Source of the DNA: Clostridia bacterium | GTDB lineage: Bacteria > Bacillota > Clostridia > Oscillospirales > CAG-272 | Direction of reading: 5' to 3' | DNA length: 35,951 nucleotides | NCBI GenBank assembly: GCA_017412675.1 | Contig: JAFPWV010000047.1 | Coordinates: 1-35,951, forward strand | In this document: positions 1 to 35,951 of the stretch, one piece after another | Position numbering within the stretch: position 1 is the stretch's first letter | Layout of the letters: every line of letters starts with the position of its first letter | The notes under the pieces: model-generated | The model's database searches: none | Told to the model about the DNA's origin: nothing | The model's input: the letters and a program-made list of their open reading frames with translations, nothing else | Made by a program: the position numbers and the translations under genes

Positions 1-9
1 ACTCTCTGG

Positions 10-98
10 AAGTTTTGGGTGTTCCGCACTCTGCGGAGTGCGGGTCAGGGCGCTGCCCCGACACCCTGCCGCCTTTTGGAAAAGGCGGGCGAAAACTT
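10..98. repeat. Palindromic interspersed element, copy 1
   Basis: The element is bounded by short inverted ends (AAGTTTT at 10-16 and AAAACTT at 92-98). Between them lie three hairpins: a perfect 8-bp stem (24-31 with 36-43), a smaller one (44-46/48-51 with 55-58/60-62) and a 9-bp stem (69-77 with 80-88). GGGTGT at 17-22 can also pair with ACACCC at 61-66. There is no coding signature. It lies just past the 3' end of the DUF218 gene, so it may also act as a terminator or RNA stabiliser. A related copy in opposite orientation lies at 8813-8915. I interpret it as a REP/MITE-like genomic repeat; mobility is not shown. Confidence 0.7.
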
Positions 99-134
99 TT
101 GCCCTATTTGCGACAACCCGTTTTCTGTTGCGCT

Positions 135-746
135 TTATCGATTCCAGGGTCTTGTGACGATCCGCCAGACGCCGTACGCGAAGAGGCATCCCGTCTCCCG
201 GATCATGAAGGGCACGATCGAGCGGGCCGTCCGGTAGCGCGTTGTCGGCGTCGGGCTCGCGAACCCCTCGACGCCGAAATCCCGCGCGCAGAGCATCGCC
301 CGTTTCATGTGGAGCGGATCGCTCACCACGAGCGCGGTCTTCATCCCCTCCCGCTCCATGATCCGGCGCGCATAGACGAAATTCTCGTGCGTGTAGCGGG
401 ATTGCTCCTCCAGGAACACGTCTTCGGCGGGGATCCCCTCTGCCTCCAGCCACCGTCTGGCCGCTTCCGCGTCGGTCACGGTGTTCCTCGGATCGAGGCC
501 GCCCGTCAGGATGATCTTCGGCGCATATCCCGCGCGGTACAGATCGACGGCGTGGGACAGCCGCTCGCGGAAAACCGGGGAGACCTCGCCATCCCAGGTC
601 CCCGCGCCGAGGACGAGGATGCAGTCCGCCGACCGGGTTTCGTCCGTCTTGGCGTCGCGCGCGATCTCGGCGGCGAGGATGCCGAAACACAAAAGGAGGG
701 CGGCGAGGATGCCGAGGAGGATCCACAGGATCGGATGCTTTTTCAT
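135..746 (-). CDS. DUF218/YdcF-SanA family membrane-anchored protein
   Basis: This 203-residue protein has an N-terminal signal anchor (about residues 6-26) and then a DUF218 domain. Family hallmarks are visible: ILVLGAGTWDGEVSP, KIILTGG, an SRYTHEN segment and a SDPLHMKRA segment. Members such as YdcF and SanA are linked to envelope integrity and nucleotide-sugar or polysaccharide handling, but their reaction is mostly unknown. The start at 746 keeps the whole anchor. Only a weak AAAGG about 13 bases upstream serves as ribosome-binding site. A 13-codon reading frame (784-743) ends on the start codon, so translation could be coupled. It is the last gene of the minus-strand run that begins with the amino-acid transporter. 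Confidence 0.85.
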   Translation of the reverse strand: MKKHPILWILLGILAALLLCFGILAAEIARDAKTDETRSADCILVLGAGTWDGEVSPVFRERLSHAVDLYRAGYAPKIILTGGLDPRNTVTDAEAARRWLEAEGIPAEDVFLEEQSRYTHENFVYARRIMEREGMKTALVVSDPLHMKRAMLCARDFGVEGFASPTPTTRYRTARSIVPFMIRETGCLFAYGVWRIVTRPWNR

Positions 747-809
747 GTGGTCCCGCCTTTCCGTGGAAGGATCGGATGCTTCATGGAAAACGCCGGGCGG
801 CGCGCGCCG

Positions 810-2303
810 TTACTGATAATTCTCAAGGATTTTTTCGATGGCCTTTTCCCAGACCTTCTTCTGCGATTTGAACGCGGAGGCCGGTGCGATCGCGCGGAAG
901 GAATAGTCGCTGACGATCTTGTTGACCCACGGATCACCCGCGATGGCGGTGGAATAGGAATAGTCGAAGCCGTTCACTGCTCCCTGCCGGATGATGTCGA
1001 GCATTTCGGACGTCGCTTCGCTGCGGCTGTACCGGGTCTGGAGCGCGTTCTCATAGTATTCGTCCACCACGTCGCGCCATGTGAAGAAGCAGAGGGTCTC
1101 GAGCACATGGCCGGTGACGTCCGCGCTTCCCGTCGTAACGGGGACGAGGATGATCTGGGTGGCCGTGGCGATCTGCGTGTAGTAGGCGGGCTGGCTCTCG
1201 TCGTACTTCGGCATGGGGATGATGCCGTAGTCGGCCTCCATGTTGCCCATCGCCTCCATCCCGTTCAGCTTGCCGAGGAAGAACAGCGCACGCCCGTTGA
1301 TGAAGATGTCGCGCAGATCGGATTCGGTGGTGTCCTTGATCCACACGTCGTCGTGATCGTGCAGGAACGAGGTGAGCTTTTCTATGACGGTGATGGCGCG
1401 CTCGTCGAGATCATCCACGACGGGCAAGCCGTCCGCGCCGATGTGGACCGGATGCACGTCGACCGCCGCGTTCAAGGAGCGCCACACGACTTCGTAGATC
1501 ACCGTGCCGTAGAGATCGTCCCCGAGGCTGAACGCGCCGTCGCCGTTGAGGTCGGATCCGGTGTCGGCGCCGAGCTCGATCATCTTGTCGACCGTCCATC
1601 TGCCCTCGCGCACGAGCGTGAAGGGATCCTCCATGTTCCGCTCTTCGAGAAGGTTCTGGTTGAAGAAAAAGACGGAGAGGCCTTTATAGAGGGAGAGCGA
1701 GACGTCGCCGATGATCGAGAGGAGCTTCCCGTTGAGGGACAGTTCCTTCTGCATCGAGGAGACCCACCACGGATTCGAGAGCTCCATCCCGGGCATCTCG
1801 TTCAGGTTCATGAAGTACTGCGTCGAGGCGAGCGGCTGGATGCAGGAGATCATGCCTGTGACGTAGTCGTATGCGTTGTCCCCGGCGGTGATCGACGCGC
1901 GCACGAGATTGTTGTAGGTGTCCCGGGTCGCCCACGCGCCGGATTCATAGATCACGTCGAGATCGATGTTGAGGTATTCCTCGGCGTTGCGGTTGCGGGC
2001 GAAGATCGCGTCGTTCACGCGCTCGCCGGTCTCTTCTTCGGCGTTGTATTCATAATCCGCTTCGGAGCAGGTAAGGATGTGGAAAACGACGCCGCCATAG
2101 TCCTGCTTGTCGAAGGCGAGGGACGGTCCTTCCGCTTCGGTTTCCGCGGGTGTGTTCTCCGGCGCGGTGTCCGAAGCGGGGGCCGATGGGGTGTTCTGCG
2201 GCTCGCCCGGGGTGCCGTCCGGTTTTTTCTCGGAACAGGCGGTGAGGGTGAGGAACACTACTGCGAGAAGCAGCGAGAGGATGCGCAGTCCGGGGTGTTT
2301 CAT
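810..2303 (-). CDS. Extracellular solute-binding lipoprotein, sugar-ABC type (orphan 1)
   Basis: The 497-residue protein starts at 2303, where a signal peptide with lipobox LTAC (Cys23) begins; the open frame continues upstream to 2663 but that part overlaps the racemase gene. A Ser/Thr/Pro/Glu-rich linker (24-50) precedes a family-1-type solute-binding fold. It carries the motifs of the other three paralogs in this window: VNDAIFARN near the start, an NPWW segment, an EF-hand-like loop DLNGDGAFSLGDD, IIPMPKYDE and a C-terminal RYSRSEATSEMLD. The predicted place is the outer face of the membrane. No sugar permease genes are nearby; it follows the racemase by 59 bases. The ligand is unknown, probably a carbohydrate by family. 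Confidence 0.85.
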   Translation of the reverse strand: MKHPGLRILSLLLAVVFLTLTACSEKKPDGTPGEPQNTPSAPASDTAPENTPAETEAEGPSLAFDKQDYGGVVFHILTCSEADYEYNAEEETGERVNDAIFARNRNAEEYLNIDLDVIYESGAWATRDTYNNLVRASITAGDNAYDYVTGMISCIQPLASTQYFMNLNEMPGMELSNPWWVSSMQKELSLNGKLLSIIGDVSLSLYKGLSVFFFNQNLLEERNMEDPFTLVREGRWTVDKMIELGADTGSDLNGDGAFSLGDDLYGTVIYEVVWRSLNAAVDVHPVHIGADGLPVVDDLDERAITVIEKLTSFLHDHDDVWIKDTTESDLRDIFINGRALFFLGKLNGMEAMGNMEADYGIIPMPKYDESQPAYYTQIATATQIILVPVTTGSADVTGHVLETLCFFTWRDVVDEYYENALQTRYSRSEATSEMLDIIRQGAVNGFDYSYSTAIAGDPWVNKIVSDYSFRAIAPASAFKSQKKVWEKAIEKILENYQ

Positions 2304-2362
2304 GGATATCTTCCTTTCGTATGTCATTCGATTCGTTCGGTTTGCCGGGTCCGCCGGACCGT

Positions 2363-3148
2363 TCAGCGCGACTCTGCCCGGATCGGCATGTGCCGGCGAT
2401 AACGCAGCCGGACGGTCCCGGTGAGGAGGATCTTTCCCGCCGCACTCACCTTCACGCGGAGCGATCCCCCCGGCTGACGGAGGGACCAGGATCCGGGGCC
2501 TTTTTCGGCAGCCAGGAATGCACCGACCGCAGAGGTCCCGCTGGCGCACGAGTTCTCCCAGAACAGCGTCTCGGCTGCCGGGACATAGACGAGCGGAACG
2601 AGTGTCTGCGCGGTGCGGTCCAGCATCATGATGCCGAGCGATTCGGCACCGAGCAGGCGGCACCAGACCGGCGCGGACGCTTCAGCCGTTTTCCGGTTGA
2701 GCGGGGCTTCGAGGATCACATGCGAAATGCCGCGAAACCGCACGACCGGGCGCAGCGCTCCGTCGGGAAAACGCTCTTCTCCCACGGAGACCGGGTCCGG
2801 CATCGTGAGCGTTCCCCGCATCGCGCCGTCGGGCAATGCCATGACCGAAACCAGGACGGGTTCCGGCTGGCCCGCGACGGTGACGGGGACGATCCCGTCC
2901 GGAATGCCGCGATCCATCGCACAGAGGACCGCTACACTCATCGCGGCATTTCCGCAGAACTCTCCCCCGGCCATACGAAGCGCGATGCCGTCGGGATCCG
3001 GCGAGAGGAATCCCACCTGTTCCGCCTCCGGCTCCCGTTCCATAATCTGTTTGGCGATGCCGGGCTGATTTTCCGGCTGAACGGCCGTCTCGACCAGAAC
3101 GGTCAGATTCCCCGTCGGATCGAGCAGCGCATATCGGATGTCGTTCAT
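2363..3148 (-). CDS. DapF-like cofactor-independent amino-acid racemase/epimerase
   Basis: This 261-residue protein has the two-cysteine layout of the diaminopimelate-epimerase fold: Cys65 in [11 protein letters not shown] and Cys201 in [12 protein letters not shown], which would be the acid/base pair. The N-terminal LDPTGN replaces the usual DapF GxGNDF segment, and the active-site loops differ from housekeeping DapF. This resembles the DapF-like branch that includes histidine racemases. Its start codon overlaps the stop of the transporter ATPase in an ATGA, and there is no clear Shine-Dalgarno of its own, so it is translationally coupled. The context suggests it racemises or epimerises the imported amino acid. 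The substrate cannot be read from the sequence. Confidence 0.75.
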
Positions 3149-3924
3149 TTCTTGTAATTGCTCAGGAAGCGTTTGGTGCGCTCCTGCTGCGGATTTTCAA
3201 AGATTTGTTCCGGGCTGCCTTCTTCCATGATGTAGCCGCCGTCCATGAAGATCACCTGATGGCTCACGGCATGGGCAAAGGACATTTCGTGCGTCACCAC
3301 GACCATGGTCATATGGTCCTCCGCGAGCTGACGGATGACCTTCAACACTTCGCCGGTGAGCTCCGGGTCGAGCGCGCTGGTCGGTTCGTCGAAATAGAGG
3401 ATCTCGGGATTGAGTGCCAGGGCGCGGGCGATCGCGACTCGCTGCTGCTGACCGCCGGAGAGCTGGCAGGGATACGCGTTCTCCTTCCCTTCCAGACCCA
3501 TCTTCTTGAGCAGCTCCGAGGCCCTCTCCCGGGCTTCTTCCCGGTCGCATCCGCGGAGGGTGGGGGGCTCGCAGATATTCTTCAGGACCGAATAGTGCGG
3601 GAAGAGGTTAAAATTCTGAAAGACCATTCCGAACAGCGTCCGGAAGCGGTTCAATTCCTTTTTTGGGGCGTAGACGCCGCCCTTCATCGCGTACTGTCCG
3701 TCGTAGAGGATGTCGCCGTCGTTCGCGTTTTCGAGAAACGAGGCGCAGCGCAGAAGCGTCGATTTGCCGGAGCCGGAAGGACCGATGATGGTGACGACGT
3801 TGCCGGTGTTGACGGTGAACGAGATATCACGGAGGACCGGCACCCGGTCAAACGCCTTGCGGAGTCCGCGGATCTCGAGGATGGGAACGGATCCCGGCGC
3901 TTTGTTTTCGGTGATCGCTGACAT
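3145..3924 (-). CDS. Polar amino-acid ABC transporter, ATP-binding protein (GlnQ/HisP-like)
   Basis: The 259-residue ATPase has Walker [10 protein letters not shown] (48-56), a Q-loop in VFQNFNLF (101-108), the signature LSGGQQQR (155-162), Walker B ILYFDEP (175-181) and the switch histidine in VVTHE (His212). Length and motifs are those of the GlnQ/HisP/ArtP group that powers uptake of polar amino acids. It starts at 3924 after GAGGGGAG, 15 bases behind the permease gene, and its TGA overlaps the racemase start. It works at the inner membrane face as a dimer with the permease encoded at 3940-4587. Substrate class is certain; the particular amino acid is not. Confidence 0.95.
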
Positions 3925-3939
3925 CGTGCTCCCCTCCTC

Positions 3940-4587
3940 TCAGCTGTAATAATTCAGACGCTTTTCGATGCGTCCCATCACCCGGTCGACGATGAAGTTG
4001 AACAGGTAATAGAAGACGCCCGCCACGATGAACGGTGTGAAGCTCGTCTGGGAGTTTGCGATCTGCTTGCCGATCGTGAACATCTCCTGATACGAGACGG
4101 TGAAGGCCATCGACGTATCCTTGACAAGGGTCACGACCTCGTTGGTCACGCTGGGCATGATGCGCTTGATGACCTGCGGCAGCACGATCCGCATGAAGGT
4201 CTGAAACCGGCTGTAGCCGAGGACCGTCGCCGCTTCATACTGCCCCTTGGGGATCGATTCGATGCCCCCGCGGTAGATCTCGGCGAAATATGCTGCGTAG
4301 TTGATGGAGAACGCGATCACGACGGGGATCAGCTTGTTGCGCGAGACGTTGGCATGGAAGAGATAGTACGGGCCGTAGGTCACCGCCAGAAGCTGCAGCA
4401 TCAAGGGGGTCCCGCGCAGCACGGTGATGAAGAACCGGATGACGGAGGAGATGATCTTGTTTTTGCTCATGCGCAGAAGCGCCACGATCATGCCGAGCGG
4501 CAGGGAGAACCAGAGCGTCAGGAAGAAGATCGCGCAGGTCTTCCCGAGCCCCTCGCTCATTTTGAGGATCATCGTCAAGAGCGACAT
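3940..4587 (-). CDS. Polar amino-acid ABC transporter, permease
   Basis: I place the start at 4587 (MSLLTMILKM), with GAGGTG 8 bases upstream; the open frame extends to 4668 but runs through a hairpin and lacks a ribosome-binding site. The 215-residue product has several hydrophobic helices and the permease-ATPase contact motif EAATVLGYSRFQTF...LPQ (about 118-138). The HisM/GlnP family signature RGTPLMLQL is at 58-66. It would form the membrane channel with the ATPase encoded downstream and take substrate from the lipoprotein encoded upstream. Only one permease gene is present, so a homodimer is likely. Confidence 0.93.
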   Translation of the reverse strand: MSLLTMILKMSEGLGKTCAIFFLTLWFSLPLGMIVALLRMSKNKIISSVIRFFITVLRGTPLMLQLLAVTYGPYYLFHANVSRNKLIPVVIAFSINYAAYFAEIYRGGIESIPKGQYEAATVLGYSRFQTFMRIVLPQVIKRIMPSVTNEVVTLVKDTSMAFTVSYQEMFTIGKQIANSQTSFTPFIVAGVFYYLFNFIVDRVMGRIEKRLNYYS

Positions 4588-4645
4588 GAAATGCACCTCA
4601 CGGATGGAGATTGATGAAGATGTCCGCCGATAAGCCTTCGGACTG

Positions 4646-4695
4646 AAAAGACAAGCTCCCGAAAGCACGGAAATGCGCCTTCGGGCTCATGTCTT
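4646..4695 (-). terminator. Intra-operon hairpin between binding protein and permease
   Basis: AAGACA (4648-4653) pairs with TGTCTT (4690-4695) and CCCGAA (4658-4663) pairs with TTCGGG (4680-4685). On the minus strand the stem is followed by CTTTT. It lies between the binding-protein stop (4731) and the permease start (4587). Such partial terminators or RNA stabilisers usually keep the binding protein in excess over the membrane parts. Confidence 0.5.
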
Positions 4696-4730
4696 CTATT
4701 TGATTCTGCCGGTTGGATCCGGTTCCGGCA

Positions 4731-5537
4731 TCAGTCGTTCAGGAACAGAAGGTTGTTGACGATATCCGGATACTTGGCCGCGATCTCTGCGTACTTGCCA
4801 TTCTCCACGAGCGCGGCGATCGCCTTTTCGACCGCATCGCAGAGCGCCTGGTCGCCCGAGCGGAACGCGATACCGTACTGTTCGGCGCCGAGCTGCTCGT
4901 CGATGATCTTGAAGCCTTCATGCTCCGCTGCATAGCTTGCCGCGACGGGAAGGTCCACGAATACCGCGTCGACGGAATTCCCGGCAAGCTCCGTGAAGCA
5001 TTTCAGGAAGCTGTCGCAGGTGATGACATCGCCGAAGGTCGCGGCGAGATCGGCAAGATCGTTCTGGAGCAGGATCTCACCGGAGGTGCCGAGCTGGACA
5101 GCTACGAGCTTCCCCGCCAGATCCGCGGACGAGGCAAACCCGCTGTCCTCCTTCACAACGAGGACCTGGGTGTTGTCGTAATACGGCTTGGAAATGACGT
5201 ACCCGGCGTCCTTCATGCTGTCGAGGATCGTCATGCCGGACCAGACGCAGTCGCATTCGAGGGAATCGAGCTGGACGAGCTTTTCATCCCAGTTCACCCC
5301 GAAGATCGTCATGTTCCAGCCGAGATAATCGCAGACGGCCTGGCAGATCTCGACGTCGAAGCCGGTGTAGTTGCCGTCGTCGCCGAGGTAGCTGAAGGGC
5401 GGATATTCGGGGTCGATCCCCATGATGAAGCCGGTCCTTCCGGCGACAGCGGGATCGTTTTTCGGAGAGGAAGCGCCGCAGGCAGCCAACGAGAGCAGCA
5501 GGACGGCGGCGATCAGAAGAGCGAAAACCTTTTTCAT
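4731..5537 (-). CDS. Polar amino-acid ABC transporter, substrate-binding lipoprotein
   Basis: This 268-residue lipoprotein has a signal peptide ending in lipobox LAAC (Cys20). The SBP_bac_3 domain follows: GIDPEYPPFSYLGDDGNYTGFD is split by the typical YPPFSY and TGFDVEI motifs, and GTSGE and an SVDAVFVD segment follow later. The family binds histidine, arginine, lysine, glutamine or cystine; the exact ligand is unclear. It is anchored outside the membrane and delivers substrate to the permease encoded at 3940-4587. It is the first gene of the minus-strand run, starting at 5537 with AAGGAG about 12 bases upstream. Confidence 0.93.
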   Translation of the reverse strand: MKKVFALLIAAVLLLSLAACGASSPKNDPAVAGRTGFIMGIDPEYPPFSYLGDDGNYTGFDVEICQAVCDYLGWNMTIFGVNWDEKLVQLDSLECDCVWSGMTILDSMKDAGYVISKPYYDNTQVLVVKEDSGFASSADLAGKLVAVQLGTSGEILLQNDLADLAATFGDVITCDSFLKCFTELAGNSVDAVFVDLPVAASYAAEHEGFKIIDEQLGAEQYGIAFRSGDQALCDAVEKAIAALVENGKYAEIAAKYPDIVNNLLFLND

Positions 5538-5602
5538 GGTATGGATAATCTCCTTGCATGTTGAGTCCGTCCGTGTTGGAAGGACCGTTTGAATTCTTCA
5601 TC

Positions 5603-5608
5603 ATTTTA
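5603..5608 (-). promoter_or_regulatory. Probable extended -10 promoter of the amino-acid transporter operon
   Basis: On the minus strand TGTGGTAAAATG gives a -10 of TAAAAT (5603-5608) with the extended TG two bases upstream. I see no good -35 at 17 bases, as often with extended -10 promoters. It lies 66 bases before the binding-protein start. Confidence 0.55.
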
Positions 5609-5649
5609 CCACATTAACGCGCTAAAGGAAAGTGCTTGCGCGAGGGTTT

Positions 5650-5669
5650 ACATTTTGTTTACAGAATGT
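5650..5669. promoter_or_regulatory. Inverted repeat in the divergent intergenic region (possible operator)
   Basis: ACATT (5650-5654) and AATGT (5665-5669) form an inverted repeat, within which and next to which GTTTACA occurs twice (5646-5652 and 5658-5664). It lies about 40 bases upstream of the transporter -10 box in the 355-base region 5538-5892, where a regulator of either divergent gene could bind. The regulator is unknown. Apart from this site and the two promoters I see nothing else in that region. Confidence 0.35.
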
Positions 5670-5779
5670 TCAACAGGGAATCCGCGCGTTTCCCGGACGG
5701 AAAAGGCACTCCGGATCAAGCCTGAGATGCCGAAGTTGCAAAATGGTTTCAAAAAAGCGATCAAAAATGTCACCAATCA

Positions 5780-5809
5780 TTGACAAGACCCGGCGGCTTG
5801 TGATATAAT
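5780..5809 (+). promoter_or_regulatory. Sigma-A promoter of the orphan binding protein at 5893
   Basis: TTGACA (5780-5785) and TATAAT (5804-5809) are both perfect consensus boxes with an 18-base spacer, and TG at 5801-5802 adds an extended -10. Transcription should begin near 5816, leaving a leader of about 77 bases before the gene at 5893. Confidence 0.9.
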
Positions 5810-5892
5810 ATAACAGTCTTAACAAAGACACTTAAGGAATCATTTTCAACGTCAGACTTGCGCGTCGCTGAATCGCGCGGAGGGAGATCGCC

Positions 5893-7428
5893 ATGAAAAA
5901 AATCATCAGCCTGCTTCTCGCCCTGCTCCTCGCAGCGGGATGCCTATCCGTCATGGTCGGCTGTTCCGAAAACGGAACCGACGACAAGAAAGATGAAACG
6001 CCTCAGGCAGACGGCACACCCGCCGATGCCGTCGAAGAGGAAGAGGAAGTCTGGGTGGATCCCTTCGCAGACACGGATTTCGGCGGACGCTCGTTCCGCG
6101 TCTCTTCCTCCATCGATGAAAACGACGCGACGAACGCCGACTACCTGATCCGCGGTTCCGGCGAGCTGAACGGCGAAGCGGTGAACGACGCCGTCTTCAA
6201 CCGGAATCAGAAGATCGCCGAGCTCCTCAACATCAAGTTCGAGTTCACCGAGACCTCCTTCACCGTCGGCAGCGCCGAAGGCGACGTCAAGAAGCTCGTG
6301 GTGTCCGGCGACGATGCGTTCGACGTCGTGGTCAACGATATCCGCGCCATGGCGAACCTGTCCCGCGACGGTTACATCCACAACATTTACAATGCGCCCG
6401 TCATCGACTTCGACCAGAACTACTGGTACACCGAGGCGATGAAGGACTGCCAGTTCATCGAGGGCGGCATGTACCTGCTCATCGGTGACTATTTCACCGA
6501 CGCGCTTCAGTCCTGCCACTGCCTGTATCAGAACAAGGACATCCTGAACAACACCTATCAGGATCCGAACTACATCACGAACATCGTGTTCGACGGGAAA
6601 TGGACCTATGACGCCATGATCTCCGTCATCGAGCAGACCCATCAGGACCTGAATGGTGACGGACAGATGAAGCAGGGCGAGGACCGCTTCGGCTTCACCT
6701 GCTGGGGCCGCTGGGGCTCCATGATCCCCTTCCTCATCGCGACGGACATCCAGTTCATCGAGCGCACGGACGAGGGGCCGAAGTACTGCTTCAACAACGA
6801 ACGTTCCGTTGAGATCCTCGACAAGATGATCCAGCTCTTCAACCACACGGAAGGCTCGCACTACGACCTGGCAGACGCCTCCGTCGCCACGCTGCAGACG
6901 CTCTTCTCCAACAGCCTGACGACGCTGGTCGGCTATAACCGCCTCGGCGATCTGTCCAAGTTCCGCGAAGTGGAATTCCAGATGAGCGCGCTTCCCTATC
7001 CGAAGCTCAACGAGGAACAGGAACACTACGTCACCTCCATGCACGACACGAGTGAGATCGGCGTCATCCTGATGACCCTGCCGCTCGATTCGATGGAATA
7101 TGTCTGCACCGTTCTGGAAGTCTGCGGCCGCGAAACGAACCGCACGGTCATCCCCGAATGGTATGAGAACGGCCTGAAGGTCAAGTACGCGAACGGTCAG
7201 GACGACGCGAAGATGATCGACCTCATCCACGACGCCATCACCTCTCCCTTCGCGCTCGCCTACGACCAGGCGCTCTCGAACTTCATGATGAGCTCCAGCT
7301 TCTCCACGCCGCTGTCGAACGACAACCCCGACTTCGCCTCCAACTACAAGAAGAGCGAAAAGGTCGGCAACAAGGCGCTCGAGAAGGCATACAACAAGTT
7401 TGCGGAGAATCTCGAAAACGGCAACTGA
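5893..7428 (+). CDS. Extracellular solute-binding lipoprotein, sugar-ABC type (orphan 2)
   Basis: The 511-residue protein has a signal peptide with two possible lipobox cysteines (Cys17 in LAAGC and Cys24 in VMVGC), then an acidic linker (about 26-55). The paralog motifs follow: LNGEAVNDAVFNRN, an EF-hand-like loop DLNGDGQMKQGED, the LPYPKLNEEQ segment and a C-terminal KYANGQDDAKMIDLI. It starts at 5893 after GGAGGGAG. It has its own strong promoter and terminator and no permease or ATPase gene beside it, so it either serves a transporter encoded elsewhere or acts alone. Ligand unknown, probably carbohydrate by family. Confidence 0.87.
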   Translation: MKKIISLLLALLLAAGCLSVMVGCSENGTDDKKDETPQADGTPADAVEEEEEVWVDPFADTDFGGRSFRVSSSIDENDATNADYLIRGSGELNGEAVNDAVFNRNQKIAELLNIKFEFTETSFTVGSAEGDVKKLVVSGDDAFDVVVNDIRAMANLSRDGYIHNIYNAPVIDFDQNYWYTEAMKDCQFIEGGMYLLIGDYFTDALQSCHCLYQNKDILNNTYQDPNYITNIVFDGKWTYDAMISVIEQTHQDLNGDGQMKQGEDRFGFTCWGRWGSMIPFLIATDIQFIERTDEGPKYCFNNERSVEILDKMIQLFNHTEGSHYDLADASVATLQTLFSNSLTTLVGYNRLGDLSKFREVEFQMSALPYPKLNEEQEHYVTSMHDTSEIGVILMTLPLDSMEYVCTVLEVCGRETNRTVIPEWYENGLKVKYANGQDDAKMIDLIHDAITSPFALAYDQALSNFMMSSSFSTPLSNDNPDFASNYKKSEKVGNKALEKAYNKFAENLENGN

Positions 7429-7490
7429 TTCGAGCTTCGCGCAAACCGGAAGAATCAGATCATCCCGTTCGTCATCGCGGCGGACGGCGG

Positions 7491-7517
7491 AAAGCCCGGT
7501 GGAATGCCGGGCTTTTT
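7491..7517 (+). terminator. Rho-independent terminator after the orphan binding protein
   Basis: A 9-bp perfect stem (7491-7499 with 7507-7515), a 7-base loop and a T run (7513-7517). It lies 63 bases past the stop at 7428. Confidence 0.9.
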
Positions 7518-7634
7518 GTATGCCAGTCCGATGAAGAGCCCGGGCAGATGCGGAAAGGTTGCTTCCGGAAGACATGTCCTGCGCGATCACCTGCAAAATC
7601 AGGGCGAAGATGCTCCCTTTTTTGCCGGTATCGC

Positions 7635-7663
7635 TTAACAAAAGGGAAATCTTGTGGTATAAT
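7635..7663 (+). promoter_or_regulatory. Promoter of the URO-D family gene
   Basis: TTAACA (7635-7640), a 17-base spacer, and TATAAT (7658-7663) preceded by TGG, which makes an extended -10. Transcription should begin near 7670, about 45 bases before the start codon. Confidence 0.85.
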
Positions 7664-7714
7664 GGAGCAAAAGGACCGACACGCCGGACCAGCCGGAAGA
7701 AATGAGGAAACAGC

Positions 7715-8767
7715 ATGAAGCCGCTCTCCAGTCAGACGATTTCCCTGCTCGATGATATCGAATCCAGAATCGATCCGGAAACGGAAGAGGATTTCAGCCG
7801 TCAATGGGAGGATTTTCTTTACGGAAGGTTCCGGGGAGACATTTTCTCGCCGTACCGGAAGCGGGTTTCCGAACCGGCAGTCGTCCTGCCCCATGTGAAC
7901 ATCAACGATGCGGTGGAGGATTACGAGCTGATGCTGGTCTCCCAGATGCAGAACGTATCCGCCGCGCTGGCTGGTCGGGGACTGAATCTCTGTGTCCGCG
8001 CGAATTACGGCACCGGGATCCTCTCTTCCTTGTTCGGCGCGGAGATCTTCGAGATGCCGCGCGCCATGGATACCCTGCCGACCACACGACCGTTCGACGA
8101 CACAGACCGGATCCGGGAGCTGGCGGAGCGCGGGATCCCATCCCTGACGAACGGATTCGGGCGGCGTGTGTTCGAGTTTGGTGAGTATTACCGCGAAGCG
8201 GTGCGTCAATGGCCGAAGATCAGCCGGTATGTTGAGATGTTCCATCCCGATACGCAGGGCCCGCTCGATATCTGCGAACTGATGTGGGGCGGCGAAATGT
8301 TCTATGCCATGTACGACGAACCGGAGCTCGTGCACGCCGTGATGTCCCTGCTCACGGAGACCTACACGGCCTTCCTCGGCAAATGGTACGAGCTGTACCC
8401 GATGCACACCGACATGAACGCGCATTGGGGGATCTTGCGGCACCGCGGCGCCATTCTGCTGCGGGACGACAGCGCGATGAACCTGTCTCCGGAGCTGTAT
8501 GAGGAATACGCCGCGCCATACGACGGAGAGCTCTTGAAGCGGTTCGGCGGCGGAGCTGTGCATTTCTGCGGGCGCGGCGATCACTATATCGAGACACTCT
8601 GCTCCCTCCCGCATCTCACGGGCATCAACATGTCGCAGCCGCATCTGAACGATATGGAAAAGATCTACCGGAACACGGTCGATCGCGGGATCAAGCTGCT
8701 TGCCTTCGACCGTGCCCGCGCCGAACGGGACAAATCCCGCGGATTCGGCGGGAATCTCAGTTCGTGA
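7715..8767 (+). CDS. Uroporphyrinogen decarboxylase-family (MtaA/CmuA-like) protein
   Basis: This 350-residue protein has the URO-D TIM-barrel pattern (ICELMWGGEMFYAMYDEPELV, then DDSAMNLSPELYEEYAAPY). It has the VHFCG motif (His283, Cys285) that in corrinoid/CoM methyltransferases MtaA and CmuA supplies two zinc ligands. The third cysteine expected near the C-terminus is not seen. The family includes heme-pathway HemE, but the HxC motif argues for methyl transfer rather than porphyrin decarboxylation. No corrinoid protein or methylase partner lies nearby, so the substrate is open. The start at 7715 has TGAGGA 8 bases upstream. The gene is alone on its transcript. Confidence 0.75.
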   Translation: MKPLSSQTISLLDDIESRIDPETEEDFSRQWEDFLYGRFRGDIFSPYRKRVSEPAVVLPHVNINDAVEDYELMLVSQMQNVSAALAGRGLNLCVRANYGTGILSSLFGAEIFEMPRAMDTLPTTRPFDDTDRIRELAERGIPSLTNGFGRRVFEFGEYYREAVRQWPKISRYVEMFHPDTQGPLDICELMWGGEMFYAMYDEPELVHAVMSLLTETYTAFLGKWYELYPMHTDMNAHWGILRHRGAILLRDDSAMNLSPELYEEYAAPYDGELLKRFGGGAVHFCGRGDHYIETLCSLPHLTGINMSQPHLNDMEKIYRNTVDRGIKLLAFDRARAERDKSRGFGGNLSS

Positions 8768-8812
8768 AGGGCATCTTTTCTGGTATATCCGGACCACACG
8801 ATAAACCAAATC

Positions 8813-8915
8813 AGAGTTTTCGTCCGCCTTTTTTCAAAAAGCTCGCTCGGGATGTGCAGCTCCCTCGTGTCGAGCGCGATGTCCTGACCCATACTTCATA
8901 GAGTGCAGAACACCC
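8813..8915. repeat. Palindromic interspersed element, copy 2 (diverged, inverted)
   Basis: Read on the plus strand, this stretch matches the minus strand of the element at 10-98: AGTTTTCGTCCGCCTTTT (8815-8832) is nearly the same as in copy 1, CCTGACCC (8883-8890) is identical, and GAGTGC-GAACACCC (8901-8915) differs by one base. The middle is diverged and some stems are broken. It fills most of the 312-base gap 8768-9079, which otherwise holds only the hairpin at 9020-9061. Confidence 0.6.
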
Positions 8916-9019
8916 TATCCTTCGGGAAAAACCTCTTTTCGGTGCTTTCGATTTCATTGTAAAGCCGGCTCATCTGATAAAGGAGAAATCAAACGCCGAA
9001 CGCAAAGAATATAGAGAAT

Positions 9020-9061
9020 GGCTGTCGCGTTTCTCCGTCTTCTGGAGTGAACGCGACAGCC
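9020..9061 (-). terminator. Large hairpin closing the metallophosphoesterase operon
   Basis: A perfect 12-bp stem (9020-9031 with 9050-9061) holds an inner CTCC/GGAG stem (9033-9036 with 9043-9046). It begins 18 bases past the stop of the glycosidase-like gene. The minus-strand tail is only mildly T-rich (ATTCTCTATATTCTTT), so it may be a terminator or an RNA-stabilising hairpin; the plus-strand side has a TTTTT. Confidence 0.6.
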
Positions 9062-9079
9062 CATCGTCTTTTTGCAGTC

Positions 9080-10324
9080 TTACGCCTGCTTTTCTCCGGT
9101 GAGGAGCACGGCGGCGTAGGGCGGGAGGGTGACGCGGAGTTTGTCTCCGACGACCTCGACCTCACATCCGTCCGTGCTGGCGGCATAGGAGATCTCGTAC
9201 CCCTCGGCGAAGTCGACCGTCAGGGTGCGGGATTTCGGCTCGCCCGCGAACGACGCATCCGACACGTCGCAGAGGAAGAGCGCGCGGCCGTCCCCTTCCC
9301 GCGAGACCATCTCGCCCGCGAGGAACAGACCGCCGTCCTCCAGCTTCACTTCGGTGAAGAGCGGATCGGCGTAGGTCTCTGCGATCTCAACCCCGGAGGA
9401 TGCCGCGGCCTCGTCCGGCTGACCGAGGAAGACGGTGCGGACGTTCCGGTGCGCCATGTAGTCCCCTTCGAGGCGGCGGACCTCCGCGTTGACCGTCTTG
9501 AGCTTTTCATACTGCTCGGTCTTTTTGCCCTCCTTGTCGAGGACCTCGTTGTGCCACCATCCGGCAGTCCAGCAGGCCCAGTTCAGCGACACCGCACCGA
9601 ACGCGAGGCAGGAGAACGCCTGATGACGGAGCATGTCTTCGGAGAGCCACTTCTCCGGCTTGCTCGAATTGACCTGGATGACCATCCAGAAGTCACGTCC
9701 GTCTGCGCGGCAGGCATTTGCGGCGATGCGGAGGTTGTCGTAGAGCTTCGCCGTCCCCGCTGCGAATTCGTAGTTGTCGAGGCAGAGGTAATCGGTTTTC
9801 ACCTCTTCGATATAGCGGTCGATGTACTCCTGATAGGTCGCCGTGCCGAGCTGGGAATAGACCTGAGAGGTGGAATTCTCGGCGACGGAAGCGTAGTTCG
9901 GGTAGAGGTTGAGGTAGATGAGCTTGCCCGGGAAGAGCTCTTCGGCGAGCTTGATGAGGCGGCCGTAATGCGGGTAATCGAGCGCGCTCGGCTCGTCCCC
10001 GGCGTCGATGCCCCAGATCGCCGGGTGATCGGCGAATTTCGCCGCGGCTTCGCGGACTTTCTCGAGCGGAACCGCCGTCTCCATCTTGCCCGCGTTCACG
10101 CCGTCGCCGCCCCACCAGCCGGGGAGTATGCCCGTCGCCACCACGCCGATGCCGTATTTCGCGCAGTTGTCGAGCAGCTCGGGGTCTGCGGGCGCAGCGG
10201 TCAGAAAGTCGATGCCGCACTCCTTCATCTCGCGGACATGCGCTTCGTCGCGGGCGTAGGTGTCGATGCAGTACGTCCCGATGTTCAGCCGCGAGCGGTC
10301 GAATCTGGTCTCACGTTTTTCCAT
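9080..10324 (-). CDS. Putative TIM-barrel glycoside hydrolase (GH42/clan A-like)
   Basis: The 414-residue protein starts at 10324 (MEKRETRFDR) with AGGAGG 6 bases upstream; the open frame to 10558 overlaps the ThuA gene. Residues about 10-310 look like a TIM barrel: AIWGIDAGDEPSALDYP (Glu111 a candidate acid/base), LIYLNLYPNYAS, DYLCLDNYEF and FWMVIQVNS. Residues about 330-414 look like a beta-sandwich ending in LPPYAAVLLTG, as in glycosidase C-terminal domains. There is no signal peptide, so it acts in the cytoplasm. It is the last gene of the six-gene operon; its substrate is unknown. Confidence 0.65.
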   Translation of the reverse strand: MEKRETRFDRSRLNIGTYCIDTYARDEAHVREMKECGIDFLTAAPADPELLDNCAKYGIGVVATGILPGWWGGDGVNAGKMETAVPLEKVREAAAKFADHPAIWGIDAGDEPSALDYPHYGRLIKLAEELFPGKLIYLNLYPNYASVAENSTSQVYSQLGTATYQEYIDRYIEEVKTDYLCLDNYEFAAGTAKLYDNLRIAANACRADGRDFWMVIQVNSSKPEKWLSEDMLRHQAFSCLAFGAVSLNWACWTAGWWHNEVLDKEGKKTEQYEKLKTVNAEVRRLEGDYMAHRNVRTVFLGQPDEAAASSGVEIAETYADPLFTEVKLEDGGLFLAGEMVSREGDGRALFLCDVSDASFAGEPKSRTLTVDFAEGYEISYAASTDGCEVEVVGDKLRVTLPPYAAVLLTGEKQA

Positions 10325-10361
10325 GATGTCCTCCTTTGATTGCGGTGGTTTTGTATTGTTT

Positions 10362-11198
10362 TCAGACGAGCACGCCGCGCCCGTCGTAGTCGTGCGTTCT
10401 CTCGGTCCTGCCGACAGCAGCCCATTCACAGGATCGGACGAAGATCTGCCTGAGGGCGCGCGGCGCAAAGGACCGCATCGTGTTCTCACCCATGCCGTGC
10501 ATCGTGTAGAACGGCCAGACGTGTCCGAGCACCTGATTGACCGTTCTCCCCTTCCCATACCGTCCCGTGAGGACCACGGGCTCGTCGTTCCCCGTGCCGG
10601 GCTGACCGTGGCGGGAGATCACGTTCTTGTCGGAATAGGCTGTGGCGAGCACATGCGCGGGGACGCCCCAGACGTTTTTCATTCCGCAGAAGAGCTCGTC
10701 GCGCGTGTCGAAATCGCCGAGTCCCGCCGTGATCGGGTGCTCGCGGTCCCGGATCGTCACATGGCAGTCGCCGTAATCCCCGTGGGAGGTCGGCTCGCGC
10801 CACATCATCATCGCCATCTTCTCGATCTCGGGAAACGGCTTCATCCCGACCTCGGCCCAGTAGCACGGATGATCGCCGTGGAGAAAGACGAATCCCGCGC
10901 CGCCCGAGACCGCGTCGGTCAGGATCTTCTGTTCCTCGAGCGTGTTGAAGCGATAGTTGCCGCAGTTGAAGACGATGACATCCGCGGAATCAACCATCCC
11001 GCGGCGGAAGTATTCCGCGAAGGTCACGTCCGAGATCGGCTCCGGGGAGAAGGGCGTCCGCTTCGTGTCGCAGACATAGGTCAGATCAAAGCCGCCCGCC
11101 TCGCGCAACAATACGCGCAGGTTCGCGGCGACCCGGTGGACGTCGTGACCGCCCCGGTGGACGTCGCCGATGAGATAGTGCAGCCGGATGTTCGCCAT
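10362..11198 (-). CDS. ThuA-like (trehalose utilisation) domain protein
   Basis: This 278-residue protein has the ThuA/class-I-glutamine-amidotransferase-like fold pattern: GGAGFVFLHGDHPCYW, HPITAGLGDFDTRDELF, an EPVVLTGRYGKGRTVNQVLGH stretch (two motifs around YGKGR) and a C-terminal RQIF. ThuA proteins occur in sugar-catabolic operons and some take part in disaccharide oxidation or modification, but the chemistry is poorly defined. The start at 11198 has GGAGGG 6 bases upstream. It lies 21 bases past the degenerate metallophosphoesterase and 37 before the glycosidase-like gene, so the three are cotranscribed. Cytoplasmic; the ligand is not known. Confidence 0.8.
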   Translation of the reverse strand: MANIRLHYLIGDVHRGGHDVHRVAANLRVLLREAGGFDLTYVCDTKRTPFSPEPISDVTFAEYFRRGMVDSADVIVFNCGNYRFNTLEEQKILTDAVSGGAGFVFLHGDHPCYWAEVGMKPFPEIEKMAMMMWREPTSHGDYGDCHVTIRDREHPITAGLGDFDTRDELFCGMKNVWGVPAHVLATAYSDKNVISRHGQPGTGNDEPVVLTGRYGKGRTVNQVLGHVWPFYTMHGMGENTMRSFAPRALRQIFVRSCEWAAVGRTERTHDYDGRGVLV

Positions 11199-11219
11199 GG
11201 TTCCCTCCGTATGATTCTT

Positions 11220-12104
11220 CTATGCGTTGACCCGCCGGATCGCGGCCGGGCCGCCGTCGGTCGTGACGAGCCACGCGCCGTTTTCAAACGCGGGCAGCAC
11301 TCCGAGCGTCATGCCGGCCCATTGACCGAAATAGTCGTTGGTCTCTTCATGCCCGCAGAGGATCGCCATAACGTCCCGGCTCTCCGCCGCCGCCGAAGAG
11401 ATCCCGCCGTTCACCGTCTGGCACTTCGAGTCCTCGCGGAAAACGCCGTCGAAGCGGCACGCCGCCTGATTCAGGGGGATCTGCGCGTGCTCGGGCGTCG
11501 GGGTGTGGAAGACGAAGAGCTCGCGGAGCGCGTGTCCTGCGGCCTCACAGCGTCTTTGGTGATCCTCGCCGAACCACGCCGTCTGACAGAAGCGCACGCC
11601 GTCCATGTAGTGATGCGAATAGAGCGGATACGGCAGGCGGGAGCGTCCGGGGGAACCGTAATCCCGCTCATAGCCCGTCGTCTCGCGGTGCGTGTCGAAG
11701 AGGCGGATGAGGAACCGGATCTCGCCGCCCGCGCGCATCGGGATCACCGCGTTCGTGATGCCGTCGATGCCCTGTGCGCGCTCGCCGTGGACATATCCGG
11801 CAACGGACGCCATGATCCTCTCGAGATCCTCTGGCAGAAAGCCCGTTTTCCGCTCGCCGTCGCCATAAGTGCAGGTCCATGGGATGCCGCGGCGAACCGG
11901 CGGTCCGAGGAAGGCGGCCAGAAGCGCGGCGGGATCGGGGACGGGTGAGGCGAAGGTGTCGCCGTCGAGGATCACGAGATCGGGAGAGGTTTCCTCGATC
12001 ATCGATGCGAGCCGCGCGGACGACGTTCCGACCGTCTCGGGCGTAAGGCGTGCGGAATGCAGGAGCAGGATGCGGCAGACGCCGTCAAAACAGAGTTCAG
12101 TCAT
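11220..12104 (-). CDS. Degenerate calcineurin-like metallophosphoesterase paralog
   Basis: The start at 12104 (MTELCFDG) has GGGAGGGG upstream and overlaps the stop of the preceding gene by 8 bases. The 294-residue product aligns by eye with its three neighbours (for example GIPWT, the THRETTGYE region and the C-terminal GG region), but most metal ligands are changed. DxH has become HSA, GNHD has become GDGE, and GHxH has become GHEE. Only the GD of DGDT and the His of VFHTP remain. It is likely a pseudoenzyme or binding subunit of the other paralogs. The frame is open and codon use is like its neighbours, so it is not a simple pseudogene. Confidence 0.75.
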   Translation of the reverse strand: MTELCFDGVCRILLLHSARLTPETVGTSSARLASMIEETSPDLVILDGDTFASPVPDPAALLAAFLGPPVRRGIPWTCTYGDGERKTGFLPEDLERIMASVAGYVHGERAQGIDGITNAVIPMRAGGEIRFLIRLFDTHRETTGYERDYGSPGRSRLPYPLYSHHYMDGVRFCQTAWFGEDHQRRCEAAGHALRELFVFHTPTPEHAQIPLNQAACRFDGVFREDSKCQTVNGGISSAAAESRDVMAILCGHEETNDYFGQWAGMTLGVLPAFENGAWLVTTDGGPAAIRRVNA

Positions 12105-13107
12105 CGTGCCCCTCCCGGAAAAGGAAGTCCGCCGCACCCGGGCAGTTCTTCAGATAGATGTGCTCGGACGCGAAGGAGGCGATCTCCCGCTCGGAAAACG
12201 TCAGGAGCCGCCCGCCGCGCAGGAAGTCCGAACCGTACACGTCGTAGCCGAGGGAGCCGTCCTCCGAGAGCTCGATGCCCATGTACCGCCCGGCAAAGGT
12301 GTTGATGTGGTCATGTCCGGCGACGACGGCAAGGATGTCCCCTCGTTCATACGCCGCCGCGAACAGCCCGGAATTGAGCGACGGGATCCCGCAGGACTCC
12401 TCGAGCTCGCCCGTCATGCCGGTGAGGGAGGGATTGGTCGGGATCAGGCGGTGTTCCGGAAGCGGGCTGTGCATGACCATCACGCCGGGGATCCGATGCC
12501 CGAAGGCTTCCTCGATCCGGCGGTCGGTCTCCCAGTACCAGAGCGCCTGCCGGTGGGTGACGCCGCCCCCGTGGTCAAAGCCGGTCGTCTGCGAGCGGAA
12601 TTCCACGGGCTCCGGGATCCCGAATTCACGCTGCCACACCCCGCCGCGGTGCGAATCGAACGCCCAGACGAGGAGCGCGGGCTCTTCCCCGTCTGAGGAA
12701 GGATACACGGGCAGGAGATAAGTGCCGTATCCGGGCAGCTCGGCGGGACCGCGGACCGAGAGGCAATGCGGATATGCCGCGAAAACCTCCGTCGGAATGC
12801 CCTCTTCCCGGTCGTGATTGCCCGGGACGTGCGCCCACGGGATCCCGCGGGATTCCATCGGTCCGGCGATCGCCGCGGCATAGCGTTCGAGACGGTCCCG
12901 GGAGTCGAGCGCGCCGTCGTGCGTCAGGTCGCCGAGGATCAGGAAAAGGTCGGGCCGCACCGCATCGAGCAGGACTTCTTCCGCCCGGATCAGGCGCTCA
13001 TCCCAGTCCCTCTCCGCCGGCGCGTGATAATCCGAAACGCACAGCAGCCGGAACGCGCCGCGCTCATCAAAACAAAGTCTGATTTTCGATTCTTCAAACA
13101 ATGCCAT
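12097..13107 (-). CDS. Calcineurin-like metallophosphoesterase (tandem paralog)
   Basis: This 336-residue protein has the complete metal-site set: SDYH (Asp26, His28), GDLTHD, GNHDRE, VMHSPLPEH and GHDHIN. This predicts a two-metal phosphoesterase of the Icc/YkuE kind, and the absence of a signal peptide puts it in the cytoplasm. The start at 13107 has only weak ribosome-binding sequence (CAGAG), and a 32-base gap separates it from the preceding paralog. Its stop overlaps the next gene by 8 bases. The natural substrate is unknown. Confidence 0.88.
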   Translation of the reverse strand: MALFEESKIRLCFDERGAFRLLCVSDYHAPAERDWDERLIRAEEVLLDAVRPDLFLILGDLTHDGALDSRDRLERYAAAIAGPMESRGIPWAHVPGNHDREEGIPTEVFAAYPHCLSVRGPAELPGYGTYLLPVYPSSDGEEPALLVWAFDSHRGGVWQREFGIPEPVEFRSQTTGFDHGGGVTHRQALWYWETDRRIEEAFGHRIPGVMVMHSPLPEHRLIPTNPSLTGMTGELEESCGIPSLNSGLFAAAYERGDILAVVAGHDHINTFAGRYMGIELSEDGSLGYDVYGSDFLRGGRLLTFSEREIASFASEHIYLKNCPGAADFLFREGHDD

Positions 13108-13139
13108 CTCTGTTCACGATCCCTGTTTCCGGTCCGTTC

Positions 13140-14183
13140 TCATGTGTTCAGGTCCCGGATATAATACTTGTCTCCGCCCTCGAAGAAGTCGGGATTGCGC
13201 ATACACGCCTCGCCGACGAGATCCCACAGCCGCACCTGCCGCGTCTCCATCGAGCCGTCGTCGCGGATGTCGATGATCCGGCCGCCCCGCATGTCGTCGT
13301 GCGCGCTCATGTCGTATCCGACGCAGCCATCGTAGGCCAAGGTGATCCCGCAGTATTCGCCCTGGAAATCGCACAGGTGCTCGTGTCCCGCGAAGATGCC
13401 CCGCACGTCGCCGCGTTCAAGGCACGCAAAGAACAGGCCGCAGTTCATTTCCGAGCAGGCGACGCCCTCGCGCTTACGGCCGATGAAGCCGACGTCCTCC
13501 GGGTTGCGGTAGAGCAGACAGAATTCGAGCAGCGGGACGTGGAGGAACATCAGGGCCGGGATCTTATGCCCGGTTTTCTGTTCCGCGGCCTTCGAGTGGT
13601 TGTAGTACCACATCACCTGATCGAACATCGGGGTCGCCTGCGGGTGTCCGTCGCTGAAATGTTTCGGAAGGACGAAGCGCGTGTCCGCCGGAAGGCCGAA
13701 TTTTGCGACGTAGTCCCGCACCTCGGTGTGCGAATCGAGGGCATAGAGCGAATAGGCGATCCCGTCGCCGTCCTTCTCATACACGGGAAGACAGTAGTTG
13801 GCCACCCCGGAGAGATCGGCGGGTCCGGTGTCCGAGAGGCAGAGTGGGAAGGATTCGTAGACGGGCTCCTGCTCTTCCTTCGTCATCGGCTCCTCCGCGT
13901 CGTGGTTGCCGAAGACGTGCGCCCACGGGATCCCGCGGTGGTTCATCGGATCGGTGACGTCCGTAAGATAGCGTTTCAGAATCTCCGGCGTGATCCCGAC
14001 GAGCTGGTCGCCGCCGAGCATCACGAAATCGGGCTTCGCGTAGTCGACGAGCAGATCGATCGCCCAGGTCAGCTTCGGGTTGTAGTCCGGCTTGCCGTGG
14101 AAGTCGGAGATCATCAGGATGCGGAAGCCGCCGTCCCCGCGGAACCGGAGAACGGGCTTCCCTCTTTCGTCCGTGGTCTTCAT
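13140..14183 (-). CDS. Calcineurin-like metallophosphoesterase (tandem paralog)
   Basis: The 347-residue protein starts at 14183 (MKTTDERG), in an ATGA overlap with the preceding paralog; the frame upstream to 14498 lies in that gene. The motifs are intact: ISDFHG, LGGDQ, GNHDAE, FLHVPLLEF and GHEHLCDF. It shares the segment layout GIPWAHVFGNHD and the YDG-VGYDMSAHD C-terminal stretch with its neighbours. Predicted cytoplasmic phosphoesterase with two metal ions. The coupled start suggests fixed ratios between paralogs, perhaps a hetero-oligomer. Confidence 0.88.
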   Translation of the reverse strand: MKTTDERGKPVLRFRGDGGFRILMISDFHGKPDYNPKLTWAIDLLVDYAKPDFVMLGGDQLVGITPEILKRYLTDVTDPMNHRGIPWAHVFGNHDAEEPMTKEEQEPVYESFPLCLSDTGPADLSGVANYCLPVYEKDGDGIAYSLYALDSHTEVRDYVAKFGLPADTRFVLPKHFSDGHPQATPMFDQVMWYYNHSKAAEQKTGHKIPALMFLHVPLLEFCLLYRNPEDVGFIGRKREGVACSEMNCGLFFACLERGDVRGIFAGHEHLCDFQGEYCGITLAYDGCVGYDMSAHDDMRGGRIIDIRDDGSMETRQVRLWDLVGEACMRNPDFFEGGDKYYIRDLNT

Positions 14184-15199
14184 CCGACGCTGTCCCCCGC
14201 ATGACCCATGATGTCGGCGATCTTCACCGTGCGGGTCGTGAGCGCGGCGGGATCGGACGCCCGGAAATCGATCACCCGGCCCCCGCGGAGCTCGTTGATC
14301 TGGCAGGCGTGATAACTGAGCGAGGCGTCGTACGCCATGCGGATGCCCATGTAGGTGACGTCGAAATCGTTCAGGTGGTCGTGTCCGAAGAAGATGCCCT
14401 TCACGTCCCCGCGCTCGAGGCAGGCCCGGAACAGACCGGAATTGAGCGAGGAGCAGGCGACGTCCTCCCATTGAATGCCGCGCAGATTCACGTCGCACCG
14501 GTGCTTCGACGCCTCATGCATCTCCGGCGGGGGAATGTGCATGAAGAGGACGGCGGGGATCTTCCGCCCTTCTTCGCGCTCGATTTCCCGGGAGGTCTGG
14601 TAATACCAGATCACCTGATCCATATTGACGGTGTCGTAGTCGCTGCGGTCGCCGACATCGGGTTCGAGGACCCGGAGCGAGGGATCGACACCCCAGCGGG
14701 CGGCCCAGTCGCGCATCCCGGAATGGGAATCGAGGGCAAAGATGTTGAGAAGCAGCGTTTCCCCGTCGGCGGAATAGACCGGCAGGACGTAATTGCCGAC
14801 GCCGGAGAGCTCTTCGGGCCCCGCCTCCGAGAGGCAATGGGGATACGATTCGTAGATCCGCTCGGCCTCCTCGTTCGGCAGACCGTAGTTGTCGTCGTGG
14901 TTGCCGCAGACGTGGCACCACGGGATCCCGGCCTCCTCCATGGGAGCCGTCAGACCGTCGAGCATATCGCGCAGCTGATCGGCGTTTTCGATGTGGATGA
15001 CGCCGGGGCCGGCCGTATCTCCGCCCAGGACGACGAGGTCGGGATGCTCCGCTTCGAGCAGAGCGCTGAGCGCGGCCACGGTCTTTTCGCGGTTGTAGCC
15101 GACGCCGCCGTGGATATCCGAGACCATGAGGATGCGGAAGCCGCCGTCCTCTCGGAACCGGAGCGGGATTTTGGTGGGATGCAGCGCGGATGAAGCCAT
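14180..15199 (-). CDS. Calcineurin-like metallophosphoesterase (first gene of the operon)
   Basis: I chose the start at 15199 (MASSALHPTK) because AGAGGA lies about 8 bases upstream and the promoter boxes at 15233-15261 lie before it; the frame upstream to 15331 would run through the promoter. The 339-residue product has VSDIHGG, LGGDTAG, GNHDDN, FMHIPPPEM and GHDHLND, so all metal ligands are present. It leads the operon of four such paralogs, a ThuA-like protein and a glycosidase-like protein. Substrate unknown; a phosphorylated sugar would suit the neighbours but is only inference. Confidence 0.88.
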   Translation of the reverse strand: MASSALHPTKIPLRFREDGGFRILMVSDIHGGVGYNREKTVAALSALLEAEHPDLVVLGGDTAGPGVIHIENADQLRDMLDGLTAPMEEAGIPWCHVCGNHDDNYGLPNEEAERIYESYPHCLSEAGPEELSGVGNYVLPVYSADGETLLLNIFALDSHSGMRDWAARWGVDPSLRVLEPDVGDRSDYDTVNMDQVIWYYQTSREIEREEGRKIPAVLFMHIPPPEMHEASKHRCDVNLRGIQWEDVACSSLNSGLFRACLERGDVKGIFFGHDHLNDFDVTYMGIRMAYDASLSYHACQINELRGGRVIDFRASDPAALTTRTVKIADIMGHAGDSVG

Positions 15200-15232
15200 G
15201 GGATGTCCTCTTTCGGAAAGTCTGTTTTGTAC

Positions 15233-15261
15233 ATTATAACCAATTTCCGAGCGATAGTCAA
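15233..15261 (-). promoter_or_regulatory. Promoter of the metallophosphoesterase operon
   Basis: On the minus strand, TTGACT (15256-15261), a 17-base spacer and TATAAT (15233-15238). The expected start of transcription is near 15226, about 27 bases before the first start codon. Confidence 0.88.
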
Positions 15262-15312
15262 GACGGAAATCTAAAATCGTGAGAGGAGCGCGGAAGATGG
15301 ATGGATAAAGCA

Positions 15313-15354
15313 AACGGCCGTGCCGCTGCATGGAGGGACAGCCGCACGACCGTT
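15313..15354 (-). terminator. Hairpin downstream of the serpin gene
   Basis: AACGG/CCGTT, CGTGC/GCACG and GCTG/CAGC stack in one long stem with small mismatches (15313-15354). The minus-strand tail TTTGCTTTATCC is only weakly T-rich. It lies 65 bases past the serpin stop and before the next promoter, so it probably ends the sigma/serpin transcript. Confidence 0.5.
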
Positions 15355-15418
15355 CGTGATCCGGAACCGATTACCGATCCTTTTCTTTTTTGCGTTGTCT
15401 TTCGTTGGTTTTCACCGC

Positions 15419-17164
15419 TCAGTCGACGATGTCGTTGACTGCGCCTGCCAGCAGCACCGTTCCGTCCTCCGCGGTGATAAGAACGGCGAAGGGGCGGTCG
15501 ATGATCACCGCAGCGTCGGGCGTTCCCTTCTTCGGGGCCTCGCGCGGGGAGCGGTAATAGATGCTGTACGCGCCGGTCTTCACGCCGGTTTCGTTGATCA
15601 TCAGCCGGATCGGCTGGGGCACGTCCGTGACAGCGTATATCTTTTCCGCCGCCGACTCGTCCTCCGCCTTCTGCCGGTATTGACGGAGCTCGTCTTCGAG
15701 GCGCTGTTCTTCTTCCCGGATGAGCTCTTCGAGCGATTTCAACCTTGTTCGGATCTCGTGCTCATTCTTCGGGCTGGACGCGTCTGCCTCTGCGGCTGCG
15801 GTGAAATACTCCTCGATCTTGCCGAGGATGCTGTTGACGCTGTTCTGCATGGTCTTGAGGGTGATCCGGTCATAGCTCCATGCGCTTTCAAATTCCGAGA
15901 ACTCCTTATCCGTCCCGAGGAACGGGGAGAGATTCGCTTCGCCGGGGATGAACGCCTTGTCCGCGCCGAGCTCGGTGAAAAGGTCCTTCAGATCGATCTC
16001 CGACGCGACGCTGAAGCACGGGACGGCTGCGGTGGTCTCTTTCCCCTCGTCACCGGATTTTGTCGCCGAGAAGAGCGTGCCCGCAGTGAGCAGGCTCTCC
16101 GGGCTCTTCCCTTCCTCCGGGAGCGCGAGCCAGAGATCGCCGCCCACGAGCAGCGGGATGCGCACGGCGGAGAAGCCATCCCCGCTCACCGCATAAGCCT
16201 TCGGCGCGACGACGTAATCCGCTTCGCATTCGCCGGATTTGCCACTGAACGTCGATCTGCGTTTCTTTGCGAGGTCGGCGGGATCGACCCACGCCGAGCG
16301 GACGTAGAGATAGCGGTCGAGCTCGATGCGGTCTTCCGGGCCGTACTCCCGCTGAATGGACTCGAGACCGCCGAAACCGAACGTAGACTTTCCGCCCGTC
16401 CATCCCGCACTGTGGCCGAAACCGGAGACAAAGCGAATGAAGCTGAAGGGAGAAGAATACATCCTCCTGTTCGCACTGTCGTAGAGCTTCTTTTGCAGGG
16501 GGTCATACAGAGCGACCCGCTCCGAATCGATTTTCCCGTCGACAACGACCTGATCTTCGGGAATATAGAAATGCGCGTTCAGATCGCCGTAAGTGACACA
16601 GACCGTCACGGCGTCCTGACGGGTGAAGACTTTTAGCTGCTCCTCCATCCGGTTCTCGAAGTCCGTGAGATCCTCTTCCCCGGCGATGTTCATGAGCTGG
16701 GTCCGTGTTTGCCCGGCGGTCATGTCCGCGAGGGAGACGAGGCACAATTCGGCGTTGAGAGGCGAATAGAAGAGGTTTTCGCCCGAGGATGAGGCAAAGA
16801 GCGTCGCGGTGGACCGCTCGGCAAACTCACCCTTCGGCATGACGTCCGCGACCTTCTCGTCGGTCTCCTCCCGCCATGCGAGATAGTCTTCGACGGTGAA
16901 TTCCTCGAGGTTCGGATAGACGTTCGCGCCCGCGAGATAGGGCTCGGCGATGCAGGTGGCGTAGGTCACCTCGACCCGATGCGTCCAGCCGTAGAGGATG
17001 CCGCCCGCCGCGATGACCACGGCAGCCGCGAGCGTTCCCCACCGGCGCGCGAATTGGCGGAAAGGCTTCGTTTTCTGGTTCGGGCGGCTGCGCACGGCCT
17101 CCGTCTCCGCGAGGATGCCGTCGTCGAGTCCGCCGATGGCTTCGTAGAGTTTTTCAGATTTCAC
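15419..17164 (-). CDS. Membrane-anchored serpin with anti-sigma-like cytoplasmic tail
   Basis: This 581-residue protein has a short cytoplasmic N-terminus (1-43, with KLYEAIGGLDDGILAETE, a segment typical of membrane proteins paired with sigma factors in Clostridia) and one membrane helix (about 44-60). A serpin-like ectodomain follows: ENLFYSPLNAELCLVSLADMTAGQTRTQL (129-157, split around SPLNAEL), FSVASEIDLKDLFTELG (384-400), INETGVKTGA (523-532, hinge-like) and DRPFAVLI (556-563). Residues about 416-510 are an acidic, coiled-coil-like insertion not found in ordinary serpins. The reactive loop would be about 525-553. Its start overlaps the sigma-factor stop in ATGA. I infer a sigma-factor regulator that senses proteases; inhibition itself is unproven because the hinge is only partly canonical. 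Confidence 0.78.
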   Translation of the reverse strand: MKSEKLYEAIGGLDDGILAETEAVRSRPNQKTKPFRQFARRWGTLAAAVVIAAGGILYGWTHRVEVTYATCIAEPYLAGANVYPNLEEFTVEDYLAWREETDEKVADVMPKGEFAERSTATLFASSSGENLFYSPLNAELCLVSLADMTAGQTRTQLMNIAGEEDLTDFENRMEEQLKVFTRQDAVTVCVTYGDLNAHFYIPEDQVVVDGKIDSERVALYDPLQKKLYDSANRRMYSSPFSFIRFVSGFGHSAGWTGGKSTFGFGGLESIQREYGPEDRIELDRYLYVRSAWVDPADLAKKRRSTFSGKSGECEADYVVAPKAYAVSGDGFSAVRIPLLVGGDLWLALPEEGKSPESLLTAGTLFSATKSGDEGKETTAAVPCFSVASEIDLKDLFTELGADKAFIPGEANLSPFLGTDKEFSEFESAWSYDRITLKTMQNSVNSILGKIEEYFTAAAEADASSPKNEHEIRTRLKSLEELIREEEQRLEDELRQYRQKAEDESAAEKIYAVTDVPQPIRLMINETGVKTGAYSIYYRSPREAPKKGTPDAAVIIDRPFAVLITAEDGTVLLAGAVNDIVD

Positions 17165-17778
17165 AGGTCAAATCCCTCCTGTTCAAGATAGGTTCTGAGG
17201 CCGGCCCTTGCGCGGAACAGCGCGCTTTTCACCTTCGATACGGTGCAGCCGAGGCGGTCGGCGGTGTCCTTCAGGTCGTCGCCGTAGAAATAGCGCGAGA
17301 CAAAGATGATCCTGGCATCCGGGGCGAGGGTGCGGAGATAGTCGCCGATCGCCGCGCGCAGGCGGTTGTCCTCCGCTTCGTCCTCGACCCCTTGCGATCC
17401 CGTGACGATCTCTTCAAGTTCGTCGAACGGCCGGGTCATTCGCTGCGGGACCCGTTTCTCCGCGCGGAGCTTTCGGAGCAGATCGACGGCGGCGGTGCGG
17501 GTGAGCCGCGCGAGGAAAAGGCGGAGGAAATCCGGCCTCTTCGGCGGGATCATGCTCCAGGCGCGGAAGTACGCATCGCTGACGCATTCCTCCGCATCCT
17601 CCTCGGTGGGCAGAAAATTCCGCGCGATGGTCATGAGATAGGGTCCGTAGCGCGCGGCGCAGTCGGCGATGGCGCGTTCGTCGCGGTCCCAGAAGAGGGC
17701 GACGATCCGCTGATCCGCCTGCGTTTCGGCATCTGCTTCAGGCATATCGGAAGAGCGGACGGCAAGTTCCGGGTTCAT
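17161..17778 (-). CDS. ECF-type RNA polymerase sigma factor
   Basis: The 205-residue protein has sigma region 2 (about 25-95, with YGPYLMTIARNFLPTEEDAEECVSDAYFRAW split around EEDAEECV) and region 4 (about 140-200, with RYFYGDDLKDTADRLGC and SKVKSALFRARAGLRTYL). Region 3 is missing, which defines the ECF group. The start at 17778 has AGGAG about 8 bases upstream. The next gene overlaps its stop by 4 bases and encodes a membrane protein with a serpin outside, the likely cognate anti-sigma factor. A GAAAC-N16-CGTC sequence upstream may be its own target promoter. Confidence 0.92.
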   Translation of the reverse strand: MNPELAVRSSDMPEADAETQADQRIVALFWDRDERAIADCAARYGPYLMTIARNFLPTEEDAEECVSDAYFRAWSMIPPKRPDFLRLFLARLTRTAAVDLLRKLRAEKRVPQRMTRPFDELEEIVTGSQGVEDEAEDNRLRAAIGDYLRTLAPDARIIFVSRYFYGDDLKDTADRLGCTVSKVKSALFRARAGLRTYLEQEGFDL

Positions 17779-17822
17779 GCTGGTTCTCCTTTCATAGGCT
17801 CTGAGACGTCTCTGCCCTTAAT

Positions 17823-17847
17823 GACGTATTTTCGTGCGAAAGGTTTC
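17823..17847 (-). promoter_or_regulatory. Candidate autoregulatory ECF promoter
   Basis: On the minus strand GAAAC (17843-17847) is followed after 16 bases by CGTC (17823-17826), the arrangement preferred by many ECF sigma factors (AAC-type -35 and CGTC/CGTA -10). It lies 45 bases upstream of the sigma-factor start codon. Confidence 0.6.
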
Positions 17848-17895
17848 GCGGTTTTTGAAAAAAACTCAAAAAAGTTTCGGGATCCCCGGAAATCC

Positions 17896-17921
17896 AAAAA
17901 GACCGCCGGTGAGAGGCGGTC
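17896..17921 (-). terminator. Rho-independent terminator after the Nudix gene
   Basis: A perfect 7-bp stem GACCGCC/GGCGGTC (17901-17907 with 17915-17921) followed on the minus strand by TTTTT (17896-17900). It begins 8 bases past the Nudix stop and separates the MATE-Nudix pair from the sigma operon. Confidence 0.9.
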
Positions 17922-17928
17922 ATGGGAA

Positions 17929-18456
17929 TCACTTCCATTCGTAGATCGAGCCGTGGTCGAAGTGGAAGAACAACAGCTCGATGAGGGCGGGATGATAGGG
18001 GATGAAGGTATGATCGCCGATCATCGAGAGGATCTCCTCCCGCGGCGCCCACCTTGCTTCGGCGACCTCGGATTCCTGCAGGACGAGGTCCTCGGCCGGA
18101 GTGTCCGATTTTGCGATGTAATAGTCGTCGAAGCCGTTCCCGAAATTCACCGTGAAGACGGCGCGGCCGTGACGGAGCGCGTCGAGATCGAGGCCGACCT
18201 CCTCGCGCACCTCGCGCCAGATCGCCGTCGGACTGTCCTCCCCTGCCTGCGAGGAGCCGCCGCAGGTGATGTCCCAGAAGCCCGGGAAGACCTCCTTCCA
18301 CGGCTGCCGCTTCTGAATGAGCATCTCGCCCTCAGAATTGAAGACCGCGGCGTGGACGACGACGTGATAGCGTCCCGGGGGGATCGGAGCCCCGCCCCGC
18401 ACGGCAATCTCGCCCGTTTTGATCCGGTTCTGATCGTACAGATCCCAGCGTTCCAT
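17929..18456 (-). CDS. Nudix hydrolase (Idi/YfcD-like)
   Basis: The 175-residue protein has a complete Nudix box at 67-89 (G, five residues, E73, seven residues, REVREEVGL), preceded by GFWDITCGG. The N-terminal WDLYDQNRIKTGE and length fit the isopentenyl-diphosphate-isomerase-like Nudix group, whose members often have unknown nucleotide or pyrophosphate substrates. The start at 18456 has AAGGAG overlapping the stop of the MATE gene, so the pair is coupled. Cytoplasmic; substrate not assigned. Confidence 0.88.
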   Translation of the reverse strand: MERWDLYDQNRIKTGEIAVRGGAPIPPGRYHVVVHAAVFNSEGEMLIQKRQPWKEVFPGFWDITCGGSSQAGEDSPTAIWREVREEVGLDLDALRHGRAVFTVNFGNGFDDYYIAKSDTPAEDLVLQESEVAEARWAPREEILSMIGDHTFIPYHPALIELLFFHFDHGSIYEWK

Positions 18457-18466
18457 TTGCTTCTCC

Positions 18467-19825
18467 TTATTCGCGGATTTTATCTTCCTGTTTCAGCCGG
18501 TGCAGCTTGATCCCGTAGACGACCGAATGCGCGAGTGTCGTGACGAGCCAGGAGATCGGATACGAGATATAGAGCATGAAGAGGGTGTGGTGCGCGGCAA
18601 AGACCGTGGCGATCCACACGATGCGCAAGAGGCACGATCCGACGAGCGCGTTGATCATCGGGATGAGCGAGAGGCCCATGCCGCGCTGACCGCCGACCAT
18701 CACCTCCATCATGCCGCAGAGGAAGTACGGCAATGCGATATAGGAGAGGCGGATCCTGCCGTAGGCGACGGCGTCGGGCGCTTCGGGGAGATAGATCGAG
18801 AGCAGCGGCCCGGCGAGAAGATTGCTGAGGGCGCCGAAGAAGAGGCCGATGACCGTGACGATGACGAGACAGCGGAAGATGACCTTGTTGATCCGATCCA
18901 GCCGCCGCGCGCCGACGTTCTGGCCGACGAAGGTCAGGGACGCGTGGTAGACGGAGTTCATCGCGATATAGGTGAAGCCCTCGATGCTCGCCGCCGCGCC
19001 GTTTCCTGCCATGACCAGCGCGCCGAAGGAATTGACGGAGGACTGGATGATGACGTTCGAGATCGAGAAGACGGTCCCCTGAAATCCGGCGGGCAGGCCG
19101 ACCACGACGATCTTCTTGAGCTTGTCCGGGTGGATCCGCAGCTTTTTCCACTCAAAACGGAAGCACTCGCGGGTGTGCATCATGTAGACGATGACGAAGA
19201 CGGCGGAGAGGATCTGCGAGATGACGGTCGCCCACGCCACGCCTGCGACGCCCATGTGAAAGACGATGACGAAGAGCATGTTGAGCAGGACGTTGATGAG
19301 GCCGGAGATCGAGAGGAAGTAGAGCGGGCGGCGCGTATCCCCGACGGAGCGGAGCACGGATGCGCCGAAATTGTAGGCCATGTTGGCGGTCGTGCCGACG
19401 AAGTAGATGCGCAGATACTCGGTCGAGAGCGGCAGGACGGCGGGGTCCGATTTCATCCAGATGAGGAACTGGCGAGAGAAGATCATCCCGATCGCGGAGA
19501 CGAACACGCCGCCGATGAAGCTCACGAGGTAGGAGGTGTGGACCGTGCGGGAGACGCCCTCGTAATCCTTCGCGCCGTAATCGTGCGCAACAGCGACGGA
19601 GGTGCCGACGGAGAGGCCCATGAAGAGGTTGACGAGCAGGTTGATGAGGGAGCCCACGGAGGTGACGGCGGCGAGAGCGTTCGTGCTCTCCCAGCGTCCG
19701 ACGACGATGCTGTCCGCAGCGTTGTAGAGGAGCTGGAGGATGCCGGTCACCATGAGGGGCAGGATGAACCGGATGATCTGCGGGGTGAGCGGTCCTTCGG
19801 TGAGGGTCTTGTTTCCGGAATGCAT
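18467..19825 (-). CDS. MATE family efflux transporter
   Basis: The 452-residue protein starts at 19825 (MHSGNKTLTEGPL), with AAGGA about 10 bases upstream; the frame to 19939 crosses the promoter. It has the MATE layout of twelve hydrophobic helices in two similar halves, with the family motifs LTEGPLTPQIIRFILPLM near the start, DSIVVGRW, and GNGAAASIEGF with FVGQNVGARRL in the second half. MATE proteins export drugs or metabolites using a sodium or proton gradient. Substrate not predictable. It heads a two-gene transcript with the Nudix hydrolase. Confidence 0.92.
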   Translation of the reverse strand: MHSGNKTLTEGPLTPQIIRFILPLMVTGILQLLYNAADSIVVGRWESTNALAAVTSVGSLINLLVNLFMGLSVGTSVAVAHDYGAKDYEGVSRTVHTSYLVSFIGGVFVSAIGMIFSRQFLIWMKSDPAVLPLSTEYLRIYFVGTTANMAYNFGASVLRSVGDTRRPLYFLSISGLINVLLNMLFVIVFHMGVAGVAWATVISQILSAVFVIVYMMHTRECFRFEWKKLRIHPDKLKKIVVVGLPAGFQGTVFSISNVIIQSSVNSFGALVMAGNGAAASIEGFTYIAMNSVYHASLTFVGQNVGARRLDRINKVIFRCLVIVTVIGLFFGALSNLLAGPLLSIYLPEAPDAVAYGRIRLSYIALPYFLCGMMEVMVGGQRGMGLSLIPMINALVGSCLLRIVWIATVFAAHHTLFMLYISYPISWLVTTLAHSVVYGIKLHRLKQEDKIRE

Positions 19826-19882
19826 GGGCGGGTGTTCCTTTTCTATCGTGATGCCGGAGCTGCGTTTTCTTGTTCCGGAATC

Positions 19883-19911
19883 ATTATACACATCCCACCC
19901 CCGGAATGCAA
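19883..19911 (-). promoter_or_regulatory. Promoter of the MATE-Nudix transcript
   Basis: On the minus strand, TTGCAT (19906-19911), 17 bases, TATAAT (19883-19888), with TG just upstream of the -10. It is back to back with the promoter at 19939-19967. Confidence 0.85.
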
Positions 19912-19938
19912 GAGGTGGGGGAAAATTTATCGCAGGCA

Positions 19939-19967
19939 TTGCAATTTCGGACGGGATGTATTATAAT
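19939..19967 (+). promoter_or_regulatory. Promoter of the AviRa-like gene
   Basis: TTGCAA (19939-19944), 17 bases, TATAAT (19962-19967). Transcription should begin near 19974, about 45 bases before the start codon at 20019. Its -35 lies 28 bases from that of the divergent MATE promoter. Confidence 0.85.
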
Positions 19968-20018
19968 ACAATCAAACGGAACCGCACGGAGAGCGTGACG
20001 GGGAGAGGGGGCGCGCCG

Positions 20019-20723
20019 ATGCAGTACCGCTTTGCCGGCCGGGACGATTATTCGTATCTCGCGAGCGGCAATGTTTTGAAGCACTTCACGGGGATGCCCT
20101 GCTTTCCCGTCCGCCTCACTCTCGAGCTGTTCGGACGGGCAAAGGAAGCCGTCGGCCGCGACCGTCTCCGCGTGTATGACCCCTGCGCAGGAAGCGGATT
20201 CAGCCTCTCCGCCATGGGGCTCGTCAACCAGCGGGACATCGAAGCGATCTATGCGTCGGACGTCGATCCCGCCTGTGTCGAGGCCGCGCGGTGCAACACC
20301 TCCCTCTTCACCCGGGAAGGGCTCGCCGACGCACGAAAACGCCTCGCCGAACGCGGTGCCTCTGCCGAGAGGCTCGCGCAGTACGACGAAGCCATTGAGA
20401 AGATCCTGCCCTCGCTCGCCGACACGCCGCCGCGGGTGACGGTCTTTCGCCATGACATCCTCTTATCGGCTCCGGATCTCCCGGAGAAGATCGACTTTCT
20501 CTTCGCCGATCTGCCCTACGGCATCATGACCGAGTGGCAGACCGACGGCGCATCCGACCCGACGGAACGCTTTTTCGCCAACGTCGTCCCTCTCCTCGCA
20601 CCGAGCGGCGTGCTCGCGGTCGCCGGTCGGAAGGATCTGCGTCCGCCCGCGGGGAGTTTCCAAAAGCTTGACCGCATCAGCGCGGGGCATCGGCTCGTGT
20701 GGCTGCTCCGCCCCACCGGATAA
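20019..20723 (+). CDS. AviRa-like 23S rRNA methyltransferase
   Basis: The 234-residue protein starts at 20019 (MQYRFAGRDD) after GGGGAGAGGGGG; the frame upstream overlaps the MATE gene and promoter. It is a Rossmann methyltransferase: YLASGNVL, PCFPVRLTLELF, motif I DPCAGSG (54-60), SDVDP (80-84) and catalytic-type DLPYG (164-168). From memory, the order and wording match AviRa of the avilamycin producer, which methylates a guanosine in the peptidyl-transferase region of 23S rRNA and gives orthosomycin resistance. Whether this one gives resistance or is a housekeeping RNA modifier is unknown. It is followed after 56 bases by two binding-protein genes that may share its transcript. Confidence 0.8.
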   Translation: MQYRFAGRDDYSYLASGNVLKHFTGMPCFPVRLTLELFGRAKEAVGRDRLRVYDPCAGSGFSLSAMGLVNQRDIEAIYASDVDPACVEAARCNTSLFTREGLADARKRLAERGASAERLAQYDEAIEKILPSLADTPPRVTVFRHDILLSAPDLPEKIDFLFADLPYGIMTEWQTDGASDPTERFFANVVPLLAPSGVLAVAGRKDLRPPAGSFQKLDRISAGHRLVWLLRPTG

Positions 20724-20779
20724 ACATGCATGAACCTCCGAAGCCCATCAACCCAAATCATCCGAAAGGAGCCCGAATC

Positions 20780-22255
20780 ATGAAACGAACGCTTGCCATC
20801 CTGCTCGCCATACTCCTCCTCTTCGCCTCCTGCGCGAACGCAACGGGGCCGGATACGTCCGGTGAAAACGCCGGATCCGATTCGCCGACCGATCCCTCTG
20901 CTGCCGAGGAAACCGTCCCGGAGACCGAAGCCGCCCTGCCCGAGCCCGATCTCCCGGCGGACCTCAAATTTGACGGCGCGACATGCACCTTCGGCGTCGT
21001 GGACAATCCGAACGCGAAAAACGCCATCGTCATGGAAGAGGTCACCGGCGAGGTGCTGAACGACGCGCAGTACGACGCGATCAATTTGGTGAACGAAACC
21101 CTCGGCGTGAATGTCGAAGAATACGTCATGACCTCCGGCTATCCGGCGCTCAATTCCCTCACCCCGATCATCACGGCGGGCGACGACGCGATCCAGGTGG
21201 CGAACGTCTTCTGCGTCGACGCGACGGGGCTGCTCTCCGGCGGCTATGTCATCGGCTACGAGGGTATCCCGTATATCGATCTCTCGAAGCCGTGGTGGGA
21301 TCAGGGCGCGAACGAATCCCTGACGCTTGCGGGGATCCGGTATGCGGCCATCGGAGACCTTTCGATCTCCACGCACGATCTGACCTACGTCCTGCTCTTC
21401 TCCTCCGCGCTCATCGATCAGAATTCGCTCGAGAATCCCTATTCCCTCGTCTTTGAGGGCAAGTGGACGATGGACAAGATGAAATCGATGTGCGAAGCGG
21501 TCCTGCTCGACGCGAACGGAAACGGCACGCGGGACGAGGAAGACGTCTACGGGTATCTCTCCGCCGTGAAAATGGTGCTTCCCTCCTTCTGGATCGGCGC
21601 GGGCGTGAAGTCCATGGAATTCGACGAGACCGGGACCCCGGTACTCACGATGTCGGACGAAAAGTTCCAATCGGTCTTCGAGAAGATCTTCGCGATGACC
21701 TACGACAACGATGCGTGGATCAAGGTCAGCGAGGATTCCGACGTGCCGCTCGAAAACCGCAACCGCTTCTCCTCGAACCACAGCCTGTTCCTCGACTGCT
21801 CCCTGTTCTGGGTCGCCGCGCTCCGTGAGATGGAGACCGATTTCGGCATCATCCCCTACCCGAAGTACGACGAGAACCAGCAGAATTACTGCTCCCGCAT
21901 CAGCTACTACATGCCACCCATGATCCCGAAGACGAATCAGAACCTCGAGCTCGTCGGCGCGGTGCTGGAGGAAGCGAACTACCAGGCGAAGAAGCTCATC
22001 ACCCCGGCCTACTACGACATCGCGCTCAAGGGCAAGTACGCACGCGATAAGGAAAGCATCGCCATGCTCGACCTGATCTTCGACTCCCGCGTGATCGACC
22101 TCGGCGACACCCTCTTCTGCTCGCAGATCCGCGACGGCTTCGTCTCGTCGATGTTCTCCTCGAACAACCGCGATCTCGCCTCGACCGTTGCGAAAAACGT
22201 CAAGGTCATCAACAAGCAGATCCAGAAGATGGTCGACGCGATCAACGGAAACTGA
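20780..22255 (+). CDS. Extracellular solute-binding lipoprotein, sugar-ABC type (orphan 3)
   Basis: The start at 20780 (MKRTLAILLA) has GAAAGGAG 9 bases upstream. The 491-residue product has lipobox FASC (Cys18), a Pro/Thr/Glu-rich linker (19-55) and the family motifs: GEVLNDAQYDAINLVNETLG (about 86-105), a KPWWDQGANESL segment, an EF-hand-like loop DANGNGTRDEED and IIPYPKYDENQ. The C-terminal KYARDKESIAMLDL also matches. It is located outside the membrane. The next gene encodes a paralog, and no permease or ATPase gene is nearby. Ligand unknown. Confidence 0.87.
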   Translation: MKRTLAILLAILLLFASCANATGPDTSGENAGSDSPTDPSAAEETVPETEAALPEPDLPADLKFDGATCTFGVVDNPNAKNAIVMEEVTGEVLNDAQYDAINLVNETLGVNVEEYVMTSGYPALNSLTPIITAGDDAIQVANVFCVDATGLLSGGYVIGYEGIPYIDLSKPWWDQGANESLTLAGIRYAAIGDLSISTHDLTYVLLFSSALIDQNSLENPYSLVFEGKWTMDKMKSMCEAVLLDANGNGTRDEEDVYGYLSAVKMVLPSFWIGAGVKSMEFDETGTPVLTMSDEKFQSVFEKIFAMTYDNDAWIKVSEDSDVPLENRNRFSSNHSLFLDCSLFWVAALREMETDFGIIPYPKYDENQQNYCSRISYYMPPMIPKTNQNLELVGAVLEEANYQAKKLITPAYYDIALKGKYARDKESIAMLDLIFDSRVIDLGDTLFCSQIRDGFVSSMFSSNNRDLASTVAKNVKVINKQIQKMVDAINGN

Positions 22256-22313
22256 TGCAAAATTCCACACAGCAAAAGGGGGCGCCCGCGTCCCCGGAAA
22301 GGATCCCGACAAG

Positions 22314-23765
22314 ATGAAACACCGGATCACGGCCATCCTGCTGGCCCTGACGCTCCTTTTGCCCCTCCTCGTTTCCTGCGCGGAGGACAAAACGGAGGCC
22401 CCTGCGACCGCTGCCGATCCCACCGCCGAGCCGACCGCCGCTGAGCCGGAGGAGACGGAAGCGGAGGAGGCATACACCCCCGACGATCTCGGGGAAGCGG
22501 ACTTCGGCGGCGAATCCTACGTCATCGCCGGACTCTCGAACCGCACCACCACCGCCGTCACCTCCTCCGAAGTCAACGGCGAGGTCATCAACGACGCACA
22601 GTACAACGCCGCCCGCACGGTCGAGGACCGCTTCAACGTCGCGATCTCCTACGAGGATCTTGCGAACGACGACGGCGCGATGTCGAACGCGATCAAGGGC
22701 ATCGTCTCGAGCGGGGAGGAAAACTATTCCGTCACGTTCGGCGTCGACACCGGACAGATCAGTCTCGCCCTCTCCGGGCACTATCACAACCTCAAGGCGG
22801 TCCCGGAATTCAATTTCGATCAGCCTTGGTGGATCGCCTCGACCGACACGATCGGCGTCGGAAACAAATCCTACGTCGCGTCGTCCTACCTCTCCTACTA
22901 CTGCCTCTACTACATGCGCCTGTTCGTCATCAACAAGGACATGGCGTCGGATCTCGGCATCGAGGTCCCCTATCAGAAGGTCTACGAGGGGAACTGGTAT
23001 CTCGACGACATCGTTGCGATGGCAGAGATCGGAACGGCGGACATCGACGGCGACGGCAAGATGGGTCCGAACGACCGCTACGGCCTCTCCTACGAGGTGT
23101 TCTACACGCTTCAGAGCTCGCTCGGCGTGTCGGTGGTCTCGAAGGACGCGGACAACATGCCCGTGATCTCCTTCGACGTGGACCGCGCGTCGCTCTACCT
23201 CCAGAAGATGGAGCAGATCACCGACAACTTCGGCTACTATCAGACGGGCTACGGCGCGAACATGTTTGCGGACGGGCTCTCCCTGATGTGCTACTGCAAC
23301 CTGCGCGAGGTCTGCAACATCATCCGCGACACGGACCTCAACTACGGCTTCCTGCCCGCTCCGAAGCTCGACGAGCTGCAGAAGGATTTCATGACGGTCG
23401 CAACGGACGTCTACTGGGGCATTCCCGTGTCCTGCGTCTCCCGGATGCCGATGATCGGGACCATCACCGAGGCCCTCTCCTGCCAGCACTTCAACTATGT
23501 GCGTCCCGCGTTCTTCGAGACGACGATGAAGACGAAGCTCTCGGGGACCGAGGACGACACGAAGATGCTCGACCTCATCGCAGACCGTCTGAGCATCGAT
23601 TTCGGATACGCGTACAACGCAAACCTCTCCGGCGTGAGCTCGATCGACGACCTCGTGCGGGACGGTGTGCGCTCCGATACGGTGGCGTCGACCTACCAGC
23701 GGCTGCAGAAATCGATGAACAAGGCGCTCGAGAAGATCGTCACGAAGTACGAAGAGCTGCCGTAA
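22314..23765 (+). CDS. Extracellular solute-binding lipoprotein, sugar-ABC type (orphan 4)
   Basis: The start at 22314 (MKHRITAILL) has AAAGGA about 10 bases upstream; the frame back to 22188 overlaps the previous gene. The 483-residue product has lipobox LVSC (Cys22) and a Pro/Thr/Glu-rich linker. The paralog motifs are GEVINDAQYNAARTVEDRFN, FDQPWWIAS, an EF-hand-like loop DIDGDGKMGPND and a C-terminal KLSGTEDDTKMLDLI. It follows the paralog by 58 bases and is closed by a strong terminator. No membrane transporter genes are near. Ligand unknown, probably carbohydrate. Confidence 0.87.
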   Translation: MKHRITAILLALTLLLPLLVSCAEDKTEAPATAADPTAEPTAAEPEETEAEEAYTPDDLGEADFGGESYVIAGLSNRTTTAVTSSEVNGEVINDAQYNAARTVEDRFNVAISYEDLANDDGAMSNAIKGIVSSGEENYSVTFGVDTGQISLALSGHYHNLKAVPEFNFDQPWWIASTDTIGVGNKSYVASSYLSYYCLYYMRLFVINKDMASDLGIEVPYQKVYEGNWYLDDIVAMAEIGTADIDGDGKMGPNDRYGLSYEVFYTLQSSLGVSVVSKDADNMPVISFDVDRASLYLQKMEQITDNFGYYQTGYGANMFADGLSLMCYCNLREVCNIIRDTDLNYGFLPAPKLDELQKDFMTVATDVYWGIPVSCVSRMPMIGTITEALSCQHFNYVRPAFFETTMKTKLSGTEDDTKMLDLIADRLSIDFGYAYNANLSGVSSIDDLVRDGVRSDTVASTYQRLQKSMNKALEKIVTKYEELP

Positions 23766-23786
23766 GCCAAGCCAAAAACATGAAAT

Positions 23787-23827
23787 CCCCCGGACTCCCA
23801 AAACGGAATCCGGGGGCGTTTTTGTTT
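23787..23827 (+). terminator. Strong Rho-independent terminator
   Basis: A perfect 8-bp GC stem (23787-23794 with 23809-23816) is followed by CGTTTTTGTTTT. It ends the AviRa-like/binding-protein transcript and may also serve the convergent ileS from the other strand, though its T run there is interrupted. Confidence 0.92.
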
Positions 23828-23834
23828 TGACGGA

Positions 23835-26800
23835 TCAGATCTTCGCGACGGTGATGGCGCAGGCCTCGCCGTTGATGTCCCAGTCCTTCGCGTACCCTTC
23901 GATCGGCTCGAAGACGAGTTCGTCGCAGAGGGTCGCGGACTTCATCTCGTCGGGGGACGCGGAGAGCAGGTCCTTCAGCTTCCCGCTTCCGGTGACGGAG
24001 ACCCGGATGTGGTCGGTGACGACGAAATCCGCTTCCTTACGCATCGTCTGGACCTTCGAGATCACCTCGCGGACATACCCTTCCGCGATCAGATCGTCGG
24101 TGAGGTTCGTGTCGAGCGCGACGGAGACGTTGTTTTCGGAGACGGTGAAGTACCCGGGCTTCTGCTTGACCTCGATGAGGAGATCGTCTTCGGCAAGATC
24201 CACGGGCGCGCCGTCAAAGTCGAAGTGCAGCTTGCCGTTCGCACGGAGCTCTGCCATCGCGGCATTCCCGTCGAAGTTCTCGTCCTGCAGCGTCGCGCGG
24301 ATCTTTCCGAGGAGCTTGCCGTACTTCGGACCGACGGTCTTGAGGTTCGGCTTGAAGCTGTAGGAGGAGAGCGCGCTCATGTCGTCGACGAACTTCACCT
24401 CGCGGACGTTGAGCTCGTCGCGGATGATCTCGGCGAGATTCTGCTCCGGCTTCACATCGGAGCGGACGTACAGAGCGGAGAGCGGCTGGCGGTTCTTGAG
24501 GTTCGCGCCGTTGCGTGCCGCGCGTCCGAGCACCACGATGTCGATGATGGCGTTCATCTGTTCCTCGAGCGATCTGTCGATCCGGCTCTCGTCGACGGCG
24601 GGATAGGCGCAGAGGTGGACGGATTCCGGCGCGGCGGGATCGACGGAGCAGACGAGGTTGCGGTAGATGTCGTCCGCCATGAAGGGGATGAAGGGCGCGG
24701 CGATCTTCGAGACCGTGACAAGCGCGGTCCAGAGGGTCATGTACGCCGCGATCTTGTCTTCGGTCATGTCGGGGCCCCAGTAGCGCTCGCGGGACCGGCG
24801 GACATACCAGTTCGAGAGCTCATCGACGCATTCGTAGAGCGCCTTTGCCGCTTCGGGGATGCGGTAGTTCTCGAGGTGGTTGTCGACGGCCTTCACCGCG
24901 GAGTTCAAAACGGAGAGGATATAGCGGTCCATCACCGTGAGGCGGCAGTCGGAGAGGCTGTATTTCGTGGGATCGAACTGGTCGATCTCCGCGTAGAGGA
25001 CGTAGAAGGCGTAGGTGTTCCAGAGGGTGCCGAGGAATTTGCGCTGACCCTCCTGCACGGCCTTTCCGGAGAAGCGGGACGGCAGCCACGGAGCGGAGTT
25101 GGTGTAGAAATACCACCGGATCGCGTCCGCGCCGTAGGTTTCGAGCGCCTCGAACGGGTCGACCGCGTTGCCCTTGGACTTCGACATCTTTTGGCCGTTC
25201 TCATCCTGCACATGGCCGAGGACGATGACGTTCTTGTACGGCGAGCAGTCGAAGAGAAGCGTGGAGATCGCCATGAGGGAGTAGAACCAGCCGCGGGTCT
25301 GGTCGACGGCCTCGCTGATGAAGTCCGCCGGGAACTGCGCCTTGAACTTGTCCTCGTTCTCGAAGGGATAGTGATGCTGGGCGAAGGGCATGGAGCCGGA
25401 GTCGAACCAGCAGTCGATGACCTCGGGGACGCGGTGCATCTCGCCGCCGCATTCCGGGCAGGTGATCGTCACGGAATCGATGTAGAGGCGGTGAAGCTCG
25501 ATGTCCTCCGGGCAGTTCTTCGACATGGCTTTCAGCTCTTCGATCGAGCCGACGGCGTGACGGCAGCCGCAGGAGCATTCCCAGATGTTGAGCGGGGTGC
25601 CCCAGTAGCGGTTGCGGGAGATCGCCCAGTCCTGCACGTTTTCGAGCCAGTCGCCGAAGCGGCCCTTGCCGATGGAGTCGGGGATCCAGTTGACGGTGTT
25701 GTTGTTCCGGATGAGGTTGTCGCGGACGGCGGTCATCTTGATGTACCACGATTCGCGGGCATAGTAGATCAGAGGCGTGTCGCAGCGCCAGCAATGCGGA
25801 TAATCGTGCTCGATCTTCGGCGCGGAGAAGAGCTTCCCTTCCTTCTCGAGATCGGCAAGGATGACCGGGTCGGCCTTCTTCACGAAGATCCCGGCGTAGG
25901 GAGTCTCCGCGGTCATGTTGCCGGCGCCGTCGACGAACTGCACGAACGGGAGATCGTAGCGGCGTCCGACGCGGGAGTCGTCTTCACCGAATGCGGGCGC
26001 GATGTGGACGATGCCGGTGCCGTCGCCCATCGTGACGTAGCCGTCGCAGGTGACATAATGTCCCTTTTTCTTCTGCTTCGCGGCGCATTCCGCGGTGCAG
26101 GCCCAGAGCGGCTCATATTCGCGGTATTCGAGGGCGGAGCCGGGCATCTCTTCGAGGATCTCGTATGCCGGGGCGTCGTCCTTCGCGAGCTTCGAGAGGA
26201 CGGTGCCGCAGAGGGCTTTCGCCATGTAATAGGTGTACCCGTCGGCGGCCTTCACCCTGACGTAGGTCTCATCGGGATTGACGCAGAGCGCGACGTTCGA
26301 GGGCAGCGTCCACGGCGTCGTGGTCCACGCGAGGAAATAAGCGTCCTCGCCCTTCACCTTGAAGCGGACGACGGCGGAGCGTTCCTTGACGGTCTTGTAA
26401 CCTTGCGCGACTTCCTGCGCGGAGAGCGGCGTGCCGCAGCGGGGGCAGTACGGGACGATCTTGAAGCCCTTGTAGAGCAGGCCCTTGTCCCAGATCTGAC
26501 GGAGCGCCCACCACTCGGACTCGATATAGCTGTTTTCATAGGTGACGTAGGGGTGCTCCATGTCCGCCCAGAAGCCGACAGTCCCGGAGAAATCCTCCCA
26601 CATGCCCTTGTATTTCCAGACGGATTCCTTGCACTGGTTGATGAACGGCTCGAGCCCGTATGCCTCGATCTGATCCTTGCCGTCCAGCCCGAGCTTCTTC
26701 TCGACCTCGATCTCGACCGGCAGACCGTGGGTGTCCCAGCCGGCCTTGCGCGGCACATCGCGGCCCTTCATCCAGCGGTAGCGCGGGATCAGGTCCTTGA

Positions 26801-26990
26801 TGACGCGGGTGAGGACGTGGCCGATGTGCGGCTTGCCGTTGGCGGTCGGCGGGCCGTCGTAGAAGGTATAGCCCGGACGTCCCTCGCTCTCCCGGAGCTG
26901 TTTCTTGAAGATGTCGTTCTCGTTCCAGAATTTCAGGGTCTCGCGCTCGCGTTCTACGAAATTCAGGTTTGTGTTGACCTTGTTGTACAT
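23835..26990 (-). CDS. Isoleucyl-tRNA synthetase, type 2
   Basis: This 1051-residue class I synthetase charges tRNA-Ile. HIGH lies at 55-58 in DGPPTANGKPHIGH and KMSKS at 601-605. GWDTHGLPVEIEVEKKLG and an editing domain with TTPWTLPSN (about 220-235) are present, as is a CxxC-type zinc segment (ECSCGC, then CPECGG) in the middle. The length and the GKPHIGH wording mark the eukaryote-like type 2 (IleS2), known for low sensitivity to mupirocin. The start at 26990 has GGAGG 5 bases upstream; the frame to 27020 has no site. A T-box leader lies just upstream. Confidence 0.97.
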   Translation of the reverse strand: MYNKVNTNLNFVERERETLKFWNENDIFKKQLRESEGRPGYTFYDGPPTANGKPHIGHVLTRVIKDLIPRYRWMKGRDVPRKAGWDTHGLPVEIEVEKKLGLDGKDQIEAYGLEPFINQCKESVWKYKGMWEDFSGTVGFWADMEHPYVTYENSYIESEWWALRQIWDKGLLYKGFKIVPYCPRCGTPLSAQEVAQGYKTVKERSAVVRFKVKGEDAYFLAWTTTPWTLPSNVALCVNPDETYVRVKAADGYTYYMAKALCGTVLSKLAKDDAPAYEILEEMPGSALEYREYEPLWACTAECAAKQKKKGHYVTCDGYVTMGDGTGIVHIAPAFGEDDSRVGRRYDLPFVQFVDGAGNMTAETPYAGIFVKKADPVILADLEKEGKLFSAPKIEHDYPHCWRCDTPLIYYARESWYIKMTAVRDNLIRNNNTVNWIPDSIGKGRFGDWLENVQDWAISRNRYWGTPLNIWECSCGCRHAVGSIEELKAMSKNCPEDIELHRLYIDSVTITCPECGGEMHRVPEVIDCWFDSGSMPFAQHHYPFENEDKFKAQFPADFISEAVDQTRGWFYSLMAISTLLFDCSPYKNVIVLGHVQDENGQKMSKSKGNAVDPFEALETYGADAIRWYFYTNSAPWLPSRFSGKAVQEGQRKFLGTLWNTYAFYVLYAEIDQFDPTKYSLSDCRLTVMDRYILSVLNSAVKAVDNHLENYRIPEAAKALYECVDELSNWYVRRSRERYWGPDMTEDKIAAYMTLWTALVTVSKIAAPFIPFMADDIYRNLVCSVDPAAPESVHLCAYPAVDESRIDRSLEEQMNAIIDIVVLGRAARNGANLKNRQPLSALYVRSDVKPEQNLAEIIRDELNVREVKFVDDMSALSSYSFKPNLKTVGPKYGKLLGKIRATLQDENFDGNAAMAELRANGKLHFDFDGAPVDLAEDDLLIEVKQKPGYFTVSENNVSVALDTNLTDDLIAEGYVREVISKVQTMRKEADFVVTDHIRVSVTGSGKLKDLLSASPDEMKSATLCDELVFEPIEGYAKDWDINGEACAITVAKI

Positions 26991-27031
26991 GATGCCTCCA
27001 TTGATGTGTGATTCGCGCACTTCGGAAAAAC

Positions 27032-27056
27032 AAAAAAGCCCGGCACCATCCGGGAC
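27032..27056 (-). terminator. T-box regulated terminator of ileS
   Basis: On the minus strand CCCGG (27050-27054) pairs with CCGGG (27039-27043), and six T follow (27032-27037). It lies 42 bases before the ileS start and would be avoided when uncharged tRNA-Ile binds the leader. Confidence 0.88.
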
Positions 27057-27264
27057 AGAAAATCTGCTTCACCACCCGCACGCACGATACGGTCCCCATC
27101 TAACGCCGGGGCTGCGGCGGGGGCTTGGGCATGGCCTTCACCCTGCGGCTCGGGAGTGATTTTCGCGTGCCGCCGCGTACCGGATCCCACCCATCCCGGC
27201 TCTCTTCGACGCGGCCCCCGTTCGACCGGGACACCTACTCGTTCCGTCATCGCCTTTGTTTATC
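27032..27264 (-). promoter_or_regulatory. Isoleucine T-box riboswitch leader
   Basis: Read on the minus strand, the leader has the stem I hallmarks in order: GAGTAGGT (27233-27240), an AGAGAGCCGGG loop region (about 27194-27204), and a specifier loop with AUC (27158-27160) followed by ACTCCCGAGC. The T-box-like GGGTGGT (27071-27077) comes next, then the terminator. AUC is an isoleucine codon, matching the downstream gene. The promoter lies at 27271-27300. High uncharged tRNA-Ile should raise ileS expression. Confidence 0.88.
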
Positions 27265-27270
27265 TGCTTT

Positions 27271-27300
27271 ATTATACCCGTTTTTTCCCCGTTTTGTCAA
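27271..27300 (-). promoter_or_regulatory. Promoter of the T-box/ileS transcript
   Basis: On the minus strand perfect TTGACA (27295-27300), an 18-base spacer and perfect TATAAT (27271-27276). Confidence 0.92.
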
Positions 27301-27332
27301 GGGGAAGAATCCGCAAAAATCACCGAAAACTC

Positions 27333-27361
27333 TTGCAAATCCTCCCTGGGTATGGTAAAAT
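27333..27361 (+). promoter_or_regulatory. Promoter of the isomerase-like operon
   Basis: TTGCAA (27333-27338), 17 bases, TAAAAT (27356-27361) with an extended TG at 27353-27354. Transcription should begin near 27368, about 60 bases before the start codon. Confidence 0.8.
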
Positions 27362-27427
27362 GAGACAAAACAGGAGCCCGGGAGACGATGATCTCCGGGA
27401 AATGTCCGTTTCAGAAAGGAATCTGCC

Positions 27428-28231
27428 ATGACAAACCGCAAAGACTGGCCTCTTGCCCTCTCCGTCGGTCCCGGCGCGATGAACGCGGAGAACTTCGACG
27501 CGCTCGCCGACGCCGGCATCCGTGAGCTGGAGCTCTCCTCCGGCGCGATCGATCCCTTCTATGCCGTCCTCGACTTCCCGCACCGCGCGAAAGACATCGC
27601 CGCGGAGGCGAAGGCGCACGGGGTGACGATCTCCTCGGTCCATCTGCCGTTCGGCCCGTTCTCGAAGATCGATCCCGCGTCCCCGGATCCGGCGGTGCGC
27701 AAGACCATCCTCGACATCCAGTCCGAGCTCCTCGCCGCAACGGGAGAAGCCGGGATCGGGATGGCGATCATCCATCCGTCCGGCGAGCCCTACCGCGAAG
27801 AGGAGCGCGGAGAGCGGATGGCGTGTGCCGTCGACGTCATCGGCGAGCTGACCGGGATCGCGAAGGCCGCGGGCGTCACGCTCTGCCTCGAAAACCTGCC
27901 GCGTACCTGTCTCTGCCGCACGTCGGACGAAATGCTCGTCTTCCTCTCGGCGATCCCCGATCTGCGCGTGGTGTTCGACACGAACCACAGCCTGAAGGAG
28001 GACAACGTCCACTACATCAAAACCGTCGGGGACCGGATCGTCACGCTGCACGTCTCGGACTACGACTTCATCGACGAAAAGCACTGGCTCCCGCTCGAGG
28101 GAAAGAACGACTGGCCCGCCATCCTCGCCGCGCTCGAAGAGGTCGGATACAGCGGACGCTTCCTCTATGAATCGGGCGGTGGACGCCCCTATTGGGACAT
28201 TGCGGACAACTACCGGACCCTCCTCGCCTGA
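27428..28231 (+). CDS. Sugar phosphate isomerase/epimerase-like TIM-barrel protein
   Basis: The 267-residue protein matches the xylose-isomerase-like TIM-barrel (AP_endonuc_2) family. Candidate metal ligands are Glu155 (LCLENLP), Asp184 and His187 (FDTNH), His208 (LHVSDYD) and Glu248 (YESGGG). Family members include hydroxypyruvate isomerase, inosose dehydratase and ketose epimerases; which reaction this one runs is not clear. No signal peptide, so cytoplasmic. The start at 27428 has AAAGGA about 10 bases upstream. It heads an operon with an ADP-ribosylglycohydrolase-family gene 32 bases downstream. Confidence 0.85.
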   Translation: MTNRKDWPLALSVGPGAMNAENFDALADAGIRELELSSGAIDPFYAVLDFPHRAKDIAAEAKAHGVTISSVHLPFGPFSKIDPASPDPAVRKTILDIQSELLAATGEAGIGMAIIHPSGEPYREEERGERMACAVDVIGELTGIAKAAGVTLCLENLPRTCLCRTSDEMLVFLSAIPDLRVVFDTNHSLKEDNVHYIKTVGDRIVTLHVSDYDFIDEKHWLPLEGKNDWPAILAALEEVGYSGRFLYESGGGRPYWDIADNYRTLLA

Positions 28232-28263
28232 GGCGCCCGGATCAACGAAAGGAGAATCGAATC

Positions 28264-29613
28264 ATGCTGCTCCATCAGCCCTGGCTCCGGTACGGCCGGG
28301 ACATCCGGGTCGAATACGAACAATGCGTGCGCGAGGGACGCGACGTCGCAAAATACGAGGCGGCGGTGAACGGCTTCTGCGCGCTGGACAACGATACCCT
28401 CTTTGAAAATGAAGCGGCGGTGACCGAACTTGCCGCCGTCATGGCATCCGCTCCCATCCGCGCGGACTTCCCCTACGAAGAGCCCTCGGACCTCGCGTCC
28501 ATCCTCGCGGCATCCCCGTCCGCCTCCGCAGCGCCAACCCTGCCCGATCTGCCGGACGACGACATGCTGCTCGACAAGATGAGCGGCGCGTGGATCGCCC
28601 GGATCGCGGGGTGTCTGCTCGGTAAGCCCGTCGAAGGCTGGCGGCGCGATCTTCTGCTCCCCGTGCTCAAAGCGACGGACAACTATCCGATGCACAAGTA
28701 CATCACAAAGGCGGAATTCTCGGAAGAGCTCATCAAGGAACACAACCTCTGGACCGGCGGATGCTTCGCGGACAACGTCCATTACGCCTCCCCGGTCGAC
28801 GACGACACGAACTACACGACCTTCGCGCTGAAGCTCGTGCGGGCCTACGGGCGGGACTTCACTCCGGCAGACGTCGCGGAGGCGTGGCTCTCGTGGATCC
28901 CGTGCTTTGCCACCTGCACGGCGGAGCGCGTCGCCTACCGCAACATCGCGTCGGGGCTGCTTCCGCCCGAAACGGCGACCTATAAGAACCCCTACCGCGA
29001 ATGGATCGGGGCGCAGATCCGCGGCGATCTCTTCGGCTACATCAACCCCGGCGATCCGAGGACCGCGGCGGAGATGGCCTTCCGCGACGCATCGATCTCC
29101 CATGTGAAGAACGGCATCTACGGTGAGATGTACATCGCTGCCATGATCGCGGCTGCGGCGGTCGAGCGCGACATCCGCACGATCATCGAAACCGGACTCG
29201 CCTATATCCCGGCGAAATCGCGGCTCACGGCGGACGTGCGGCATGTGATCGCGCTCTACGACGCAGGAAAATCCGCCGCCGAGATCATCGAAGAGATCCA
29301 CACGCATTACAACGAGCACTCCGCAAACGACTGGTGCTACACCAACTCGAACGCGATGATCGTCACGATGGCCCTGCTCTGCGGCGGCGGAGACTTCGGG
29401 ACTTCGATCTGCCTCGCGGTACAGACGGCGTTCGACACGGACTGCAACGGCGCGACGGTCGGCTCGATCATCGGCATCCGCAACGGCGAGGCGGGGATCG
29501 ATCCCTACTGGTACGCGCCGTTCGAGAAGCGGCTCTACACGTCCATCGAGGGCTACAACACGGTCGAGGTCGACGAACTCGCCAAGCGCACCCTCAACCT
29601 CGTCAAGCGGTGA
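28264..29613 (+). CDS. ADP-ribosylglycohydrolase-family protein
   Basis: The 449-residue protein starts at 28264 (MLLHQPWLRY) after AAAGGAG. From about residue 100 it has the ADP-ribosylglycohydrolase fold: MSGAWIARIAGCLLGKPVEG, the first metal motif VDDDTNYT (178-185), and the second FDTDCNGATVG (390-400) with its DxD and small residues. Such enzymes cut ADP-ribose from proteins or small molecules; many relatives in sugar operons act on other ribosides or are of unknown use. The N-terminal 100 residues are an extra domain without a name I recognise. Its stop overlaps the next start by one base. Confidence 0.85.
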   Translation: MLLHQPWLRYGRDIRVEYEQCVREGRDVAKYEAAVNGFCALDNDTLFENEAAVTELAAVMASAPIRADFPYEEPSDLASILAASPSASAAPTLPDLPDDDMLLDKMSGAWIARIAGCLLGKPVEGWRRDLLLPVLKATDNYPMHKYITKAEFSEELIKEHNLWTGGCFADNVHYASPVDDDTNYTTFALKLVRAYGRDFTPADVAEAWLSWIPCFATCTAERVAYRNIASGLLPPETATYKNPYREWIGAQIRGDLFGYINPGDPRTAAEMAFRDASISHVKNGIYGEMYIAAMIAAAAVERDIRTIIETGLAYIPAKSRLTADVRHVIALYDAGKSAAEIIEEIHTHYNEHSANDWCYTNSNAMIVTMALLCGGGDFGTSICLAVQTAFDTDCNGATVGSIIGIRNGEAGIDPYWYAPFEKRLYTSIEGYNTVEVDELAKRTLNLVKR

Positions 29614-30074
29614 TGCTGTACGAAACGATCGCGACGCCCGTCGGGCTCCTCACCGCAGAGATCGGCGGAGGCTTCGTGCGCCGCCTCGGCGTTTTTCCGG
29701 CAGGCGTGTCCGATCCGGACGCCGGGGACCGCATCCTCGCCGAGGGGCTGCGGGATGAGATCCATGCGTATTTCCACGGGGAGCGGAGGGACTTTTCGCT
29801 CCCCGTTTCCCTGTCCGGAACGTATTTTCAGCGCGCGGTGTGGCGGGAAATACAAAAAATCCCCTTCGGAGAGACGTGCTCCTACGGGGAGATCGCAAAA
29901 AGGCTCGGCAATCCGGGTGCTTCCCGGGCGATCGGATCGGCATGCCGCGTGAATCCGGTCCTCATTCTCATCCCCTGTCACCGGGTGACGGCGGCGCGTG
30001 GGGGAGGCGGGTATGTGCTCGGCGCTGCGGCGAAGGAATATCTGCTCAGTCTTGAGGCTCGGCAGGGCGGATGA
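29613..30074 (+). CDS. Methylated-DNA-[protein]-cysteine S-methyltransferase (Ogt/MGMT)
   Basis: This 153-residue protein repairs O6-alkylguanine by moving the alkyl group to its own Cys122 in PCHRV (121-125). FQRAVWREIQKIPFGET with YGEIAKRLGNPGASRAIGSA supplies the DNA-binding helix and active-site region. The N-terminal domain is short, as in Ogt proteins. The start at 29613 overlaps the preceding stop by one base (TGATG), so it is translationally coupled to the ADP-ribosylglycohydrolase-like gene. Its last 29 bases overlap the end of the convergent MarR gene. Confidence 0.92.
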   Translation: MLYETIATPVGLLTAEIGGGFVRRLGVFPAGVSDPDAGDRILAEGLRDEIHAYFHGERRDFSLPVSLSGTYFQRAVWREIQKIPFGETCSYGEIAKRLGNPGASRAIGSACRVNPVLILIPCHRVTAARGGGGYVLGAAAKEYLLSLEARQGG

Positions 30075-30507
30075 GCGGATTGGCTTCGTCGATCTTGCTC
30101 TCGACCTTCGAGAGGATGCCGTCGAACGAACGGAGCTGCGCCGGGGTGAACTGCTCCTCGACCTCGCGGACATAGTCCTTGACGCCGTTCTCGTACAGGC
30201 TGATGTAGTTGTAATACTTCTCGGTGAGACGGAGGCGGAATTCGCGCTTGTCGTCCTCCGAGGCTTCCTTGACGATGTATCCCTTCTGGATGAGCGAGGC
30301 GACCTTGTAGGACGCGCCCGGGCGGGAGATGCCGAGGAAATCGGCGAATTCGCTGACGGTCGGCGCGCCGAGGGAGTGGATGACCTCCACGGCGAAGACC
30401 TCCATCGCGGTGAGGGAACCTTCGCGCTCCTTGATGATGGAAAACAGTCTCCGGTAGAATTGCAGATGAATCTTATCGGTGATGCGCATAATGTGTTCTT
30501 CCAGCAC
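30046..30507 (-). CDS. MarR family transcriptional regulator
   Basis: The 153-residue protein has a winged helix (about 45-115): TVSEFADFLGISRPGASYKVASLIQKGYIVKEASEDDKREFRLRLTE, here read as helix-turn-helix (50-72) and wing (82-95). The start is GTG at 30507 with GGGAGG about 8 bases upstream; an ATG at 30489 would be an alternative without such a site. Convergent with the MGMT gene, overlapping by 29 bases. Two palindromes over its promoter suggest autoregulation. The ligand and target genes are unknown. Confidence 0.9.
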   Translation of the reverse strand: MLEEHIMRITDKIHLQFYRRLFSIIKEREGSLTAMEVFAVEVIHSLGAPTVSEFADFLGISRPGASYKVASLIQKGYIVKEASEDDKREFRLRLTEKYYNYISLYENGVKDYVREVEEQFTPAQLRSFDGILSKVESKIDEANPLIRPAEPQD

Positions 30508-30540
30508 GATCGTTACCTCCCGGACGCAAACATTGACAGG

Positions 30541-30572
30541 GTGATTGTATCACGTCCGATGACGGGAGTCAT
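30541..30572 (-). promoter_or_regulatory. MarR gene promoter with two palindromic operator candidates
   Basis: On the minus strand a -35-like ATGACT and a -10 TACAAT are 17 bases apart. GTGAT-TGT-ATCAC (30541-30553) covers the -10, and ATGAC-GGGA-GTCAT (30559-30572) covers the -35. Both inverted repeats are perfect. These are natural places for the regulator to bind its own promoter. Confidence 0.55.
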
Positions 30573-30631
30573 TTTCATTTCATGAAGAAATATTGAATTT
30601 TTATAGAGGTGTGCGTCCCGACGGAAAAACG

Positions 30632-30654
30632 GCCCGAAACGGGCGGATTTTTTT
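30632..30654 (+). terminator. Hairpin-T terminator between MarR and rpsO
   Basis: GCCCG (30632-30636) pairs with CGGGC (30640-30644) across AAA, followed by GGATTTTTTT; the other strand reads CGTTTTT after the stem, so it could work both ways. No annotated gene runs into it from either side. It may insulate rpsO or end a short RNA. Confidence 0.6.
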
Positions 30655-30676
30655 GCAGTTTCTTTCGGATTTGGTC

Positions 30677-30705
30677 TTTACAAGAAAGAAAATCTGTGGT
30701 ATAAT
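30677..30705 (+). promoter_or_regulatory. Promoter of rpsO-pnp
   Basis: TTTACA (30677-30682), 17 bases, TATAAT (30700-30705) with an extended TGG. The leader before rpsO is about 118 bases; I did not recognise a defined S15-binding fold in it. Confidence 0.88.
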
Positions 30706-30830
30706 GATCGCTGGATTGCCCGTTTCCCGGTCTCCGGAATATGGCCCGCCGTCGCGCGGACGTTTTCACCCGCCGGTCGCTGAGCTTCGGGACTCCTAAA
30801 ATACAAAATGGTGAAAGGAAACCAAAACCC

Positions 30831-31097
30831 ATGATCACGAAGGAAAAGAAGCAGGAACTCATCGAGCAGTACAAGGTTCACGAAGGCGACACCGGTTCTC
30901 CGGAAGTCCAGATCGCGATCCTCACCTACCGCATCCAGACCCTCACCGAGTACCTCAAGGTCAACAAGAAGGACAACCACTCCCGCCGCGGTTTGAACAA
31001 GATGGTCGGCCACAGACGCAACCTTCTCCGTTACCTCCAGGACAACGATATCGAGCGCTACCGCGCCATCGTCGAAAAGCTCGGCCTGAGAAGATAA
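30831..31097 (+). CDS. rpsO: 30S ribosomal protein S15
   Basis: The 88-residue protein is full length for S15 and has its signature motifs: [13 protein letters not shown] (17-29), [14 protein letters not shown] (42-55) and a C-terminal [10 protein letters not shown]15 binds 16S rRNA and helps to assemble the small subunit platform. It starts at 30831 with AAAGGA 11 bases upstream. It is followed by pnp, the classic bacterial order. Confidence 0.98.
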
Positions 31098-31218
31098 CCG
31101 CTTCTCACCCCGCGTACGCGACACACGTGTGCTGCGGCGGACGTTTCCCGGGATGTTCCCCACGAAACCTTCCGCCGCGGCATCTTGCTGTCACCGCCCC
31201 GCACCGAACCGCCCGGAT

Positions 31219-31265
31219 CAGCAGTTAAACAGATGCCCGAAGATCGGACCGCTGTTTAAATGCTG
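31219..31265 (+). ncRNA. Large hairpin between rpsO and pnp (possible RNase III site)
   Basis: CAGCA (31219-31223) plus TTAAACAG (31225-31232) pair with CTGTTTAA (31252-31259) plus TGCTG (31261-31265), with one mismatched pair and a smaller CCGA/TCGG stem inside. No T run follows, so it is not a terminator. In Escherichia coli a hairpin in this place is cut by RNase III and allows PNPase to control its own mRNA; the same role here is inference. Confidence 0.6.
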
Positions 31266-31321
31266 AGCTGAAGCGGTGCGGCGAAGAAAACCGAAAATCT
31301 ATTTCACGAAAGGCAGAAAAC

Positions 31322-33418
31322 ATGTTCGAGAATTACAAGACGTTTTCCTACGACTTCGCCGGAAGACCGCTCGTCATCGAAACCGGCAAGATGGCCGGTC
31401 TCGCGAACGGTTCCGCCCTCATCCGCTACGGCGACACCGCCATTCTGGCCTGCGCCACCGCATCCGCTAAGCCGCGCGACGGCATCGACTTCCTCCCCCT
31501 GTCCATCGACTTCGAGGAGAGACTGTACGCCGTCGGCCGCATTCCCGGCTCCTATCTCAGAAGAGAAGGCAGACCCTCTGAAAAGGCCATCCTCACCGCG
31601 CGCGTCATCGACCGTCCGATCCGTCCCCTGTTCCCGAAGGATCTGCGCAACGACGTCGTCCTCTCCCTGCTCGTTCTGGCGGTGGATCAGGACTCCTCTC
31701 CCGAAATCGCGGGCATGATCGGCGCGTCCGTCGCCCTCGCCATCTCCGACATTCCGTGGAACGGCCCGATCGGCGGCGTCTTCATGGGTCTGACCGAGGA
31801 AGAAGGCCTCATCATCAACCCGACCGCCGAACAGCGCGACCGCAGCTCCCTGGAGCTCACCGTCGCCGGTACGAAGGAAAAGGTCGTCATGATCGAAGCG
31901 GGCGCCGCCGAGGTCTCCGACGAAATGATGTACGACGCCATCATGAAGGCGCACGAGGAGATCAAGAAGCTCGTCGCGTTCATCGACACCGTCGTCGCCG
32001 AAGTCGGCAAGCCGAAGTTCGAGTACCCCTCCATGGAGCTCGACCACGACATGTTCGACGAAATCTTCGCGTACTGCGAGAAGGACGTCATGTTCGCGCT
32101 CGACACGGACGACAAGAACATCCGCGACGAGAGAATGCAGCCCATCGAGGACGACATCCTTGCGAAGTTCTCCGAGAAATACGAGGGCCTCGACACGATG
32201 CTCCCCGAGCTCATTTACAAGATTCAGAAGAAGATCGTCCGCCGCTGGCTGCTTGAGGACAAGAAGCGCGTCGACGGCAGACGCATGGACCAGATCCGTC
32301 CCCTCGCCGCCGAGGTTCACCTCTTCGACCGCGACCACGGTTCCGGCATGTTCACCCGCGGCCAGACCCAGGTTCTGACCATTGCGACCCTCGGTTCCAT
32401 CGCCGACGTCCAGATGCTCGACGGCATTTCCGAGGAAGAGACCAAGCGGTATATGCACCACTACAACATGCCCGGCTATTCCGTCGGCGAGGCAAAGGCT
32501 TCCCGCAGCCCGGGCAGACGCGAGATCGGCCACGGCGCTCTGGCAGAACGCTCTCTGATCCCGGTCCTTCCGTCCGTTGAGGAATTCCCCTACGCCATCC
32601 GCTGCGTCTCCGAAGTCATCAGCTCCAACGGCTCGACCTCCCAGGCCTCCGTGTGCGGCTCCACCCTCGCCCTCATGGACGCGGGCGTTCCGATCAAGGC
32701 TCCCGTCGCCGGTATCTCCTGCGGTCTGATCACCGCCGAGGACGGCAGCTGGACCACGATGATCGACATCCAGGGTCTCGAAGACTTCTACGGCGACATG
32801 GACTTCAAGGTTGCCGGTACGCACAAGGGCATCACCGCGATCCAGATGGACCTCAAGATCGACGGCCTGACGCCTGAAATCATCAAGGAAGCGCTCGCCG
32901 TGACCCACAAGGGCCGCGACTATATCATCGACGAAGTTCTCCTCAAGACCATCCCCGCGCCGCGTCCGGAGGTCTCCGAATACGCGCCGAAGATGATCTC
33001 CATGAAGATCCCGGTCGAGAAGATCTCCGAAGTCATCGGCACCAAGGGCAAGGTCATTCAGAGCATCCAGGCCGACACCGGCGCGAAGATCGACATCGAG
33101 GACGACGGTTCCGTGTTCATCTCCGGCATCGAGAAGGCCGGCATCGAAGCGGCCCAGAAGATCATTCAGGGCATCATCTTCGAGCCCGAGATCGGCGCGA
33201 TCTACGAGGGCGTGGTCACCCGGATCATCCCCATCGGCGCGTTCGTGGAGTTCGCCCCCAAGAAGGAGGGCATGGTCCACATCTCCAAGCTGGACAAGAA
33301 GCGCACCGAAAAGGTCGAGGACGTCTGCAATGTCGGCGACCGCATCAAGGTGAAGTTCCTCGGTCAGGACGAGAAGGGCCGTTACAACCTGTCCCGCAAG
33401 GACGCGCTGGACGACTGA
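31322..33418 (+). CDS. pnp: Polyribonucleotide nucleotidyltransferase (PNPase)
   Basis: The 698-residue enzyme degrades RNA from the 3' end with phosphate as a trimer. Two RNase PH domains flank a helical linker; the second has DFYGDMDFKVAGT with Asp488 and Asp494 as candidate catalytic residues and SRSPGRREIGHG as phosphate site. A KH domain (about 555-615, VIGTKGKVIQ) and an S1 domain (about 620-692, YEGVVTRIIPIGAFVEF) follow. Length is normal. The start at 31322 has AAAGG 8 bases upstream. Confidence 0.98.
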   Translation: MFENYKTFSYDFAGRPLVIETGKMAGLANGSALIRYGDTAILACATASAKPRDGIDFLPLSIDFEERLYAVGRIPGSYLRREGRPSEKAILTARVIDRPIRPLFPKDLRNDVVLSLLVLAVDQDSSPEIAGMIGASVALAISDIPWNGPIGGVFMGLTEEEGLIINPTAEQRDRSSLELTVAGTKEKVVMIEAGAAEVSDEMMYDAIMKAHEEIKKLVAFIDTVVAEVGKPKFEYPSMELDHDMFDEIFAYCEKDVMFALDTDDKNIRDERMQPIEDDILAKFSEKYEGLDTMLPELIYKIQKKIVRRWLLEDKKRVDGRRMDQIRPLAAEVHLFDRDHGSGMFTRGQTQVLTIATLGSIADVQMLDGISEEETKRYMHHYNMPGYSVGEAKASRSPGRREIGHGALAERSLIPVLPSVEEFPYAIRCVSEVISSNGSTSQASVCGSTLALMDAGVPIKAPVAGISCGLITAEDGSWTTMIDIQGLEDFYGDMDFKVAGTHKGITAIQMDLKIDGLTPEIIKEALAVTHKGRDYIIDEVLLKTIPAPRPEVSEYAPKMISMKIPVEKISEVIGTKGKVIQSIQADTGAKIDIEDDGSVFISGIEKAGIEAAQKIIQGIIFEPEIGAIYEGVVTRIIPIGAFVEFAPKKEGMVHISKLDKKRTEKVEDVCNVGDRIKVKFLGQDEKGRYNLSRKDALDD

Positions 33419-33440
33419 TCCTCCCCGAACAGAATATGGT

Positions 33441-33476
33441 AAAGGGCTGCTGCATCCATGTGCGGCAGTCCTTTTG
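33441..33476 (+). terminator. Terminator between pnp and the histidine kinase
   Basis: AAAGG and CTGC with GCA pair with TGC, GCAG and CCTTT across a TCCA loop (33441-33474), followed by TTTGTG. It lies between two convergent genes and may serve both. Confidence 0.75.
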
Positions 33477-33494
33477 TGCTGTGCATGTAGGCGG

Positions 33495-35018
33495 TCATTC
33501 CGCGGTTTCTCCCGGCTCGGGGATCGTGTTGAGGCGGAACCAGAAATTGCTTCCCTGCCCGACGCGGCTCTTGACGCCGAACTGCGCGCCGTGCAGCTGC
33601 AGGATGCTCCTCACGATCGAGAGGCCGAGGCCCGTTCCCATGTTCGCGCGCTTGTGGAAGTCGTTCGCCTTGTAGTAGCGTTCCCACACGAGGGGGAGAT
33701 CCTCCTCCGCGATGCCGATGCCCGTATCGATGACCTCGAGGAGGACTTCGCCGTCGGAGACCGTCTGCCGGATCTCGACCGTCTTGTCGTCGCCGGTGTA
33801 GTTCACGGCGTTGTTGATGAGATTATAGACGACCTGCAAGAGACGCGATTCGTCCGCGTTCACCCAGACGTCTTCTGTGGCCTCGAAGCGGATGACGTAG
33901 CCGTCGTGCTCGCGGAGCTTCTGATACCGCTCGAGCGTGCGGCGGATGACGGCGGTGAAATTGAACGGTGCGGGGTTGAGCTTCTGGGTCCCGTTCTGGT
34001 ACTTCGAGACCTCGAGCATGTCCGTCACGAGGTTGGTCAGCCGGTCGCACTCGTCGAGGACGATCTGGAAATTCTCCGGCGTCGCCTCGCCCGGGAGATC
34101 GCGCATAACCTCGGTGTACCCGGAGATCATCGTGAGCGGCGTGCGCAGATCGTGCGAGACGTTTGCGATCAGATCCTTCTGCATCCGGTCGAGCTTCGAG
34201 AGCTCATAAGCCGCGCGGTTGAGCGTCGCAGACAGGTTTTCGGTCTCCGCGCTCCCCGTCCCGTCGAAGTTGACGGCATAGTCTCCCATCGCGAGCTTCG
34301 ACGCCTCCTCGCTCATCTTGCGGATCGGCTTCGACACGCGCGAGGCGAGGACCGTCGCGAGCAGGATCGAGAGGAGCACGAGGATCACGGTGATCCAGAC
34401 GAGCTGGGTGTGCAGGGTGCGGACCGTCGCGTCGAGGGGGACGAGCTCGGAGTCGATCAGGATGAGCAGATTCGTATCCTCCTCCGGCACGATGCGGACC
34501 GAAATGACGTCCTCTTCGTCGAACCGGTCACTGCCGCGCCGCCGGATGTCGGGCTCCCCTTCCCAGGCCTCGCGGTTCCCGCCGACGAGATCGCGCAGGG
34601 ACCGTCTCACGGTGATCGAGCCGCCGGCGTCCTTCGCATCGTGGTAGAGCTGACCGATGAAGGAGCTGTACTGGTAGTTGTGGATCAGGCAGAAGGAGTG
34701 GTTGTGCGCGACAGCGACGGGCACCCCCGTCGGGCCCCAGTCGCTCTCGGTGACGCGGTAGACCGTCAGGCAGACGTCATACCGGAGCGCGACAGCTCCC
34801 ACGGCAGTCTCATAATCCTCGTCGTCCTCCGCGTTCAGGGCGGCAGCTTCTGCGGCGCATTTTTCGATGTCGCGGAGCTTCAGGGAGCGGTAGATGTCGT
34901 CGAGCAGGACCGTCTCGAACACCCAGAGCACGACGAGGACCGCGGCGGTAAACAAGAGGAAAGCGGCGATCAGCCGTCCGCGCAGACTGATGCCGTGTTT
35001 TTCTTCAACGTTCCGCAT
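33495..35018 (-). CDS. Two-component sensor histidine kinase
   Basis: This 507-residue membrane kinase has a first helix (16-36), an outside sensor region of about 165 residues, a second helix (205-226), a HAMP linker (about 227-280) and a HisKA domain with His289 in NVSHDLRTPLTM. The ATPase domain has NLINNAVNYTG, DTGIGIAEEDLP and GTGLGLSIV. The start at 35018 overlaps the regulator gene by 14 bases. It should phosphorylate the OmpR-type regulator encoded upstream; the signal is unknown, but a neighbouring HtrA-like protease suggests envelope stress. Confidence 0.95.
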   Translation of the reverse strand: MRNVEEKHGISLRGRLIAAFLLFTAAVLVVLWVFETVLLDDIYRSLKLRDIEKCAAEAAALNAEDDEDYETAVGAVALRYDVCLTVYRVTESDWGPTGVPVAVAHNHSFCLIHNYQYSSFIGQLYHDAKDAGGSITVRRSLRDLVGGNREAWEGEPDIRRRGSDRFDEEDVISVRIVPEEDTNLLILIDSELVPLDATVRTLHTQLVWITVILVLLSILLATVLASRVSKPIRKMSEEASKLAMGDYAVNFDGTGSAETENLSATLNRAAYELSKLDRMQKDLIANVSHDLRTPLTMISGYTEVMRDLPGEATPENFQIVLDECDRLTNLVTDMLEVSKYQNGTQKLNPAPFNFTAVIRRTLERYQKLREHDGYVIRFEATEDVWVNADESRLLQVVYNLINNAVNYTGDDKTVEIRQTVSDGEVLLEVIDTGIGIAEEDLPLVWERYYKANDFHKRANMGTGLGLSIVRSILQLHGAQFGVKSRVGQGSNFWFRLNTIPEPGETAE

Positions 35019-35715
35019 CGAACCGGTACCCCACGCCGCGGAGCGTCACGATGAAGTCCGCGTATCGGCCGAGGCTCTTGCGGAGCAGCTTGATGTGCGT
35101 GTCGAGGGTCCGGTCGTCGCCGAAATAGTCGTAGCCCCAGACCTCGGTGATGAGCTTTTCGCGGGTCAGGGCGATGTTCTTGTTGCGGATCATGTAGAAG
35201 AACAGATCGTACTCCTTCGGCGTCATGTCCGCCCGTTTGCCGTCGACGTAGACGATTCGGGCGGTGAGGTCCGCGCGCAGGCCGCCGTCCGCGAATTCGA
35301 CGATCTCGTTCTTCGATTCCTCCGGCTCGTTCTCCTTCGGCTCGGCAGCCTTCCCCGCCGCGCGCTTCATGACGGCGTTCACGCGGAGCATCAGCTCCTT
35401 CGGGGAGAAGGGCTTGACCACATAGTCGTCGATCCCCAGCTCAAAGCCGTTGATCTTGTCGTACTCTTCCCCACGCGCCGAAAGCATGATGATCGGGATG
35501 TCGGAGAACTTGCGGATCTCCCGGCAGGCGGAAAAGCCGTCGAGCTCCGGCATCATGATGTCGATGATCATGAGATCGAAGTGTTCCTCGCGGCAGAGCC
35601 GGATCGCCTCCATCCCGTCTGAAGCCTCGGCGACGGTGTGGCCTTCGTAGACCGCGTATTTCGCGATCAGCTTGCGGATCATCTCTTCGTCGTCGACGAC
35701 AAGAATATGATACAT
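35005..35715 (-). CDS. OmpR/PhoB-family response regulator
   Basis: The 236-residue regulator has a receiver domain (2-115; Asp8-Asp9 acidic pocket, phosphoacceptor Asp52 in IIDIMMPELDG, Lys101) and a C-terminal winged helix (about 143-235; TPKEYDLFFYMIRN, DDRTLDTHIKLLRKSL, TLRGVGYRF). The acidic/basic linker (116-142, with KENEPEESKNE) is longer than usual. The start at 35715 has AGGAGG 7 bases upstream. The kinase gene overlaps its end. Confidence 0.95.
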   Translation of the reverse strand: MYHILVVDDEEMIRKLIAKYAVYEGHTVAEASDGMEAIRLCREEHFDLMIIDIMMPELDGFSACREIRKFSDIPIIMLSARGEEYDKINGFELGIDDYVVKPFSPKELMLRVNAVMKRAAGKAAEPKENEPEESKNEIVEFADGGLRADLTARIVYVDGKRADMTPKEYDLFFYMIRNKNIALTREKLITEVWGYDYFGDDRTLDTHIKLLRKSLGRYADFIVTLRGVGYRFDAER

Positions 35716-35739
35716 GAAAGTACCTCCTGATACGGCAAG

Positions 35740-35764
35740 AGGAGGGATACCGGGTACCCCTCCT
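35740..35764 (-). other. Hairpin upstream of the response regulator ribosome-binding site
   Basis: AGGAGGGGTACC and GGTATCCCTCCT on the minus strand (35740-35764) form a stem. Its CCTCCT (35740-35745) is also complementary to the AGGAGG ribosome-binding site of the regulator gene at 35723-35728, so two folds compete. There is no T run, so it is not a clear terminator. Confidence 0.45.
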
Positions 35765-35811
35765 GTTTCGTTGTCAAATGATTCGGAATCGGTTGTCTGC
35801 GGGACGGTGCG

Positions 35812-35951
35812 TCAGTTGTTCCCGCCGAAGAAGTCGCCGAGGGAGCCCTTGACGTCCGCTTCCCCGAAGGTGGCGGACTGATCGGCGTCGGGCACTCTCT
35901 CGTAAAGGGTGGCCTCGACCTCCATGAGCTTGTTGTCACGGTAGAGCTGGA
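35812..35951 (-). CDS. C-terminal end of a probable HtrA/DegP-type S1C protease (partial)
   Basis: Only the last 45 codons lie in the window; the 5' part is beyond base 35951. The frame reads LYRDNKLMEVEATLYERV and ends in a Gly/Asn-rich tail GSLGDFFGGNN before TGA at 35812-35814. The VYRDxK...VEATL wording is typical of the last strand of a PDZ domain in S1C serine proteases, and such genes often stand beside envelope-stress two-component systems. With so little sequence the assignment is tentative. It is upstream of, and transcribed with, the response-regulator gene 97 bases away. Confidence 0.5.
   Translation of the reverse strand, partial: QLYRDNKLMEVEATLYERVPDADQSATFGEADVKGSLGDFFGGNN

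Follow-up and report, generated by a model that had tools for sequence, protein, structure and literature searches.

A serpin as the putative sensor domain of a proposed membrane anti-sigma factor in a relative of gut Clostridia

What does a membrane-anchored serpin do when it is encoded directly behind an ECF sigma factor? This question is raised by a locus on a contig from a Clostridia bacterium, of which we analysed a stretch of 35,951 nucleotides (the window). The membrane serpin gene adjoins the sigma factor gene, and its product has a predicted cytoplasmic N-terminus and one membrane helix (Table 1). An earlier note on this DNA had described the two genes as overlapping in ATGA; the overlap was confirmed, but it reads GTGA, with GTG as the serpin start codon. 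We favour the reading that the two genes form a transmembrane signalling unit, in which the second product would be a serpin-bearing membrane anti-sigma factor with its reactive loop as protease bait, and we put its probability at roughly 60%.

Table 1. Coordinates of the sigma-serpin locus in the window, with the basis of each assignment
Feature	Position	Strand	Basis
ECF sigma factor gene, 205 aa, regions 2 and 4	17161..17778	-	Pfam Sigma70_r2 and r4_2 over cut-off
Membrane-anchored serpin gene, 581 aa, GTG start	15419..17164	-	start overlaps sigma stop (GTGA)
Cytoplasmic tail, residues 1-40, putative anti-sigma domain	17045..17164	-	sigma-group census and coevolution with region 4
Tail helix, residues 13-21, predicted contact with sigma residues 145-160	17102..17128	-	top couplings mapped onto the window
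Membrane helix, about residues 42-58	16991..17041	-	model helix 37-58; hydropathy scan
Juxtamembrane extension, residues 59-106, membrane to serpin body	16847..16990	-	clade consensus AYAxAEAxYPE...YP
Serpin domain, residues 106-581	15422..16849	-	Pfam match and predicted fold
Helical insert, residues 419-505, two long helices	15650..15910	-	structure model, orthologue comparison
Reactive-loop region, residues 525-556, hinge ETGVKTGAY, P1 by count R541	15497..15592	-	hinge parsing
ECF-type promoter motif CGAAAC-N14-TACGTC, upstream of sigma gene	17823..17848	-	same motif in 4/4 genomes

The Sigma70 region 2 and region 4 models were the only ones over cut-off in the sigma factor, which thus has no region 3, and its best PDB sequence match was CnrH (4cxf, E 4.9e-8). 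For the second protein, the earlier note had claimed a serpin ectodomain and proposed fold prediction as a check. The protein scored 58.2 bits against Pfam Serpin (curated cut-off, 27), and the structure model showed a serpin core, with tengpin (2pee) aligning from residue 78; the claim was thus borne out, and a non-serpin fold was not seen. In the model, a tail helix was placed at residues 15-26 at low confidence, and the juxtamembrane consensus of the clade was only partly kept in the window protein (Y83 P84). Directly downstream of the pair lie four consecutive ORFs (window 11220-15331, minus strand), whose motifs resemble those of metallophosphoesterases. Plasmid records gave no match.

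The recurrence of the gene pair was investigated in two overlapping sets of loci. Serpins were found in 99 of 146 genomes of the family, and 72 family loci, partly hand-picked (40 from listed matches, favouring weaker matches and longer frames), contained 80 serpin ORFs of at least 300 aa (79 distinct, one being entered twice), 24 of them with an ECF gene directly upstream. All 24 linked serpins possessed a tail of at least 23 residues plus a membrane helix, and 2 of the 56 unlinked serpins were classed in the same way; by our reading, the starts of these two were miscalled. A scan of named genomes detected at least 479 relatives among 591 candidate stretches, and the best 80 loci were kept. 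These contained 87 serpin ORFs, 60 with an ECF gene directly upstream, and tail and helix were present in 56 of the 60 linked and 4 of the 27 unlinked serpins, the starts of linked proteins having been picked next to the sigma stop, which biases toward long tails. Two of the four linked exceptions fell just short (residues 21-22), and the other two were helix-free in the first 90 residues. The four unlinked serpins with tail and helix were L110, L117, L143_9 and L150_8, and the L110 locus has only ~170 bases upstream.

From these loci, 80 non-redundant sigma-serpin pairs were obtained, with the window pair left out and a second pair from its own genome (79.6% complete) included; this second pair lies on another contig and has a more canonical hinge. 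The record titles of the listed relatives name Oscillospiraceae, Lachnospiraceae and other Clostridia, among them Flavonifractor and Pseudoflavonifractor records that carry no metagenome-assembly label. A class-wide scan at E 1e-60, a strict cut that the window's own serpin fails, gave family profile matches in 20 of 291 genomes, and 2 of the 20 matches listed reached the tail start; outside the family, the pair looks patchy across the class. Orthologues of the window serpin (~65% identity) numbered three among 25 genus genomes searched, the window's own included, and one of the three has an in-frame stop. The search for the pair in other genomes that the earlier note had proposed therefore found it in many relatives, and the lack of conservation that would count against the idea was not seen. 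Some loci show further arrangements. Two sigma-serpin pairs stand in tandem at L049, where the first serpin ORF is interrupted; another serpin gene immediately follows the pair at L143; and the ORF that follows the L133 pair has a secretion-type start. At L009 (234-2450, minus strand), a 738-aa serpin with no adjacent ECF gene found carries N-terminal repeats resembling S-layer homology domains.

We then turned to the sigma factor. The window sigma factor was searched in 40 family genomes, 32 of which had matches, and from the subset of matches fetched we obtained 96 sigma ORFs, 94 with a following gene, and 92 non-redundant pairs. With starts again picked next to the sigma stop, a tail plus membrane helix was encoded downstream in 91 of the 92, with a -4 overlap in 78. 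A serpin ectodomain was present in at least 6 of the 92, counting the two pairs of the window's own genome, possibly an undercount, as 18 non-serpin frames run off the locus and five open-ended frames are shorter than 250 aa. Two further sigma-group members of the window's own genome precede tail-plus-helix proteins without a Pfam match. L088, L089 and L207-L295 stand for an extensive set of ECF/anti-sigma pairs in this bacterial family, which share a short tail and differ widely in their ectodomains; one genome (G011) contained up to 19 sigma matches.

Among the 80 non-redundant sigma-serpin pairs, three tail types were distinguished (A, 74; B, 5; C, 1), and the type B and C pairs have sigma factors and tails unlike those of type A. 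Between types A and B, identity was 19% for the sigma factor, 16% for the tail and 47% for the serpin; within type A, the corresponding values were 43%, 28% and 49%. Judged by these identities, tail type follows the sigma factor, not the serpin. A serpin tree, built by a quick method without bootstraps from 88 rows sampled from those collected, contained one group (SH-aLRT 99) of 42 type A, 5 type B and 15 unlinked serpins, with the type B serpins interspersed among those of type A. The type C pair and the type A member L055, which has a long branch, fell outside this group, among serpins that are mainly unlinked, which makes more than one origin of the coupling probable.

The contact between tail and sigma factor was examined by mean-field direct coupling analysis of 160 sigma-tail pairs (74 serpin, 86 non-serpin). 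The top couplings of the tail reached 11.6, 9.7, 8.2, 7.7 and 7.6 sd, compared with 5.3 sd for the best coupling of the membrane helix of the same proteins, a control of 22 columns against the 32 of the tail. The ten best tail couplings averaged 7.0 sd, versus 3.4 in permuted pairings (maximum 3.8, 15 permutations). The two subsets behaved similarly, with a weaker signal: with five permutations each, the value was 6.4 for the 74 serpin pairs (membrane 4.9, permuted 4.2) and 5.3 for the 86 non-serpin pairs (membrane 3.9, permuted 3.8). R135-E20 and V139-L17 were among the best eight couplings of both subsets, and the remaining couplings differed. The leading couplings were chemically sensible: arginine with glutamate, valine with isoleucine and leucine four residues apart, and arginine with aspartate. 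When another residue takes the place of the sigma arginine in the first of these pairs, the tail mostly has arginine or lysine at its own position.

The window equivalents are sigma R156 with tail E20 and V160 with L13 and I17. Two more of the five best couplings correspond to R149 with G16, the arginine-aspartate pair, whose charge partner is lost in the window, and to G145 opposite D14. The window sigma residues involved (145-160) fall within region 4 (Pfam match 142-192). Comparison of the tail with solved anti-sigma domains yielded only chance-looking sequence matches, and no curated anti-sigma family exceeded its cut-off for the window protein. The census (91 of 92) and the coevolution with sigma region 4 support an anti-sigma role of the tail, as the earlier note had supposed, and identify it as the putative sigma-binding part. 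Lack of an interaction between the N-terminus and the sigma factor, which would speak against that idea, was examined through coevolution only, which favours contact.

We also examined promoter motifs. CGARAC-N14-TACGTC was present before the sigma gene in all four orthologue-bearing genomes (window, L175, L176 and G157 among these); in G157, the sigma start lies at the edge of a contig other than that of the serpin and was linked to it by likeness of the sigma start. In the window's own genome the motif occurs exactly at two more places. The first is 42 bases upstream of a lipoprotein gene whose product has a solute-binding domain. G165 has a single additional site, 40 bases upstream of a homologue (31% identity) that itself matches no Pfam family; the lipoprotein site is thus present in only two of the four genomes. 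No further exact site was found in G157 or G159, and the reversed control pattern gave one match, in G159. The lipoprotein family has 31 match rows in the window's own genome, one of them with the exact motif, which makes a chance match unlikely. The second further site (on C160), flanked by two reverse-strand ORFs, overlaps one of them at its end and reads antisense into that ORF; no target is evident. Free serpins were rejected as targets, as none of the three exact sites in this genome precedes a serpin gene. The lipoproteins of the family with 31 match rows, seen at L306 (G000:C208) and elsewhere in this genome, are ~800 aa long; four stand in tandem on C208, one has a solute-binding domain match, and several end in AAKIQSRxSIWLAEH.

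A GAAAC-CGT promoter shared by all pairs was also rejected, only 2 of 77 upstream regions carrying one. A different motif, TGTNAC-N13-TTGCGACT, exceeded the 99% threshold of single-base shuffles in 32 of 77 pair upstreams, the set on which it was trained, and in held-out halves, with the window excluded, it was found in 57 of 152 versus 6 of 152 reversed. The window promoter has the same 13-nt spacing and scored 5.9 against this motif, below the threshold of 7.7.

We investigated the reactive loop in 71 parsed linked serpins, the window included. P12 was alanine or glycine in 69, P11 alanine in 56, P10 alanine or serine in 69, P9 tyrosine or phenylalanine in 67, and P1 alanine, serine, glycine or threonine in 65. 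The hinge mostly reads G-[VC]-x-A-A-A-[YF]-T and the loop centre G-A|A-x-P-P. In inhibitory serpins, P9 is usually a small residue. Of 105 non-redundant serpins, 9 did not fit the hinge pattern (7 of these are linked, and one is an incomplete ORF), and for L059, a linked serpin, the parse was wrong. Human neutrophil elastase and proteinase 3 accept valine or alanine at P1, according to excerpts of the siropin study (PMC5127057), and the prevailing bait may therefore hint at the type of ligand, at most.

The bait of the linked serpins also occurs in unlinked clade members, most of which were classed as lipoprotein or signal-peptide proteins, so that the sensor and the free inhibitors may be exposed to the same proteases. 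This sharing, the small-residue hinge and bait of most linked serpins, and the ECF-type motifs upstream of the operon in some pairs and in the window lineage would also suit an ectodomain that is the effector, namely a membrane-anchored protease inhibitor dosed by its own sigma factor, with membrane or wall stress sensed elsewhere. We regard this as unlikely: the ectodomain varies over a constant tail in the sigma group, with serpins in at least 6 of 92 pairs, which is the pattern of a sensor slot, and serpins are attached to three sigma/tail types.

The window copy departs from its relatives. Its hinge reads T-G-A-Y from P12 to P9, with threonine at P12, glycine at P11 and tyrosine at P9, and its very long branch (4.32), which leaves its position in the tree unsure, suggests that this copy may not inhibit. 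The helical insert has a similar stretch in the three orthologues and evolves fast: dN/dS between the window protein and two orthologues was 0.51 and 0.36 overall, values that suggest that the protein is kept, and 0.80 and 0.48 in the insert. The unusual hinge, long insert and long branch, together with the degenerate hinge of the linked L055, could point to a non-inhibitory sensor, a metastable scaffold for a ligand or stress like the hormone-carrying serpins, by which no protease is trapped. This we judge improbable, as hinge and bait are conserved in most linked serpins and, within the window lineage, the window and its three orthologues keep both a basic P1 by count (R; K, R and K, respectively) and the hinge G-V-K-T-[GA]-A.

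In the favoured reading, the serpin-bearing anti-sigma factor would act as follows. The tail helix (residues 13-21) would bind sigma region 4, as coevolution suggests, and hold the sigma factor inactive. The reactive loop would most likely be the bait, cut by or trapping an extracellular protease, and the irreversible rearrangement of the serpin could then alter or expose the segment between serpin and membrane. By analogy with RsiV, site-1 cleavage followed by a site-2 protease might release the sigma factor, which, from the promoter motifs, would transcribe its own operon and probably the solute-binding-type lipoprotein gene. The N-terminal tail of tengpin suggests how an N-terminal segment of a serpin could report its state. 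A family of M50 (site-2-type) proteases is present in the window's own genome, and also in 14 of 14 control genomes, as are two subtilisin-type proteases in the former; the presence of these enzymes proves nothing for the mechanism. An AxA motif that would suit signal peptidase occurs in 57 of 60 linked and 21 of 27 unlinked clade members, only mildly above shuffles (57 of 74 versus 45), and was rejected as a specific sign of site-1 cleavage. Among 28 ORFs lying no farther than 400 nt from 60 pairs, whose first 50 residues were inspected by eye, no downstream gene or protease recurred.

The same architecture would also accommodate a serpin that guards the anti-sigma factor by inhibiting the site-1 protease, the signal arising when other proteases use up the serpin; no site-1 protease was identified, and we give this very little credence. 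That the two genes are mere chance neighbours, the second unrelated to the sigma factor, is contradicted by the recurrent overlap, the recurrent tail and the residue coevolution and is barely credible.

A more specific form of the signalling reading is that, in gut Clostridia and more than once, a serpin-sensor anti-sigma factor became a single-use membrane fuse. Protease attack would be converted into transcription through the native-to-relaxed transition, with the conserved N-terminal extension as the link to the membrane, an elastase-like bait in many members and a trypsin-like one (basic P1) in the window lineage. We hold this tentatively, at a little short of even odds, and judged by sequence it leans more on the relatives than on the window copy, with its long branch and non-standard hinge. 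If true, bacterial serpins would be receptors and not only inhibitors, and a transmembrane gene switch would be driven by a protein rearrangement that ranks among the largest irreversible ones known. Intestinal commensals could then directly read the protease activity around them, and there would be a reason for the cytoplasmic tail and membrane helix on part of their many serpins. E20, R156, P1 and the hinge residues make the fuse idea directly testable, and the wider sigma/tail family offers a modular ectodomain slot for which the ligand of each member could be sought.

A search of the open literature (titles, beginnings of abstracts and passages among the best-ranked papers, with subscription papers and preprints outside its scope) found no description of a serpin paired with an ECF/anti-sigma system. 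The ECF/anti-sigma scheme itself is known, and a serpin as its sensor appears not to have been described before. The RsgI anti-sigma-I factors resemble the window protein in being membrane anti-sigma factors with an extracellular module as sensor, but their partner is SigI, which is not of the ECF kind. In cellulosome-forming clostridia, RsgI proteins carry varied extracellular sensor modules, and the sensing described in excerpts of these studies concerns polysaccharides, not proteases (PMC3413522, PMC12484212). The siropins, tengpin and other Group T serpins are bacterial serpins like that of the window. The siropins of one gut bacterium act as inhibitors of neutrophil elastase and proteinase 3, and the N-terminal tail of tengpin has been compared to the site at which vitronectin stabilises PAI-1 in its native state; the excerpts of these accounts mention neither a sigma partner nor a membrane helix (PMC5127057, PMC8233489).

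A known parallel for the tail is CnrY, a class II anti-sigma factor of Cupriavidus metallidurans, whose short two-helix domain wraps its sigma factor (PMC7406223). Domains of this class have two helices and fewer than about 50 aa; the window tail, of ~40 aa, recalls them, with two helices predicted at low confidence, and the window sigma factor has CnrH as best PDB match. In the excerpts of the CnrY account, helix 1 lies on region 4 and helix 2 on region 2, whereas in the window the second predicted helix is coupled to region 4, without a clear contact to region 2. For the unit as a whole, the precedent is RsiV/sigma-V of Bacillus subtilis and Clostridioides difficile. The ectodomain differs: in the window protein the serpin is the only Pfam family over cut-off, and an RsiV-type ectodomain is absent. 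Both systems combine an ECF sigma factor with a membrane anti-sigma factor, a putative one in the window, and the ectodomain of RsiV meets an enzyme. RsiV responds to lysozyme and, as excerpts of its description state, is cut by the site-2 protease RasP and also where its ectodomain joins the membrane, at a site for signal peptidase (PMC9044953), a sequence of events that could serve as the model for release of the sigma factor from a serpin-bearing anti-sigma factor.
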